A model generated the notes under the pieces. It made no database searches and had not been told where the DNA came from. It saw only the letters and a program-made list of their open reading frames with translations. 64,000 nt of DNA from Solibacillus sp. FSL R7-0668 (lineage in GTDB: Bacteria > Bacillota > Bacilli > Bacillales_A > Planococcaceae): NCBI RefSeq assembly GCF_038006205.1, contig NZ_JBBOUU010000001.1:560001-624000 (forward strand). The letters are read 5' to 3'. Shown here piece after piece: positions 1 to 64,000 of this stretch (positions are counted from its first letter, which is position 1; every line of letters begins with the position of its first letter). The translations under genes were made by a program, and so were the position numbers.

Positions 1-105
1 AATGAACAGTCCTTCGCAATCAAACAAGTGGAGGCATTAGCAAACGATTTACAACAACAATCAGCTGAGCTATACAAAATGATTCAACAATTTGATCGTA
101 ACTAA
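1..105 (+). CDS. C-terminal end of a probable methyl-accepting chemotaxis protein (partial)
   Basis: The first 34 codons of the window form an open frame ending in TAA at 103-105. The visible tail is an amphipathic, Gln/Ala/Leu-rich helix with a heptad-like pattern (QVEALANDLQQQSAELYKMI), ending in a Phe-containing basic tail (QQFDRN). This is the usual look of the last helix of a chemotaxis receptor signalling domain. The start lies outside the window, so length and ligand domain are unknown. A hairpin terminator follows directly. Other long coiled-coil proteins could end the same way, so the assignment is an inference from the tail alone. Confidence 0.45.
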   Translation, partial: NEQSFAIKQVEALANDLQQQSAELYKMIQQFDRN

Positions 106-130
106 TTGATTTCGGCGTACCTATATTTCT

Positions 131-170
131 AAAAAGCATTATGCTTAAAAATGGGCGTAGTGCTTTTTCT
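131..170 (+). terminator. Rho-independent terminator after the partial receptor gene
   Basis: The arms AAAAAGCATTA (131-141) and TAGTGCTTTTT (158-168) pair with one mismatch around a 16-nt loop, and the right arm ends in a T run. It sits 26 nt after the stop codon. Confidence 0.7.
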
Positions 171-535
171 ATGAAGTAACGGAGATTTTTATGGATTTGC
201 AAATATATAGAAAAAACGCAAATATCCCCATGATTTCGCAATTAAAATCCTAAAGTCGCAAATATCCATTACATATTCACAAAGAACAACGCGTTTCGTG
301 TAATTAATCTGATAATACAAAAAATAGTCTATAATAACATTTTTACGTATATTGATTGGGGAAACCTACTCAAATCTACCGAAAAAACTAATGATTATGC
401 CTTTGTAGACGTAAATATTCGTGTTTTATGCCGGAAAATCAAAATCATTATGGAAAATACGTGTCAATCTGGTGTAATAAATGGTACACTGTTGATGAAA
501 ATAAAAGTAAAACTAGTTTAGGGAGGAAACCCTCT
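171..535. other. Intergenic region with a phased repeat tract and promoter-like sequence
   Basis: No convincing gene lies here. CGCAAATA-type motifs recur at about 198, 217, 237 and 257, spaced 19-20 bp; this is one of the phased degenerate tracts found throughout the window. A TATAAT at 330-335 may be the -10 box of the rpiB operon, but no good -35 is visible. An open frame extends upstream of rpiB to 428, but it lacks a ribosome site and family similarity, so that extension is not used. Confidence 0.5.
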
Positions 536-982
536 ATGAAAATTGCCATTTCTTCAGACCATGGCGGCAATAATTTACGTAAAGAAATTATGGCATTATT
601 AGATGAATTAGCAATCAGCTACGAAGACTTTGGACCACAATCAAACGACTCAGTGGACTACCCAGATTATGCACGCCCTGTTGCGGAGCGTGTGGCTTCA
701 GGTGAGTTTGACAAAGGGATTTTAATTTGCGGAACAGGGATTGGTATTTCGATTGCTGCCAACAAATTCAAAGGTATTCGCTGTGCATTAGTACACGATA
801 CATTTTCTGCAAAAGCGACACGTAATCATAATGACTCAAACATTTTAGCGATGGGTGAGCGCGTGATTGGCCCGGGTTTAGCACGTGAAATCGTGACGAC
901 TTGGTTACATGCAGAATTCGAAGGTGGACGTCATATCCGCCGTGTTGAAAAAATTTCTGAAATTGAAGACCTACAGCAATAG
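536..982 (+). CDS. rpiB: Ribose-5-phosphate isomerase B
   Basis: Interconverts ribose 5-phosphate and ribulose 5-phosphate in the cytoplasm as part of the non-oxidative pentose phosphate pathway. The 148-residue product starts MKIAISSDHGG, the RpiB/LacAB N-terminal signature. It carries ICGTGIGISIAANK, which holds the catalytic cysteine of the family, and the phosphate-binding RNHNDSNILAMGER region. The ATG at 536 was chosen over in-frame starts as far back as 428 because GGGAGG lies at 521-526 and the protein then has the normal family length. ywlG follows 8 bp downstream, so the two are probably cotranscribed, as with ywlF-ywlG in Bacillus subtilis. Function is secure by family. Confidence 0.93.
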   Translation: MKIAISSDHGGNNLRKEIMALLDELAISYEDFGPQSNDSVDYPDYARPVAERVASGEFDKGILICGTGIGISIAANKFKGIRCALVHDTFSAKATRNHNDSNILAMGERVIGPGLAREIVTTWLHAEFEGGRHIRRVEKISEIEDLQQ

Positions 983-990
983 GTGATCAC

Positions 991-1536
991 ATGACAAACT
1001 TACGTGATGTTCAAAAACAGTTGGCCAGTGCCTTACATGAATTCGAGCAGCAAGTGAAGTTTACGGAGGGGCAGCTATTTGTTGTCGGCTGTTCTACGTC
1101 CGAAATCATCGGCGAAAAAATCGGAACAGCCGGTGCACTCGATGTTGCGCAAATGCTTTATACGGAATTTTCCAACTTTGCGCACAAGCATAAGATGTAT
1201 TTAGTTTTCCAAGGCTGCGAGCATATTAACCGTGCGTTAACATTAGAAGCAGCAGCCGCTAAAAAGTACCATTTAGAGCCTGTTTCAGTCGTCCCTGTAC
1301 GAACTGCAGGTGGCTCCATGTCGGCTTATGCCTATACACAAATGCACGAGCCGGTTGTTGTGGAGGCCATTCAAGCACATGCGGGGATTGATATTGGTCA
1401 AACACTAATCGGCATGCATTTAAAGCATGTGGCCGTACCTATTCGTACATCAATTAAATGTGTAGGAGAGGCAGTCATTACACTAGCTACAACACGTCCA
1501 AAGCTAATTGGCGGCGAACGTGCGCAATACAAGTAA
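991..1536 (+). CDS. ywlG: UPF0340/YwlG family protein of unknown function
   Basis: A 181-residue protein of the UPF0340 (YwlG) family, conserved in Firmicutes between rpiB and glyA but without an established biochemical role. Visible conserved stretches include FVVGCSTSEIIGEKIGT near the N-terminus, FQGCEHINRALTLE in the middle, VPVRTAGGSMSAYAY, and IGQTLIGMHLKHVAVPIR near the C-terminus. There is no signal peptide or membrane segment. It begins 8 bp after rpiB and probably shares its transcript; glyA follows 81 bp later with its own strong ribosome site. The conserved Cys, His and Gly pattern could suit an enzyme, but this is not known. Confidence 0.88.
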   Translation: MTNLRDVQKQLASALHEFEQQVKFTEGQLFVVGCSTSEIIGEKIGTAGALDVAQMLYTEFSNFAHKHKMYLVFQGCEHINRALTLEAAAAKKYHLEPVSVVPVRTAGGSMSAYAYTQMHEPVVVEAIQAHAGIDIGQTLIGMHLKHVAVPIRTSIKCVGEAVITLATTRPKLIGGERAQYK

Positions 1537-1617
1537 CGTCACCACGTTATAGGATTATCATTTTGAATTGGAAACTCCGAAGTCCATTCGGAACAAAATT
1601 TAGGAGGATTTAGACAA

Positions 1618-2862
1618 ATGGCATTTGAAAAATTAGCAGGACAAGACAAGGCAATCTTAGACGCAATTTTATTGGAGAAAAAACGTCAAAACACAAACAT
1701 CGAATTAATCGCATCAGAAAACTTCGTATCAGAAGCGGTAATGGAAGCACAAGGCTCATACCTTACAAACAAATACGCTGAAGGCTACCCAGGCAAACGC
1801 TACTATGGTGGCTGTGAACATGTAGACGTAGTAGAAGATATTGCGCGCGACCGTGCAAAAGAATTATTCGGTGCAGCTTATGTAAACGTACAGCCTCACT
1901 CAGGTGCACAAGCGAACATGGCAGTGTATCATACAATTTTACAACCAGGTGATACAGTACTTGGTATGAACCTTTCACATGGTGGTCACTTAACACATGG
2001 TTCTCCAGTAAACTTCTCTGGTATTTTATATAACTTCGTGGAGTACGGTGTAACAGCTGATACAAACGTAATCGACTATGAAGATGTTCGTCAAAAAGCA
2101 TTAGAATCAAAACCAAAATTAATCGTTGCAGGTGCTTCGGCATACCCACGTGCAATCGACTTCGCAAAATTCCGTGAGATCGCGGATGAAGTGGGGGCAT
2201 ACTTCATGGTAGATATGGCGCACATCGCAGGTTTAGTAGCTGCTGGTGAACACATGAACCCAGTACCATATGCAGATTTTGTGACAACAACGACTCACAA
2301 AACATTACGTGGCCCACGTGGTGGTATGATTTTAACAAATGATGCAAAATGGGAAAAAGAATTAAATAAATCAGTATTCCCAGGTATTCAAGGTGGTCCA
2401 TTAATGCACGTAATCGCTGCAAAAGCAGTCGCATTTGGCGAAGCATTACAACCAGAATTTAAAGACTATGCAAAACAAATTAAAGCAAACGCAGTAGCAC
2501 TTGCAAAAAGCTTACAAGATGAAGGCGTTGAAATCGTATCAGGCGGTACAGATAACCACTTATTATTATTAAACGTAAAATCTTTAGGCTTAACTGGTAA
2601 AGTAGCAGAGCATGTACTGGATGAAGTAGCCATTACAACAAACAAAAACACAATTCCTTACGATACGGAAAAGCCATTCGTAACATCAGGTGTTCGTGTT
2701 GGTACAGCTGCGATCACGTCTCGTGGTTTCAAAGAAGAAGATGCAATCGAAGTAGGTAAAATTATTGCATTAGTACTTAAAAATCCAGAAGACGCTGCGG
2801 TTAAAGAAGAAGCTCGTAAGCGTGTCGATGCATTAACAGCAAAATATCCATTATACGCATAA
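1618..2862 (+). CDS. glyA: Serine hydroxymethyltransferase
   Basis: PLP-dependent enzyme that converts serine and tetrahydrofolate to glycine and 5,10-methylene-THF, the main source of one-carbon units. The product is 414 residues, normal for bacterial GlyA. Signatures seen: [10 protein letters not shown] near residue 30, [11 protein letters not shown], the cofactor region [14 protein letters not shown], and [14 protein letters not shown] with the Schiff-base lysine near residue 226. AGGAGG lies about 10 nt upstream of the ATG. A strong hairpin terminator follows the gene. Codon use is strongly biased, as expected for a highly expressed housekeeping gene. Confidence 0.97.
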
Positions 2863-2877
2863 TTATAGGTAAAATAG

Positions 2878-2926
2878 AAAGGGTCCTTTATTCCGCTGTT
2901 CGGAATTTTAAGGCCCTTTTCTCTTT
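2878..2926 (+). terminator. Terminator of glyA
   Basis: AAAGGGTCCTTTATTCCG (2878-2895) can fold with CGGAATTTTAAGGCCCTTT (2901-2919) around a 5-nt loop with small bulges, followed by TCTCTTTT. It lies 16 nt after the glyA stop codon. Confidence 0.8.
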
Positions 2927-3082
2927 TGGAATTTTTTTAAATTATGGTTACTAATTGAAAAAGATACTATATGAAGAAAAGTAGGTAAAATTAGTTGAAA
3001 AGTAAATAGGTCCTCTATTATGATAGAAAAGACTAAGTACAAAAGTAACAGATTAAGAATACCAACTATCGACGGAGGCACT

Positions 3083-4924
3083 ATGGAAAAGACGAGCATA
3101 AATATCTTTGAAACGTTAACCGACAAAACTTATAAAAATTTGCAACAACACTTAACATTTACAAACAAAATAAATGCGATTGTCCTACAAGAAGGCCCGA
3201 TTCAATATAAAATTCAACAAATCTGCACAGCAATAGATTTTCGATTTAATACATATTCAACATTTACATACTTAAAGCAGCAACCATTGCAGTTCATAAG
3301 GTCGCAACGTTTTCCTGAACAAGAGACTCCGAATATTTCGCAACAGGAAATGAACTATCATCATCAACTAATGACCAAATATAAGCGGTTAAATTGGTCG
3401 ATCTTATCGGAGTTGTCCCTACATAGTAAAACATGGCGTATTGCAAAATCTGAGCTTTGCGAAAATAGCTATTTTATCCCGGTGTATACGATGTCCCATG
3501 AAGTGATTGGCTACTTTATTATTTATTTCAAGGGAATCAGGATAGGGGAGCGCTTACTGAGCGTTTTAACTCGTAAACTAGAGCAGTGCATTCAATTGCT
3601 CGAAAAACTTTCAATGTATGAGCGTCAAATTGAAATACTACAAACAACTGATACGACAACTAATTTACCAAGTTATAAAAAGTTTATTACGATGCTAAGT
3701 CATTATAAAAATGAAAATAAAGTCGGCGTTATAAAAATAATAGAGCCTGGTGAATTTTCAAAAATTGTAGAGCTCTACGGTCGACCGGTTGGAGAACGCT
3801 TATTAAGGCATATAGGAGAATGTTTAAAGCAGGCCTCAACTAGTGATAATAGTGAAGTCGCGCGCTTTACCAGCTCTGCATTAATCATGTTTTCGCCGGT
3901 TGATTTTAAGCATCTGGTTAAAAGAAAAACAACAATTAGCGATGAAATGAACGCGTCGTTTACAATTGACGATCAGCCTATACATATTTCTTTAAAGGTA
4001 GGGATTGCACCATTTAATTCGCGAATTGCAAATCATGATGCGATTCGCTTTGCCGAGTACGCTTTAACAAAAGCAAAGGGTGTACATGGCTCACATACGG
4101 AATTTTATACAGCACGAAATGATGCTGTATTAGAACGGGAATTATTTGTGCTTAACCATTTAAAAAATGCGATTTATAATGGGGAAATCGATATACATTT
4201 CCAACCTAAATTTGCATTACATAATGAAAAAATTATCAGTATGGAGGCATTAGCACGCTGGTATTCACCTGAGCTTGGCTTTATTTCGCCAGCTGAATTT
4301 ATTCCTATCGCTGAAAATGCAGGGCTTATCAAAAATTTAGAGCTACAAATTATTGAAAAAGTATTGATGTGGCACCAACAGCGTCAATACGAAGGAAAAC
4401 GAATTGTGCCAGTAGCAGTAAATATTTCACCGGAGCATTTTTACCATCCGTTATTTATTCAAAATTTGCAGCGTCTTCTGCATACTTATTATGCCGACCC
4501 AAAAACTTTAATTATTGAAGTAACTGAAAATATGGGATTATTTGATTCAGAAAGAGCAAGAAAAATTATTAACAAATTGCGGAATATGGGGGTCTATACA
4601 AGCATTGATGACTTTGGTATTGGCTATTCTTCGTTAAGTTATTTGCAAAAATTTTCGTTCAACGAATTAAAAATTGATCGTAGCTTTGTGATGAAATTGG
4701 ATGAGCTTGCAACGCAAACCATTGTGAAGGCCATTATTGAAATCGCACATACATTGGAGATGGATGTCATTGCTGAAGGTGTGGAAACAAAGGAGCAGCG
4801 GGATATACTAAAAGCTATTAGCTGTGACGGCATTCAAGGCTATTACTATTCAAAGCCATTGCCCATTGAAGAGGCCGAGAAGTGTATCGATGAAGAACGG
4901 CTAAAACGAAAACAAATTTGGTAA
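3083..4924 (+). CDS. EAL-domain cyclic-di-GMP phosphodiesterase with degenerate GGDEF domain
   Basis: A 613-residue cytoplasmic protein. Residues ~1-180 resemble a GAF-type sensory region. Residues ~190-330 have the fold signature of a GGDEF domain, but the GGDEF site is replaced by SSALI (in RFTSSALIMF), so diguanylate cyclase activity is unlikely. Residues ~345-605 are an intact EAL domain: MEALARW, VNISPEHF, EVTEN, the metal-binding DDFGIGYSSL, KIDRSFV and EGVET are all present. It should therefore hydrolyse c-di-GMP, perhaps with GTP or a signal bound upstream controlling it. The ATG at 3083 has GGAGG at 3074-3078; an in-frame ATG at 3020 has no such site. It stands alone between glyA and upp. 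Confidence 0.88.
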   Translation: MEKTSINIFETLTDKTYKNLQQHLTFTNKINAIVLQEGPIQYKIQQICTAIDFRFNTYSTFTYLKQQPLQFIRSQRFPEQETPNISQQEMNYHHQLMTKYKRLNWSILSELSLHSKTWRIAKSELCENSYFIPVYTMSHEVIGYFIIYFKGIRIGERLLSVLTRKLEQCIQLLEKLSMYERQIEILQTTDTTTNLPSYKKFITMLSHYKNENKVGVIKIIEPGEFSKIVELYGRPVGERLLRHIGECLKQASTSDNSEVARFTSSALIMFSPVDFKHLVKRKTTISDEMNASFTIDDQPIHISLKVGIAPFNSRIANHDAIRFAEYALTKAKGVHGSHTEFYTARNDAVLERELFVLNHLKNAIYNGEIDIHFQPKFALHNEKIISMEALARWYSPELGFISPAEFIPIAENAGLIKNLELQIIEKVLMWHQQRQYEGKRIVPVAVNISPEHFYHPLFIQNLQRLLHTYYADPKTLIIEVTENMGLFDSERARKIINKLRNMGVYTSIDDFGIGYSSLSYLQKFSFNELKIDRSFVMKLDELATQTIVKAIIEIAHTLEMDVIAEGVETKEQRDILKAISCDGIQGYYYSKPLPIEEAEKCIDEERLKRKQIW

Positions 4925-4979
4925 ATTCAATAACCATTTAAAAAACATCCGGTGAATAGTTTTCGATGATATCCTTTTC

Positions 4980-4988
4980 TGTTATACT
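4980..4988 (+). promoter_or_regulatory. Extended -10 promoter of upp
   Basis: TGTTATACT matches an extended sigma-A -10 element (TG-N-TATAAT type), 33 nt before the upp start. No good -35 is visible. Confidence 0.45.
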
Positions 4989-5021
4989 AATTTAGATAAA
5001 TAACAGTTAGGAGATGTCAAC

Positions 5022-5651
5022 GTGAGCAAAGTATACGTATTTGACCACCCATTAATTCAACATAAGTTAACTTATATTCGAGATAAAGAAACAGGTACAA
5101 AGGAATTCCGTGAGTTAGTTGACGAAGTCGCAACGTTAATGGCTTTCGAAATTACACGCGATTTACCATTAGAAGAAATTGAAGTAGAAACACCTGTAAC
5201 AAAAGCAAAAGCAAAAATTCTGTCAGGTAAGAAAATTGCAATTGTACCAATTTTACGCGCAGGTATCGGGATGGTAGATGGCGTATTAAAATTAATTCCT
5301 GCTGCAAAAGTAGGTCATATTGGTCTTTATCGTGATCCAGCCACATTAAAGCCAGTTGAATATTATGCGAAGCTTCCAGCAGATGTGGAAGAGCGTGATT
5401 TCATCATCGTTGACCCAATGCTAGCAACAGGTGGCTCAGCAGTAGAAGCGATCAACTCACTAAAAAAACGTGGCGCAAAAAGCATTAAATTCATGTGCCT
5501 TATCGCTGCTCCAGAGGGTGTAGCAGAAATCCAAGCAAAGCACCCTGATGTAGATATTTACATCGCATCTCTAGATGAAAAATTAAATGATCACGGTTAT
5601 ATCGTACCTGGCTTAGGTGACGCTGGTGACCGTTTATTCGGCACAAAATAA
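5022..5651 (+). CDS. upp: Uracil phosphoribosyltransferase
   Basis: Pyrimidine salvage enzyme that makes UMP from uracil and PRPP. The product is 209 residues, the standard length. The PRPP-binding loop is [18 protein letters not shown] (residues ~127-144), and the uracil-binding region [17 protein letters not shown] lies at the C-terminus. It starts at GTG (5022), with TTAGGAG 8 nt upstream. It is followed by a strong terminator, so it is probably monocistronic. Its position before the ATP synthase region matches Bacillus, apart from the EAL gene and the epimerase gene on either side. Confidence 0.97.
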
Positions 5652-5655
5652 GTAG

Positions 5656-5692
5656 AAAAAAACGCCCGTGAAGTTATTTGCGGGCGTTTTTT
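5656..5692 (+). terminator. Terminator of upp
   Basis: AAAACGCCCG and CGGGCGTTTT form a perfect 10-bp stem around a short loop, followed by TTTTT. It starts 5 nt after the stop codon. Confidence 0.9.
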
Positions 5693-5720
5693 ATAGAATA
5701 TACTCAAAAGGAGCTCTATC

Positions 5721-6836
5721 ATGACGAACAAATATAAAGTAATGACCATCTTCGGTACGCGCCCAGAGGCAATTAAAATGGCCCCACTTGTATTAGAACT
5801 TCAAAAACATCCACAACAAATTGAATCGATCGTTACCGTAACCGCACAGCACCGCCAAATGCTGGACCAAGTGCTAGAAACATTCAAAATTACACCCGAC
5901 TATGATTTAAATATTATGAAGGATCGCCAAACATTAGTGGATGTAGCGACAAATGCATTAATTGGCTTAGACCGTGTTATGAAAGAGGCAAAACCTGATA
6001 TAGTACTTGTACATGGCGATACAGCGACAACATTTGTAGGAAGCCTAGCCGCATTTTATAACCAAATCGCAATAGGTCACGTAGAAGCAGGTTTACGCAC
6101 AGGTCAAAAATATTCGCCATACCCAGAGGAAATGAACCGTCAATTAACAGGTGTGATGGCAGACCTACATTTTTCACCAACAGAGCAATCACGCGAAAAC
6201 CTATTAAAAGAAAATAAGCCGGCAGAAGCCATTTTTGTAACAGGGAATACGGCAATCGATGCATTGAAAACGACAGTTAGTGAACACTATACACACCCCG
6301 TGCTAGAAAAAATGGGGTCGGACCGTATGATTTTATTAACAGCACACCGCCGTGAAAACTTAGGGGAGCCAATGCGCAATATGTTCCGTGCCATTATGCG
6401 CTTACTGGCCGAGCATGAGGATGTACAAGTTGTTTATCCAGTGCATATGAACCCAGCTGTACGTGAAGTGGCCAATGAAATTTTAGGCGACAACCCACGC
6501 GTGCATTTAATCGAGCCGTTAGAAGTATTCGATTTCCATAATTTCGCAGCGCGCTCGTATATGATTTTAACGGATTCAGGTGGGGTACAAGAAGAAGCAC
6601 CATCTCTAGGTAAGCCCGTACTTGTGTTACGTGACACAACAGAGCGTCCAGAAGGCATTGCAGCTGGTACATTAAAGCTTGCGGGGACAGATGAAGAAGT
6701 TATCTACACAATGGCAAAAGAATTACTAACGGATCAAGCAGCATACGATAAAATGGCACATGCCTCAAATCCGTATGGTGATGGATTTGCCTCTGAGCGA
6801 ATTGTGAAAGCCTTAATGAACTATGCAAAGCTCTAG
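5721..6836 (+). CDS. mnaA: UDP-N-acetylglucosamine 2-epimerase (non-hydrolysing)
   Basis: Interconverts UDP-GlcNAc and UDP-ManNAc, the precursor of ManNAc in wall teichoic-type and secondary wall polymers. The product is 371 residues. Motifs: GTRPEAIKMAPLV at the N-terminus, HGDTATTFVGSL, HVEAGLRTG, YPEEMNRQLT, TAHRRENLG, and the UDP-binding TDSGGVQEEAPSLGKPVLVLR. AGGAGCTC precedes the ATG. The gene stands alone between upp and the atp operon. Its product would feed the TagA-type ManNAc transferase at 37187-37927 and so SLH-ligand synthesis; that link is inference. mnaA and wecB are names for the same enzyme type. Confidence 0.94.
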   Translation: MTNKYKVMTIFGTRPEAIKMAPLVLELQKHPQQIESIVTVTAQHRQMLDQVLETFKITPDYDLNIMKDRQTLVDVATNALIGLDRVMKEAKPDIVLVHGDTATTFVGSLAAFYNQIAIGHVEAGLRTGQKYSPYPEEMNRQLTGVMADLHFSPTEQSRENLLKENKPAEAIFVTGNTAIDALKTTVSEHYTHPVLEKMGSDRMILLTAHRRENLGEPMRNMFRAIMRLLAEHEDVQVVYPVHMNPAVREVANEILGDNPRVHLIEPLEVFDFHNFAARSYMILTDSGGVQEEAPSLGKPVLVLRDTTERPEGIAAGTLKLAGTDEEVIYTMAKELLTDQAAYDKMAHASNPYGDGFASERIVKALMNYAKL

Positions 6837-6894
6837 TTGCAATCGATTCTATGAAACGAGATTGAACTTTTTCTGAAAACTTTGTGAAATCCAT

Positions 6895-6940
6895 GAGAAG
6901 TTTAACAATTTTTGTGAAAAACAGAGTAGTTAAACTTCTC
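6895..6940. repeat. Perfect 12-bp inverted repeat after mnaA
   Basis: GAGAAGTTTAAC (6895-6906) and GTTAAACTTCTC (6929-6940) are exact reverse complements separated by 22 nt. There is no T run after either arm, so this is not a classic terminator, though it lies 58 nt past the mnaA stop and may end or stabilise that transcript. Confidence 0.6.
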
Positions 6941-7157
6941 TCAAAAGCAATCGAATTTGTTGAAAGTATGTTTTTTAAGAAAAAAAGCAGAGAATTTTAA
7001 AAAATCATAATGTCAATAGCTAAAATCGCAAAAAAGAAGCAAAAAATTTTTTTCTTTCATCTTTTAATATGAGCAAAACAGAAAAAAAGTATGAACTAGC
7101 GAAAAAAGGTGTTAGTGAAAAAATAGAGTTTGAAAATATGCATAACTATACACAAAT

Positions 7158-7175
7158 TTGTCAACAATTTGACAA
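7158..7175. promoter_or_regulatory. Palindrome upstream of the atp promoter (Rex-like spacing)
   Basis: TTGTCAA-CAAT-TTGACAA is a perfect palindrome with the 7-4-7 layout of Rex operators (TTGTGAA-N4-TTCACAA), but with C/G exchanged at one position in each arm. Rex is the NADH-sensing repressor of Gram-positive bacteria. The match is suggestive only. Confidence 0.35.
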
Positions 7176-7187
7176 GGAGTTTAAGTG

Positions 7188-7202
7188 TGTGAAGTTTTTC
7201 AC
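7188..7202. promoter_or_regulatory. Rex-like operator just upstream of the atp -35 box
   Basis: TGTGAA-GTTT-TTCAC agrees with the core of the Rex operator consensus TTGTGAA-N4-TTCACAA, apart from the outermost bases. It ends 9 bp before the -35 box. The role in atp control is inferred. Confidence 0.4.
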
Positions 7203-7211
7203 CATTAGCAA

Positions 7212-7240
7212 TTGACATCAAAAACCCCCTATTGTATGCT
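7212..7240 (+). promoter_or_regulatory. Sigma-A promoter of the atp operon
   Basis: TTGACA (7212-7217) and TATGCT (7235-7240) are separated by exactly 17 bp. Transcription would start near 7247 and give a leader of about 310 nt before atpI. Confidence 0.75.
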
Positions 7241-7246
7241 TACAAA

Positions 7247-7556
7247 GGGTAAGAATGATAAGGGTTTCGTCTAGTCTGAAGACGTTGAAACACTTGTTAT
7301 ATCAAGTTTCTACTAGATTGGCATTTGAAAATCAACTTGTCAATTTGCAACGTTTTATGCGTCTGGATTAAACGTCCACAAGATTATGAGTCATTTAGAA
7401 GTATGGAATGAATAGTAACATTGGGGAGTACGTCCATAGTTAAAATTGTTTAGTACTTGTAACGGACTCTGGTTTTGTAGTGCATTCACTACAGTTTAGA
7501 TTCACTTAATGGTCGATGAACGCTTTCTTTACTCGAAAAATGTTTCAGGAGATTAA
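7247..7556 (+). other. Long 5' leader of the atp operon with several hairpins
   Basis: No open frame is convincing. Short stems are visible: GTTTC/GAAAC (7264-7268 with 7287-7291) enclosing GTCT/AGAC; ACTTG/CAAGT around 7292-7307; and ACGTTT/AAACGT around 7350-7375. CTAGT near 7271 can alternatively pair with ACTAG near 7312. No known riboswitch is recognised. Confidence 0.35.
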
Positions 7557-7934
7557 TTGCCAATGCTAAATTTGCATCACATGTTCGCAATGCAGAAGAA
7601 GGCGTTCTTTTTTTTGCTTGCTATTTGTGCGTTAGGCTGGGGATTTTCGCCGTATGATTCAATATTTGCTGGTATTGCCCTAGGTGCGTTCTTTGGTACG
7701 TATAACTTTTGGATATTAGTTCGACGTATGGAAAAATTTGACCGTTCCATAAGTGAGGGGACAAAAACACCATCTATTGGTACGGCATTACGTTTCGGAT
7801 CAGGTGTTGCCGCAGTCGCAATCGCAATATCGTTGCCACAATATTTTCACTTAATAAGCACGGTCATTGGGCTTATGATTCCGTATGTCTTTTTAGTAAT
7901 AGAAAGAATTGTACATCAGGATAAGAGCCATTAA
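7557..7934 (+). CDS. atpI: ATP synthase protein I
   Basis: Small hydrophobic first gene of the F-ATPase operon, thought to help assemble the c-ring and not a stoichiometric subunit. About 125 residues with several hydrophobic segments (residues ~12-30, ~33-55, ~75-95, ~98-115) consistent with 3-4 membrane helices. CAGGAG lies 5 nt before a TTG at 7557 and 11 nt before an ATG at 7563; TTG is preferred by spacing, though the ATG start would change only two residues. AtpI sequences diverge strongly, so identification rests on position before atpB and on topology. Confidence 0.8.
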   Translation: MPMLNLHHMFAMQKKAFFFLLAICALGWGFSPYDSIFAGIALGAFFGTYNFWILVRRMEKFDRSISEGTKTPSIGTALRFGSGVAAVAIAISLPQYFHLISTVIGLMIPYVFLVIERIVHQDKSH

Positions 7935-8690
<756 letters not shown>

Positions 8691-8723
8691 TTATAAATTT
8701 CCACATTCAACGTAGTGTGGTAA

Positions 8724-8990
<267 letters not shown>

Positions 8991-9013
8991 TCTTTGCAAA
9001 AAGATTACTTCCC

Positions 9014-9092
9014 AGTGGCGAAGAAGACTTTTTAAAGCCCCCCTTCGCCATTGCTTTTGTATGAATAAGGCTTGTCCTTATTTGAGTTTTTT
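9014..9092 (+). other. Two hairpins between atpE and atpF, the second terminator-like
   Basis: AGTGGCGAAG (9014-9023) pairs with CTTCGCCATT (9043-9052), 10 bp with one G-T pair. A second stem AATAAGG/CCTTATT (9064-9070, 9076-9082) is followed by GAGTTTTTT, which looks like a weak terminator inside the operon. Such structure could lower distal expression or protect the atpE message. Confidence 0.55.
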
Positions 9093-9158
9093 AGCATGAA
9101 AGTAAAAGTATTACAAATATAGATTTCTATTCAAGCTCTTGAAGGGAGTGAAACAATC

Positions 9159-9680
9159 GTGGTTTTAGACTATCTTGTACTAGGTGCAGGCGCTAACAAC
9201 ATCAACTTAGGTGATGCTATCGCTACATTAGTAATTTTCTTAGGTTTAATGGCACTTCTTAAAAAGTTCGCTTGGGGTCCTTTAATGGGTATCATGCGCG
9301 AGCGTGAAGAATTAGTGGCAAGCGGTATTGATGCTGCTGAAAAAGCTAAGAAAGAAACGCAAGCACTATTAGAAGAACAAAAGAGCCTTCTTAAAGAAGC
9401 TCGCACTGAAGCGCAATCTATCGTTGAGGGCGCGAAAAAGCAAGGCGAAGCAACTCGCGAAGAAATCGTGTCAGCTGCACGCGCTGAAGCTAACCGTCTA
9501 AAAGAATCTGCAGTTCGTGATATCGAAGCAGAAAAAGAAAAAGCAATTGCTGCGGTACGCGAAGAAGTGGTTTCATTATCAGTTCTTGCTGCGTCTAAAG
9601 TTCTTGGAAAAGAAATTTCTGAAGCAGACAATAGCGCATTAATTAAAGAAACGATTGCGAAGGCAGGCGAAGCGAAATGA
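9159..9680 (+). CDS. atpF: ATP synthase subunit b
   Basis: Peripheral stalk subunit b of the ATP synthase, about 173 residues. One N-terminal membrane helix (residues ~18-38, containing ATLVIFLGLMALL) is followed by a long charged, Ala/Glu/Lys-rich helix typical of the dimeric stalk. It starts at GTG (9159) with GGGAG 10 nt upstream. The stop overlaps the start of atpH by 4 bp (ATGA), so the two are translationally coupled. The long antisense open frame over this gene is an artefact of its biased composition. Confidence 0.95.
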   Translation: MVLDYLVLGAGANNINLGDAIATLVIFLGLMALLKKFAWGPLMGIMREREELVASGIDAAEKAKKETQALLEEQKSLLKEARTEAQSIVEGAKKQGEATREEIVSAARAEANRLKESAVRDIEAEKEKAIAAVREEVVSLSVLAASKVLGKEISEADNSALIKETIAKAGEAK

Positions 9681-10213
9681 GTCAATCGACTGTAGCAAAT
9701 CGCTATGCTCAAGCAATTTTCGAATTAGCGTCTCAGCAAAACATACTTTCTGAAGTAGGTGCAGATTTAAAAGAGATCAAAGAAGTAATCGCTTCAAACG
9801 ATGAGTTTATGGCATTATTATCGGCTCCAAAAATCTCAGCTGACCGCAAAAAAGAGCTTATTGCTCAAATCTTAACTGGTGCACAGCCAATCGTTGTTAA
9901 CATGATTCAATTCTTAATCGAAAAGAAACGTTTAAACGAATTATCGGCTGTAGCTGAACAGTTCCAAGCATTAGCAGCTGCTGCTCAAGGCTCTGCCAAT
10001 GCAAACGTATTCTCTACTCGCGAATTAACTGAACAAGAGCGCGCAGAAATTTCTGCTGCTTTCGGTAAATTAGTGGGAAAAGAAACATTAAATATTACAA
10101 ACATTATCGATGCGTCACTAATCGGTGGCGTACGCGTTCAAATCGGCAACTATATTTTCGACAGCACTGTAGTATCTAAGCTAGAGGACTTAAAAAAAGT
10201 ATTAGTTGGCTAA
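9677..10213 (+). CDS. atpH: ATP synthase subunit delta
   Basis: 178-residue OSCP/delta subunit, linking the b stalk to the top of the F1 head. It starts SQSTVANRYAQAIFELA, the usual N-terminal helix of AtpH. The C-terminal region has GGVRVQIGNYIFDSTV, the typical closing motif. It overlaps atpF by 4 bp and is followed 29 bp later by atpA. Confidence 0.95.
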   Translation: MSQSTVANRYAQAIFELASQQNILSEVGADLKEIKEVIASNDEFMALLSAPKISADRKKELIAQILTGAQPIVVNMIQFLIEKKRLNELSAVAEQFQALAAAAQGSANANVFSTRELTEQERAEISAAFGKLVGKETLNITNIIDASLIGGVRVQIGNYIFDSTVVSKLEDLKKVLVG

Positions 10214-10236
10214 ATCTTAAGAAATGTGAGAGGTGA

Positions 10237-11751
<1,515 letters not shown>

Positions 11752-11823
11752 GAATTGGACAGTTTTTCACGCGTGTCATGATGATGCACGTGAAAGGCTG
11801 AACCTCTTTTAAGAACTTGATAA

Positions 11824-14169
<2,346 letters not shown>

Positions 14170-14177
14170 TTAGCTGA

Positions 14178-14600
<423 letters not shown>

Positions 14601-14611
14601 TTTGATATCAA

Positions 14612-14641
14612 AGTGGGCAGAGCAATCTGTCCGCTTTTTTT
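14612..14641 (+). terminator. Terminator of the atp operon
   Basis: AGTGGGCAGA pairs with TCTGTCCGCT (10 bp with two G-T pairs) around GCAA, followed by seven T. Confidence 0.9.
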
Positions 14642-14671
14642 AAATGCTGTTTTAAAAGGAGGAGAAAGGGA

Positions 14672-14914
14672 TTGGATATACTCGCACAAACAGGGCAACA
14701 AGCACTAATGAATATTCTTGCCTATATCATTTTTATTGGTATGGCTTTGTATGCCATACAAGGACTCCGTATTGAACAGCTGTTTAAAAAGGGGAAAACC
14801 TTTCAAATTCAGCTATTTTACGTCTTTTTGAGTATCGTCATCGGATCAACGGTAGCAGATTTCTTTTTGAATTTCTTGAATTGGTCTCAATTAATCGTGT
14901 ATATTTTCCAGTAA
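14672..14914 (+). CDS. ywzB: DUF1146 (YwzB) family small membrane protein
   Basis: An 80-residue protein with two hydrophobic segments (residues ~12-32 and ~48-68). IQGLRIEQLFKKGK lies between them and is typical of the DUF1146/YwzB family, which sits between the ATP synthase operon and murA in Bacillus. Its function is not established. It starts at TTG (14672), with AAGGAGGAG 8-10 nt upstream; no closer ATG exists. Position and motifs make the family call good. Confidence 0.82.
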   Translation: MDILAQTGQQALMNILAYIIFIGMALYAIQGLRIEQLFKKGKTFQIQLFYVFLSIVIGSTVADFFLNFLNWSQLIVYIFQ

Positions 14915-15341
14915 TGAAGGGAGTTTAGTAGGATATTTTATTTCTTGTAGGGGGCAATAATATCTTGTTTTTCCCTACAAGAAATAAAGATTCTCTAGGA
15001 AAAAGGATACGTTTGTAAATTTATCGATTTTGGGTAATTATTTTTAGTGTTGGAAGGGAGCACTTCATTTTTATAAAAATCGTCGTCGGAAAAGGACATT
15101 GCTTTGCGCTATTTTCACGTGTAATTTGGATTTCTCATGATTCACAATAAATACTTGTACTGCGTATTATATATTTATAGCTATTTTAACGAAAGTAGCT
15201 TAAAATAGTGATTTGGGTGCTTGATTAGGTACCATAATTTTTGTAGTATGTCTTAGTGTGTAAATAACAGTCAAATGAAGAAAATTAATTGAACTTATTC
15301 ATTTATTAATTATATGAGAATCGAATTCGGAGGGACGAATT
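14915..15341. other. Intergenic region with a long perfect inverted repeat
   Basis: No gene is seen. TTTATTTCTTGTAGGG (14937-14952) and CCCTACAAGAAATAAA (14973-14988) are perfect 16-bp reverse complements around a 20-nt loop; no T run follows. A possible murA promoter is TTGAAC (15289-15294), 16 bp, TATATG (15311-15316). The rest is AT-rich with nothing recognisable. Confidence 0.55.
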
Positions 15342-16640
15342 GTGGAAAGAATTATTGTTACTGGGGGTCAAATGCTAAAAGGCAATGTTCGTGTTGAAGG
15401 TGCGAAAAATGCCGTTTTACCAATTTTAGCTGCGTCTCTATTAGCTTCTAAAGATAAAAATATTATAAAAGATGTACCAAACTTAGCAGATGTCAGTACA
15501 ATTAGCGAAGTTTTGAAAAGCCTAAACGCAAAAGTAGCATATAATGTCGAAGCAAATGAAATGATTATCGATACGTCAATGAAGCTTTCTAGTGAAGCAC
15601 AATTCGAGTTTGTGAGCAAAATGCGTGCCTCAATTTTAGTAATGGGTTCTTTATTAGCGCGTAATGGATATGCACGCGTAGCATTACCAGGTGGATGTGC
15701 TATCGGTTCACGTCCAATTGAACTTCACTTAAAGGGCTTCGAAGCGATGGGTGCTAAAATTTCATTTGGTCATGGCTATGTTGAAGCGAAGGTAATGGAC
15801 GAATTAAAGGGCGCAGAAATTTATTTAGATTTCCCGAGCGTTGGGGCGACTGAAAATATTATGACTGCAGCCGCTTTAGCAAAAGGTACAACAGTGATTG
15901 AAAATGCAGCAAAAGAGCCTGAAATTGTGGATTTAGCAAACTTTATCAATGCGATGGGTGGTCGCGTGGTCGGTGCGGGTACAGACACGATTCGAATTGA
16001 AGGTGTAAGAGAATTAAAAGGTTGCGAGCATTATATAATTCCAGACCGTATTGAGGCGGGGACATTTATGGTGGCCGCGGCAATTACACGCGGAGATGTT
16101 TTCATCGAGAATGCTGTACCAGAACATTTGACCGCACTCATTGCGAAAATGCGCGAAATGGGTGTTGAAATCATCGAAGAAGGTGAAGGGCTGCGTGTTC
16201 GTGCCAATGATCCATTAAAGGCTGTGGATATTAAGACAATGCCACACCCAGGCTTCCCGACAGATATGCAATCACAGATGATGGCATTAATGTTAACGGC
16301 TAAGGGCACAAGTATCATTACTGAAACAGTATTTGAAAATCGCTTCATGCATGTCGAGGAATTCCGTCGTATGAACGCAGACGCTAAAATTGAAGGGCGT
16401 TCGGTCTTTATTGAAGGCGAAAAGAATTTACAAGGTGCAGAAGTTGCAGCGACGGATTTACGTGCAGCGGCAGCGCTTATTTTAACAGGCTTAGTTTCTG
16501 AAGGTGTGACACGTGTGACTAAATTACATCACTTAGACCGTGGCTACGTAGATTTCCATAAGAAATTAGCCGCTTTAGGTGCAACGATTGAGCGTGTCGA
16601 TACAGAAGAAGTAGCAGAAGAACAAGTCATCACTGTCTAA
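15342..16640 (+). CDS. murA: UDP-N-acetylglucosamine 1-carboxyvinyltransferase
   Basis: Transfers enolpyruvate from PEP to UDP-GlcNAc, the first committed step of peptidoglycan synthesis and the fosfomycin target. 432 residues. [15 protein letters not shown] at the N-terminus holds the Lys-Asn substrate contacts, and [15 protein letters not shown] holds the catalytic cysteine that fosfomycin alkylates, so this copy has the sensitive Cys type. It starts at GTG (15342) after CGGAGGGA. In Bacillus the copy at this locus, before spoIID, is murAA. A strong terminator follows. Confidence 0.96.
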
Positions 16641-16658
16641 CGATTAACGAACATAATT

Positions 16659-16705
16659 AGCAGCTAGTTGCTCGTGTAAAATGCCGAGTAATTAGTTGCT
16701 TTTTT
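16659..16705 (+). terminator. Terminator of murA
   Basis: AGCAGCTAGTTGCTCG (16659-16674) pairs over 16 bp with CGAGTAATTAGTTGCT (16685-16700), with three G-T pairs, followed by TTTTT. Confidence 0.9.
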
Positions 16706-16761
16706 ATTAATGTCAAAGGTTAGGAGAGAATATTTTTCTATAGAATCTTTTAGGTTGTGAT

Positions 16762-16789
16762 GCATATCTTTGGGCAAAAATCATACATT
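16762..16789 (+). promoter_or_regulatory. Sigma-E promoter of spoIID
   Basis: GCATATC (16762-16768), a 13-bp spacer and CATACATT (16782-16789) closely match the sigma-E consensus. The predicted transcription start (about 16795) falls on the spoIID start codon. Confidence 0.7.
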
Positions 16790-16794
16790 GTCAC

Positions 16795-17700
16795 ATGAAA
16801 AAAATCATTCTCCTGTTGATAGTAATTAGCTTATTCCTGACGCCCGTTTTTATGAAAAAAAATGAGACAAAGCAATCCATTTCCACAGTAGAAAAAGAGA
16901 AAGATGAATGTCAAATACTCATCAAAATCAATGATACTACGATTCCGTTAGAAGAATATTTAGTAGGGGTGCTAGCCGGAGAAATGCCAGCGAGTTTTCA
17001 TGAAGAGGCATTAAAAGCACAGGCAATTGCTTCTAGGACGTATGTATTGAAGCAAACGAATAATGGACAAACCCCCATCTCCGCAACTACTGCCCATCAA
17101 GTTTTTCATGATAAGGATTTACGCGAAGAAAGATGGAAGGCGGCCTTTGCTCAAAATGAACAAAAGGTGCAACAAGCGGTCGAGCAAACAAAGCATCAGG
17201 TGCTGACTTATGAGGGGCAACTAATTACAGCGATGTTCCATGCATCTTCTTTCCAAAAAACCGAATCCGCCGAAAACTATAGCAATAGCGTCATTCCTTA
17301 TTTACAGTCAGTTACATCGCCAGAAGCACTTGAAGCAACAGTCACGACGTATACGTACAAGGAATTAAACAAGCTGCTCCATCAAAATTTCACAGTGGCA
17401 CAATACAAAAATGCCAAGGTTCGTGCTAATAGCTCTGGCCGTGTGCAATCTCTTACAATTGCAAATAAAACGTGGACAGGGCGTGAAATGCGAGAATTAT
17501 TACAATTACGCGCAACCTACTTTACATGGAAGTCCACGCCAAAGGGAGTTACGCTGACAACTCTTGGCTATGGGCATGGTGTCGGTATGAGTCAGGAGGG
17601 GGCAAATACGCTGGCACAAGGTGGAACAAAGGCACAGGAAATTTTGGCGCATTATTATCCGAATACAGCCGTACAAACTTTTGATTATTGTCAAAAATAA
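16795..17700 (+). CDS. spoIID: Stage II sporulation protein D (SpoIID)
   Basis: Lytic transglycosylase of the DMP engulfment complex, made in the mother cell and acting on septal peptidoglycan. 301 residues: membrane anchor at residues ~3-20 (KIILLLIVISLFLTPVF), then a SpoIID/LytB domain with EEYLVGVLAGEMPASFHEEALKAQA (residues ~55-80), AIASRTYVL, and the C-terminal GYGHGVGMSQEGAN active region. There is no ribosome site before ATG 16795, and the sigma-E -10 box ends only 5 nt before it, so translation may be leaderless. The next in-frame ATG would remove the anchor. The gene is next to spoIIQ, whose product belongs to the opposite compartment. Confidence 0.93.
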   Translation: MKKIILLLIVISLFLTPVFMKKNETKQSISTVEKEKDECQILIKINDTTIPLEEYLVGVLAGEMPASFHEEALKAQAIASRTYVLKQTNNGQTPISATTAHQVFHDKDLREERWKAAFAQNEQKVQQAVEQTKHQVLTYEGQLITAMFHASSFQKTESAENYSNSVIPYLQSVTSPEALEATVTTYTYKELNKLLHQNFTVAQYKNAKVRANSSGRVQSLTIANKTWTGREMRELLQLRATYFTWKSTPKGVTLTTLGYGHGVGMSQEGANTLAQGGTKAQEILAHYYPNTAVQTFDYCQK

Positions 17701-17701
17701 T

Positions 17702-17731
17702 GTTTAACTTCTGAACTTCCTGTCTACACTC
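17702..17731 (+). promoter_or_regulatory. Sigma-F promoter of spoIIQ
   Basis: GTTTA (17702-17706), exactly 15 bp, then GTCTACACTC (17722-17731) match the sigma-F consensus (GYWTA, N15, GGNNANANTW) except for one G. It fits forespore expression of spoIIQ. Confidence 0.65.
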
Positions 17732-17749
17732 TTACTTGAGGTGATGATT

Positions 17750-18400
17750 ATGGGAGAAGTTAAACGAAAGCCTTCTCGAAAACCAGTTATGGAGAGACCG
17801 TGGTTTTGGCCGGTCGTTTATAGCAGTATTGCATTAATGATTGTTGGTGTTATCTTGAGTTACAATGCCCTGTACAACAGTAAGCAAGATCAGGTTGCAC
17901 TTGAAGGTCAGCCGAAAACAAATGAGCAAACGATTTTGCCAACTGCAACGAAGCTAGAAACATTAAAATATCCATTTAAAGAAGAATTGTTCAATGAAGC
18001 AAGCATTGTACAGGAATTTTATGATGTCACTGCAGACGAAGCAACACGAGAAAAAGGACTCTTAGTATTTAATCAAGTGTTTACGACATCTACAGGCGTC
18101 TCTATCGCCATTAATAGCGAACCGTTTGAAGTACTAGCGGCAATGAGCGGAGAGGTCACAAAAGTCAAAATGGACGTTTTTAAAGGGAATCAAATTACGA
18201 TTAAACATCCAAATGGCATGGAAACACAATATAGCTCAGTTGCGGATATTTCAGTAAAAGAAGGCGATAAAGTAGCACAAGGGGAAGTCATTGCGAAATC
18301 GCAAGAAAATGAATGGAACCCACAAGCCGGCGTTCATTTACATTTTGAAGTGCTAGAAGAAGGCGTGTTAATTAACCCACGCAAATATTTATCCTTCTAA
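17750..18400 (+). CDS. spoIIQ: Stage II sporulation protein Q (SpoIIQ)
   Basis: Forespore membrane protein that pairs with SpoIIIAH across the septum and forms the engulfment ratchet/channel. 216 residues: basic N-terminus, one membrane helix (residues ~21-41), then a degenerate LytM/M23 domain. HLHFEV is kept, but the first metal site of M23 peptidases (HxxxD) is replaced by TSTGVSIAI, so it should not be a peptidase, as in Bacillus SpoIIQ; here the Asp is missing too. The ATG at 17750 has AGGTG 6 nt upstream; GTG 17741 and ATG 17744 would put the start inside that site. A sigma-F promoter lies just upstream. Confidence 0.9.
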   Translation: MGEVKRKPSRKPVMERPWFWPVVYSSIALMIVGVILSYNALYNSKQDQVALEGQPKTNEQTILPTATKLETLKYPFKEELFNEASIVQEFYDVTADEATREKGLLVFNQVFTTSTGVSIAINSEPFEVLAAMSGEVTKVKMDVFKGNQITIKHPNGMETQYSSVADISVKEGDKVAQGEVIAKSQENEWNPQAGVHLHFEVLEEGVLINPRKYLSF

Positions 18401-18470
18401 ATGTAAAAACAAATCCGAATAAACCGAAACGTTGACACATAAGGTGAACCAATAAGAACTAAACACTCTT

Positions 18471-18478
18471 CATACATT
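18471..18478 (+). promoter_or_regulatory. Sigma-E -10 element of spoIIID
   Basis: CATACATT is identical to the -10 of spoIID above and lies 20 nt before the GTG start. The -35 region (CAATAAG near 18450-18456) is weak. Confidence 0.5.
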
Positions 18479-18497
18479 TTATAGAGAGGAAGAGAAC

Positions 18498-18776
18498 GTG
18501 CACGAGCATATTCGGCAGCGTTGCGTTCGATTAGGTGAGCTGTTTGTGGAGACAGGTGGAACGGTGCGTGCTCTTGCCAGTAAAACAGGATTTTCGAAAA
18601 GTACGGTGCATAAGGATTTAACAGAAAGACTTGTACAGGTGAATGAACCGCTTGCTAAACAAGTCCAAGACATGCTAGCGTACAATAAATCGATTCGACA
18701 TTTACGAGGCGGAGAAGCAACACGCAAAAAATGGTTAACGAAGCCAATACAAACCCAAGCAATGTCTAGCGAGTAA
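18498..18776 (+). CDS. spoIIID: Sporulation transcriptional regulator SpoIIID
   Basis: Small DNA-binding protein that switches genes on and off in the mother cell and prepares for sigma-K. 92 residues with one helix-turn-helix, TVRALASKTGFSKSTVHKDL (residues ~22-41), followed by a basic C-terminal tail used for DNA contacts. It starts at GTG (18498) with GAGGAAG 6-8 nt upstream. Its promoter has a perfect sigma-E -10. The terminator stem overlaps the last codons of the gene. mbl follows, as in Bacillus subtilis. Confidence 0.95.
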   Translation: MHEHIRQRCVRLGELFVETGGTVRALASKTGFSKSTVHKDLTERLVQVNEPLAKQVQDMLAYNKSIRHLRGGEATRKKWLTKPIQTQAMSSE

Positions 18777-18800
18777 TCATCTCACTAGACATTTTTGTTT
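18761..18800 (+). terminator. Terminator of spoIIID overlapping its 3' end
   Basis: AATGTCTAGCGAG (18761-18773) pairs with CTCACTAGACATT (18781-18793), 12 of 13 positions, followed by TTTGTTTT. The stop codon at 18774-18776 is in the loop. Confidence 0.85.
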
Positions 18801-18853
18801 TCAGTCCAAAATCCCTTGAAATCCCAAAATAAAGGAAATTCTCTGCCATAAAT

Positions 18854-18882
18854 TTAGATGTAAATTACGTATTGTATATGAT
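18854..18882 (+). promoter_or_regulatory. Possible sigma-A promoter of mbl
   Basis: TTAGAT (18854-18859), 17 bp, TATGAT (18877-18882). The -10 is good and the -35 weak. Confidence 0.35.
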
Positions 18883-18953
18883 AAAATAAGCTAGATAAAG
18901 AGAATTATGAAACGTACAAATGTTGAAATCGGTGGAAGGAGCTTAAAATAAAC

Positions 18954-19949
18954 ATGTTTTCTAAAGATATTGGGATAGATTTAGGTACTGCAAATGTGTT
19001 AATTCACTTGAAGGGGAAGGGGATTGTTTTAAATGAACCTTCAGTCGTGGCGATTGATAAAAAGAGCGGTAAAGTGCTTGCTGTAGGTGAAGAGGCACGT
19101 CAAATGGTAGGGCGTACACCAGGCAATATCGTAGCCATTCGTCCGTTAAAGGATGGCGTCATTGCAGATTTTGATGTAACCGAAGCCATGCTAAGACATT
19201 TTATCAATAAGCTAGAATTAAAAGGATTTATGTCAAAACCGCGCATTTTAATTTGCTGTCCGACAAATATTACATCGGTTGAGCAAAAAGCGATTCGTGA
19301 AGCAGCTGAAAAATCAGGCGGCAAAAAGGTTTATTTAGAAGAAGAGCCAAAAGTTGCAGCAATTGGGGCAGGTATGGATATTTTCCAACCAAGCGGTAAT
19401 ATGGTCGTGGATATCGGTGGCGGTACAACAGATGTAGCTGTATTATCAATGGGCGATATCGTGACGAGCGAATCCATTAAAATCGCGGGCGACGTATTCG
19501 ACAATGACATTCTGCAATACATAAAGAAAGAATACAAGCTATTAATCGGAGAACGTACAGCAGAAGATATTAAAACAACGATTGGTACGGTATTCCCTAC
19601 GAGCCGTAAAGAAGCGATGGAAATCCGTGGACGTGATATGGTAACCGGCTTACCACGTACAATCGAGATTCACTCCCAAGAAATTGAACATGCATTGCGC
19701 GAATCGGTAAGCATGATCGTACAGGCAGCGAAAAATGTACTTGAAAAAACACCGCCAGAATTATCAGCAGACATTATCGACCGCGGTGTTATTTTAACAG
19801 GTGGAGGTGCGTTATTACATGGCATCGACCAATTACTAATTGAAGAATTAAAAGTACCCGTATTCATCGCAGAAAATCCGATGAACTGTGTAGCTGTTGG
19901 AACAGGCATTATGTTAGACAATATTGACCGAGCAGTAAGTAATAAATAA
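18954..19949 (+). CDS. mbl: Rod-shape protein Mbl (MreB-like actin)
   Basis: Actin-like protein that organises lateral cell-wall synthesis. 331 residues, starting MFSKDIGIDLGTANVLIH, the phosphate-1 loop of the MreB family. Phosphate-2 is VVDIGGGTTDVAVLS, and the adenosine motif is GVILTGGGALLHG near the C-terminus. Position after spoIIID matches mbl of Bacillus subtilis and not mreB or mreBH. The nearest AAGGAG is 12 nt from the ATG, a little far, but no better start is seen. Confidence 0.93.
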   Translation: MFSKDIGIDLGTANVLIHLKGKGIVLNEPSVVAIDKKSGKVLAVGEEARQMVGRTPGNIVAIRPLKDGVIADFDVTEAMLRHFINKLELKGFMSKPRILICCPTNITSVEQKAIREAAEKSGGKKVYLEEEPKVAAIGAGMDIFQPSGNMVVDIGGGTTDVAVLSMGDIVTSESIKIAGDVFDNDILQYIKKEYKLLIGERTAEDIKTTIGTVFPTSRKEAMEIRGRDMVTGLPRTIEIHSQEIEHALRESVSMIVQAAKNVLEKTPPELSADIIDRGVILTGGGALLHGIDQLLIEELKVPVFIAENPMNCVAVGTGIMLDNIDRAVSNK

Positions 19950-19968
19950 CGGACTTCGACTCGATACC

Positions 19969-19995
19969 TAACAATCCAGGGACTTTTATCGATAT
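19969..19995 (+). promoter_or_regulatory. Sigma-D (flagellar) promoter of flhO-flhP
   Basis: TAAC, exactly 15 bp, then ATCGATAT agree with the sigma-D consensus TAAA-N15-GCCGATAT at 3/4 and 6/8 positions. It lies directly before the flagellar genes. Confidence 0.55.
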
Positions 19996-20029
19996 ATATT
20001 CAATATGACGGAAATTTGAGGTGAAGCGA

Positions 20030-20869
20030 ATGTTTAAAGGGTTTTATACAGTAGCGACAGGAATGGTTGCACAACAACGTAAAACAGAAATTCTAACAAA
20101 TAATATGGCGAATGCGAATACACCAGGTTTCAAATCAGACCAAACAACGATTCGTTCATTTCCAGACATGCTGATGTCAGCTGTAGGCTCCACAAATATC
20201 CCAACAGAAAAGGGTTTTGCATTAAAAAAACTCGATACAATTGGCGCGCTCAATGCAGGGGTATATTTACAAGAAACAATGCCAGATCAAGCACAGGGAC
20301 AAATCTATTCTACAGGGCTCACGACGGACGTAGCACTAATTAATAGTCAAATCCCAACAGATGCCGCTTCAGGAAATGCCGGCCAAATTTTCTTCCGTTT
20401 AGAAAACGAAAACGGTACAGAAAGCTATACGCGTAACGGGAATTTCACATTAGATGGCGCAGGGAATCTAGTGAATCCAATGGGACTATTCGTACTTGAT
20501 GCAAATGGCAACCGCATGCAGTTTGCAAATGATAATATTCGCATTGACTCCACAGGGGCAATTTTCGATGAAAACAATGCACAGGTGGGTACTTTAGGGG
20601 TAGCATTTTCAGCAAATCCAGACGTTTTAGTAAAGCGCGGTAACGGTCTTTACGATACGTTAGAGGGTGAGGCCCTACCTTCAGCTTACGGACAAGCGGG
20701 CGTACAATTTTCGATGCAGCAGCAATACTTAGAAGGCTCTAACGTGGATGCAGCAAAAGCGATGACGGATTTACTAACAAGCTATCGTGCTTTTGAAGCC
20801 AATCAAAAAGTATTGCAAGCATACGATAAAAGTATGGATAAAGCCGTAAACGAAATCGGACGTGTGTAA
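20030..20869 (+). CDS. flhO: Flagellar hook-basal body protein FlhO (FlgF/FlgG type)
   Basis: Distal rod/hook-type axial protein of the flagellum, exported by the flagellar type III system. 279 residues. The N-terminal region TEILTNNMANANTPGFKSDQ is the flagellar rod signature, and the C-terminal coiled part ends with LLTSYRAFEANQKVLQAYDK. The ATG at 20030 has GAGGTGA 6 nt upstream; an in-frame GTG at 20021 overlaps that site. It is paired with flhP 70 bp downstream, as in Bacillus subtilis. Confidence 0.9.
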   Translation: MFKGFYTVATGMVAQQRKTEILTNNMANANTPGFKSDQTTIRSFPDMLMSAVGSTNIPTEKGFALKKLDTIGALNAGVYLQETMPDQAQGQIYSTGLTTDVALINSQIPTDAASGNAGQIFFRLENENGTESYTRNGNFTLDGAGNLVNPMGLFVLDANGNRMQFANDNIRIDSTGAIFDENNAQVGTLGVAFSANPDVLVKRGNGLYDTLEGEALPSAYGQAGVQFSMQQQYLEGSNVDAAKAMTDLLTSYRAFEANQKVLQAYDKSMDKAVNEIGRV

Positions 20870-20938
20870 ATTCGTTTCGCACAGTGAAATATTTTCATTC
20901 ATAGGCGAATTTACGTATAATAAGGAGGTAGTCATCAA

Positions 20939-21778
20939 ATGCTACGTACAATGATTACAGCAACAAATACGCTGTCACAAATCCAAAATCAATTAGATAC
21001 GATTAGTTCAAATATTGCCAATAGTAATACCCATGGTTATAAGGCACAACAAGCTAACTTTACTGAAATGCTGTATCAACAGTTTAATAACGATGAATAC
21101 GACAAAACAGTGCGACAAACACCAGTCGGCATTCGCTATGGTGTAGGCGCGCAAATCGGTCAAATTCAATCCAATCAGACACAGGGCTCCATTCAAGTAA
21201 CAGACCGCGACTTAGACTTTGCATTAACGACTAAAAATCAATACTTTAATGTTCTAATGACAAATGATGCAGGCGAAACACGTACAGCCTATACACGTAA
21301 CGGGAGCTTTTATGTATCGCCAACAGAGCCTGGTATTGTAACGCTTGTCAATAGTGATGGCTATCAAGTTTCAGACGTTAATGGTCAAGCCATTACGTTC
21401 CCAGACAACGCGACACAGTTTACGATGGATTCGGATGGTACATTAGTCGTAAATTATGCAAACGGCCAGCCACAGCGCTTTCAATTAGCCGTGACATCGT
21501 TGCAAAAGCCGCAAGTAATGGAAAACCTACAAGGTGGTACATACATTGGATTACCAGAAAATCTGGACGAGCTTGGTTATACAGAGGCTGAGATTTTAAC
21601 CGATTTACAAGGCGCAAATCGTCAAGTAGGCATCCAAAAAGGTGCGCTTGAAATGTCCAATGTGGATTTATCAAAGGAAATGACCAATTTAATTCAGGCA
21701 CAGCGCTCTTATCAATTCAATACGCGTGCAGTAACAATTGCAGATCAGATGCTTGGCTTAATTAACGGAATTCGTTAA
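20939..21778 (+). CDS. flhP: Flagellar hook-basal body protein FlhP (FlgG type)
   Basis: Second axial rod-type protein, 279 residues. The N-terminal motif IQNQLDTISSNIANSNTHGY is the rod signature; the C-terminal region has EMTNLIQAQRSYQFNTRAV, typical of FlgG/FlgF. AAGGAGG is 8 nt from the ATG. It follows flhO and is followed 26 bp later by a small EpuA-family gene that may be cotranscribed. Confidence 0.9.
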   Translation: MLRTMITATNTLSQIQNQLDTISSNIANSNTHGYKAQQANFTEMLYQQFNNDEYDKTVRQTPVGIRYGVGAQIGQIQSNQTQGSIQVTDRDLDFALTTKNQYFNVLMTNDAGETRTAYTRNGSFYVSPTEPGIVTLVNSDGYQVSDVNGQAITFPDNATQFTMDSDGTLVVNYANGQPQRFQLAVTSLQKPQVMENLQGGTYIGLPENLDELGYTEAEILTDLQGANRQVGIQKGALEMSNVDLSKEMTNLIQAQRSYQFNTRAVTIADQMLGLINGIR

Positions 21779-21803
21779 GGGGCATTGTAAGGGAGAAATA
21801 ATT

Positions 21804-22109
21804 ATGACAAATGAGTTTGAACAAAAAGCAGAGCAGCCGACGATAAAAAAGACGAGACGTAGCTTCAGAAAACAACAAGAGACACAACAGCCGCATCCGG
21901 AGCCAACGAACGATCAGCCAGTCCGCTGGGTTCAGCTTCGTCTCATCCCCATTTGGCTACGCATTATTTTAATAGCGGTGCTTTTTGTTGCCACTGCTGC
22001 AATCGGCCTAATCATTGGCTACAGTGTGATTGGCGATGGTGATGCTGCGGACACATTAAAATGGAGCACGTGGCAACATTTACTTGATATTATGAGTGGA
22101 AAACAGTAA
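21804..22109 (+). CDS. EpuA family small membrane protein
   Basis: A 101-residue protein with a charged N-terminus (residues ~1-45), then VQLRLIPIWLRIILIAVLF and one membrane helix (residues ~48-75), and a short tail containing GYSVIGDGDAADTLKWSTWQH. This is the EpuA family (PF11772), often mislabelled as an RNA polymerase beta subunit. Its function is not established; members lie near fabZ and flagellar-type genes in Bacilli. Start ATG 21804, after GGGAGA. A terminator follows. Confidence 0.75.
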   Translation: MTNEFEQKAEQPTIKKTRRSFRKQQETQQPHPEPTNDQPVRWVQLRLIPIWLRIILIAVLFVATAAIGLIIGYSVIGDGDAADTLKWSTWQHLLDIMSGKQ

Positions 22110-22147
22110 AGGGATTGTCACGAAGGTTATTTTGTGCAATCCTTTTG
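22108..22147 (+). terminator. Terminator after flhO-flhP-EpuA gene
   Basis: AAAGGGATTGTCAC and GTGCAATCCTTTT pair with a bulge and one mismatch around a 14-nt loop. A second stem GGCTGTAG/CTACAGCC follows at 22184-22213 without a T run. Confidence 0.65.
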
Positions 22148-22284
22148 CGCCTGTTAAAAGGGACATAAATGGTTCATCAGCATGGCTGTAGGAAAGGGCA
22201 ATTTTCTACAGCCTGTTACACATTGTTTATCCGAATTTTTTACATAAGGATTATGTATGAAACAAACACAAAGGGGGAAATTTT

Positions 22285-22719
22285 ATGTTAAATGCAGAGC
22301 AAATTCAAGCGATTTTACCGCATCGTTATCCATTTCTATTAGTCGATCGAATTTTAGAGATTGAAGAAGGGAAGAGAGCGATCGGTTTAAAAAATGTGTC
22401 AATTAACGAGCAATTTTTCAATGGGCATTTTCCGGGATACCCTGTTATGCCAGGCGTGCTAATTGTCGAGGCATTAGCGCAGGTAGGTGGCGTAGCATTA
22501 CTAAACACGCCTGCTTATAAAGGACGTCTTGTATTTTTAACGGGCATCGATAATTGCCGCTTTAAACGTCAAGTCGTGCCGGGCGATCAGCTAAAGCTAG
22601 AAGTAGAATTTTTAAAATTACGCGGTCAAATGGGCAAAGGAAAGGCCATTGCTACTGTAGATGGTGAGCTCGCTTGTGAATGTGAAATTTTATTTGCCAT
22701 TGGACCCGAACAGCCGTAA
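22285..22719 (+). CDS. fabZ: 3-hydroxyacyl-ACP dehydratase FabZ
   Basis: Dehydrates 3-hydroxyacyl-ACP in fatty acid elongation. 144 residues, the normal length. [13 protein letters not shown] near the N-terminus and [19 protein letters not shown] hold the catalytic His and Glu of the hot-dog fold. The ribosome site AAAGGGGG lies 8 nt before the ATG. In Bacillus subtilis the same gene (ywpB) follows flhP. Confidence 0.96.
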
Positions 22720-22887
22720 TGTAGCGATTTGCAATTATAGCGCAAAAATTATAGAATATATAGGTTGAAGTGAATATTTCCCCTTTTGGCAGTCGATTAA
22801 TCATAACCGTATATAATTGTCAAAATATAAATAGAATGAATGAAAACAAGCAAAGTTCGGCTTTAAACGTAGGAGGTTTTAAAAGAG

Positions 22888-23271
22888 ATGTATAAACAAT
22901 TGTCTTCAGGCGTAAAAATTAGTATTACACGATCAATCTCGACGTCGTTTGAAGCGTATTTAGCAAGTATTAGTTGGGATGAAGATAAGTTTTCGATGGA
23001 AGACTATATGGTAAGCTGGCAAAAATACTTCAAGGAAAATGCAGCTTGGATCGATAAAATACCTACAGAGGTATTATTAAGCGCAGAATTCCATGAAGAA
23101 ATTGCCAAAAAAATGGACGAGGTTATTAACAAAATTTTAACTGAAGCGCCAACTGAAAAGCAAAAGAAAGAAATTGATAAGCTACAAAAGCAGCTAGGCA
23201 CGGACTATCAATTTGATTGCAAGGCTGAGGCAGCTTATGTGGAGCAGCTGTTAAAAGATAAATTAAAATAA
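22888..23271 (+). CDS. Hypothetical protein, soluble, helical
   Basis: I do not recognise this 127-residue protein. There is no signal peptide and no membrane helix. It is rich in Lys and Glu; the second half (residues ~75-127) is predicted helical and contains PTEKQKKEIDKLQKQLG. It has several Trp and Tyr in the middle (SISWDEDKF, VSWQKYFKENAAWIDK), which suggests a folded core. AGGAGG lies 11 nt before the ATG, and codon use resembles its neighbours, so it is probably real. No operon partner; fabZ is 168 bp upstream. Confidence 0.65.
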   Translation: MYKQLSSGVKISITRSISTSFEAYLASISWDEDKFSMEDYMVSWQKYFKENAAWIDKIPTEVLLSAEFHEEIAKKMDEVINKILTEAPTEKQKKEIDKLQKQLGTDYQFDCKAEAAYVEQLLKDKLK

Positions 23272-23375
23272 ACCCAATTATAGGTTGGATAGATCCTTCT
23301 TTTCCCGGGCACTCTATTGATGATCACTTATGGTGATTGTTAATCGAGCTTCTAAGCGAAAGGAGGGATTTTTTT

Positions 23376-23735
23376 ATGCGTACAATAGCAGTGATGGTCA
23401 GTGCATTATCGCTTTTTCTTTTAGCAGGCTGTAACTGGAACACAGCCGAGCGTGATGCCACAACGCCGGTAGAGGATGTGGAGCGTGGTGTTAACGATGT
23501 GATGGACGATACACGAGATGCCATTGATGATACGATCGATACCGTGGATCCAAATCACCCAAATAACGGGAACGTCAACGAAAGTACGATTGATAATGGA
23601 ACGCTTCCAAACGGTTCAAGTAATCCGAATGGTGAAAATGGGGTAACCGCACCAGGCGCGCCATCTGTCAATCAGGAAGACATCATCGAGGACAATAAAG
23701 ACCGCAAAGATCAAGACAAAGTGGACAATCATTAA
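23376..23735 (+). CDS. Putative acidic lipoprotein
   Basis: A 119-residue secreted protein. The signal peptide MRTIAVMVSALSLFLLAGC has a clear lipobox (LLAGC, Cys at 19), so it should be lipid-anchored to the outside of the membrane. The rest is low-complexity: an acidic stretch with repeated D(V/T)xRDAIDDT-like units (residues ~30-55), then Asn/Gly/Ser-rich sequence and a charged tail. No enzymatic domain is seen. AAAGGAGGG lies upstream of ATG 23376; the longer frame from 23337 lacks a site. Its terminator is split by the IS element that follows. Confidence 0.75.
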   Translation: MRTIAVMVSALSLFLLAGCNWNTAERDATTPVEDVERGVNDVMDDTRDAIDDTIDTVDPNHPNNGNVNESTIDNGTLPNGSSNPNGENGVTAPGAPSVNQEDIIEDNKDRKDQDKVDNH

Positions 23736-23737
23736 TG

Positions 23738-23763
23738 AAAAAAAGGAAATCCGTATGCGTTAC
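23738..23763 (+). terminator. Left half of the lipoprotein gene's terminator, split by the IS
   Basis: AAAAAAAGGAAATCCGTA (23738-23755) can pair with TACGGGTTTCCTTTTTTT (25239-25256), with one G-T pair. The halves are now 1.47 kb apart. Joining them without the IS and one TAC copy restores an 18-bp stem with loop TGCGT and a T run. Confidence 0.8.
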
Positions 23764-23770
23764 GGTGCTG

Positions 23771-23810
23771 CACCCCAAAAGTTAGAGTTAAAAAACTAAC
23801 TTTTGGGGTG
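23771..23810 (+). repeat. Perfect 15-bp hairpin inside the left end of the IS
   Basis: CACCCCAAAAGTTAG (23771-23785) and CTAACTTTTGGGGTG (23796-23810) are exact reverse complements around a 10-nt loop. The right arm contains the GGGGTG ribosome site of orfA and is followed by TTTTT. Transcripts entering from outside would terminate or hide the orfA start. Confidence 0.8.
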
Positions 23811-23817
23811 TTTTTCT

Positions 23818-24381
23818 ATGTCAAAATATAGCGATGAATTCAAGTTACAGATTGTGAAGGAGTATTTAAAAGGACCATTGGGGTTTCAGTTGTTAGCGAA
23901 AAAATATTCAATTCCATCTAAGTCTGTGATTGAACGATGGGTAACTGCCTATAAAGCTTATGGAAAAGAGGGTTTACAACGAAAAAGCAAAAATGAAGTC
24001 TATTCTGTTCATTTCAAAGTAGATGTATTACACTTTATGAAACAAACAGGTGCTTCTTATCAAGATACGGCGATTCAATTTAAGATGAACAACCCGAGTT
24101 TAATCGCTAATTGGAACAGTATATTCCAAAAACAAGGAATAGAGGGCCTGCTAGAAAAAGTGAAGGGGCGCCCGTCTATGTCTAAAAAACCAAAATCAAT
24201 TTCAACTAAGCAGGAAAAAGAAATGTCACGTGAGGAGCAGTTAGAACGCGAAAATGAACTGCTTCGTCTAGAGGTTGCGTACTTAAAAAAGTTGAAGGCT
24301 TTTCGAGAGAATCCGAATGCCTTCCTCGAAAAGCACAAGCAGCGATTGCCTTTGAACTTAAAACAGAAGGATTCCGATTAA
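23818..24381 (+). CDS. IS150-type OrfA (DNA-binding part of transposase)
   Basis: 187 residues with two helix-turn-helix units: LLAKKYSIPSKSVIERWVTA near residues 21-40, and a second around residues 70-110 (SYQDTAIQFKMNNPSLIANW). A charged leucine-zipper region follows (EEQLERENELLRLEVAYLKK, residues ~140-160). It starts at ATG 23818; a TTG at 23803 lies inside the terminal hairpin. A slippery A-AAA-AAG at 24285-24291 in the correct frame lets part of the ribosomes shift -1 into orfB to make the full OrfAB transposase. Confidence 0.88.
   Translation: MSKYSDEFKLQIVKEYLKGPLGFQLLAKKYSIPSKSVIERWVTAYKAYGKEGLQRKSKNEVYSVHFKVDVLHFMKQTGASYQDTAIQFKMNNPSLIANWNSIFQKQGIEGLLEKVKGRPSMSKKPKSISTKQEKEMSREEQLERENELLRLEVAYLKKLKAFRENPNAFLEKHKQRLPLNLKQKDSD
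24285..24291 (+). other. Programmed -1 frameshift site of the IS
   Basis: A-AAA-AAG in the zero frame of orfA (codons TTA AAA AAG). After slipping, the -1 frame reads on without a stop through residues such as AQAAIAFELKTEGFRLKDVL into orfB. Confidence 0.7.
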
Positions 24382-24398
24382 AAGATGTCCTTGTACGC

Positions 24399-25208
24399 GT
24401 GGATATTCCAGCAGCGACGTATCATTATCACATCAAGCAAATGCATCAGGCCGATTCAGATAAAGACTGGAAAAGGTTAATCTTAGAGGCGTTTAAGAAA
24501 CATGAAGGTCGATATGGCTATCGTCGTATTCATGCGGAATTGAAAGGGAAAGGGTACACAATTAATCATAAAAAAGTTCAGCGTCTCATGCAGGAAATGA
24601 ATTTGAAGTGTGAGAAGTTCGTCCGCAAATCACGCTATAAATCGTATAAAGGCACGGTTGGAAAAGTGGCGAAAAATCGTTTGAATCGCCGTTTCAATAC
24701 CCCTTATGCCCTTCAAAAAGTGGTAACCGACGTAACAGAATTCAAATGTACAAATGATGAAAAATTGTATTTGAGCCCAATTATGGATTTATATAACGGC
24801 GAGATTATTGGATTTAGTATGTCTAAACGACCGACACTCGATTTTGTGCTAGATTCTTTGAAACAAGCTCTTCCAATCATTCAAGAACGTGCAGAATATC
24901 GAACAACCATCCATTCCGATCAAGGTTGGCACTATCAACACAAAAAATGGGTCAAAGCATTAAAGCAGAACAAGATTTTCCAAAGCATGTCTCGTAAAGC
25001 AACATGTGCAGATAATGCGGCAATGGAGAACTTCTTTGGCTTACTCAAACAAGAAATGTATTACGGAGAAGAATTAGTTTCATATGACGTGTTAAAAAAG
25101 AAAATTGAAAAATATATTCACTACTATAACAACGAGCGTATTAAACAAAAACTGGCCGGCATGAGTCCGATACAATATCGAACGCATGCCAGCCAATTAG
25201 CTGCATAA
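24399..25208 (+). CDS. IS150-type OrfB (DDE integrase core)
   Basis: Catalytic domain of the transposase, 269 residues counted from the GTG at 24399. The natural product is probably OrfAB through the frameshift at 24285-24291, since the -1 frame is open upstream. It has the HTH_21 region HEGRYGYRRIHAELKGKGY and an rve integrase core with the DDE triad: D in VVTDVTEF, D in HSDQGWHYQ, E in DNAAMENFFGLLKQE, followed by the usual YIHYYNNERIKQKL. All three catalytic residues are intact, so the element could be active. Confidence 0.9.
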   Translation: MDIPAATYHYHIKQMHQADSDKDWKRLILEAFKKHEGRYGYRRIHAELKGKGYTINHKKVQRLMQEMNLKCEKFVRKSRYKSYKGTVGKVAKNRLNRRFNTPYALQKVVTDVTEFKCTNDEKLYLSPIMDLYNGEIIGFSMSKRPTLDFVLDSLKQALPIIQERAEYRTTIHSDQGWHYQHKKWVKALKQNKIFQSMSRKATCADNAAMENFFGLLKQEMYYGEELVSYDVLKKKIEKYIHYYNNERIKQKLAGMSPIQYRTHASQLAA

Positions 25209-25310
25209 TAAAAACTCTAACTTTAAGGGGTCACTACCTACGGGTTTCCTTTTTTTATTTGTTTTAATGTAGTGCTCCAGAGCTGGGAAGGCTGAGATAG
25301 CTGTGGATAT

Positions 25311-25398
25311 GTGCGATTTTTCCGTGTTACTGTGCGAATTTATGTAAAATGCGTGCGATATTTTCAATTTTCGTGCGATTTTTTTAAAATACGTGCGA
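25311..25398. repeat. Phased tract, core GTGCGA, five units every 20-21 bp
   Basis: GTGCGA occurs at 25311, 25332, 25353, 25373 and 25393. The sequence between cores is A/T-rich and variable. Confidence 0.75.
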
Positions 25399-25504
25399 AT
25401 TGCCATAAATTAGGGTATTTAGTGATGTTCCATTAAACTTAATTAGGAAGAGTGCTTCGGCGTGGACAATTTTAGATGGAGAATAAAGGGAAAATGTGGT
25501 TAAT

Positions 25505-25634
25505 CGAGCATGAAAGTGTTGAAACCGAGCATAAAAACTAAAATTCGAGCATAAAGTTCCCGAAAACGAGCATAAAACTAAAAATCCGATCACAAATCAC
25601 GTGAAACCGAGCATAAAACCAAAAACTCGATCAT
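25505..25634. repeat. Phased tract, core CGAGCAT, seven units alternating 21 and 20 bp
   Basis: CGAGCAT or close variants (CGATCAC, CGATCAT) start at 25505, 25526, 25546, 25567, 25587, 25608 and 25628. Mean spacing is 20.5 bp. AAAA-rich sequence follows most cores. Confidence 0.8.
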
Positions 25635-25760
25635 AGACCAATCCGGTCATATTTCACGCGGAATTCCAGTTAACACCAACTCATTCTGATTATAGTCACA
25701 CACGCCAATCATAACTTAATTAGGTCAACCCCAATCTATCGTTTTAGCCCTATTTTCACG

Positions 25761-26219
25761 CTATTTATTAATCTGTGTATTTTCTAAACGTTCATTGCGT
25801 TCCTTGAGTGAGGGGCGGTCGCGCATGCCTTGCTCAAAAGCGACAAGTAGCTCTTCGTTTCGTAAGCCCTGCTCCAATAATTGAGATAAGAGTTGTTCGG
25901 CATATTTTTTGCGCTGTGCCTTCAAGCGCCCTTTAAACAGTACCGAAATATGGTCGGCAATAGGAGTTAAGGAATGTGTAATAATGGAAAATGGCGCGGG
26001 TTCATTGTCGGGTAATGAAATAATGACGCGTGCATCCAGCATAGTACCTGATGAAATGAGCGCATCAAATTGTTCCTTGTAGTCAGAAGTTATAAAGGCT
26101 TCAATGACCCAAAGCTGGTGGCTATTTTCTTGGTTGATAATGATGCCGTCTGTTAGCGGTATTTTTTGGAATACGCCGTCTAACTGTAATTCTAGCGATA
26201 GCATTTTAAACGTTTTCAA
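25761..26219 (-). CDS. ywpF: YwpF-like family protein
   Basis: 152-residue soluble protein of the YwpF-like family (PF14183), of unknown function; it starts MKTFKMLSLELQLDG, with IPLTDGIIINQEN and WVIEAFITSDY typical of the family. The TTG start at 26219 is preferred because AAGGGG lies about 8 nt upstream and the protein then begins as other YwpF proteins do; an upstream ATG (26264) adds 15 unlikely residues. The C-terminal 40 residues are charged and helical. It sits between fabZ and ssbB as in Bacillus subtilis but faces the other way. Confidence 0.75.
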   Translation of the reverse strand: MKTFKMLSLELQLDGVFQKIPLTDGIIINQENSHQLWVIEAFITSDYKEQFDALISSGTMLDARVIISLPDNEPAPFSIITHSLTPIADHISVLFKGRLKAQRKKYAEQLLSQLLEQGLRNEELLVAFEQGMRDRPSLKERNERLENTQINK

Positions 26220-26365
26220 ACAATCAGCCCCTTTCCGAATGTATCTGTACATAAAGTATAACATATTCGATCTGCGAAACTGTCAAAATTCGCTACACTA
26301 ATAAAGCTTTCGAATCGTTAAGCCTACTTAATTTGTTCAAATAGTATAAAAATCCAATAATCTCA

Positions 26366-26408
26366 AAAAGACAATTTGACTTAGCAAATGAGACGAAAAT
26401 GTCATTTT
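26366..26408 (+). promoter_or_regulatory. Candidate ComK box of ssbB
   Basis: Two AT-boxes of the ComK type (AAAA-N5-TTTT): AAAA-GACAA-TTTG at 26366-26378 (one mismatch) and AAAA-TGTCA-TTTT at 26396-26408 (perfect), 17 bp apart. Known ComK sites have boxes 8, 18 or 31 bp apart. The second box ends 6 nt before the -35. Confidence 0.6.
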
Positions 26409-26414
26409 GGTACT

Positions 26415-26443
26415 TTGTGAAAATTCAAATAATTGATTATGAT
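26415..26443 (+). promoter_or_regulatory. Promoter of ssbB
   Basis: TTGTGA (26415-26420), 17 bp, TATGAT (26438-26443). The weak -35 fits an activator-dependent promoter. Confidence 0.55.
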
Positions 26444-26475
26444 GTAGTTACTTTATTAGGGAAGGAGGGAAGTCG

Positions 26476-26877
26476 ATGAATCATGTTGGAATTGTCGGAC
26501 GCACGACAAAGGATTTGAGCCTCCGTCAATTATCAGAAGGGCATGTCCAAACAACATTCACCGTAGCAATCAATCGTCAGTATAAAAATAGCGAAGGGGT
26601 CAATGAAGCAGACTTTGTGCGATGTATTGCATGGGGAAGGTTGGCGGAACAGCTGATTAAATATTGCGGGAAAGGCTCATTGATTGGCGTGAAGGGTCGC
26701 TTACAAACAGGCTCTTATACCAATCGCGAAAATCAAAAGGTGTATACAACCGATGTTGTGGCTGAGGAAATTCGCTTTTATGCATTGAAGCCTGTTACAA
26801 ACGCGACAGAGACACCAGCAATTCCAGAAAACTTTGTATTACCAGAGCAAGAAAGTGAGCTCGTCAAAACATTATAG
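26476..26877 (+). CDS. ssbB: Competence-type single-stranded DNA-binding protein
   Basis: 133-residue OB-fold SSB. It starts MNHVGIVGRTTKDLSLR, with FTVAINRQYKNSEG and ADFVRCIAWGRLAEQL typical of the family. The acidic tip (DDDLPF type) of the replicative SSB is missing; the tail ends SELVKTL, as in Bacillus SsbB/YwpH, which protects DNA taken up in transformation. GGAAGGAGGG lies just before the ATG. A ComK-like box upstream supports a role in competence. ywpF lies upstream on the other strand, and ywqA converges from downstream. Confidence 0.88.
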   Translation: MNHVGIVGRTTKDLSLRQLSEGHVQTTFTVAINRQYKNSEGVNEADFVRCIAWGRLAEQLIKYCGKGSLIGVKGRLQTGSYTNRENQKVYTTDVVAEEIRFYALKPVTNATETPAIPENFVLPEQESELVKTL

Positions 26878-26970
26878 CTTGTTCTCGAAAGCTTGTTGCT
26901 ACAGTGGACAAGCCTACTGTAAGACCGCACAGTAGCATTCATTCTATTCCAATTCAGTTGTTAAAGTAAG

Positions 26971-27008
26971 CAAAAAACAGAGTCTACTTCAAGGCGTAAA
27001 GTAGACTC
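26971..27008 (-). terminator. Terminator of ywqA (also able to stop ssbB)
   Basis: GAGTCTACTT (26980-26989) pairs perfectly with AAGTAGACTC (26999-27008). On the minus strand it is followed by TGTTTTTTG. It lies between the two convergent genes. Confidence 0.75.
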
Positions 27009-27014
27009 CATCTA

Positions 27015-29765
27015 TTATTTGATCGTTGCTGTATCGAGGACAAGTAAATCCATGAGTTCGTGATCATCAAGCTCAGTCAGCCATTTACTTGATTGAATTA
27101 AATCCTCGGACAGCGCAGACTTCATCGTGATCATTTTATCTATTTTTTCCTCAATAGTTCCAATTGTTACGAATTTATGCACCTGTACAAATTGAGTTTG
27201 TCCGATACGATACGCGCGGTCTGTTGCTTGGTTTTCAACAGCCGGGTTCCACCAACGATCGGCATGCAGTACATGTGTAGCCGCAGTTAAGTTAAGCCCC
27301 GTACCACCAGCCTTAAGTGATAAAAGAAATACTGGAAATTCCCCCGCTTGAAAAGCCTCTACTAAATGGTCACGCTGATCTTTTGAGGTACTTCCTGTTA
27401 AAAATGGTGCATCGGTATCGTATAGCTCCTGCAGGCAATGCTGGATTAAATTGCCCATGCCAATATATTGGGTAAAAATTAAGCATTGGTCGCCATTATC
27501 AATTATTTCCTTTGTCATCTCAAGTAGGCGTTTGAGCTTCACCGAACGATTCATCATCGTCTGCGCGTCATCAAATGGCTCCTTTAAATAAAGAGCAGGG
27601 TGATTACATAATTGCTTGAGCTTTCCAAGCATTTTTAAGATGCGCCCCTTTTTTTCAAAGCCAGATAATTGCTCTAGGCTGGCAAGGGTATCTTGAATAT
27701 AGCCTTCATAGAGCGCGGCCTGCTCGGTTGTTAAGGCACAGAACTCATGAGATTCCTGCTTTTCAGGTAAATTTAATTGAAGCTCTGGATCACGTTTAGA
27801 ACGGCGCAGTAAAAACGGGCTGATTTTTGTACGTAATACGCGTTTATGTGCTTCGGATTCATCGCGTTCAATCGGGATAATATATTGCTCAGAAAACTTC
27901 CCGAAGCTCCCTAAATAGCCCTTATGAATAAAATCAAAAATAGCCCATAATTCAGAAAGGCGGTTTTCAACAGGTGTGCCGGTTAAGGCGATATGGTGCG
28001 TTCCATTCAGCTTTCGAATCGCGCGGGACTGCATCGTCTGCATATTTTTGATATTTTGTGCTTCATCAAGTGCAATTGTTGACCATTGCAGGAGCTTTAA
28101 ATCCTCTGCATCCTGGGTAACGGTACCATAAGTCGATAAAATCACATGTGGGCGCTGCGTTTGTACATAGCTTGTTAAGTCATCCCCCTTTAAGCGGCGG
28201 GGGCCATAATGCGTATATACCTCTAAATCTGGTGCAAAGCGCGTCATCTCCTTTTGCCAGTTCCCCACAACAGAGGTTGGACAGACAATTAAGGTAGGCT
28301 CTTGTACTTGCAAGTTTTGAACTGTGTGTAAAATATACGTAATGAGCTGAATCGTTTTCCCTAAGCCCATATCGTCCGCAAGACAAGCGCCAAATTGTTG
28401 TTCGCGCATAAATGTCAGCCATTCAAAGCCCTCATGCTGATAGGGACGAAGCTCAGCATGTAGCTTAGATGGCACAGTAATTGGGGGTAAGCCTTTTTTA
28501 TGCTGAAGCTGCTCGATATAGGCGGCCAGTGATTGCTGCATTTCAAAGGCAAAGAGCGGATCATCGCGCTCGGCATCTTCCGCGTCCTCATCAATTGGCG
28601 CGGTCAATGTTTCTGGAAGCTCGCGGAATAATAAATCCTTTACCGTCCAGTTTTCTTCATCCGCCTGCTCCATTAATTCTTTCATTTCTGTCAGCCATTG
28701 TTCATCGATTCGGAACCATTGATTGCCGATTCGGACAAATTCTCGTTTTTCCTCAACTAACCGTTTGAATTGCTCAGCAGAAACCTCTTCACCATTCATC
28801 GAGAATTGCCATTTAAACGTTAATATATCATCCAACCCTGCAACACTACGCGTAGATTGATTCCCTGCACTAACGCGAACACGCAGCTTAGATTGCTTTA
28901 GATCCTTCAACCATGCAGGCAAAATAACTTCAAAGCCAATTGCCTGAAGTTTCGCTAAATCATGGCGCAAAAATTCACGTACAGCAGCATCCGTCAATGG
29001 GAAGCGAATGAATTGATTCACCTCTCCATTGATTAGCAATAGCTCCAATATTTGCTGCTGCGTTTTTTCAATTTGGGGTGCAATAGACTCCCATTTTTTC
29101 GGTAAGGCCGCATGAATCGGGAGTTTTCGTTTGGTCGTAGCGGGTGTCCAGTGCTTGGCAGAGGAAGGGCTGATTAAAACCGTTTCTAATAGCCAGTTTT
29201 CTTCATTTTCCTCGGGTTCACTTAGACGTAGCGCGATTTTCACACCATCAAAGGTGTGCGTTGCTTGTAGAGGCCAGCCGCCGTTTAAAAAGTACGGAAT
29301 GAGCGCAAGGGAGTCTTCCTTTGATAGTCCGGCATTCGCAAGCTTTTGTTGCATAGCGTGCTGCAATAATTCCTGCTCAAAGTGAAAGCCCTCCTCTGAA
29401 ATAGTTGCCTGCTGCCATACCGTTGGATTAGACCATAAAGGCAGGATCGTTTGGAGCTCATGAAATAGCTGCGTCGTTTCGCTATTGAGCGCCGCAAAAT
29501 CTAAAAAAGGATGGCGATAGCGCGGAGATAGGACATCTAATAAATCCGCCGCATCAATCAGTAAGTCTCGCTCCTCGGAAGGCATATTTAATCCATATAA
29601 AGTATGCTCAACATTAAAAAATAAGGTTGGTACCCAGCTTGAGGTCGGCAAAATTAAATCGTCCTTATTGTAGGCGGTCATGCGAAAAAGCCCCGGACGT
29701 ACTGTGGCTAGCTTGATGCGCATCATTTTAATAAACGGTAATTTTGTATTGAGTAAAGTTTGCAT
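27015..29765 (-). CDS. ywqA: SNF2-family helicase-like ATPase YwqA
   Basis: A 916-residue Swi2/Snf2 (RapA-like) DNA translocase. The N-terminal ~440 residues are the SNF2-associated region. The motor follows: motif I DDMGLGKTIQLI, Walker B DEAQNIKN, motif III ALTGTPVENRLSELW, then the C-terminal lobe with FTQYIGMGNLIQ, LSLKAGGTGLNL and motif VI ATDRAYRIGQ. All motifs are intact. The cellular role of YwqA is not known. It follows the SWIM-finger gene ywqB by 47 bp, and the two likely work together. The GGAGGTG site is 23 nt from the ATG, with a small hairpin between them. Confidence 0.92.
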   Translation of the reverse strand: MQTLLNTKLPFIKMMRIKLATVRPGLFRMTAYNKDDLILPTSSWVPTLFFNVEHTLYGLNMPSEERDLLIDAADLLDVLSPRYRHPFLDFAALNSETTQLFHELQTILPLWSNPTVWQQATISEEGFHFEQELLQHAMQQKLANAGLSKEDSLALIPYFLNGGWPLQATHTFDGVKIALRLSEPEENEENWLLETVLISPSSAKHWTPATTKRKLPIHAALPKKWESIAPQIEKTQQQILELLLINGEVNQFIRFPLTDAAVREFLRHDLAKLQAIGFEVILPAWLKDLKQSKLRVRVSAGNQSTRSVAGLDDILTFKWQFSMNGEEVSAEQFKRLVEEKREFVRIGNQWFRIDEQWLTEMKELMEQADEENWTVKDLLFRELPETLTAPIDEDAEDAERDDPLFAFEMQQSLAAYIEQLQHKKGLPPITVPSKLHAELRPYQHEGFEWLTFMREQQFGACLADDMGLGKTIQLITYILHTVQNLQVQEPTLIVCPTSVVGNWQKEMTRFAPDLEVYTHYGPRRLKGDDLTSYVQTQRPHVILSTYGTVTQDAEDLKLLQWSTIALDEAQNIKNMQTMQSRAIRKLNGTHHIALTGTPVENRLSELWAIFDFIHKGYLGSFGKFSEQYIIPIERDESEAHKRVLRTKISPFLLRRSKRDPELQLNLPEKQESHEFCALTTEQAALYEGYIQDTLASLEQLSGFEKKGRILKMLGKLKQLCNHPALYLKEPFDDAQTMMNRSVKLKRLLEMTKEIIDNGDQCLIFTQYIGMGNLIQHCLQELYDTDAPFLTGSTSKDQRDHLVEAFQAGEFPVFLLSLKAGGTGLNLTAATHVLHADRWWNPAVENQATDRAYRIGQTQFVQVHKFVTIGTIEEKIDKMITMKSALSEDLIQSSKWLTELDDHELMDLLVLDTATIK

Positions 29766-29771
29766 AGCTAG

Positions 29772-29795
29772 CTTGCTTTACGCAAGTTCACCTCC
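29772..29795 (-). promoter_or_regulatory. Ribosome site of ywqA with an intervening hairpin and mini-frame
   Basis: On the minus strand GGAGGTG is followed by CTTGC-GTAAA-GCAAG, a 5-bp hairpin, then CTAGCT and the ATG. Folding the hairpin would bring the site to about 10 nt from the start. A TTG just after the site opens a five-codon frame ending TAG 2 nt before the ATG. Confidence 0.4.
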
Positions 29796-29812
29796 AAGTA
29801 ATAGCATTCATA

Positions 29813-31387
29813 TTATGAAACAATTAAATTGCTTTTTGTAATTTCTTCTTGTAGTGCACGCAATCGCTTGAATTGCTGCTGGATAGCGTTGATATAGCTT
29901 TCGAAGTAATCGAGCTTGCCTGCTTTTTTAGCCGCAGATTTCATAGCACGCCAAATACGAACCGCCTGCTTGTAATTATAACGCGATTTCTGATTAATCT
30001 CCTCCATCGCATAATAATGATAAAGTGGCAATGCGACTTCTGGAGCATGCGCCACAACAATCTTTAAGCCACTTTGCTCTAAGTAAGCAATAGAGGTAGG
30101 GTAGAGCTGATGCAATGCCACCCATTCACGATAGCGGCCCAGACGTAGTAAGTAATCGGCAAATGCTTCAATTCCATATTTCCCAAAGGCCGTATACAGC
30201 GAAAGCTCTTCGGCTTCCGTTAACTCAATTTGCTCGTACAGGACAACGAGCTTCCGCGTGTATTGTTGGCGACGAACTGGGGATAGTTGCTCTTGAATAA
30301 AGGACTGTAAAAATGGAATCGCCTGCTTCAAAATCATGGACGCCTCAGCTAAATAGCCCTTTTCGAGACTTTGCTGGGCAACATCAATAAAGCTTTCTAC
30401 ATTTTCTAACGACATCTCTTGTAATATTCGTTCTAGCGGTGTGCTGGCGCGTAATATGATATAAAACAGCGCTTTTACAACAGATAAATCAATGTCCACT
30501 GGCGCATTTGTTTTTTCTAAAATAGCCAGCTCTGCGGTTAAACGCTTTTGCTCGGTGAATAGCTTCGTCCAAAATTGTAAGTAAAGCGCAAGTCGGAAAT
30601 GAGCGGCTTCTTTTTCCAGCAGTAAAATATCGCGTACCATAAGCTGGAGTGCATCAAAAAAGGGTTCAGCAGCAAAAAGACGCGTCGTTTTGCTAATATG
30701 TTCAATCGCAACACCCATACGATTAAGCGCATTTTCTAAATAATAATTGATATAATTCGTGTTCATGGCCATTCCGGTTTTCATGGCATGCTGCAAGAGC
30801 CGCTTCATCAACGCGACTTCCATATACAAATCAAATAACTGCTGCCACTCTTGTTCAAATGGGCGCTGCCGCTGTAATTTTGAGCGGGCATTTTCAAGCA
30901 ACGATGAAATAAAGAAGCAATCAATGGGGCGCTGCTCTTTGAAGGTATAGTTGAGCACCTCATCCGCCATACGCTGCCAGCTTTCCGGACTCCGTTCAGA
31001 GGCAAGGGTATGCAGCTGCACCGTTTTTTTCGCGCGCCATTTTGCAAGCCAATCCTGTAGTGAAATGAAATATTGCGATAGCTTAAAAATCACGGCCAGC
31101 TGATGGCGACATAGCTTTCTTTGCGGGCATGTACAGCTAATTTGCTGCTGGGTAAAAGAAACCGTTACCTCTGTCGTGCGAACATCTTGAATTTGGCATA
31201 CTAACAGTTGGGTAAACGCTGAGTAGCTACGCAGCTTGATGGCTTGATTACGCACGGAAAACATCGCGCGCGTCACAAGCTCGGCATCCTCATTCGCTGA
31301 AGGGTGGAGCTGTTCTTCAAAGCGCTGTAACGTTTTTTCAATAAATTCTTTATGTGAATGAGCAACATCAGAAAAGCTTGAACTCAT
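29813..31387 (-). CDS. ywqB: SWIM zinc-finger protein YwqB
   Basis: A 524-residue protein with a SWIM zinc finger CTCPQRKLCRHQLAV (C85, C87, C93, H95) near the N-terminus and a long helical remainder resembling TPR-like or armadillo-like repeats. SWIM domains bind nucleic acid or protein; pairs of a SWIM protein and an SNF2 ATPase are common in bacteria, but their task is unknown. The ATG at 31387 has AGGAGG 9 nt upstream; an in-frame ATG at 31444 has none. It is upstream of and presumably cotranscribed with ywqA. Confidence 0.85.
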   Translation of the reverse strand: MSSSFSDVAHSHKEFIEKTLQRFEEQLHPSANEDAELVTRAMFSVRNQAIKLRSYSAFTQLLVCQIQDVRTTEVTVSFTQQQISCTCPQRKLCRHQLAVIFKLSQYFISLQDWLAKWRAKKTVQLHTLASERSPESWQRMADEVLNYTFKEQRPIDCFFISSLLENARSKLQRQRPFEQEWQQLFDLYMEVALMKRLLQHAMKTGMAMNTNYINYYLENALNRMGVAIEHISKTTRLFAAEPFFDALQLMVRDILLLEKEAAHFRLALYLQFWTKLFTEQKRLTAELAILEKTNAPVDIDLSVVKALFYIILRASTPLERILQEMSLENVESFIDVAQQSLEKGYLAEASMILKQAIPFLQSFIQEQLSPVRRQQYTRKLVVLYEQIELTEAEELSLYTAFGKYGIEAFADYLLRLGRYREWVALHQLYPTSIAYLEQSGLKIVVAHAPEVALPLYHYYAMEEINQKSRYNYKQAVRIWRAMKSAAKKAGKLDYFESYINAIQQQFKRLRALQEEITKSNLIVS

Positions 31388-31803
31388 AATAGATGTCCTC
31401 CTATCTAAAAAAGTCGTTCCCTTCATTATAATATGAATTGCCATAAAGTGAAACTTGCTCGATTCGGATGGGGCGAGGGGATTTTTGAATGTGTTATGTG
31501 TGGGTTATGCTGGGTTTTTGAGGTATGTGTTCGAAATTTTTATTTTATGCTCGAATTACGAAATATATGTTCGGTTTCCCATATATCCCCTATTTAACTC
31601 GCGCTTCAATTCTTAAATAGTTACATGAATTGGAAGTTTGAAATGTTAAAAGTATGGGGAAACTAATTGTAAATAGAAAAATCATGAATCGAGTATGAAT
31701 AGTACGCTCGGTTCGGGTAAATATAATAAACGAGAGCTTCAAGTTAGGTCTTTTGACTAAAGTGAAGCAAGTGAAATAAAAGAACACCTAAGGAGGAATT
31801 TAT
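31388..31803. other. Intergenic region with a short phased tract
   Basis: No gene is seen. TGTTCG, TGCTCG and TGTTCG occur at 31528, 31548 and 31568, exactly 20 bp apart; the middle unit TTTTATGCTCG is the reverse complement of the 25505 tract core. A G/T-rich stretch precedes it. A possible promoter for the next gene begins with TTGACT at 31753. Confidence 0.55.
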
Positions 31804-32286
31804 ATGATCCAAGTGCAATTTATGAAGCCATTTTATACGAAATTATCTGATTCAAAATTACGCTTAGTATTTGCTTATCAATATTTTTCAATTACAAAGG
31901 ATGAGGAAATTTTTCATTTCATCCCGATTGAAGGCAAGGAAATGATTGTGGACTTAAATACGATGCAGGTCGAGAATTTATCGGAAGTATTTGTCTTCCA
32001 GCGTGGAAACCGATTTGTGCGACTGCCACTTTATCAGTTATTATTAGTATCCAACGTGCATGAGTATTTAACGCCGATTATTGAAAATGTATCCACACAA
32101 ATCAAGCCATCCCAAGTCGAACCGCTTTATCAATTTGACGAGGAAGTGGAGGGCATTGTGCGCGGATTAGTAGAGGAAAATTTATCACGCCTAATCGATA
32201 ACGCCCTAGAATCTCGAAATGAAGCATTATTTCATGATTTGATGGTAGAAAAGGCAAAATTCACAGGGGGCTATGCAGCATCATGA
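31804..32286 (+). CDS. IDEAL-domain protein
   Basis: 160 residues. The C-terminal ~30 residues, SRLIDNALESRNEALFHDLM, match the IDEAL domain (PF08858; named for its Ile-Asp-Glu-Ala-Leu-like motif), here IDNAL. The first ~110 residues form a beta-rich region with FVFQRGNRFVRLPLYQLLL, without a known name. No signal peptide. IDEAL domains occur in small Bacillus regulators and adaptors, but this protein's task is unknown. AGGAGG is 7 nt before the ATG. It is single and ends at a clear terminator. Confidence 0.72.
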   Translation: MIQVQFMKPFYTKLSDSKLRLVFAYQYFSITKDEEIFHFIPIEGKEMIVDLNTMQVENLSEVFVFQRGNRFVRLPLYQLLLVSNVHEYLTPIIENVSTQIKPSQVEPLYQFDEEVEGIVRGLVEENLSRLIDNALESRNEALFHDLMVEKAKFTGGYAAS

Positions 32287-32309
32287 CTGACCACGCCCCT
32301 AATTAACAC

Positions 32310-32347
32310 CCACTGACGTATCGAAATAACGCCAGTGGTTTTTTTAC
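32310..32347 (+). terminator. Terminator of the IDEAL-domain gene
   Basis: CCACTGACG pairs with CGCCAGTGG (one mismatch) around an 11-nt loop, followed by seven T. Confidence 0.85.
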
Positions 32348-32604
32348 GTTCAGTTGCATTAGAGGATATGCGAATTGAATGTACTGACGGTGCTGTGTGT
32401 TGCTGGACTCTCGTGCTCTGCTGGTGCCGGAAATTTATTTGTGAAATTTAGATTATATTTGCGAATCCCCAAAATCAACAATTTCCGCAGCACTCCACCG
32501 CACCTGAGGACACTCCAATCAAATCAAAAAACCCCCACAAACTCTTCATCAAAAAACGAAAAGTTCGGGGAGTCCACATAACTCAATTTAAAATCCAATC
32601 CCAA
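32348..32604. other. Intergenic region with a short phased tract
   Basis: No gene is seen. After a G/C/T-rich stretch (32380-32430), TATTTGTGA and TATTTGCGA start at 32436 and 32456, 20 bp apart. The tract ends with AATCCCCAAAATC (32464-32476), a border also seen at 46421 and 51014. The open frame from 32375 is not credible. Confidence 0.55.
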
Positions 32605-33684
32605 TTACTTACCTTTAAACAGATTCAACGCCAATTGCGCGGTTTGCTCGGCTTGCTCATGTAGGACGATTATTTGCGCACGTAATGCGGCTTCGATGGA
32701 TTCACGCTCTGCTAGCATTTGCTCTGCTTGCTTGAATAAGTCCTTGCCGGTCCAATCATCCTGCTCGACATGACCGATTGTCGGCTGGTTGGCAATATCG
32801 GCAAAGGCATCGATTTTAGGATCATAGGAAATCGCGATGAACGGTGTTGTTTGAATCGCAGCAAAGATTAATGAATGCAGGCGCATCCCGATCAATATAT
32901 CCGCGTGACCGATAATCGCAATTTTTTCTTCGATTGATAAGTTACCCGGAGCGACAAGGCTTGGTTCAGCCATCATTTGTGCCAGCTGGAACGAAGCTTT
33001 TTCATCATGCTCATCATGCATCGGGATGAAGACAATGCGCTGACCAGCTTGTGCGAGTAATGCCAAGCCATCGACAATTTTTTGTTTAAAGTCCACATCA
33101 GAGGGCCAATCGCGCACACTGACCGCAATATAGCCACCCTCAAATGCTTGATAGTCGAGCCAGCTGCTTTTGAACGCCGCAGCATTCAAGCCAATCACCG
33201 GGTCAGGGACAATCGACATCGGCTTATTGACACCGATAGTAGTTAAAAGCTGGCGAGAGGCCTCATCACGTAGCGTAATTTGGTTGACCTTGTTTAACGT
33301 AAATTTCGTCAGCCACTTACTAAGCGATTGATTGATGGGCCCCATCCCTTGTGCATAGACGAAGACAGGCTTTTTATGAAACTTGGCAATTTGCATAATA
33401 GCGCAGTAGTAAGGGATCGACTTCATGCTCGTTTGGTCCTGAAGTAAGCTCCCCCCTCCACTGATCAAGCCATCTGCACGCTTTAAGACTGCCGATATGT
33501 CCTTAATTTTCCAACGATTCACCGCTTTGACACCATAAGTGGTAGCAGTGTGCTCGGGATTATTCGATAGCACCGTTAATTCAACAGCAGGCTCTAGCTT
33601 ACGTAGGGAAGTGACGATCGATAGTAAAATCGCCTCGTCGCCTACATTGTCAAAGCCGAAATAGCCAGAAAGAACGATATGCAT
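32605..33684 (-). CDS. csaB: Polysaccharide pyruvyl transferase CsaB
   Basis: Adds pyruvate as a ketal to the secondary cell-wall polysaccharide; the pyruvylated polymer is what SLH domains bind. 359 residues: N-terminal SGYFGFDNVGDEAILLSIV, then ISGGGSLLQDQTS, FVYAQGMGP, IGMRLHSLIFA and a C-terminal helical end, all typical of CsaB. Its start ATG overlaps the stop codon of the preceding flippase gene by one base (TAATG), so translation is coupled; the GTG at 33693 is an alternative. It is the last gene of a minus-strand operon tagA-flippase-csaB, next to the S-layer gene. Confidence 0.93.
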   Translation of the reverse strand: MHIVLSGYFGFDNVGDEAILLSIVTSLRKLEPAVELTVLSNNPEHTATTYGVKAVNRWKIKDISAVLKRADGLISGGGSLLQDQTSMKSIPYYCAIMQIAKFHKKPVFVYAQGMGPINQSLSKWLTKFTLNKVNQITLRDEASRQLLTTIGVNKPMSIVPDPVIGLNAAAFKSSWLDYQAFEGGYIAVSVRDWPSDVDFKQKIVDGLALLAQAGQRIVFIPMHDEHDEKASFQLAQMMAEPSLVAPGNLSIEEKIAIIGHADILIGMRLHSLIFAAIQTTPFIAISYDPKIDAFADIANQPTIGHVEQDDWTGKDLFKQAEQMLAERESIEAALRAQIIVLHEQAEQTAQLALNLFKGK

Positions 33685-36600
33685 TATGACCACCTCGCGA
33701 TAGCTTTTTTCACAATTTTCGCTAAAACAATATAAACCCCAATAAATACTAACCCAACAACAAAGCCGAATACGATACTATAAAGCGTACGTAATATCGA
33801 AACGTCTAATGGAATGTGTAGGTGTGTAAAGGTATTCATAATTGATAAGAAGCCAATGACACCAGGTATTAATAAAATGCTACCAAGCTTTTTGTTAATG
33901 CCCATTACATAAAGTGCTAAAACAAAGAATGGGAAGCCAATTAAAAATTCCTTCGTACGTGGACGAACATACAGTGTATCTTCTAACCATTGACGAATCG
34001 CGAGCTCAAGCGCACTTGCTGTACCCGCGTTGCCCGTACGCGTGATGTAAAACACACCAATCGCCGCAATGACGACGAATAATAGAAGATGCCAGTAGCG
34101 AACCTCCATATTCACAAGCTTCACCGTACGTGTAAGGGCATGTTTATAGCCATTATCGAAAATATTGTACATTTGCATAATGACGAGGACAATGACCCCA
34201 GCAATCGGAATGACATACACCAACTTCACGCCACGGAATGCTTCAATACCAGTTAAGAAAGGATTCCCATTTAGTAAACCAACAACAATGGCAATCCCAA
34301 CCGCACTAATCGCCACCGCTTTTACGTATTGCACAAGGATGTTACGAATTTTACGAGAGCCTTTTGCTGTCGACATGACTGCATAAATTGGCGTTAAGAC
34401 CGCGATGATTAGCGCAAAGGCTTGAATGAATAGTAGGCGGTCTAATAGGAAGTAGGCCGCAGCGAGTAAAATCATCCCTGCTGTCACGACTAAACGTAGC
34501 GGATGGCATTTGATAATACTAAACATCAGGTACGTAAATAAAATGCCTGCTAGTAAAATAAGCGCCGTTGACCAAGCCGGAATCGTTACAGGCTCAAGTA
34601 CAGATGGCTTACCTAGCGTGAACGATGATGGAACGGCCTTTTGAATAGCCATTAAGTAATCTGTTGCTAGTTCTAGATTTTCCTCCACATCACCTTTCGT
34701 TTTCACATGGTAGAAAATCGATTTAATATTACGTTCTTTAATCGCACGCACTGTACGCTCCACCATGACCTGCTTTGTAAGTGCTGGCTGACGGTTAATA
34801 TCGATACTGTGTAGGCGGACAAGATTATAATCCGTTTGACGCGCAACCGTTTGCTCACCCTTTAGCTGATTGCCTTCGATTAAGTAGAAGAAATAGCCAG
34901 CCTCCTGTAAAGCCTTGACGAATTTTGGTTGAGCGGTTTGACCAAATCCGACCGATTCTTCACCCATCCCAAGTAAGCCAGATGTCGAATCACTTTTTAG
35001 GTCGACTAATTGGGCAACAATTTTACCGTTTACTTCAGCGGTTTCGGCATTTGTTACGCGGAAAACATGCTGTAAATTGTGCTGCGCAATTGTTTGCAGT
35101 GCTTGTTCATCATAGCCAATCGGTGTATCCAAATCATAGAATTCATTGGAGCTGGCTAGGAAGTAGAAGGGCTCGTCACCAATCAACGTTTTTTCAACGT
35201 TCATTGTATCCGTAATGAGCGCTTGGTGATGCTCATTTTCAGGAATCGAAATATAGAAGCCTGTTTTTTTGATGTCTACTTCATCACGATAAGGCGTGAA
35301 GCGTAGCATCGTAGCTAACTCATCTTCTTCAAAGACGGATAGCACATTTTGCGTTTGTAAATCTTTTAAGCTCAGAGGACTTAAACTAACCGTTGTTAAA
35401 CCGGCATCCTTCAAGTCTGATAAAATCTCGTCTACAGAGAGCTCACTTTCCATAGATAGCGTTAGAATTTCCTCATATGGAATAATGACCTCATAGCTAT
35501 GATTGCTCTGCTCGGCATTCCAGCGATTGATTAAGCCAATGGAGCCTGCTAGCAATAATATCAGAATGGCTGCCCATAGCCATATGCGTTTATTTTTCAT
35601 AGAAGTACGATTGCCCCCGTTTCTTTCTTTAATCTGTATTTTTTTCCCAAGAACAGGGATGCGTTTTAAATCTTCTGGATGAATGGCACGAAGCACCCAA
35701 AGAAGGGCAAAGTACACAGCGCCACCAATCGCCATTGCGACGAACACATAGCCGAGCGCGAGCATACGCCCAAAGTTTGCGACATCAAGCCACAAAGTAG
35801 GAAGCCCTACGATAAGCGCCATTATAATAGAAGAAAGTATAATTTTTAACGTTGTGGCATTGAAAGCCGAAAAGCGAATTTTACGTAAAATAAAGACTGT
35901 GTTCACAAGGAATACGACTGCATACACCACTAATGTAGACCACGCAGCCCCCTCTAAGCCAAATTGCTGAATCAAAACGATATTCAGGACAATTTTGAGC
36001 CCCACACCGATCAAAATAATCGAGGCAGCAAGCTTAGCCAGGTTCATGCCTTGTAAAATCCCCGTACTGACAAGAGTCAATGAGGTAAATACGGCACTCG
36101 CATTAATAATGGCAAGCATGGCGCTACCTTCAATATTGGTATACAGCGCAAGGTTCAATGGTAATGTTAATGCTAGTAAGCCCATTGCAGCTGGCCATGT
36201 AATAAGATGCGTCATGCGATACGTTTGCTCGATGACCGAGCGTGTACCCGCGACATCGTTTTGCGCCAGTTTTTTTGTAATGAGCGGTACGAGCGGTAGA
36301 ATAATAGACGACGCAAATACTGTAGTAATTTGAACTAATGTCACCCCACGACCATAAAGCCCGTAAAGATAGTTAATTTCCTGCTGTGCAGAAATCCCGA
36401 TTTGCTTTAAGGCATAGGTAGCGGTAAACGAATCGACAAAGTTGAATAAGGCCATCGTAACCGAACCAATCGCAATCGGAATCGAAATTTTTAAAATCGT
36501 GCCACTCCATTTTGAAAAGTCACTCGCTTGATATTTTTCAGCTGAAGCGACCTTTAATGAAGAACGCTGATATTTGAAGCGTAAATAAATTAAGGAAGCC

Positions 36601-37190
36601 AGTGCCCCGAGTACAGAGCCAATCATGACCCCGCCGGCAATGATTTCCGTAGACAGCTCCATTTGCACAAGGACATATGCCGCCACAATAATGAGCACAG
36701 CGCGGATCAGCTGCTCTAACACTTGTGACATCGCAGTCGGGCGCATATCATCATAGCCCTGGAAAAATCCGCGATAGACCGCCATATAAGGGGCGACTAA
36801 TAATGTCAATGCCACAATAATAAGGGCAAAGCGTGTAGAAGGCCCACCAAGCCAATCTGCTAAAACATGCGAGAAGCTAAAAATGAGCGTAAAGCTAAAG
36901 AGCCCAAAGCAAATAGCTAATATACTGGCAGTGAGATAAATCTTTTTGACCTGCCAAGCATTCCCTCGCGTATTGGCCTCGGCGATGAGCTTGGAAATCG
37001 CAAGTGGAATTCCCGCTACCGATAAATACAGTGCCACCATATAGACAGGGTAGACAAGGCTGAAAATACCGAGCACCTCATCACCCGCGATATTTTGCAG
37101 CGGCACACGGAAAATACTGCCCAAAATTTTGGAGAGTAAGGTCGCGATTGTTAAAATGAGCGTGCTTTTCACTAATGTGGATTGGCTCAT
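33684..37190 (-). CDS. Fused polysaccharide flippase and DUF5693 membrane protein
   Basis: A single 1168-residue frame. Residues ~1-525 are a MOP-superfamily flippase (MurJ/Wzx/CsaA type) with about 14 membrane helices, beginning TLVKSTLILTIATLLSKILG. Residues ~530-1168 are a DUF5693 protein: a membrane helix, an extracellular part (~560-850), then several helices. In related genomes these are commonly separate genes. An internal Met at the junction (MKNKRIWLWAAIL) has only a weak upstream GGGGG, so a true fusion is likely. The role is probably export of the wall polymer that CsaB modifies (as CsaA is proposed to do in Bacillus anthracis); this is inference. It overlaps tagA by 4 bp. Confidence 0.85.
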   Translation of the reverse strand: MSQSTLVKSTLILTIATLLSKILGSIFRVPLQNIAGDEVLGIFSLVYPVYMVALYLSVAGIPLAISKLIAEANTRGNAWQVKKIYLTASILAICFGLFSFTLIFSFSHVLADWLGGPSTRFALIIVALTLLVAPYMAVYRGFFQGYDDMRPTAMSQVLEQLIRAVLIIVAAYVLVQMELSTEIIAGGVMIGSVLGALASLIYLRFKYQRSSLKVASAEKYQASDFSKWSGTILKISIPIAIGSVTMALFNFVDSFTATYALKQIGISAQQEINYLYGLYGRGVTLVQITTVFASSIILPLVPLITKKLAQNDVAGTRSVIEQTYRMTHLITWPAAMGLLALTLPLNLALYTNIEGSAMLAIINASAVFTSLTLVSTGILQGMNLAKLAASIILIGVGLKIVLNIVLIQQFGLEGAAWSTLVVYAVVFLVNTVFILRKIRFSAFNATTLKIILSSIIMALIVGLPTLWLDVANFGRMLALGYVFVAMAIGGAVYFALLWVLRAIHPEDLKRIPVLGKKIQIKERNGGNRTSMKNKRIWLWAAILILLLAGSIGLINRWNAEQSNHSYEVIIPYEEILTLSMESELSVDEILSDLKDAGLTTVSLSPLSLKDLQTQNVLSVFEEDELATMLRFTPYRDEVDIKKTGFYISIPENEHHQALITDTMNVEKTLIGDEPFYFLASSNEFYDLDTPIGYDEQALQTIAQHNLQHVFRVTNAETAEVNGKIVAQLVDLKSDSTSGLLGMGEESVGFGQTAQPKFVKALQEAGYFFYLIEGNQLKGEQTVARQTDYNLVRLHSIDINRQPALTKQVMVERTVRAIKERNIKSIFYHVKTKGDVEENLELATDYLMAIQKAVPSSFTLGKPSVLEPVTIPAWSTALILLAGILFTYLMFSIIKCHPLRLVVTAGMILLAAAYFLLDRLLFIQAFALIIAVLTPIYAVMSTAKGSRKIRNILVQYVKAVAISAVGIAIVVGLLNGNPFLTGIEAFRGVKLVYVIPIAGVIVLVIMQMYNIFDNGYKHALTRTVKLVNMEVRYWHLLLFVVIAAIGVFYITRTGNAGTASALELAIRQWLEDTLYVRPRTKEFLIGFPFFVLALYVMGINKKLGSILLIPGVIGFLSIMNTFTHLHIPLDVSILRTLYSIVFGFVVGLVFIGVYIVLAKIVKKAIARWS

Positions 37191-37927
37191 TGCTTTTTAC
37201 CTTGTCCTTTTAGCTTCAACGCAAATACCTTTAATGCGAATTGTGGTAGTACAAGTGCACGCTTCCATCGACTCGGCTGTTTTAGGAGGCGATAAAGCCA
37301 TTCTAAATTGAGCTTTTGCCAAAATACTGGTGCGCGCTTTACAGTACCGGCAATGACATCAAACGAGCCACCGATTCCCATAAAGACACCGTGCGAGAAC
37401 TTGTCCATATTTTCCGAAATCCATTTTTCCTGGCGCGGCACACCAAGCGCAACAAAGATAAAATCAGGCTGTAGCGCTGCGGCCTCCTCGGCAATTGTAT
37501 TGTTGTCCCAATCAAAGAACCCATCATGATAGCCAACGACCTCAACATTTGGATAATCCCGCCCGATATTGGCCGCTGTTTTTTCGATTGTTTCCTTTTG
37601 AGCGCCAAGCAAATAAATTTTGTAATGCTTTTTTTGCCCGATTTTTAAAAGCTCGACCATTGTATCGTAGCCCGTCACTCGCCCCGGTAAGTCCTCACCT
37701 AAAATCGAAGCCGCCTTCACAACGCCAATTCCATCTGCGCATATATACGTTGCTTCATTAATATACTGGTTAAGTGTGGCATCCTCACTAGCCCGCATGA
37801 CAATTTCCGGATTCGCCGTAATGACAAAGGTCTTTTCCTTTTGATCAGCGCTTTGGACAAGTAAATCCACAAAGCCTTGCTGATCGATATGTAAAAAGGG
37901 AACGCCCATAATCTTTACATGTCTCAT
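37187..37927 (-). CDS. tagA: WecG/TagA/CpsF family N-acetylmannosamine transferase
   Basis: Membrane-associated transferase adding ManNAc from UDP-ManNAc to lipid-linked GlcNAc, starting a linkage unit for wall polymers. 246 residues (GT26). Motifs: VITANPEIVMRA, CADGIGVVKAA, IYLLGAQKETIEKTA, VALGVPRQEKW, and IGGSFDVIAGTVKRAP followed by LNLEWLYRLLKQPSRWKR. The stop overlaps the flippase start (ATGA). The UDP-ManNAc source is probably the epimerase at 5721-6836. Confidence 0.93.
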   Translation of the reverse strand: MRHVKIMGVPFLHIDQQGFVDLLVQSADQKEKTFVITANPEIVMRASEDATLNQYINEATYICADGIGVVKAASILGEDLPGRVTGYDTMVELLKIGQKKHYKIYLLGAQKETIEKTAANIGRDYPNVEVVGYHDGFFDWDNNTIAEEAAALQPDFIFVALGVPRQEKWISENMDKFSHGVFMGIGGSFDVIAGTVKRAPVFWQKLNLEWLYRLLKQPSRWKRALVLPQFALKVFALKLKGQGKKQ

Positions 37928-38665
37928 ATTTTTTTGACAACCTTTCTTATTTATATACCATTAACTGCCCCTTATCATACCACAAATACTACATGGAAAA
38001 AATATATCCCAGGAGAAATGACAAGGGGGGCTGCATCCTTTGACGAGAAATGGAGAGGAAGGTTCTCTTAACCAGACAAATGGGAAAAAATATTGAAAAT
38101 AAGCGGGTTTACAGGAAGTTTTTACATTACATTTGCATTACAAAATTGACACTTATATTACTAAAAATAGCAAATAAGCGATGGATATCTGATGCTATTT
38201 TAAAGTAATTAACCTTTAATGTTAGTAATTGGATTTTGTAAACATTCAGAATAATAGGATTTCATATTGGTAATTTTGTTAATTTTTTGCCGTATTATGG
38301 TGTTTTATGTTACGAAATAGTGTAAATAAACCATAATTCACCTAAAAATTGAAAACGAATAATGCAAACATTTCCACCATAAGGTATAATAGGTTTTGAA
38401 TATGCCATTTTTAGGTTTAGTAGGATATATTATTATGTTTCACAATTTTGTAATGTGGAATAATTAAAGAGTAGAAATATATCCTTGTTTTCTAAAATAA
38501 TAGATGGTATATTATTGAAGTAATTAGATGTGCCAAATTGTTGCACTTGTGCCAATTTGTGCTCATTTACTAAAAAAATCCCTTACTTAGCCACAAGAGA
38601 TAGCTCATCGCACTGCGTGTTATTTCTGGGTAGGTAAACCGGAAAATTTAGGAGGAAAAGAATAA
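37928..38665 (+). other. Long AT-rich upstream region of the S-layer gene
   Basis: 738 bp without a gene. Candidate promoter elements: TTGTTT (38485-38490), 17 bp, TATATT (38508-38513); and a TATAAT at 38385-38390 without a good -35. Two near-copies GTGCCAAATTG (38530) and GTGCCAATTTG (38549) follow the first candidate, 19 bp apart. The leader would be about 150 nt or more. Long leaders are common for S-layer messages. Confidence 0.45.
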
Positions 38666-41600
38666 ATGGCAAAATCAAACAAAGGTCGTAAGTTTTTTGC
38701 GACAACTGCAACTGCTGCATTAGTAGCATCTGCAATCGTACCAGTAGCATCTGCTGCTCAAATTAATGACTTCAATTCAATTTCATCATACGCTCAAGAA
38801 GCGGTACAAGATTTAAACGATCGTGGAGTTATTAAAGGGGACCAAAAAGGTAACTTCAACCCTAAGAGTGCAATCACTCGTGCTGAAGCAGCGACAATCT
38901 TAGCGAACGCTTTAGAATTAGAAGGTTCTGGTTCTACTAGCTTCACAGACGTGAAAAAATCTGCTTGGTATTACAATGCAATCGATGCTGCAGTAGCTAA
39001 CGGAATTTTCCAAGGTCAAGGCGCTGGCAAATTTAACCCATCAGCTAACTTAACTCGTTCTGAAGCGGCAATCATCCTTGTTGATGCTTTCGGTTTAGAA
39101 GGTTCTGCTGATCTTTCAACATTCAAAGACAGTGCTAGCGTAAAATCATGGGCTGAAGAAGCTTTATCTATCGCAGTAGAGAACGGCGTAATGAAAGGTG
39201 ACGACAATGGCAACTTAAAGCCAAACGCATCTATCACTCGTCAAGACTTCGCTTTAATGTACTACCGTACAGAAGGCGTTGAAGGTACAGAAGAAGTATC
39301 TGGTTCAGTAAAAGCAATCAACAACACAACAGTTGAAGTAACTTTCACTGAAGAAGTTTTAGATATCAAAGCATTAGACTTCGCTATCGAAGGTTTAGAG
39401 GTTACAAATGCTGTTGTTAAACAAACAAACTCTAAAGTAGTTGTATTAACAACTTCTGCTCAAACTGCTGATGTAGACTACAAAGTAGCAGTAAATGGTG
39501 AAGCAATCGGTTCATTCAAAGGTATCGGTGCTGTAATCCCTACTTCTATTAAAGTAGAAACAACTTCTGTACAATCTAAAGTAGGTGCTCAAGTTACGCT
39601 TAAAGCAACTACAACTCCTGGTGCTCAAGTAACATTCAACGTACAAGCAACTGGTAACTCATTAAACGAAAACAAAAAAGTAGAAGTAACTGCTGGTACT
39701 GACGGTGTTGCAACTTATTCTTACACTCAATACGGTGTAGCTGGTGTTGATAACGTAACTGTTTACCCTACGGGCGCTCCAAGCTTACTTGGTTACGCTA
39801 AAGTTTACTGGGGTAAAGAGCAAATCTTAACAGTAGATGCTGATGCAAAAACTGTTGATAATGGTGCTAATCGCGTTTACAAAGTAGTATACAAAGACCC
39901 AACTACTGGTGCTCCAGTACAAAACGCTAAATTAAATGTAACATTTAAAGAAAACTTAAATGATATCGATGGATCAAAAACTAATGATTCTTCTGCTAGT
40001 ATCCGTAAAGATAACGGCACATATGTAACACCATACCAAGATACAACTGCTACTGCTGGTACTAACCGTGAAGAAGCATTCCAAGTTGTAACAAACTCTT
40101 TAGGTGAAGCAACATTTATTTTAACAGGTAAAAACACTAATACTACACCTGTAGTATTTGCTGATGCAAACACAAACAATCGTTTTGATGCAACTGAATT
40201 ACAAGTAGAAGCTGGTGCAACTAAATTCCAAGGTGTTCAATCACCATATACAATTACATTTGAACGTACTGCTGATTTCGTAGCTGCGTTAAGTAATGAA
40301 CATGGTCAAGAAAACCCAATTAGCTACAAATTAAAAGTAAACACTGATAAAAAAGATAAAGATGGTAATCCAATTCCATACAAAGGTGCAACAATTAAAG
40401 TAGCAATCCAACAAAACCAAGATTCTACATTAACTAACAACACACCTGCACAAATCGCTTCTTCTGACAATGGTCCTTATACTACAAATGGTGTAGTATC
40501 AGTAATCACAGATGATAAAGGTGAAGCAACTGTTTCCCTAAAATCTGCAGTAGACAATTCAAAAGCTACTCCATTAGCATGGATTGACTTAAACACTGCT
40601 GGTAACAATGCAGCAGTTGGTAACGATAAATTAGAAGATGGTGAGCCAAATGCAGTAGGGCCAACAGTAACATTCTTAAAATCTGTTGTAGTAGCTCCAG
40701 CATATACATTAAACACAGCTTCTGCTGGTGCGTTTATTAACGGCGATACTATGACTTGGAAAGCTTCTTTAAATAACCAAAGCGGCAATGTTTCTGAAAC
40801 TGCAGGTGTACGTAATGCGACTTACACTATTACGAATACATCTAATTCTATTCAAACAATTAATCCACAATTAGTTGATGCTGCAGGTAATGCTTACCAA
40901 GGATTAACAATTACGTATAATGGTCAAACTCAAACTCAACCATTTACAAATGGTAGTGCGGTAAAATTAGAACCAAATACAACTGTAACAATTCACGGTA
41001 TCGCACCAGGTTTACGTAACCAATATACGAACACAAACACAAATGTTTCAAATACTACAATTACAACAACGACTGAATTAGCAGAGTACTCAACAACAAA
41101 TGATGCGTTATTAAAAGTTGTTGCTCCTAATGACAATGGTCAATTATCAGTGTCAGCTAACGTAACAACTGTACGTAAACAGGTTACTGGTGATATTCGA
41201 AACAACAATAACACGTACACATATGATGCTAAAGTAGCGGATTATATTAAATCAACATTAATTGAAGATAATACTGCTACAGTTACTGGTACAGTAATTG
41301 GTTATGAATTACGTGATCTAAACCGCTTTGAACGTTCAGATTGGTCTACAGAAAATCCTACTACTTTTGGTCGTCTTGTAATTAAAGAGCAAGGTACTGG
41401 AACTGTTAAACATTATTACTACAAAGGCGCTACAATTGCACCTAAAACAGCTGAACAAGCAACAGATTTCAGTACTTTACGTTTAGGTGATGTAAGCTTC
41501 ACTGGTGCAGATAATGCTTTAACAGGTGCTGATCAGTTCGAAAACTTATTATCAATTAATGATGAAGTTCAAGTGAACGCAGCTAAATCTAATGGTGCTA

Positions 41601-42346
41601 AACTAGATGGTACAGGCGTTGACTACACAAACACAACTGGTAAAGAAGTTCGTTTATACAATAAAGATAACAGTTCTACTAAACAAGCTATTGGTAACAA
41701 AGATTATACTGCTCCAGCAGCAGTTCCTGCACCGGTAGTGACATATGCAGTTGTATCTGATACGGATAATAATGGTGCTGTTGATACATTAGAATTGCGT
41801 TTTGATAAAGCAATCGATAAAGCAACTTTAGAAGCTGGTGATTTCCGCTTATCAGCAACAAATGTTGCGACAACAACAGCATACGTTTCTGGTAAACGTG
41901 ATGTATCAGGTAGTGCAAATGGAAATGTATTAAAAATTGAGTTTGATAATACTACATTCCCTGTTAATTCTACAGTTTACTTCGAGTATGCGAAAAATAA
42001 TGCAGTAGGTGGAAACAAAGCCTTAACGGGAACTAATGGCCAAGAGGTTGCTACACAAGCTTACACGCAAGTATTTAGCGTAACGAATTTATCAACAGCT
42101 AGTGCACCAGCAACTTCAATTGCTGGATATACTGCTACAAACCTTCCTACAAATGAAGTTTTAGTTGCATTGCCTATTTCAAGTGTAACAGGTGCTTCAG
42201 CTTATAAAGTTATCGTAAATGGCGTAGATTATAACCTTGCATCTAAACAATTAGCAACAGGTCAAACTGTTTATAATGTTTTGGTACCAAAAGCAGATTA
42301 TGATACAGCAGTAGCATTAGGCACGATTTTAGTAGCTAAACAATAA
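38666..42346 (+). CDS. S-layer protein with three SLH domains
   Basis: 1226-residue secreted surface-array protein. Signal peptide residues 1-30, cleaved after VASA. Three SLH domains at ~33-85, ~92-145 and ~152-203, with TRAE, TRSE and TRQD motifs; these bind pyruvylated secondary wall polymer. The first two keep the Arg-containing TRAE-type motif, the third is TRQD. The remaining ~1000 residues are Thr/Asn/Ala/Val-rich beta domains of Ig-like (Big/SbsA-type) nature, with almost no Cys. AGGAGG lies 10 nt upstream. Codon use is extremely biased (GTA, ACA, GAA, AAA), as for one of the most abundant cell proteins. The nearest known relatives are the S-layer proteins of Lysinibacillus/Solibacillus. 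Confidence 0.94.
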   Translation: MAKSNKGRKFFATTATAALVASAIVPVASAAQINDFNSISSYAQEAVQDLNDRGVIKGDQKGNFNPKSAITRAEAATILANALELEGSGSTSFTDVKKSAWYYNAIDAAVANGIFQGQGAGKFNPSANLTRSEAAIILVDAFGLEGSADLSTFKDSASVKSWAEEALSIAVENGVMKGDDNGNLKPNASITRQDFALMYYRTEGVEGTEEVSGSVKAINNTTVEVTFTEEVLDIKALDFAIEGLEVTNAVVKQTNSKVVVLTTSAQTADVDYKVAVNGEAIGSFKGIGAVIPTSIKVETTSVQSKVGAQVTLKATTTPGAQVTFNVQATGNSLNENKKVEVTAGTDGVATYSYTQYGVAGVDNVTVYPTGAPSLLGYAKVYWGKEQILTVDADAKTVDNGANRVYKVVYKDPTTGAPVQNAKLNVTFKENLNDIDGSKTNDSSASIRKDNGTYVTPYQDTTATAGTNREEAFQVVTNSLGEATFILTGKNTNTTPVVFADANTNNRFDATELQVEAGATKFQGVQSPYTITFERTADFVAALSNEHGQENPISYKLKVNTDKKDKDGNPIPYKGATIKVAIQQNQDSTLTNNTPAQIASSDNGPYTTNGVVSVITDDKGEATVSLKSAVDNSKATPLAWIDLNTAGNNAAVGNDKLEDGEPNAVGPTVTFLKSVVVAPAYTLNTASAGAFINGDTMTWKASLNNQSGNVSETAGVRNATYTITNTSNSIQTINPQLVDAAGNAYQGLTITYNGQTQTQPFTNGSAVKLEPNTTVTIHGIAPGLRNQYTNTNTNVSNTTITTTTELAEYSTTNDALLKVVAPNDNGQLSVSANVTTVRKQVTGDIRNNNNTYTYDAKVADYIKSTLIEDNTATVTGTVIGYELRDLNRFERSDWSTENPTTFGRLVIKEQGTGTVKHYYYKGATIAPKTAEQATDFSTLRLGDVSFTGADNALTGADQFENLLSINDEVQVNAAKSNGAKLDGTGVDYTNTTGKEVRLYNKDNSSTKQAIGNKDYTAPAAVPAPVVTYAVVSDTDNNGAVDTLELRFDKAIDKATLEAGDFRLSATNVATTTAYVSGKRDVSGSANGNVLKIEFDNTTFPVNSTVYFEYAKNNAVGGNKALTGTNGQEVATQAYTQVFSVTNLSTASAPATSIAGYTATNLPTNEVLVALPISSVTGASAYKVIVNGVDYNLASKQLATGQTVYNVLVPKADYDTAVALGTILVAKQ

Positions 42347-42354
42347 TAGTTATT

Positions 42355-42390
42355 ATCGAGTTAGTAACTTAATTTTAGTGCTAACTCGAT
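42355..42390 (+). other. Intercistronic hairpin after the S-layer gene
   Basis: ATCGAGTTAG and CTAACTCGAT form a perfect 10-bp stem around a 16-nt loop, with no T run. It may stabilise the S-layer mRNA 3' end while allowing some readthrough into the small gene after it. Confidence 0.6.
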
Positions 42391-42439
42391 CCTGACTTAT
42401 GGTTAAATTAAACAAATAAAATATATGAGGTGTATAGAA

Positions 42440-42787
42440 ATGGCAAAGAAAAATAAATTTGTTGCTACAGTATTTTCAGCAGCATTAGTTACATCTGCGA
42501 TTGCTGCTCCAGCATTAGCAGCAGATGTAACATCAAAGACAGCTGCTCCAACGGCAATCGTAGTAACAACAACTACTGATAATACAGCAACAACAACACA
42601 ACCAACTGCAACAACAACACAAGCTGCGGCATCTGTAACAGCTAAAGACGCAAACGCAGTATTAACTAGTGGTTCATCTGCTACTTTAAATCCTGATGGC
42701 ACTATTGCATTTACTGAAAATGGCACAACAACTAGTATTACAAAAGAATCTTTCATTGAAAGAATTTTAAACGCACTATTCAAATAA
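42440..42787 (+). CDS. Small Thr-rich secreted protein, S-layer companion
   Basis: 115 residues. The start MAKKNKFVATVFSAALVTSA closely resembles the signal peptide of the S-layer protein (MAKSNKGRKFFATTATAALV), with cleavage expected after ALAA. The mature part is a Thr/Ala-rich, disordered stretch (residues ~35-75) and a small C-terminal region ITKESFIERILNALFK that should form an amphipathic helix. No known domain. GAGGTG is 7 nt before ATG 42440. It lies 93 bp after the S-layer gene with no terminator between, and a strong terminator after it, so cotranscription is likely. Confidence 0.72.
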   Translation: MAKKNKFVATVFSAALVTSAIAAPALAADVTSKTAAPTAIVVTTTTDNTATTTQPTATTTQAAASVTAKDANAVLTSGSSATLNPDGTIAFTENGTTTSITKESFIERILNALFK

Positions 42788-42880
42788 TTCAATTGAATAG
42801 AATACAGTGTATCTGATGCACAAATATTTTTGGGAATTCTCTACGATTCATGAAAATGTATGTAGTGAGTTAACAAAAAT

Positions 42881-42920
42881 AAAGCCGTAAGTGAGATGCA
42901 TATCTTGCTTGCGGCTTTTT
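42881..42920 (+). terminator. Terminator of the S-layer companion gene
   Basis: AAAGCCGTAAG pairs with CTTGCGGCTTT (one G-T pair), with an inner AGAT/ATCT pairing, followed by TT. Its loop side GTGAGATGCATATCTTGC resembles the hairpin family at 43002, 44297 and 46191. Confidence 0.8.
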
Positions 42921-43001
42921 GAACTTAATTGCTAATATTGTGCACCGGTTGCATAAACAATTCACTATAATTCATAAAAATATATTGGGTGATGTTGGAG
43001 A

Positions 43002-43043
43002 GAAGTCCTTCGTAAGAGCAATCTTGTGAGGGGCTTCTTTTTT
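43002..43043 (+). terminator. Terminator-family hairpin, copy A
   Basis: GAAGTCC-TTCGT, loop AAGAGCAATCTT, GTGAG-GGGCTTC, then TTTTTT. It has no gene directly upstream. Confidence 0.65.
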
Positions 43044-43190
43044 GTTGTAATTGCCAAACCATAGATTCGGCAATTACTCTGCGTAAAGATAATCTGCACT
43101 GGGGGTAAACAATAATGTATCTGTATAAATTTCTTACATATGCTCTATTTTATCGAACGACTTTAAGAATCAGTAGTAGTTTAGGTAAGA

Positions 43191-43230
43191 GATAGCCGTG
43201 TATTCGCTAGGAATGCGCGGCTATCCTTTT
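43191..43230 (+). terminator. Orphan terminator
   Basis: GATAGCCGTG pairs with CGCGGCTATC (10 bp, one G-T pair) around 15 nt, followed by CTTTTT. No gene ends just before it. Confidence 0.7.
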
Positions 43231-43435
43231 TAACGTGATAAAAGCAGTTCAATTGATTGAAAATGTCTCATTGTAATTTACAACGAATACCTACACTGAG
43301 TGCACAAATAATGAAGGAGATTAATAACAATTTGATGAAATTGAAATTTTCTACATTTAAATGATACAAAATATACCAAATACTCCAAATCGAGTGTATA
43401 ATATAACTAATAAAGTAGAATTGGAGTGACAAAAT

Positions 43436-44281
43436 ATGGATAATGAATTATTTGGAAAATTTGGTAAAGGTTTTGCTTCAACAATTGTTGCTGGTCTTTT
43501 ATTATTTTCACAAACGGGTGTATCTGATGCTGCAGAAGTAACGAAAAGAGTTGAAGTTAACCCACAAGTTAAAATTTTAAACAATGGTAATTTGGTGTCT
43601 GGCGATATTGGGCCAATCATTATCGGTGGAACTACTTATTTACCTGTACGTTCTTTGTCAACTGTACTTAACAAAAATGTACTTTGGGAAGGACCAACTA
43701 AATCTATATTTATTACAGATATTGTAAATCCTGATGTGGCGAAAAATGAAATTGCCAATTTAGAAAGATTTATTAAAACAAAGGATGCTAAAATTTCTGA
43801 GTTAGAGGGTTTAATTAAAACCAAAGATACTAAAGTTACTGAGCTAGAAAATTTAGGTAAAACAAAAGACGCTAAAATTCTTGAATTAGAAAATGCGATT
43901 AAAGCAAAAGATGCTAGAATTGCAGAATTAGAGAAAACTTCGAATACGAATACGAATCTAAAAAATTTAGAGTACCAATTAAATCGTAATTACCAATATT
44001 GGAATGGCATGGAATTCTATACGACGCTGAAAGAAGATAGATATGGTATTAATGTTACTATAGAAACAGACTTAAGATACAATACCGCCTACAATAATTG
44101 GCATAATTTATCGGATGCAGATTACTCAAAATTTGTAAATCTTATTATGGAAGATATTTGGTATCAATACCGAAACATTGAAATCACAGGTAATGTAATT
44201 AATAGTTATGATAAAAATTTATTGGCGATATTCTCTGGTAATAGCAGATACTCAGCGAAGTACATTAAATACCCGAGATAA
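43436..44281 (+). CDS. Secreted copper-amine-oxidase-N-type (stalk) protein with 14-residue coiled-coil repeats
   Basis: 281 residues. An N-terminal hydrophobic segment (residues ~11-31) acts as a signal peptide. Next comes a copper amine oxidase N-terminal-like domain (residues ~40-95: LVSGDIGPIIIGGTTYLPVRSL), a stalk domain common in secreted proteins of Bacilli that has no oxidase activity itself. Residues 112-167 are four 14-residue tandem repeats of the pattern (I)KTKDAKIxELEN, forming a coiled coil. The C-terminal ~110 residues are rich in Tyr, Asn and Trp and unrecognised. TTGGAG is 9 nt before the ATG. Its partner is unknown. Confidence 0.75.
   Translation: MDNELFGKFGKGFASTIVAGLLLFSQTGVSDAAEVTKRVEVNPQVKILNNGNLVSGDIGPIIIGGTTYLPVRSLSTVLNKNVLWEGPTKSIFITDIVNPDVAKNEIANLERFIKTKDAKISELEGLIKTKDTKVTELENLGKTKDAKILELENAIKAKDARIAELEKTSNTNTNLKNLEYQLNRNYQYWNGMEFYTTLKEDRYGINVTIETDLRYNTAYNNWHNLSDADYSKFVNLIMEDIWYQYRNIEITGNVINSYDKNLLAIFSGNSRYSAKYIKYPR
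43769..43936 (+). repeat. Four 42-bp in-frame tandem repeats
   Basis: Encodes residues 112-167 of the stalk protein. The units are diverged at the DNA level but keep length and the KTKD/ELE pattern. Confidence 0.8.
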
Positions 44282-44296
44282 TACAATGAAGAGCAG

Positions 44297-44339
44297 AGTC
44301 CTATGTGAGCGCAGTCTTGCATGGGGCTTTTTATATTTT
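44297..44339 (+). terminator. Terminator-family hairpin, copy B (after the stalk-protein gene)
   Basis: AGTCC-TATGT, loop GAGCGCAGTCTT, GCATG-GGGCT, then TTTTATATTTT. Confidence 0.8.
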
Positions 44340-44400
44340 GCCTGGGTCCATGATCTTGATAGGCGGGGAGTGAATGGCGGGTTGCTGTGGTTTTCTGAGT

Positions 44401-44428
44401 TTATTTGCGAAATTAAGTGTTTTATTTG
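44401..44428. repeat. Short phased tract, core TTATTTG
   Basis: TTATTTG occurs at 44401 and 44422, 21 bp apart, preceded by GAGTGAATGGCGG, a stretch also found before the tract at 46281. Confidence 0.45.
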
Positions 44429-44506
44429 AGGTCATAACAGTCAGCTTCTCGTTATAAAAAAGGTATGTTAAAATAAGCTTAACAGATTATGAATGAGGTG
44501 GTGAGG

Positions 44507-45124
44507 TTGTCGGAAAATATACTACTGTATCATTTAACACATATTAATAATTTACAGTCGATTCTCCATCAAGGTAGTTTATGGTCCCATGCACTTGTTA
44601 GAAAACATGCTATTTCGTATAAAGATGTTGCCAATCAAGATGTACAAACACGTAGGGAACGTACAAAAATACCGATTGGTGTTGCTGGCAGCTTACATGA
44701 GTATGTGCCATTCTATTTTGCACCGCGTTCGCCCATGTTATATGTCTTATGCATGCAACAAATTCCGCAAAATGACATTGTATATTTTATGACGAATAAA
44801 GAAATGATTCAATAACATTGTTCTTCATTCGTTTTTACAGATGCCCATGCGATTCGAAGACTTACGAATTTTTATACACAATTATCAGATTTGAATAAAA
44901 TTGATTGGGAACTGATGAAAGCTTCACAATGGGCAGACACAGATGATGACCCGAATAGAAAAGCAAGACGTCAGGCAGAATTTTTAGTATACAATGAAAT
45001 TCCTTTGTCAGCTTGTCTAGGATTTGCTGTGTATAGCAATTCAGCGAAGCGTAAGGTAGAGGAAATGTTACAAGAGGCAGATATATCCTTACCAGTAGCT
45101 GTTCGAAAGTCATTTTACTTCTAA
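44507..45124 (+). pseudogene. darT: DarT-type DNA ADP-ribosyltransferase toxin with one in-frame stop
   Basis: The frame encodes a full-length DarT (about 205 residues) except for TAA at 44813-44815, codon 103. Before it: YHLTHINNLQSILHQGSLW, RRERTKIP and EYVPFYFAPRSPMLY, the NAD-binding N-terminal motifs of DarT (formerly DUF4433). After it, in the same frame: FVFTDAHAIRR, IDWELM and RKARRQAEFLVYNEIPLSA, with the catalytic-type Glu at residue ~158. DarT transfers ADP-ribose to thymidine in single-stranded DNA. The half product lacks the Glu, so the toxin should be dead unless the stop is read through or is a sequence error. The TTG start at 44507 has GAGGTG 7 nt upstream. The gene directly precedes darG. 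Confidence 0.82.
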
Positions 45125-45138
45125 GGGAGGTGGATGAA

Positions 45139-46173
45139 ATGATTCAATGGGTAACAGGTAATTTACTTGAAGATTCAGCGGAAGCATATGTGAATACAGT
45201 AAATACAATTGGTGTCATGGGCAAAGGCATTGCACTTCAATTTAAGCAAGCTTTTCCGGATGTCTTTAAGCAGTATGAAAAAGATTGTAAAAAAGGGCTT
45301 GTACGAGTTGGAGAAATGCATGTGGTAGAAGTAGTAGGGTTAGCTGCACCTAAGTATGTCATTAACTTTCCTACAAAGGAACATTGGCGCAACCCATCAA
45401 AATTAAGTTTTGTAGAGGAAGGCTTAAAAGATTTAGTAAGAGTTGTTCAGCAATTAAATATTAAGTCGATCGCGCTGCCTCCACTTGGATGTGGAAATGG
45501 AGGACTGGATTGGCATGTAGTACGCCCAATAATTTTGGATGCTTTTCAATCATTAGACGTAGAGGTTCATTTATATGAACCAACTGGTGCCCCTCCATTG
45601 GATCAAATGGTTATTCGAACAAAGAAACCGAAAATGACATTGGGAAGAGCGCTGTTATTAGCAGCTATGACTCGGTATGCTGGACCTGGTTATCGGATGT
45701 CATTATTAGAGGTTCAAAAGATTGCCTATTTTTTGCATGAAGTCGGAGCATTACCAAAACTTCAATTTGAAAAAAATCGCTTTGGCCCTTACGCAGAAGG
45801 TTTGAATCATGTGCTTCAGGCAATGGAAGGGCATTATATTCGAGGTTATGGTGATCGAACTCAAGGAGCGGAAATTTACCTATTAAATGGTGCTGCAGAA
45901 GAAGCGGAGCAATTTATAGCAAACAACGATAAAGCGGTGAATGATTTACAGCAGGTAGCTGATTTAATGTATGGCTTTGAAACGCCGTATGATTTAGAAT
46001 TGTTGTCGACAGTTGGGTGGATTCTGAAAGAAAATCCAACTAGAGCACATGATAAATACTACGTGATACAGTCTGTACGAAACTGGAATGAAAGAAAGAA
46101 ACGAATTTTTCCAATCGATCACATTGAAAAAGTGTGGGATTATTTAAAGAATGAAGTACAGTTTGTATCGTAA
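45139..46173 (+). CDS. darG: DarG-type antitoxin (macro domain ADP-ribosyl-DNA hydrolase)
   Basis: 344 residues. Residues ~1-150 are a macro domain (VTGNLLEDSAEAYVNTVNTI, GVMGKGIALQFKQAFP, and FPTKEHWRNPSKLS with the catalytic-type Lys of DarG), which removes ADP-ribose from DNA. Residues ~175-344 are the DarG C-terminal domain that binds and neutralises DarT, with LEVQKIAYFLHEVGALPKL, NRFGPYAEGLNHVL and MEGHYIRGYGDR. ATG 45139 has GGGAGGTGG upstream; GTG 45130 overlaps it. It begins 14 bp after darT. The gene is intact, unlike the toxin. Confidence 0.9.
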   Translation: MIQWVTGNLLEDSAEAYVNTVNTIGVMGKGIALQFKQAFPDVFKQYEKDCKKGLVRVGEMHVVEVVGLAAPKYVINFPTKEHWRNPSKLSFVEEGLKDLVRVVQQLNIKSIALPPLGCGNGGLDWHVVRPIILDAFQSLDVEVHLYEPTGAPPLDQMVIRTKKPKMTLGRALLLAAMTRYAGPGYRMSLLEVQKIAYFLHEVGALPKLQFEKNRFGPYAEGLNHVLQAMEGHYIRGYGDRTQGAEIYLLNGAAEEAEQFIANNDKAVNDLQQVADLMYGFETPYDLELLSTVGWILKENPTRAHDKYYVIQSVRNWNERKKRIFPIDHIEKVWDYLKNEVQFVS

Positions 46174-46190
46174 AAATAACCTACACCTAG

Positions 46191-46231
46191 GAAGTTCTAT
46201 GCGAGCGCAATCTTGCATGGAACTTTTTTAT
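46191..46231 (+). terminator. Terminator-family hairpin, copy C (after darG)
   Basis: AAGTTC-TATGC, loop GAGCGCAATCTT, GCATG-GAACTT, then TTTTTATTTT. The outer stem differs from copy B at paired positions. Confidence 0.85.
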
Positions 46232-46280
46232 TTTGAATGACTTTATGCGGGTGAGTGAATGGCGGTAGATTGTCCTGATT

Positions 46281-46393
46281 TTCTAATATAACGGTCATTT
46301 GTTCTAATAAGTATGGCATTTTATCTAATAAAGTGGTGAAATGTTCTAATATATCTCGCGTTTGTTCTAATAAACGCAGCCAATGTTCTAATA
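46281..46393. repeat. Phased tract, core TTCTAATA, six units exactly 21 bp apart
   Basis: TTCTAATA (once ATCTAATA) starts at 46281, 46302, 46323, 46344, 46365 and 46386. The 12-13 nt between cores vary freely. Confidence 0.85.
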
Positions 46394-46473
46394 AACCTAC
46401 CTCACCCATCCCCAATGCATATTCCCCAAAATTTAAACATAAATTAAATTTTGAACGCGGTTTAAAAAAAGTG

Positions 46474-46502
46474 TTGCATTCCCAAAAATAGTTAGATAGA
46501 AT
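46474..46502 (+). promoter_or_regulatory. Promoter of the fatty-acid oxidation operon
   Basis: TTGCAT (46474-46479), 17 bp, TAGAAT (46497-46502), 60 nt before the start codon. Confidence 0.55.
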
Positions 46503-46561
46503 AAAAAATAATTCAGAATTAACAGAAAATAGATTAAGTGCATAAAGGAGTGGAAATAGGG

Positions 46562-47710
46562 ATGAAAGCTAATTTTTTAACAAATGAACATGAGATGTTT
46601 CGGGAGGCGCTGCAGAAAATGCTTCGAAAAGAGGCGTACCCGTATTACGAAAAATGGGAAGAGGAGCGCAATATTCCGCGCGATTTTTGGCTGAAGCTAG
46701 GGGAGAATGGTTTTTTACTTCCGTGGGTAGAGGAGCAATATGGTGGCTTAGGGTTGGATTTCTCGTACTCGATGATTTTGACGGAGGAATTGGAAAGGGT
46801 CGGGGTTGGTTTAGCTAGTGGCATCTGCTTGCATTCGGATATTGTAAGCCCTTACATAGAGGCGTATGGGACAGCGCAGCAAAAGCAAAAATGGCTACCA
46901 AAAAGTGTGACGGGTGAATATATTTCGGCTATTGCGATGACAGAGCCTGGTGCAGGATCGGACTTGGCAGGCATTAAGACGACTGCGCGCAAAGAGGGGG
47001 ATCATTATATTTTAAATGGGGAAAAAACCTTTATTACAAATGGCAATCATGCAGATTATGTCATTGTTGTTTGTAAAACTGATCCCCATGCACAGCCCGC
47101 GTATCGTGGGATTAGCTTACTCATAGTTGAAAATGGCATGCCGGGATTCACGCGGGGGAAAAAGCTAAATAAAATCGGCATGCATTCGGGGGATACGGCA
47201 GAGCTAATTTTCGAGGATGTCAAAGTACCTGCCGAAAACCTGCTTGGTGAAGAAGGAAAAGGCTTTTATTACTTAATGGAAAAGCTGCAGCAAGAGCGAC
47301 TTGTCGTAGCACTTCAAGTTCAAATAGAGGCAGAGGTCATGCTGCAATTAACGATTGATTATGTGAAGGAACGGAAGGCTTTTGGAAGTCGAATTGCGGA
47401 TTTCCAAAATACTCAGTTTAAGCTAGCAGAGATGGCCACAGAAATCGATATGGGAAGAAACTATGTCAATACATTGACTGAAAAACATATGCACGGTGAA
47501 GATATTGTCAAAGAGGTTTCGATGGCAAAGTGGTGGATTAGTGAAATGGCCAAGCGCGTCGCAGCAGAATGCCTTCAGCTTCACGGGGGCTATGGCTATA
47601 TGGAGGAATACGAAATTGCCCGAAGATATCGCGACATTTCGGTGACATCCATTTATGCAGGGACAACGGAAATTATGAAAAGCATTATCGCGAAAAAAAT
47701 ACTGTCGTAG
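46562..47710 (+). CDS. Acyl-CoA dehydrogenase
   Basis: FAD enzyme catalysing the first step of fatty acid (or branched acyl-CoA) beta-oxidation. 382 residues. Signatures: the flavin region AIAMTEPGAGSDLAGIKTTA, FITNGNHADY, KAFGSRIADFQNTQFKLAEMA, QLHGGYGYMEEYEIARRYRD, and the C-terminal YAGTTEIMKSIIAKKI with the catalytic Glu in TTE. ATG 46562 is used; an in-frame GTG at 46538 is further from any good site. First gene of a four-gene cluster with a TetR regulator, an acyl-CoA ligase and a 3-hydroxyacyl-CoA dehydrogenase. The chain-length preference cannot be told from the sequence alone. Confidence 0.93.
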   Translation: MKANFLTNEHEMFREALQKMLRKEAYPYYEKWEEERNIPRDFWLKLGENGFLLPWVEEQYGGLGLDFSYSMILTEELERVGVGLASGICLHSDIVSPYIEAYGTAQQKQKWLPKSVTGEYISAIAMTEPGAGSDLAGIKTTARKEGDHYILNGEKTFITNGNHADYVIVVCKTDPHAQPAYRGISLLIVENGMPGFTRGKKLNKIGMHSGDTAELIFEDVKVPAENLLGEEGKGFYYLMEKLQQERLVVALQVQIEAEVMLQLTIDYVKERKAFGSRIADFQNTQFKLAEMATEIDMGRNYVNTLTEKHMHGEDIVKEVSMAKWWISEMAKRVAAECLQLHGGYGYMEEYEIARRYRDISVTSIYAGTTEIMKSIIAKKILS

Positions 47711-47719
47711 GAGGTCTAT

Positions 47720-48304
47720 ATGAAACTCTCTGAGAAGAAAATCCTAAAGAAGAAAGAACAAATTTTATTATCCGCCATTACGATTGTTAATCGGAGAGGC
47801 TATGACGGTGCAACAATGGAAGAGATTGCCGCAGAACTAATGATGACCAAGGGCTCTTTGTATTATTACTTTAATAATAAAAGCGATTTATTGTACCAAT
47901 GTCATAAGCTTGTGCTTGCTCAGGCAACAGAAGAGCTGGAGGAGGATTTACGGGGGGAGGGAACGGCGGAAGAAATCATGCGAAAAATGATTGGTACACA
48001 TATCAATTATGCGGTAGATGAAAAGGAAACGTTTAACTTGATCATTGAACCGAAGCAAATGTTTAACCCTGAACAAATCGAACCCGTGCTGAAATTACGA
48101 AAGCACTACGCTGGTTTATTTGATCAAGCGATTGAAAAAGGCGTCATATCCGGTGAATTTCATGTAAAAGAGCCGATTATTGTTCGAATGATGATACTCG
48201 GTGCGATGAACTGGATTCAACAATGGTATAACCCAGATGGAAGAATGGCGAAGGACGAGCTCAAGCAGCATTTTGCTGACGCCATTATGAAATTACTCAA
48301 ATAA
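47720..48304 (+). CDS. TetR-family transcriptional regulator
   Basis: 194 residues. The N-terminal HTH is typical of TetR: ATMEEIAAELMMTKGSLYYYFNNK (residues ~31-54). The C-terminal ligand and dimer region contains a Trp-Ile-Gln-Gln-Trp motif (NWIQQWYNPDGRM), seen in FadR-type regulators of fatty acid degradation. It lies 9 bp after the dehydrogenase and 13 bp before the ligase, so it is likely the acyl-CoA-sensing repressor of its own operon. The AGGAGG site overlaps the intergenic gap. Confidence 0.88.
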   Translation: MKLSEKKILKKKEQILLSAITIVNRRGYDGATMEEIAAELMMTKGSLYYYFNNKSDLLYQCHKLVLAQATEELEEDLRGEGTAEEIMRKMIGTHINYAVDEKETFNLIIEPKQMFNPEQIEPVLKLRKHYAGLFDQAIEKGVISGEFHVKEPIIVRMMILGAMNWIQQWYNPDGRMAKDELKQHFADAIMKLLK

Positions 48305-48317
48305 AGGGGAGATTAAT

Positions 48318-49820
48318 ATGTTACTACCGGAATTATTGGGAAATTACGCTAAGAGTCAACCGAACAAAGTGTTTACATCCTATAACGGACGTGAATGGAC
48401 CTATGAAGCGTTTTACGAAAAGGCCAAACGCGTTGCGGCATATTTTCAAGCGAATGGCTATAAAAAGGGCGATATCGTTGCATTGTATTCGTTAAATACC
48501 GACATCTTTTTAGTGTGCTATTTCGGCTTACAATTAGGCGGTTTTTCTGTTATGCCGGTTAATACGAAGCTTGCGGGCCCAGAGGTAGCATACATTTTTA
48601 ATCATTCAGAAGCGAAGTCCCTTATCTATGATGTCCGTCTTGAAGACATCATTAACGAAACGGAGCATGTTTTCCGTGAAAAGCTAGCAATCGGTGGAGA
48701 AGATCAGCTTGGCAAAATTCTTGAAGACGAAACCCTCCACTTTACACCGGTTTCATTAGACGAACAGGATACATCCGTCATTATGTACACATCTGGAACA
48801 ACCGGCAAGCCTAAAGGGGTGATGCTGACACATCGAAATATTTTAGCGGCCGGTGAAATATGGTCGGAGGTTATGGATATTACGGGAAATGACCGTATGC
48901 TTGTATCCACGCCATTATTCCATTGTGCAGCAGCGCATGTATTTGTCGTCCCTGTCACGTATAAAGGGGGCACGATCATTATTGAAGAGGCGTTTACTAC
49001 AGACGGTACATTAGCACTTTTGCAAAATACACAGCCGACGATGTTTTTTGGTGTGCCAGCGATGTATACGATTTTGTTGAACTTGCCACATATTAAGGAA
49101 ATTGAGCTACCAACATTGCGCTTGTTTGGCTACGGGGCAGCACCAATGCCTTACGAAATTTTGAAGAAATTAAAAGAAACCTTCCCAACGATTAAAGTAC
49201 AAAACTTATACGGCCAAACGGAAAATGCACCTGGCGCATCTTCATTAAAAGATCATCATGCACTGAGCAAAATCGGCTCAGTTGGTGAACCACTTCCACA
49301 AACAGAAGTACGAGTAGTCGATGAATATGGAAATTCACTACCTACTGGGCAAGTGGGCGAAATCGTTGTCAAAGGTGCTCAAGTGATGAAGGGCTATTTG
49401 AAAAATGAAGAAGAAACAGCCCGCGCCATTAAAGACGGTTGGCTCTACTCAGGTGATTTAGGGCGATTTGATGAGGATGGGCTGCTGTATATTGTCGACC
49501 GCAAAAAAGACATGCTCATCCGAGGCGGAGAAAATGTCTATCCGGTTGAAGTGGAAGAAGTATTATATCAAATCCCTGAATTACTAGAAGCTGCAGTTGT
49601 TGGTGTGCCGCATCCAGTGTATGGAGAAGTGCCAAAAGCATATGTCGTTTTGAAGGAAGGAAAAGCATTGACGGCCGCTCAAATCATGGACTATTGCGCA
49701 ACACAGCTCGCGAAATATAAGGTACCAATGGAAGTCGAATTCCTAAATGAATTACCGCGAAACGCTTCCGGTAAAGTGCTGAAGCATACATTGGGACCGA
49801 AAGAGAATCTGAGCGTATGA
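48318..49820 (+). CDS. Acyl-CoA synthetase (AMP-forming)
   Basis: 500-residue ANL-superfamily enzyme that activates a fatty or other carboxylic acid with ATP and CoA. P-loop-like MYTSGTTGKPKGVMLTH (residues ~156-172), YGQTENAPGA, GWLYSGDLGRFDEDGLLYIVDR, KKDMLIRGGENVYPVEVEE, and the C-terminal catalytic Lys region LPRNASGKVLKH. All motifs are intact. It is probably cotranscribed with the dehydrogenase and regulator. The substrate is most likely a medium- or long-chain fatty acid, by context. Confidence 0.92.
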   Translation: MLLPELLGNYAKSQPNKVFTSYNGREWTYEAFYEKAKRVAAYFQANGYKKGDIVALYSLNTDIFLVCYFGLQLGGFSVMPVNTKLAGPEVAYIFNHSEAKSLIYDVRLEDIINETEHVFREKLAIGGEDQLGKILEDETLHFTPVSLDEQDTSVIMYTSGTTGKPKGVMLTHRNILAAGEIWSEVMDITGNDRMLVSTPLFHCAAAHVFVVPVTYKGGTIIIEEAFTTDGTLALLQNTQPTMFFGVPAMYTILLNLPHIKEIELPTLRLFGYGAAPMPYEILKKLKETFPTIKVQNLYGQTENAPGASSLKDHHALSKIGSVGEPLPQTEVRVVDEYGNSLPTGQVGEIVVKGAQVMKGYLKNEEETARAIKDGWLYSGDLGRFDEDGLLYIVDRKKDMLIRGGENVYPVEVEEVLYQIPELLEAAVVGVPHPVYGEVPKAYVVLKEGKALTAAQIMDYCATQLAKYKVPMEVEFLNELPRNASGKVLKHTLGPKENLSV

Positions 49821-49944
49821 GTCAAGTGTAGTAAGGAACGAATAATATTTATAGCGATACGCCGCAATGATTCCCTTTTACAGAAGGAATCCACACAAAC
49901 TGAACAAGGAATGGATGCATTTTTACGAAAGCAGGTGAGCGAAA

Positions 49945-50784
49945 TTGAAGATAGGTGTGATCGGTTCAGGCATTATGGGAAATGGCATTGCCCAAACATT
50001 TGCTATGGCAGGATATCAAGTCATACTGAGTGATCTTAATGAGAAGGCATTAGTAAGCGCACGTGAAGTGATTGCCGTCAATATTGAACGAGTGTTGAAA
50101 AAACAGGAGAGTACGCAGGAAGGAGATGAAATTCTTCAACGAATCCAGTTTACTACGGGTAAGGATGTCTTAGCAGATGCGGATTTGATTGTCGAAGCCA
50201 TTATTGAAAATATGGAAATGAAAAAGGCGATTTTCAAAGAGCTAGACGGAATTTGTGAGCCAAAGACGATTTTTGCCTCGAATACGTCTAGTTACTCGAT
50301 TACGGAAATCGCAGCTGCCACTTCACGCCCGGATCGTGTATGCGGGATGCATTTCTTCAACCCAGTACCAGTTATGAAGCTTATTGAGGTTATTCGAGGG
50401 GCGGCAACTTCGGAAGAGACGGTCGCATTTGTCCAACAGCTAGCAACGCGCATTGGGAAGGAAAGCATTACGGTGGCAGACGCGCCATTATTTGTAGTCA
50501 ATCGTATTCTTATCCCCATGATTAGTGAGGCGATTTTTGTTTTAGATGAAGGAATCGCCACTGCGGAGGATATCGACAAAGGGATGGTTTTAGGCACAAA
50601 TCAGCCGATTGGTCCATTAAAGCTTGCGGATATGATTGGCTTAGATACCCTATTGTATGTACAGGAAACGCTGCTACATGAAACGGGTGATTCGAAATAT
50701 CGCATTCCCCAATCACTGAAAAAGCTAGTCCGTGCAGGGCATTATGGCCGGAAGACAGGACAAGGGTTTTATCGATATACTTGA
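49945..50784 (+). CDS. 3-hydroxybutyryl-CoA (3-hydroxyacyl-CoA) dehydrogenase
   Basis: 279-residue NAD(P)-dependent oxidoreductase for 3-hydroxyacyl-CoA. N-terminal Rossmann motif GVIGSGIMGNGIAQTFAMAG; then SNTSSYSITEIA, HFFNPVPVMKLIEVIRG with the catalytic-type His, VADAPLFVVNRIL and the C-terminal GQGFYRY. It starts at TTG (49945) with AGGTGA 6 nt upstream. It lies 124 bp after the acyl-CoA ligase; the gap has a small hairpin (GATTCC/GGAATC). It resembles MmgB/Hbd. Confidence 0.92.
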   Translation: MKIGVIGSGIMGNGIAQTFAMAGYQVILSDLNEKALVSAREVIAVNIERVLKKQESTQEGDEILQRIQFTTGKDVLADADLIVEAIIENMEMKKAIFKELDGICEPKTIFASNTSSYSITEIAAATSRPDRVCGMHFFNPVPVMKLIEVIRGAATSEETVAFVQQLATRIGKESITVADAPLFVVNRILIPMISEAIFVLDEGIATAEDIDKGMVLGTNQPIGPLKLADMIGLDTLLYVQETLLHETGDSKYRIPQSLKKLVRAGHYGRKTGQGFYRYT

Positions 50785-50823
50785 TGGGGGAGCCTGGTGC
50801 TGCTGGGGCCGAGGTGAGGATTC

Positions 50824-50932
50824 GTGCGATATTTCGGAGTTTATGTGCGGTTTTATGAGAAATGCGTGCGATATTTTCAAATTACGTGCGATTTTCGACC
50901 ATTTGTGTGCGATATTTTGAAAATACGTGCGA
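50824..50932. repeat. Phased tract, core GTGCGA, six units every 20-21 bp
   Basis: GTGCGA (once GTGCGG) starts at 50824, 50845, 50866, 50886, 50907 and 50927: spacings 21, 21, 20, 21, 20. It uses the same core as the tract at 25311. Confidence 0.8.
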
Positions 50933-51108
50933 ATTTCCAGTTACACCCAGTTTGGAGGCGAGGAAATGCGCGGTATTTTAATTTTATTTGCAGGTTAGCG
51001 CGGGATATTTGTGATTCCCCAAAATCACTATTACTTTATCGACCATTTGAATCCAATCGTATGTAACTTACATTCAGCCCCCTTTCGTATAAAAATAAAA
51101 GTACTTTT

Positions 51109-51462
51109 TTGGCTGCTTCTCAAACTCTATTTTTATTAGAGAGAGGATCCTATTTTTATGCAAATCAACATCCCATAGATACCCAATGTCAATCACGTTC
51201 GAGTGATGTTGGTCCGTTCATTGTGCCCAATATTTTGAGGGGTCGTCAAGTGCTGATGCATCTTGGATTGTTGACAGCACAAATCGATTTAGAAAAGCCC
51301 GTACGTGAAGGGCTAAAACCAAATCAGATTAATGATGATACGAGTGATCGTCACCGTCATTGTTTATATGAAGCCGTGTCTTCGTTTTTGGTATGGACAT
51401 ACCAAGTGGAAAAGATACCACTTCGCTTTTTCCACGGTGATAAGACGAGTAAATCGGTGTAA
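51109..51462 (+). CDS. Doubtful open reading frame
   Basis: A frame of 117 codons that I do not recognise. It has no clear ribosome site before ATG-like starts, no signal peptide and no known motif; composition (many His, Arg, Ser) is unlike its neighbours. It may be a decayed gene fragment or chance. Recorded because it is the only sizable frame in this gap. Confidence 0.15.
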   Translation: MAASQTLFLLERGSYFYANQHPIDTQCQSRSSDVGPFIVPNILRGRQVLMHLGLLTAQIDLEKPVREGLKPNQINDDTSDRHRHCLYEAVSSFLVWTYQVEKIPLRFFHGDKTSKSV

Positions 51463-51550
51463 GGCGCCAATGATACCCCTGCACGCCGATGTTCATGACA
51501 GCTATTCTTAATAGAGATGGCTCTTAAGTCTCATGCAGTGGTAAAATACC

Positions 51551-51590
51551 AAAACAAACAAGGATAACGTTATTAAGTTATCCTTGTTTG
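51551..51590 (-). terminator. Terminator of the graspetide-like cluster
   Basis: CAAACAAGGATAAC (51555-51568) and GTTATCCTTGTTTG (51577-51590) pair perfectly over 14 bp. On the minus strand it is followed by TTTTGGTATTTT. It begins 8 nt past the precursor stop codon. Confidence 0.8.
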
Positions 51591-51597
51591 TTGAAAT

Positions 51598-51807
51598 CTA
51601 AGCAATATGCATACCTTCATTTGGTCTGTCACTATCAGAACGGCTATCTTTTTCTGCAGCATAAGTTGATTCACGTGAAGATGTAGATTTTCCAGATGCA
51701 TAAATATCCGTAGCATTAGGGTTATTAGGAGTCCAAGACCAATTGTTATCTAGCTTTTGCTTATCAGATGTTGGGACTTCTAAATAATTTAGTGCGAAAA
51801 CTTTCAT
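51598..51807 (-). CDS. Putative graspetide (omega-ester/amide RiPP) precursor peptide
   Basis: 69 residues, after an ATP-grasp maturase gene it overlaps by 4 bp (ATGA). GGAGGTG is 8 nt before the ATG, inside the maturase's last codons. N-terminal FALNYLE (residues 4-10) has the spacing F-x3-[FY]-L-E of the microviridin leader (FFARFLE), so it may be the enzyme-binding element. The C-terminal half has donors and acceptors for side-chain ester or amide bonds: KSTSSREST (40-48), then EKDSRSDSDRPNE (52-64). It lacks the TTxxxxEE-type repeats of plesiocin. No Cys, signal peptide or domain. The precursor role is inferred from context and composition. Confidence 0.65.
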   Translation of the reverse strand: MKVFALNYLEVPTSDKQKLDNNWSWTPNNPNATDIYASGKSTSSRESTYAAEKDSRSDSDRPNEGMHIA

Positions 51808-52784
51808 GTTCTATTCACCTCCTTTACATTGGTAATTAACCATTTAGAAATCTCTTTAGAAATTTCTAATCCAGTTAAGTCTTCAATCCATAACCACTGT
51901 CCGAAGCAATTTATTTCGAGAAAATACCACTCATTATTAGGTGTCACAATAAAATCTAACGCGCCATAATTTAAATCAAATATAGAAAGCAATTGATTAA
52001 CTTTATCCTTTATTTCCTTAGGTGGATTGATCGGAATATGAGGGGTATTTGGTATGTCGTATCTTCTCCAATCTACATTGGCTTTATTTGACTTTTGTGA
52101 ATCTATTTTGCATACAAAATGTTCGCAGCCCACAACCGTATATCTAACTTCAAAGCTCTTAGGTATGTATTTTTGAAGTACTATTGGATTTTCTCCGACA
52201 GTATTAAATTTTTCAATAATATCCATCGAATTAATAATATTAACGTACAACCCTTCGTAAATACCTTTATCGGATTGATAAAAATCTTGTGCCATCATTT
52301 TAAAAACTACTGTTTCATGTTTTTCAACAAAAGATAATAATTCATTTTTTTCGTTTGAAATTAATATTGGGGGAAGATTGAAACCAACATGCTCAGCAAT
52401 CTCCATTTGTAAGTATTTATTTTCCCCTTTATAGGCTTTATCGAGTTTATTGAGCCATTTCTTATTTTTTAAAGTAGAGTAAAAGCCATTTAACGTTTTA
52501 TTCCACTCGTTTTTCCATATTTGAAAACCTGTAGAATTGTCGTTTAGTTCTTCCAAAGTTAACTCAACAAACCCCCTTCTTGCCCAAACAACATCGATAT
52601 CATTTGACGTAATTAAGTGCGAATTTTGTTGTATATGCCAAACCCCATTTTTGAAAGAAATCTTTGAATTTTTTAACGCTGAAGTATCTAAGTTGAATCG
52701 GAAGTAGTCAATTGATGAATCTACTAAATTTTTAATTACTAGATCTGCATGTATATCATAAGAATCTGTCAAAATAAAAATCAT
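51804..52784 (-). CDS. MvdC/MvdD-type ATP-grasp peptide ligase
   Basis: 326-residue ATP-grasp enzyme of the family that makes macrocyclic esters or amides between Ser/Thr/Lys and Asp/Glu side chains of a precursor peptide. Motifs: N-terminal MvdD-like domain with FRFNLDTSAL, VVWARRGF (the [W]-x-RR signature), EIAEHVGFNLPPILISN, LQKYIPKSFEVRYTVVG, DWRRYDI, and the metal-binding YGALDFIVTPNNEWYFLEIN followed by GQWLWIEDLTGLEIS. AAGGTG lies about 6 nt before the ATG. The downstream peptide gene overlaps it, so translation is coupled. No transporter or protease gene is adjacent. Confidence 0.88.
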   Translation of the reverse strand: MIFILTDSYDIHADLVIKNLVDSSIDYFRFNLDTSALKNSKISFKNGVWHIQQNSHLITSNDIDVVWARRGFVELTLEELNDNSTGFQIWKNEWNKTLNGFYSTLKNKKWLNKLDKAYKGENKYLQMEIAEHVGFNLPPILISNEKNELLSFVEKHETVVFKMMAQDFYQSDKGIYEGLYVNIINSMDIIEKFNTVGENPIVLQKYIPKSFEVRYTVVGCEHFVCKIDSQKSNKANVDWRRYDIPNTPHIPINPPKEIKDKVNQLLSIFDLNYGALDFIVTPNNEWYFLEINCFGQWLWIEDLTGLEISKEISKWLITNVKEVNRT

Positions 52785-52810
52785 CTAATCACCTTATCCA
52801 TTTTTAATTA

Positions 52811-52840
52811 ATTATAGATAATAATGGATGTATATTTCAT
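52811..52840 (-). promoter_or_regulatory. Candidate promoter of the ATP-grasp cluster
   Basis: On the minus strand ATGAAA (52840-52835), 18 bp, TATAAT (52816-52811). The predicted leader is about 20 nt and carries the ribosome site. Confidence 0.45.
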
Positions 52841-53282
52841 CAACTAATTTAAAATGATTCCTTTGAATTGATTTAATGAAATTGGATGATATTTTTCCTC
52901 TTGATATTTTAATTATGTACTTAAATAGAAAGAAAAATGGCGGAAAAGTATTGAGGCTCATAGAAAAGTAACGATAATTTTGTAGTATAAAAATATTTAT
53001 ACTCTGAAATAGGAATATTACTTAAATGAATATGCTATAACTTATATGGCCCGCTCCTATATCACAATACAAATCCGCTAGAAAATCGAACATTTTAAGA
53101 AATTTACGTTTATATGTATGTCGGTTGTATTGTGTGGAAATATTTACAAAAAATTAAAAAAGATGTATTGTAATGTTATATAAATTGAATGCCCTAGCAA
53201 ATTACCTGACTTTTGGGGGGATTGTTTTATGCGATATTAGATTGTTAAATTCAATTTATTTAAAACTTAATGGGGTGAGAAA
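52841..53282. other. AT-rich region between divergent genes
   Basis: No gene is seen. A candidate promoter for the downstream CAP gene is TTTACA (53143-53148), 17 bp, TATTGT (53166-53171). Confidence 0.4.
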
Positions 53283-54611
53283 ATGAAGAAAATTTGGCTA
53301 TGTGTAGTATTTATTCTGAGCGCTGTTATGGTTGTAATTCCACATGCGAAGGCTGAAGAAGTACAAGAGGTTCAAAAATTTACAGATGTAAGTATACATA
53401 AAGAGTGGATAATTCCTGTTAAATCGAAAAAAGTAACGCTAAAGGATCTTGCAGTAGCATTAGTGGATAGTGAGGGCGAACAACAGGGAGTAATTGTAGA
53501 AAAAATTAAGAATGAGTTTATTATTAAGCCGAAGCAACCGTATAAATATGGCACGGAATATAGCTTACATGTGCAAGAATTAAATGTGAAAAACCCACTT
53601 TGGCTTCAAATTGATTTTACAACAGAGTACTTTAAGATAGAAAATCCAACTGCACTTGTACGTATCGGGGATATTAAAGAACAATATGAGCAGTTGAAGC
53701 CCGTTTATACAGGTAAAACTTATGTGAAGAAGCCCTCTTTGCAATCGCCGTATGATATGGGTGAATTGCAAAAAGGTGTGCTAACGGATGCATTAAACAC
53801 AACCAATTTAATGCGTTATATAGCGGGGTTACCGGCAAATATTCAATTAAATGATAACTATAATAAAGAAGCCCAAGCGGCAGCGCTTATTAGTGCTATA
53901 AATCCGAGTCTCTCACATTCTCCGAGTCAACCGTCAAATATGGAAAAGGATTTATATGATCTGGCCTATAAAGGTGCATCGAAGAGTAATTTATCAAAAG
54001 GACGTAATAGTATCGTCGACAGTATTATTTATGGTTATATGAATGATGGAAGTGCTTCAAATATTGGTCGAGTTGGTCATCGACTTTGGATTCTATCACC
54101 AAAATTAAAAGAGGTGGGCTTTGGTTTAGTAACTGGGTCAGAAGAGGACTGGCGTACAAATGGTTCAGCAATGAAAGTAATTCAGGATAATATGTATAAA
54201 AATAGCGATTTAGATTATGAGTACATTTCCTGGCCAGCTAAAACAGCTACACCTACAAATTATTTCGAAGCAATTTATCCATGGTCATTTTCATTAAATC
54301 CAGAACTGTATGATGTGAAAGTTGCAAAGGAAATTAACATTACAGTAACTCGATTAAAGGACAATAAAAAGTGGCATTTTAATCAAAGTAAAGCAGATGG
54401 CTACTTCAATATTAGTACGAGCAACTTTGGTTATTTACCATACACAATTATTTTCCGCCCAGAAAATGTAGGAGCGGAGGATTCTGAATCGAAATATATT
54501 GAATACGAGCATGGGGATCATTATAAAGTAGAAATTGCAAATGTTAAGCGGATAAACGGCGAGATTACAACAATAGAATTCGAAACAACATTCTTCAATT
54601 TAGAGCAATAA
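53283..54611 (+). CDS. Secreted CAP-domain protein
   Basis: 442 residues. Signal peptide MKKIWLCVVFILSAVMVVIP, cleaved near HAKA. Residues ~35-110 look like an Ig-like (Big/SbsA) beta domain (KPKQPYKYGTEYSLHV). Residues ~165-330 are a CAP (SCP/PR1) domain: TDALNTTNLMRYIAGLP, NYNKEAQAAALI, SLSHSPSQP, NIGRVGHRLWILSPK with His/Glu-type positions. The C-terminal ~110 residues are beta-rich and unrecognised. CAP proteins of Bacilli are secreted and of varied or unknown function. GGGGTGAG is 7 nt before the ATG. Single gene with its own terminator. Confidence 0.85.
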   Translation: MKKIWLCVVFILSAVMVVIPHAKAEEVQEVQKFTDVSIHKEWIIPVKSKKVTLKDLAVALVDSEGEQQGVIVEKIKNEFIIKPKQPYKYGTEYSLHVQELNVKNPLWLQIDFTTEYFKIENPTALVRIGDIKEQYEQLKPVYTGKTYVKKPSLQSPYDMGELQKGVLTDALNTTNLMRYIAGLPANIQLNDNYNKEAQAAALISAINPSLSHSPSQPSNMEKDLYDLAYKGASKSNLSKGRNSIVDSIIYGYMNDGSASNIGRVGHRLWILSPKLKEVGFGLVTGSEEDWRTNGSAMKVIQDNMYKNSDLDYEYISWPAKTATPTNYFEAIYPWSFSLNPELYDVKVAKEINITVTRLKDNKKWHFNQSKADGYFNISTSNFGYLPYTIIFRPENVGAEDSESKYIEYEHGDHYKVEIANVKRINGEITTIEFETTFFNLEQ

Positions 54612-54655
54612 AAAACATTCTTAAGTCAAATCTAATCAAAATAATGATTTGTCTC

Positions 54656-54686
54656 AAAACGCACTTACTTCCGTGAGTGCGTTTTA
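54656..54686 (+). terminator. Terminator of the CAP gene
   Basis: AAAACGCACT and AGTGCGTTTT form a perfect 10-bp outer stem with a short inner stem and TTCC loop. Confidence 0.85.
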
Positions 54687-54835
54687 TGATTTTATCGTGA
54701 ATAGTTGGAATTGCTTGCTGGGTGTAGGTTAATCTCAAAATGCATAGTAACCATACATTCTATCAAAAAGCAAAACTTAATAGAGGTAAAGTCTTTCTTT
54801 TGTCGAATTTAGTAGGTTAAAGGGGAGGGGTTTCA

Positions 54836-55252
54836 ATGACTGTATTTACAAAACCAAATATGAAAATAGTTGAAGATGTAACTAAGTTAGCGAAAGATAG
54901 GCGTGTGACTTATGAAAAATATACACCTAGTGGAATAGTTAATCTTGCCTCCAAAGAATTTATTGAATTTAATAAAACAGATGAAGCAAAATTGATTAAA
55001 GCTAAAGAGACTAAACTCCGGGCATATTTAGAATCGTTAAATTTTGATGATGTTAAATTTGTGCAAACATTAATGTATATTGGTAGAGATGAATCTGCCG
55101 ATGAAAAAATTTCGGCAGCGCAGCTATATAACGAAAAATTCGCAACGCTTAGTTGGAGTACTAAAGAAATCGAGATTAATATGATTATAGAAAAATTACC
55201 CTTAGATAATTATTTAAAAAGAGGGCAAGAAACTATTGGAATTCTAGGTTAG
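54836..55252 (+). CDS. Small soluble protein resembling DUF3775
   Basis: 138 residues without signal peptide or membrane helix. The middle portion LRAYLESLNFDDVKFVQTLMYIGRDES resembles the DUF3775 pattern (helix, then L-x-x-L-x-x-IGR-D), whose function is unknown; the similarity is a recollection, not a search result. The C-terminal part (EINMIIEKLPLDNYLKRG) is helical. GGGGAGGGG lies 5 nt before the ATG. It stands alone between two terminators. Confidence 0.6.
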   Translation: MTVFTKPNMKIVEDVTKLAKDRRVTYEKYTPSGIVNLASKEFIEFNKTDEAKLIKAKETKLRAYLESLNFDDVKFVQTLMYIGRDESADEKISAAQLYNEKFATLSWSTKEIEINMIIEKLPLDNYLKRGQETIGILG

Positions 55253-55258
55253 ATACGC

Positions 55259-55297
55259 AAGCGCCCCTAAATAAAAAATGGGGGTGCTTTTACTTTT
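55259..55297 (+). terminator. Terminator after the DUF3775-like gene
   Basis: AAGCGCCCC pairs with GGGGTGCTT (one G-T pair) around a 13-nt loop, followed by TTACTTTT. Confidence 0.8.
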
Positions 55298-55551
55298 GGA
55301 TTTAAAAAATTTTATTACGTAATTGGACAATAGTACGAACTACTGCCCCAAACCGAAATAAATCATAATCACGCAGAAGTGAATCTCGGATAGTAGAATT
55401 GTTTGTAGCTGGTGCAGAGGTTTACAAAGATATTAAATTACTAAATTTCACAAGGAACTAATAATAAATTGGGAAATAGGAGGAATCGAAAGGAAGAATA
55501 GTGTATAATTAGACCGTTATTCAAAATTCAATACATAAAGGATTGTGAACA
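55298..55551 (+). other. Upstream region of the exopolysaccharide operon
   Basis: No gene is seen. TATAAT at 55504-55509 is a likely -10 box of the operon, 43 nt before the first gene; no -35 match is visible. Confidence 0.4.
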
Positions 55552-56049
55552 ATGCAGTTATCGGAATCGACAAGAAAATACATATTACTAGGAGTTGTAT
55601 GTTTTGTAATAGTTGGAGTTTTGACGGCTAAAATTCTTGGAGGCCTTCAAGATGAGGAATTTCAGACGAATAATATAATTTACCAGCAAGCCTATGCCAA
55701 TTATAATGAACAAAATTATCAAGATGCATCTGTTTTAATAACGGAGGTTTTAAAAAGAAAGCCACAATCTGAGGCGGCCAATTATCTCGGAGGATTAATA
55801 GCGATGCAAAATCAAGAATTTAAGCAAGGTACGATTTTGCTCCAAAAAACATTAGACCTTAATCCTCATAAGGTGGAGGATCCAATGTTTATGCTTCAAT
55901 TTGCGGAAAGCCTATACTTTGCAGAGCGTTATACAGATGCAAAAGTAGTATTAGAAAAATGCCGTGAATGGGGTTGGGCACCTGAATCATACCCAGCCTA
56001 TCAGGAACAGGTGACAGAATTATTAACTCAAATTGAGAATATGCAATAA
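55552..56049 (+). CDS. Membrane-anchored TPR protein of the polysaccharide operon
   Basis: 165 residues: one membrane helix (residues ~10-30, YILLGVVCFVIVGVLTAKIL), then TPR-like helical repeats (residues ~42-110: NYNEQNYQDASVLITEVLKR, then PQSEAANYLGGLIA) and LYFAERYTDAKVVLEKCREW. The TPR part is expected outside the membrane. It lies 15 bp before the Wzy-like gene, which suggests a role as an assembly factor of polymer synthesis. Its precise role is unknown. Confidence 0.75.
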   Translation: MQLSESTRKYILLGVVCFVIVGVLTAKILGGLQDEEFQTNNIIYQQAYANYNEQNYQDASVLITEVLKRKPQSEAANYLGGLIAMQNQEFKQGTILLQKTLDLNPHKVEDPMFMLQFAESLYFAERYTDAKVVLEKCREWGWAPESYPAYQEQVTELLTQIENMQ

Positions 56050-56064
56050 GGAAGTGAAAGTGAA

Positions 56065-57618
56065 ATGGCTTCATTTTATGAAGAGCTTAACCAAAGAGAT
56101 GCGGTAAGCGATGAAAGGGAAAATAGCGAATCCCGCAAAAAAATGGATCAATGGATTTTCTACTCGTTACTAGTATTAATTGGCTTCATGCCACTAATCG
56201 TAATGGCCAACGTGCAGGAAGTGATTAGTCCACTTATTTCCAATGTAGATGTATTATCCTCTGGTATAAAGGGCGATTTATTTACTCATTATAAAGCGCT
56301 TATGCTACTAATCGTAACATTATTTGTGTCGGCATTATTCTTGGGAAAAATTTTCTTCATGGGTGGCACAATTCGAAAAACCTATTTAAACTATGTCCTT
56401 GGTGTATTTGTAGTAGCCATTGTAGTATCAACAATCGCCTCTCCAAATACCTCAATCGCTTTAAATGGTCAATACAACCATTCAGACGGTGCAATTAGTT
56501 GGCTTTGTTATGTAGCGCTACTATTTATTGCGATGAATATCGAATATCCAAAGAATGTAATTAAGTACATTGTGTACACAATGATGCCATTTGTTTATAT
56601 TAATTTATACATAATTACTATGAACTTTTATGGTAAGGATTTGTTACAAAACGCTTGGGCACAAAGCTTAGTTTCTATAATGTTGCCAGAGGGCTCGAGC
56701 ATTTCAGAAGGCTCTGCTTTAGTAGGGACATTGAACCAATGGAACTATATGAGTGGGATGTTTGCGATGATGACGGTGATGTATTTAGCATGGGCGGTGA
56801 CATCGCAAAAGTGGGTCGACAATATTGTCGGTGCCGTGACGGCAAGTGCTGCGATTATCGTTATGTTTATGTCGGTTTCTACGAGTGGTTTTTTAACGGT
56901 GCTTGTAGTGGGGGCTGTAATATTGGTTGCTGCATTATTGACTAAGAAAAAAGGACAGGCTGTAGTCTCACTAGCTATATTCTTCCTAATTGCAGCACCA
57001 GTATTCCATGTGTTAGCAGAAAAAGATTATCGTGTATGGACTGAGTCGTTCGGCTTCTTTACAGAGAAAAATCCATATATGGAAGAGGTAACAGCCTTAC
57101 TCAATACAACGAATGTAGCACATGCGAGCAAAGAAGTGTTAGAGTTGCCAGTGTTACCAGAGCGAGCAACGGCAGCAGGATCAGGACGAACTTATATTTG
57201 GGATAAGACATTAGACTTAGTAGGAAATCGCGCTATTTTAGGCTACGGAAATGATACGTTAATTTATAATTTCCCACACTATAGTCTGGATGCACGTTCA
57301 GGGATGAAGGATGAAAATACGATTACCGATAAACCCCATAATCAATTTGTCGGAGTTTTATATGGCTTCGGTATTTTTGGTTTAGTAGCTTTAGTTATGC
57401 TAGTGGTCGCTACAGGTATAGCAGCTTTCAGAGCAATCATAAAAAAAGCGTGGGCTGAATTGGTTTTAGCGCTTACTATATTGGCCTATTTCTCACAGTC
57501 CATGTTCAATGATTCATTGCCAGCTAGCTCTGGGTTCACCTTTGTTTTAATTGGAATATTATTTGCACAACAAGTTATTAAAAGTCAGGAGAATGCTGTA
57601 AATGGAAGAAACAATTGA
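56065..57618 (+). CDS. O-antigen ligase/Wzy-type polymerase
   Basis: 517 residues, about 10-12 membrane helices with one large extracellular loop (residues ~320-430). The loop and flanks carry the Wzy_C/O-antigen-ligase pattern with ATAAGSGRTYIWDKTLDLV, GYGNDTLIYNFPHY and DKPHNQFVGVLYGFGIFG, where the HNxF element is typical. It would polymerise or transfer undecaprenyl-linked repeat units at the outside of the membrane. The stop overlaps the Wzz-like gene by 17 bp. It could serve the S-layer glycan or an exopolysaccharide. Confidence 0.82.
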   Translation: MASFYEELNQRDAVSDERENSESRKKMDQWIFYSLLVLIGFMPLIVMANVQEVISPLISNVDVLSSGIKGDLFTHYKALMLLIVTLFVSALFLGKIFFMGGTIRKTYLNYVLGVFVVAIVVSTIASPNTSIALNGQYNHSDGAISWLCYVALLFIAMNIEYPKNVIKYIVYTMMPFVYINLYIITMNFYGKDLLQNAWAQSLVSIMLPEGSSISEGSALVGTLNQWNYMSGMFAMMTVMYLAWAVTSQKWVDNIVGAVTASAAIIVMFMSVSTSGFLTVLVVGAVILVAALLTKKKGQAVVSLAIFFLIAAPVFHVLAEKDYRVWTESFGFFTEKNPYMEEVTALLNTTNVAHASKEVLELPVLPERATAAGSGRTYIWDKTLDLVGNRAILGYGNDTLIYNFPHYSLDARSGMKDENTITDKPHNQFVGVLYGFGIFGLVALVMLVVATGIAAFRAIIKKAWAELVLALTILAYFSQSMFNDSLPASSGFTFVLIGILFAQQVIKSQENAVNGRNN

Positions 57619-58519
57619 ATTACGTGAAATCATTGAAATTGTTTTAAAGGGGAAGTGGCTTATTGCCGTGTGTACAATTATTGCGATGCTATGCGCTGGC
57701 ATTGTGAGCTGGTTTGTTTTAGATGAAGAATATGAATCTAAAGCGGTTGTACAGGTTTCGGGTGGTGTGCAGGACGCAGGTATTATGTCGAACTATGTTA
57801 TGACCGAGTTCACACCGAATATTTATATGCAGCGTATGCAAAATGTCGAACAAAACAAGAAATATTTTAAAGAAAACGGTGTTAATGATTTTGTTAAGGA
57901 AAATTTAACGATAGCAAATCAGCAGGACACAGATTTAGTGGAATTGAAATATTTAGGTTCATCTCCTGAGGAAGCTCAAAAGCATTTACATTTATTGATG
58001 GAAAAAACGAAAACTGAAGTTTCGGTTTCAATAAAAGAAACATTAAATCAGCTAGAGCAAACCTATTTAAAGGAATCGACTAGCATATCAGGTGAAATCG
58101 AACAATTAATGACGAGCTATAATGATGTAGTGACAAAAAATAATTTACCAGAGGTACTTATTTTACAAACGATTGCCTCATCTCAATTTGTTCTTAACTT
58201 AACGGAAAGTCAAACAAACGCACTAGCTAATGTTACAGGGCCGATTCAAAATGAATTACTACAATTAAAGGCGCAAATTGATACAAAATCGACAGAATAT
58301 CATTCAGTGTTAGCAAAGTATCAATCTGTAAAAACGGGCATAGATAGCTTTAAAGCTGATCCATTTATTCGAGTAATTATTGACCCAACAATAGCTGAAG
58401 AACCTTCTTCCCCAAATAAAGCTTTAAATTTAGCAATTGGTTTAGTTTTAGGTTTAATGATTGGGATTGGGTTAGTATTTTCCCGTGCTTACTGGAAAAA
58501 TTCCGCGGTAGCAAAATAG
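57602..58519 (+). CDS. Wzz-type chain-length regulator
   Basis: 305 residues: N-terminal membrane helix (residues ~17-38, GKWLIAVCTIIAMLCAGIVS), a periplasm-like, mostly helical and coiled middle, and a C-terminal helix (LNLAIGLVLGLMIGIGLVF), the PCP topology. There is no tyrosine kinase domain. N-terminal IELREIIEIVLKGKW is typical of Wzz domains. It overlaps the preceding gene by 17 bp and precedes the PglF-like gene by 16 bp. Likely controls the length of the polymer made by the neighbouring Wzy-like protein. Confidence 0.85.
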   Translation: MEETIELREIIEIVLKGKWLIAVCTIIAMLCAGIVSWFVLDEEYESKAVVQVSGGVQDAGIMSNYVMTEFTPNIYMQRMQNVEQNKKYFKENGVNDFVKENLTIANQQDTDLVELKYLGSSPEEAQKHLHLLMEKTKTEVSVSIKETLNQLEQTYLKESTSISGEIEQLMTSYNDVVTKNNLPEVLILQTIASSQFVLNLTESQTNALANVTGPIQNELLQLKAQIDTKSTEYHSVLAKYQSVKTGIDSFKADPFIRVIIDPTIAEEPSSPNKALNLAIGLVLGLMIGIGLVFSRAYWKNSAVAK

Positions 58520-58535
58520 AAAGAGGTAATGAGTA

Positions 58536-60353
58536 ATGGGATATAAAATTAGATATATGACATTTTTTTTCGTGGACTCATTCATTGTTCTTTCGGCAAT
58601 CTTTATGAGCTATTGGCTACTTCACCCAACATTAAATGCCTATTCAGATAAAGTAATTGTACTTAGTGCAATTACTTTATTAGTAAGTCATCATATTGCT
58701 GCTTATTTTTACCAGCTATATACACGGATGTGGAGCGTTGCCTCTGTTCGTGAACTGCTGACAATTGCTTATGCAGTGACAATTTCAGTTGTAGCTGCTA
58801 GTTTACTCCAACAATTAATTAATAATGATATTTATTTTCGTGTCATGGTAGTAACTTGGATGTTACATATTATTATGATTGGCGGTTCTAGATTTTTATT
58901 GCGACTTTTAAATGATAAGGAGTCATTTAAAAGTCCAAATAATTTGAAACGTGTATTAATAGTTGGTGCAGGACAGGGTGGATCAATGCTTGCGAAAAAT
59001 TTACAAAATGCAAGTGGAAACGATATTCAGGCTGTGGGATTTGTCGATGATGATTTGAATAAGAAAAATTTGAATATTATGGGACTTACCGTATGGGGAA
59101 ATACAGCAGATATTGAAAGGCTAGTTGAAAAAAAACAAATCGACGAAATTATTATTGCTATCCCTTCTTTAAATAAAGTAGGTATTAAAACGATTTATGA
59201 TATTTGCGTAAAGACAAATACTAAGGTCAAAATTATGCCGAAAATTGAAGATGTTATGACCGGAAAAGTGGCTGTAAATGAAATGCGAGAAGTAGATATT
59301 AATGATTTACTTGGGCGCGAGGAAGTAAAACTAGACATGATTGCAATTTCAGAAAAGTTAACGGACAAAGTAATTTTAGTGACTGGTGCTGGTGGCTCGA
59401 TTGGTTCTGAAATTTGTCGTCAAGTGATGAAGTTTCAACCGAAAAAGCTGTTGTTGCTTGGACATGGGGAAAATTCGATTTATACAATTCATATGGAATT
59501 GACGGAAAAATTTAAGAGTAATATAGAAATTATCCCGATTATTGCAGATGTACAGGATAGAGAACGAATTTTTGAGATAGTGAATGAATATCGCCCAGAT
59601 GTAATTTATCATGCGGCTGCACATAAGCATGTTCCTTTAATGGAATATAATCCAACAGAAGCTGTGAAAAATAATGTATTTGGTACGAAAAATATTGCTG
59701 AAGCAGCCCGTGAATATGATGTCAGTAATTTTGTGATGATTTCTACAGATAAAGCAGTTAATCCGCCAAATGTAATGGGAGCTACGAAGCGTGTAGCAGA
59801 AATGATTATTCAAGATTTAGCTATGCATAGTACTACTAAATTTGCAGCAGTTCGTTTTGGTAATGTTCTTGGTTCACGCGGCTCTGTAGTACCTCGATTT
59901 AAGGCACAAATTGCAGCAGGTGGTCCAGTAACAGTAACGCATCCAGATATGACAAGATATTTTATGACTATACCTGAGGCGAGTAGATTGGTGTTACAAG
60001 CAGGAACTCTAGCTAAGGGTGGAGAAGTATTCGTACTTGATATGGGAGAGCCAGTCAAAATTGTTGAATTAGCAGAAAATCTTATCAAACTCTCAGGATA
60101 TACTATCGAAGAAATAGGAATAGAGTATTCTGGAATTCGCCCCGGCGAAAAAATGTATGAGGAATTGTTAAATCCAGAGGAAATTCAAAGTGAACATATT
60201 TTTCCAAAGATTCACATAGGGAAAGCTAATTCAATAGAGCCAGTGCATTTAGAGAACTTTTTACAAAAAATCAGTGGTTTATCAGGAGAACGATTGAAAA
60301 ATGAAATGATTGATATGGCAAATAATAAAGTAAGTTTAAGTGGTATAAAGTGA
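58536..60353 (+). CDS. PglF/CapD-type nucleotide-sugar 4,6-dehydratase
   Basis: 605-residue membrane enzyme, probably UDP-GlcNAc 4,6-dehydratase. The first ~120 residues hold four membrane helices. Residues ~140-260 form a CoA-binding-like Rossmann domain (LIVGAGQGGSMLAKN). Residues ~280-560 are the SDR epimerase/dehydratase with VTGAGGSIGSEICRQV, YHAAAHKHVPLMEY, and MISTDKAVNPPNVMGATKR, where Met replaces the usual Tyr of the active site as in PglF/FlaA1. It makes the keto sugar used for bacillosamine-type or 6-deoxy sugars. Its stop overlaps the flippase start. Confidence 0.9.
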   Translation: MGYKIRYMTFFFVDSFIVLSAIFMSYWLLHPTLNAYSDKVIVLSAITLLVSHHIAAYFYQLYTRMWSVASVRELLTIAYAVTISVVAASLLQQLINNDIYFRVMVVTWMLHIIMIGGSRFLLRLLNDKESFKSPNNLKRVLIVGAGQGGSMLAKNLQNASGNDIQAVGFVDDDLNKKNLNIMGLTVWGNTADIERLVEKKQIDEIIIAIPSLNKVGIKTIYDICVKTNTKVKIMPKIEDVMTGKVAVNEMREVDINDLLGREEVKLDMIAISEKLTDKVILVTGAGGSIGSEICRQVMKFQPKKLLLLGHGENSIYTIHMELTEKFKSNIEIIPIIADVQDRERIFEIVNEYRPDVIYHAAAHKHVPLMEYNPTEAVKNNVFGTKNIAEAAREYDVSNFVMISTDKAVNPPNVMGATKRVAEMIIQDLAMHSTTKFAAVRFGNVLGSRGSVVPRFKAQIAAGGPVTVTHPDMTRYFMTIPEASRLVLQAGTLAKGGEVFVLDMGEPVKIVELAENLIKLSGYTIEEIGIEYSGIRPGEKMYEELLNPEEIQSEHIFPKIHIGKANSIEPVHLENFLQKISGLSGERLKNEMIDMANNKVSLSGIK

Positions 60354-61792
60354 TGGATTTTAAAAAAATTATAGAACAACTTATGCACTATCTGCCTGCC
60401 CAAATTGCACCTGCGATTATTAATTTGATTATTATCATGATTTTAACTAGGAACTTCACAGTTGAACTCTACGGTGAGTATGTATTAATTACAACTCTTA
60501 TTACTTTTTCAGTAACCATTTTTACACAATGGCTGATGCAATCTATTTTATTTTATAGACCAAAGTACATTGAGAGTAATCTTAAAAATGAGTTTAACTT
60601 ACATCTAGATGTAATAATAAATATGTTTTTTATTATAGGGATAGTTGTATTGTTGTTATTGATAGCTTGTAATACATTGTTTGTGAATGTAACTTTATAT
60701 ATTTTTTGTGTACTGATTATTTTAGTACAGTCTATTTTTACGATTGAGCAAGTAATATTACAATCTGACCTACAATCGGGGAAATATGCTAAACGTATTT
60801 TCATGTCTAGTTTACTAAGGTTAGTAGGGATTGGACTATTGGCTATGTCAAATATTAACTTAATAAATGTGTTACTAGTTATCTCTATTAGTTATATAGT
60901 ATTTATACTACCGAAAATGAAAAAATATATGATAAAGAAAAAGTCAACTACTTCAACAAAACAATTTTTGAAAACAATGCTAACATATGGTTTACCTATG
61001 TTAGGTTGGTTTTTATCAATATCAATTATAGATGTGGCAGATAGATTGTTAATAGAGTATTTTCATGGTAGTAAAGCAGTAGGTTTATATGCTGGAAATT
61101 ATTCGATTATTTCAGCAGCGCTTGCATTAGTCTTTGCACCATTAACGATCGTTATACATCCATTATTAATGAAGCTTGGAGTAAATGTAATAGAGCAGAA
61201 GAAAAAAATAGAGCAATTGATTAGTAAATTTACAACAATCTTTTTCATCGTAGGACTACCGATTATTGTATTAGTACATAAATTTCGGAAGGAAATCGCC
61301 TATTTATTTCTAGGCGAGCAATATGTAGTTGCGAGTGATTTAATTACAATAGTAATGTTAGGAATATTTTTGTGGAATTTAGCTATGGTTGGTCATAAAG
61401 GAATGGAAATCATAAATAAAACAAAGGTAATGTTATATTTCGCTATAGCTAGTTGCTTGACAAGCTTATTATTAAATATATTCTTGATTAAATATTATTC
61501 ATATATGGGTGCAGCATATGGTAATATGATTGCCTTTTCTCTTTATTGTTTATTAGTATATGTTTATTCAATTAGAAATATTAAATGGAAATGGAATTTG
61601 AAAGAAATTTTGCTGATTAGCTGCTGTAGCGCGCTGATGTTGCTATTTGTTGGTTTATTTAATATAAACTTAGAAGAAGGTATAGTAAAAAGTATTGCTG
61701 GGATAATTTTAATCTCACTAGGTGCATTATTAGTCTATACAACCTCATTGCTAGCGTTAATGAAAATGAAGTTAATTAATATTCGATTTTAA
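60353..61792 (+). CDS. Wzx-type polysaccharide flippase
   Basis: 479 residues with about 12 membrane helices, of the PST/MOP superfamily. It begins [20 protein letters not shown] and has the typical LIITMILTR-like and [15 protein letters not shown]-like helices. It would move undecaprenyl-linked repeat units across the membrane for the neighbouring Wzy-like polymerase. ATG 60353 overlaps the previous stop codon by one base (TGATG); GTG 60350 is an alternative. Its A/T content is higher than that of the housekeeping genes, as is usual for polysaccharide clusters. Confidence 0.85.
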
Positions 61793-61806
61793 GGAGCTGT
61801 TGTTTT

Positions 61807-62694
61807 ATGAAAGGAATTATATTAGCAGGTGGTAGTGGTACACGCCTCTACCCATTAACAAAAGTAGTATCAAAACAATTATTACCAGTATATGATAAAC
61901 CGATGATTTATTACCCACTATCGGTATTAATGTTAGCAGGAATTAAAGATATTCTTATTATTTCTACACCTGAGGATTTACCAAGGTACGACCAGTTATT
62001 AGGTGATGGTTCGAATTTAGGTATTCAATTACAGTACGCAGTGCAGCCTTCCCCTGATGGGCTAGCTCAAGCTTTTATTATTGGTGAAAAATTTATAGGT
62101 ACAGATTCAGTTGCATTAATTTTAGGGGATAATTTATATTATGGACATGGTCTAACTCAAAGATTAGAAAATGCAGCTAATCGCGAATCTGGAGCGACGG
62201 TATTCGGTTATTATGTAAATGATCCAGAACGCTTTGGCGTAGTTGAATTTGATGAAAATGGTGTAGCAAAGTCAATTGAAGAAAAACCCGTACAACCAAA
62301 ATCAAACTATGCTGTAACAGGTCTATATTTTTATGATAACCGAGTTGTAGATATTGCAAAAAATATCCAACCTTCTGTGCGTGGCGAACTTGAAATCACA
62401 GATGTAAATAAGGTGTATCTAGAGCAAAATGAATTACATGTAGAAATTTTAGGGAGAGGATTCTCTTGGTTTGATTCAGGAACGCATGAATCGTTGCTTG
62501 AGGCATCACAGTTTATTGAAACAGTAGAAAAGCGTCAAAGCTTAAAAATCGCTTGTTTAGAAGAAATTGCTTATGTAAAAGGTTATATTACAAAAGAACA
62601 ATTATTAGCATTAGCAGAGCCTTTGAAAAAAAATCAGTATGGGCAATATTTAATTAAATTAGCAAATGGTATGCAGCCGATATATAAATTGTAG
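61807..62694 (+). CDS. rmlA: Glucose-1-phosphate thymidylyltransferase
   Basis: First enzyme of dTDP-L-rhamnose synthesis: dTTP + glucose-1-phosphate to dTDP-glucose. 295 residues. [14 protein letters not shown] at the N-terminus, then [45 protein letters not shown] and [14 protein letters not shown] are RmlA/RfbA signatures. AAGGAG is 12 nt before the ATG. The glycosyltransferase follows with only 9 bp between, and rmlC comes after it. Confidence 0.96.
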
Positions 62695-62703
62695 GTGAAA
62701 CGA

Positions 62704-63666
62704 ATGTGGAAAATTTCAATTGCTTTATGTACCTATAATGGTGAAAGGTTTATCGAGGAACAATTAGAGAGTATTTTTAATCAAACTATTTTACCTAATG
62801 AGATTATTATATGCGATGACCAGTCTACAGATTCTACTGTTTTATTATTAGAAAAATTAAAAAACAAATCGAATATTCCTATAAAAATTTATATAAATCA
62901 AGAAAATTTAGGTTATATAAAAAATTTCGAAAAATGTATTGGTTTATGCGACGGCGATATCATTTATTTGGCTGATCAAGATGATTACTGGATAGAAAAT
63001 AAAATAGAAACGACTTTAAAAGAATTTAATAAGAATCCTAATTTACAAATATTATTTACGGACGCAACATTAGTTGACGATAATTTACAGCCTCTTCCTG
63101 GAATGTTATGGGGCAATTTGAGTTTTGATCCATTGAGATTCCCTACAGATAGGCAAGGAAGAATTGGATATCTTTGTAAAAGAAGTATAGCTACAGGGGC
63201 TACTATGGCTATAAAAAAAGAATTGTATTTTGAAAGTATTCCCTTTTCAAAAGACTTTGTTCACGATGAATGGTTGCTATGGAATGCTATTATTAAAAAT
63301 AAGGAATTTAAACCATTAAACAAACCTTTAATAGCGTATAGACAACATGCTAGTAATCAAATTGGTGTGAAAAAATTGCAATTAACTAACCTATTGAAAT
63401 CTAGTAGAGATTTAGAAAAACATATAACTAAAAATTCTTTTTTAATACAATATGTCCGTAAAAATTATTGTTCAGAAAAGGAAGTATCTTATCTTATTGA
63501 AAGATTAGAGTTTTTAGAATCTAGAAATGCTTTGTTTAATAATCGAGTTTTTCGTTTAGGACAATTGATTATGAAGTTTTTATTTGATAAAAAATATAAT
63601 TTAAAAAATTATTCTACTTTTTTTAATGGTAAAAAAACGATTTTTTCAGATTTATTTAGAAAATAA
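62704..63666 (+). CDS. GT2-family glycosyltransferase
   Basis: 320 residues. N-terminal GT-A fold: ISIALCTYNGERFIEEQLES (residues ~3-22), CDDQSTDSTV, and the DxD-type LADQDDYW (residues ~92-99). The region DEWLLWNAII is typical of rhamnosyl- and related GT2 enzymes. The AT content is high. ATG 62704 has AGGTGA upstream; GTG 62695 overlaps the previous stop region. Its setting between rmlA and rmlC suggests a rhamnosyltransferase, but the substrate is not proven. Confidence 0.87.
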   Translation: MWKISIALCTYNGERFIEEQLESIFNQTILPNEIIICDDQSTDSTVLLLEKLKNKSNIPIKIYINQENLGYIKNFEKCIGLCDGDIIYLADQDDYWIENKIETTLKEFNKNPNLQILFTDATLVDDNLQPLPGMLWGNLSFDPLRFPTDRQGRIGYLCKRSIATGATMAIKKELYFESIPFSKDFVHDEWLLWNAIIKNKEFKPLNKPLIAYRQHASNQIGVKKLQLTNLLKSSRDLEKHITKNSFLIQYVRKNYCSEKEVSYLIERLEFLESRNALFNNRVFRLGQLIMKFLFDKKYNLKNYSTFFNGKKTIFSDLFRK

Positions 63667-63687
63667 TTTTTGACTTTTGGAGGTACT

Positions 63688-64000
63688 ATGAAAAAAATTA
63701 AAACAACATTACAAGATACTTACATTATTGAACCAACTGTTTTTGGTGATCGTCGTGGCTTTTTCATGGAATCGTACAATAAAGAAACGTTTAAAAAGTT
63801 AGGTATTGATATTGAGTTTGTACAGGACAACCATTCTTTATCAGAAACAAAAGGTACTTTACGTGGGTTACATTATCAACTTGAACCAAAAGCACAAACA
63901 AAGCTTGTTCGTTGTACGAGAGGCGCAATATTAGATGTAATTGTGGATATTAGAAAAGGCTCACCTACATTTGGAAAATGGGAGGCCTTTGAGTTAACAG
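63688..64000 (+). CDS. rmlC: dTDP-4-dehydrorhamnose 3,5-epimerase (partial)
   Basis: The first 104 codons lie in the window, and the frame runs off the end. Motifs: EPTVFGDRRGFFMESYNKE, FVQDNHSLSETKGTLRGLHY and KLVRCTRGAILDVIVDIRKG, the RmlC cupin signature with its catalytic-type His in GLHY. TGGAGG is 4 nt before the ATG. With rmlA upstream and presumably rmlB and rmlD downstream it would supply dTDP-L-rhamnose for the surface glycan. Confidence 0.95.
   Translation, partial: MKKIKTTLQDTYIIEPTVFGDRRGFFMESYNKETFKKLGIDIEFVQDNHSLSETKGTLRGLHYQLEPKAQTKLVRCTRGAILDVIVDIRKGSPTFGKWEAFELT

Follow-up and report, generated by a model that had tools for sequence, protein, structure and literature searches.

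In the window (the whole stretch of 64,000 nucleotides from Solibacillus sp. FSL R7-0668 that was analysed), two minus-strand genes lie end to end. The first (51804..52784, minus strand) encodes an ATP-grasp graspetide synthetase of the MvdC/MvdD type with 326 aa, as assigned from the ORF list and from Pfam, NCBIfam and PDB matches. The second (51598..51807, minus strand) encodes a precursor peptide of 69 aa, as assigned from the ORF list and the homologue alignment. The ligase stop and the precursor start overlap by 4 nt; both ORFs and their 4-bp overlap had been called in the original prediction and were borne out. A ribosome-binding-site-like sequence, AAAGGAGGTGA, precedes the precursor ATG within the ligase 3′ end (51815..51825, minus strand). 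Five nucleotides past the precursor stop, a terminator scan and a fold identified an intrinsic terminator-like hairpin with a 16-bp stem and a T-rich tail (51553..51592, minus strand). The hairpin is perfectly paired and correctly placed, and because the region held 2 terminator-like sites against 1.2 expected, the count alone says little. The promoter-like site upstream of the ligase (10/12, TATAAT; 52811..52840, minus strand) is weak, and the 14 such sites in the region, compared with 11.8 in shuffles, are no clear excess.

The G+C content was 27-33% over 51500-53000, compared with 40-45% over 46500-51500; it was 31-40% on the right side, and since that flank is likewise low, the dip is weak evidence of import. 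The operon is adjoined by a CAP-domain gene (53283-54611), for which the 15 other genomes of the genus gave no match (E ≤ 1e-30). No transporter or protease was seen near the pair in the ORF list by eye (only the CAP gene was Pfam-scanned within 5 kb), and nothing defence-like was seen within 5 kb. Farther away, at 44489-46173, lies a DarT/DarG-like pair. DarG is complete (E 1e-129) and is separated from the operon by 5.4 kb and a block of fatty-acid genes; the DarT ORF, of only 108 aa, matches roughly half of its family model and looks like a shortened toxin gene. Imperfect tandem GTGCGATATTTT-like units with a spacing of ~41 nt occupy 50820-50936, between a 3-hydroxyacyl-CoA dehydrogenase gene and the operon region.

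The assignment of the ligase to the MvdC/MvdD kind, as originally proposed, agreed with three sets of matches. In Pfam, the ligase matched PF21068 (MvdD pre-ATP-grasp domain; E 4e-8, above the cut-off). In NCBIfam, it matched TIGR04187 (E 1e-55), TIGR04185/MvdC (2e-54) and TIGR04184/MvdD (3e-49), and the NCBIfam matches, grasp-with-spasm models included, spanned E 1e-55 to 7e-38. The three named scores are far below their curated cut-offs and none of the other models reached its own, and the ligase is therefore related to those named groups rather than a member of any of them. Its best relative in the PDB was CdnC 7mgv (E 5e-42), followed by 5ig8, AMdnB 7m4s, 5ig9 and 9bou. Residues K123, K162, E212, R214, D238-W-R-R241, D277, E290 and N292 were identical in 7/7 aligned members; we take these (K162, D277, E290, N292 and the others) to be the nucleotide and metal residues of the ATP-grasp fold. 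The source genome held this one ligase match only.

Homologous pairs were found by several routes. A scan of genome contigs with exact patterns from the window ligase yielded three loci, in Cytobacillus praedii (L002), a Peptostreptococcaceae MAG (L003) and Mucilaginibacter sp. (L004). A further pair (L057, genome G1138) came from a sample of the Mucilaginibacter phylum, and two ligases (L016 and L063) came from viral contigs. With 97-98% identity to the E. coli copies, L063 is no independent source; its record ends at the ligase stop. The precursor directly follows the ligase at all seven independent loci with readable downstream DNA (window, C. praedii, Peptostreptococcaceae MAG, Mucilaginibacter, viral contig L016, L057 and E. 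coli), with a spacing of −4 to +12 nt, or −20 in Mucilaginibacter. These seven comprise the window and two more Bacillota, three loci of Bacteroidota or viral origin, and E. coli. The order of ligase first and precursor last, as predicted, thus recurred in 7/7 comparable loci. Conservation of the peptide beside homologous ligases, which had been proposed as the check, was likewise found in all seven, and on this ground we rejected the reading of the 69-aa peptide as a chance ORF. By eye, in folds run without a shuffle control, a hairpin was seen soon after the precursor in the window, L002, L003, L057 and both E. coli versions, and no simple hairpin was seen in L004 and L016.

In a tree with 20 control ligase rows from 13 other loci (L064 and L065 were used in the tree only), the seven ligases, with E. 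coli represented by L063, formed one group (support 100/99) apart from the controls. The control ligases showed 26-37% BLAST identity to the window ligase. Across 395 genomes of the Mucilaginibacter phylum, profile scores dropped from E 1e-144 for members of the group to 1e-61 for ligases beyond it. Judged from the tree and the alignments, the ligases of these pairs are a distinct group whose precursors have a core of their own.

The pair is rare. Among 5,426 E. coli genomes, the ligase occurred in nine, and the precursor occurred in the same nine; these carriers include near copies (CB209 is present as two records, AH02, AH04 and CT01 are placed alike, and so are 33-6 and 58-3). With the source genome counted each time, the ligase was found in 1/101 relatives (E ≤ 1e-20) and, at 1e-60, in 1/398 genomes of the sample of the window's phylum, 1/251 of the Mucilaginibacter family and 1/193 of the Cytobacillus family. 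In the Mucilaginibacter phylum, 2/395 genomes reached the group-level score, and 10 further genomes held other ligases at E ≤ 1e-30. The precursor (E ≤ 1e-5) was found in 1/247 genomes of the order of G492 and in 1/289 of the family of G1138; the weak hits that it gave in relatives (E 0.008 to 1) we ascribe to chance. Plasmids held ligase relatives at 26-32% identity only and no match to the precursor. Annotated phages held ligase relatives at 25-31% in two records and no match to the L023 peptide; their single match to the E. coli peptide (E 1) was taken as chance. Such a rare, scattered and cross-phylum distribution makes horizontal transfer the likely reason, and the ligase-precursor pair is rare and mobile.

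We dropped a phage-borne reading of the viral contig L016, because its record opens with the ligase ATG and because the phage genes are set apart from the pair by a comM-like fragment and a serine recombinase. In L030:5933-7931 (IMG/VR record 3300021398_000104), a Mg-chelatase fragment, which we take to be comM-like, lies beside a serine recombinase between pair and phage genes, an arrangement that looks like stacked integrations. Three tightly packed genes without a Pfam match lie 3′ of the pair at L016:1362-4016, and the middle one shows faint similarity to a 2TM effector (E 1e-3).

The precursor begins with M-[KN]-V-F-x3-[YF]-L-E. In the window, the putative recognition motif is KVFALNYLE (residues 2-10; 51778..51804, minus strand), in the register of KPFF(A)xFLE by the alignment and by the accessible text of PMC7823629. 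It aligns in exact register with KPFFANFLE, the microviridin-type leader at the control locus L060. The microviridin-like F-x3-[FY]-L-E of the original prediction was confirmed: it is present in all nine rows of the precursor alignment (eight sources, with two E. coli versions), and among the 242 window ORFs of 40-120 aa, only the precursor carries it. The microviridin P is V in every row, a departure from the leader helix motif written as PFFARFL or Phhx1-2h. In the accessible text of PMC7823629, an acidic pair of MdnC, E191/D192, contacts a leader Arg; our alignment showed no conservation of that pair in these ligases. With V in place of P and the MdnC pair not kept, leader recognition must differ in detail.

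The conserved core covers residues 35-65, IYASGKSTSSRESTYAAEKDSRSDSDRPNEG (51613..51705, minus strand; from the alignment). All eight peptides, that of E. coli included, fit T-x-[ST]-x2-STY-x2-E-x-D-x3-D-x-DRP[ND]EG. The invariant core residues are T42, S47, T48, Y49, E52, D54, D58, D60, R61, P62, E64 and G65, among 22 invariant columns in the whole alignment. Compared with the window, the 31-residue core agrees at 30 positions in Cytobacillus, 27 in E. coli and 21-22 in the other five, and the lowest agreement among all peptide pairs is 19/31. Over six peptides, identity to the window is 68-97% in the core versus 22-33% in residues 11-34. Between window and Cytobacillus, the core has dN 0.03 at dS 1.0 and the linker dN 0.82 at dS 1.5, with synonymous sites near saturation. 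A central W-x-W-x-P (W23-x-W25-x-P27) is also kept across the precursors. For the precursor, no family model was found in Pfam or NCBIfam (E ≤ 1), PHROGs (E ≤ 0.01) or the PDB (E ≤ 10). A NCBIfam search with all nine rows gave only a thrS match (E 0.14), which we took as chance.

Four always-present hydroxyl positions (T42, S/T44, S47 and T48) precede five invariant acids (E52, D54, D58, D60 and E64), and the alignment holds no invariant Lys in the core. The block of Ser/Thr/Lys followed by a block of Asp/Glu, as described in the original prediction, therefore stood as regards the hydroxyls preceding the acids, and the Lys part fell away. Hydroxyl residues also precede acids in known graspetides, according to the accessible part of PMC7823629. 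From these positions, we predict a product linked by esters throughout, with four links at most. Judged by the sequence features that can be tested, the strict PFFARFL leader excepted, the pair is a graspetide-type system.

We consider it highly probable that the pair is a closed two-gene graspetide operon, whose cross-linked and probably intracellular product would be made as follows. The ATP-grasp synthetase would be translated first and the precursor next, from its own ribosome-binding site. The enzyme would bind the precursor at its very N-terminus, where KVFxxx[YF]LE is a variant of the microviridin PFFARFLE helix. By homology, it would phosphorylate Asp/Glu side chains of the core and hand them to Ser/Thr hydroxyls. 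The product would be a hairpin-like peptide cross-linked by esters only, up to four of them (a loss of up to 4 × 18 Da), in a pairing pattern not deducible from the sequence. It would remain and act in the cytoplasm, perhaps without removal of the leader, a location made probable by the lack of an exporter or protease common to the pairs. Its target would be so conserved that the core hardly varies between phyla. To our knowledge, characterised graspetides are protease inhibitors, and a protease is therefore the likeliest guess. In the accessible text of PMC11672978, microviridin B that is fully modified and still bears its leader is an elastase inhibitor.

The surroundings of the pair in relatives bear on what such a product might do. 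We opened five of the nine E. coli carriers. In four of them, the pair lies in a mobilisable element at ssrA (tmRNA), in the order ssrA, integrase, GajB and GajA (opposite strand), ligase, precursor and a small hydrophobic protein, followed further 3′ by two genes, a relaxase, small genes and then tyrosine recombinases. In the fifth, strain 33-6, Gabija, ligase and precursor follow one another in that order too, next to recombinase and prophage genes. The neighbours of L063 matched GajA (E 2e-272) and GajB (E 2e-200). The accessible part of PMC10121019 gives tmRNA as defence hotspot #9. A match to the relaxase of the element was present in 124/5,426 E. coli genomes, and in 41 of these it spanned at least 80% of the relaxase. 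Seven other relaxase carriers were opened, and in place of the pair, their slot held Kiwa-type or TIR/caspase genes in four, Hxs radical-SAM genes in two and methyltransferase/AAA genes in one. Among the first four, UTME-9 and UTME-12, which are near copies, have KwaB with sce7725/sce7726/RES genes, another has KwaA/KwaB with methylase and AAA/HNH genes, and another has TIR/caspase genes with PP2C and kinases. The Hxs genes (L083:3624-7021 and L085:3688-7085, 2/7 other carriers) are HxsABCD, for His-Xaa-Ser radical-SAM peptide maturation, a second peptide-modifying system in that E. coli cargo slot.

In Cytobacillus, JetB (a partial ORF, E 1e-55), JetC and JetD lie upstream, HerA (4e-141) and an AAA protein stand directly before the pair, and the candidate-defence gene PDC-M54A (3e-32) and the Shango genes SngA (6e-21) and SngB (3e-165) lie downstream. 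In Mucilaginibacter, the start of the ligase shares 4 nt with a RelA/SpoT-domain gene (Pfam 2e-19, PDC-S33 4e-18). At L057, an XRE-type regulator lies upstream of the pair, and no defence-like neighbours were seen. The view was limited at L003, whose contig has 4.7 kb, and at L016, which has no left flank. Two adjacent ORFs 3′ of the pair at L003:3334-4261 look by eye like caspase-like pieces, and the second (3941-4261) has no PDB relative at E ≤ 0.01.

One precursor homologue was found apart from a ligase. In IMG/VR record 3300045954_000073 (60,277 nt), a 65-aa peptide with all family residues overlaps the end of terL (E 9e-141) by 4 nt, and a portal gene (1e-9) comes next. The record also holds small terminase, head, tape-measure and tail J genes, and a bacterial amine-oxidase gene at its left end makes a provirus probable. 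The search of this record, which may be incomplete, gave no ligase candidate (the host may carry one elsewhere), and no hairpin was seen in the fold after the peptide. The orphan may be a decoy, a user of a host ligase or a chance capture, and we prefer none of these.

These settings raise the possibility, to which we give limited weight, that the cross-linked peptide is all or part of a defence or immune-modulating module of defence islands, with the phage precursor as a competing substrate or counter-measure. The E. coli pair beside Gabija, at tmRNA in 4/5 opened carriers and in a slot occupied by different defence genes in other strains, speaks for this, as do the Cytobacillus pair amid JetBCD, HerA, AAA, PDC-M54A, SngA and SngB, the RelA/SpoT gene (PDC-S33) overlapping the Mucilaginibacter ligase, the rare and scattered occurrence of the pair and the orphan overlapping terL. 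However, the association is one of location, the pair could merely ride on mobile elements, nothing defence-like was seen within 5 kb in the window or at L057, and the nine E. coli genomes include near copies and hence reflect few independent events. We also compared PADLOC matches of neighbours within 5 kb at E ≤ 1e-15, a limit set with the target results already known. At least 8 of 51 target ORFs, the overlapping RelA gene included, matched, at three of the seven loci (five in Cytobacillus, two in E. coli and one in Mucilaginibacter). The control was the 97 ORFs of ≥100 aa lying no more than 5 kb from 11 other loci with graspetide ligases, all from one phylum, 7/11 with tandem ligase pairs (L060 and loci whose ligases group with it); three PycC models with one member each matched 1 to 3 of these ORFs. 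By locus, 3/7 versus 1-3/11 is not significant (one-sided Fisher ~0.14 at best).

Alternatively, the product could be a secreted protease inhibitor or antimicrobial, exported and trimmed by mostly unlinked host machinery and spread horizontally, a reading that we regard as rather unlikely. Network groups 27, 28 and 35 comprise synthetase and precursor only, as far as the accessible text of PMC13097080 goes, and would provide precedents. L057 fits this reading as well: an aminopeptidase-C-like peptidase (PDB E 1e-88) lies ~0.8 kb downstream on the other strand, a RseP/site-2-protease homologue (E 2e-40) lies ~2.3 kb upstream, and an ABC-transporter fragment and a GG-type small peptide were seen by eye 5 kb away. 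The claim of the original prediction that transporter and protease are missing held for the window neighbourhood by eye and in that none is common to the pairs, and it failed at L057, with two peptidase genes within 2.5 kb. In E. coli, a 413-aa HEYIH-containing protein for which no PDB relative was found is encoded 0.9 kb 3′ of the precursor (L075:16052-17293); together with the L057 peptidases, it means that the absence of a processing enzyme is not general. However, no exporter or peptidase is common to all pairs, and the core is nearly fixed across phyla, unlike diversifying bacteriocins. The near-fixed core and the two defence-gene settings suggest that the product would have a job inside the cell rather than that of an ordinary secreted antibiotic. 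It is very improbable that the ligase modifies another protein and that the peptide is a regulator, adaptor or antitoxin: a precursor without a ligase in one phage record and conserved residues outside the core, including W23-x-W25-x-P27, would fit, but the leader in microviridin register, the hydroxyl-then-acid core and the co-occurrence of ligase and peptide in the same 9/5,426 E. coli genomes fit a substrate.

Returning to the two-gene graspetide operon with an intracellular product, we speculate, with considerable doubt, that it acts in the conflict between bacteria and phages. A mobile two-gene module that crosses phyla would provide, as defence-island cargo, a fixed and multiply ester-linked peptide that blocks a conserved factor of host or phage, a protease being the likeliest, and at least one phage would counter or exploit it with a bare precursor from its terminase-portal operon. 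Graspetides have been studied as protease inhibitors and natural products. If true, a pair with 4/31 core differences between E. coli and the window, next to Gabija and Shango in relatives, would tie ester-cross-linked peptides to immunity inside the cell; thanks to the copy in E. coli, a laboratory strain would serve to test the chemistry as well as the role towards phages. The fixed core across phyla, the mobility, the defence surroundings in some relatives and the orphan in a phage record go beyond the original prediction.

Among known systems, the pair resembles microviridin and chryseoviridin (MvdC/MvdD, MdnB/MdnC and CdnC) in ligase family, leader register and hydroxyls before acids. The control locus L060 shows the known microviridin layout, with KPFFANFLE and TMKYPSD. 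In contrast to microviridin, the pair has one ligase rather than two, a precursor downstream rather than upstream as in L060, the motif at residue 2 with V for P, and a core without KYPSD or a conserved Lys. The marks of the microviridin group (group 1), TxKYPSD and two ligases, were absent, with 0/7 peptides and one ligase in the window's own genome. Plesiocin, thuringinin and fuscimiditide are alike in having one ATP-grasp enzyme and several expected esters; the pair differs in lacking TTxxxxEE and TTxxx[DE]E and in having a single, longer copy of the core, a comparison that covered the motifs. We take TTxxxxEE, TTxxx[DE]E, TxKYPSD and TxTxxxExxDxD to be known graspetide motifs, the first two those of the plesiocin and thuringinin groups. 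None of the four matched any of seven peptides (the E. coli peptide lay outside that run), in keeping with the unusual core that had been predicted. The islands that carry Gabija, Kiwa or Shango share the genomic habitat in E. coli and Cytobacillus; unlike those systems, the pair is known there by location alone, and the PADLOC comparison covered its neighbours.

As far as their accessible texts go, graspetides comprise 43 network groups (PMC13097080) and 174 precursor families (PMC8939145), and what the original prediction proposed as a possible new graspetide class may already be one of these. Among the literature matches listed, from a search that most subscription papers lay outside, none linked graspetides to anti-phage defence or described this core. 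The accessible part of PMC12715929 deals with lanthipeptides near defence systems, and that of PMC11118758 treats RiPP prediction in prokaryote-phage settings with no graspetide-defence link in it. A separate candidate turned up in genome G995, where a putative multi-core precursor (L058:6153-6500) with repeated T-rich and DSDND segments lies just upstream of a different ATP-grasp ligase.
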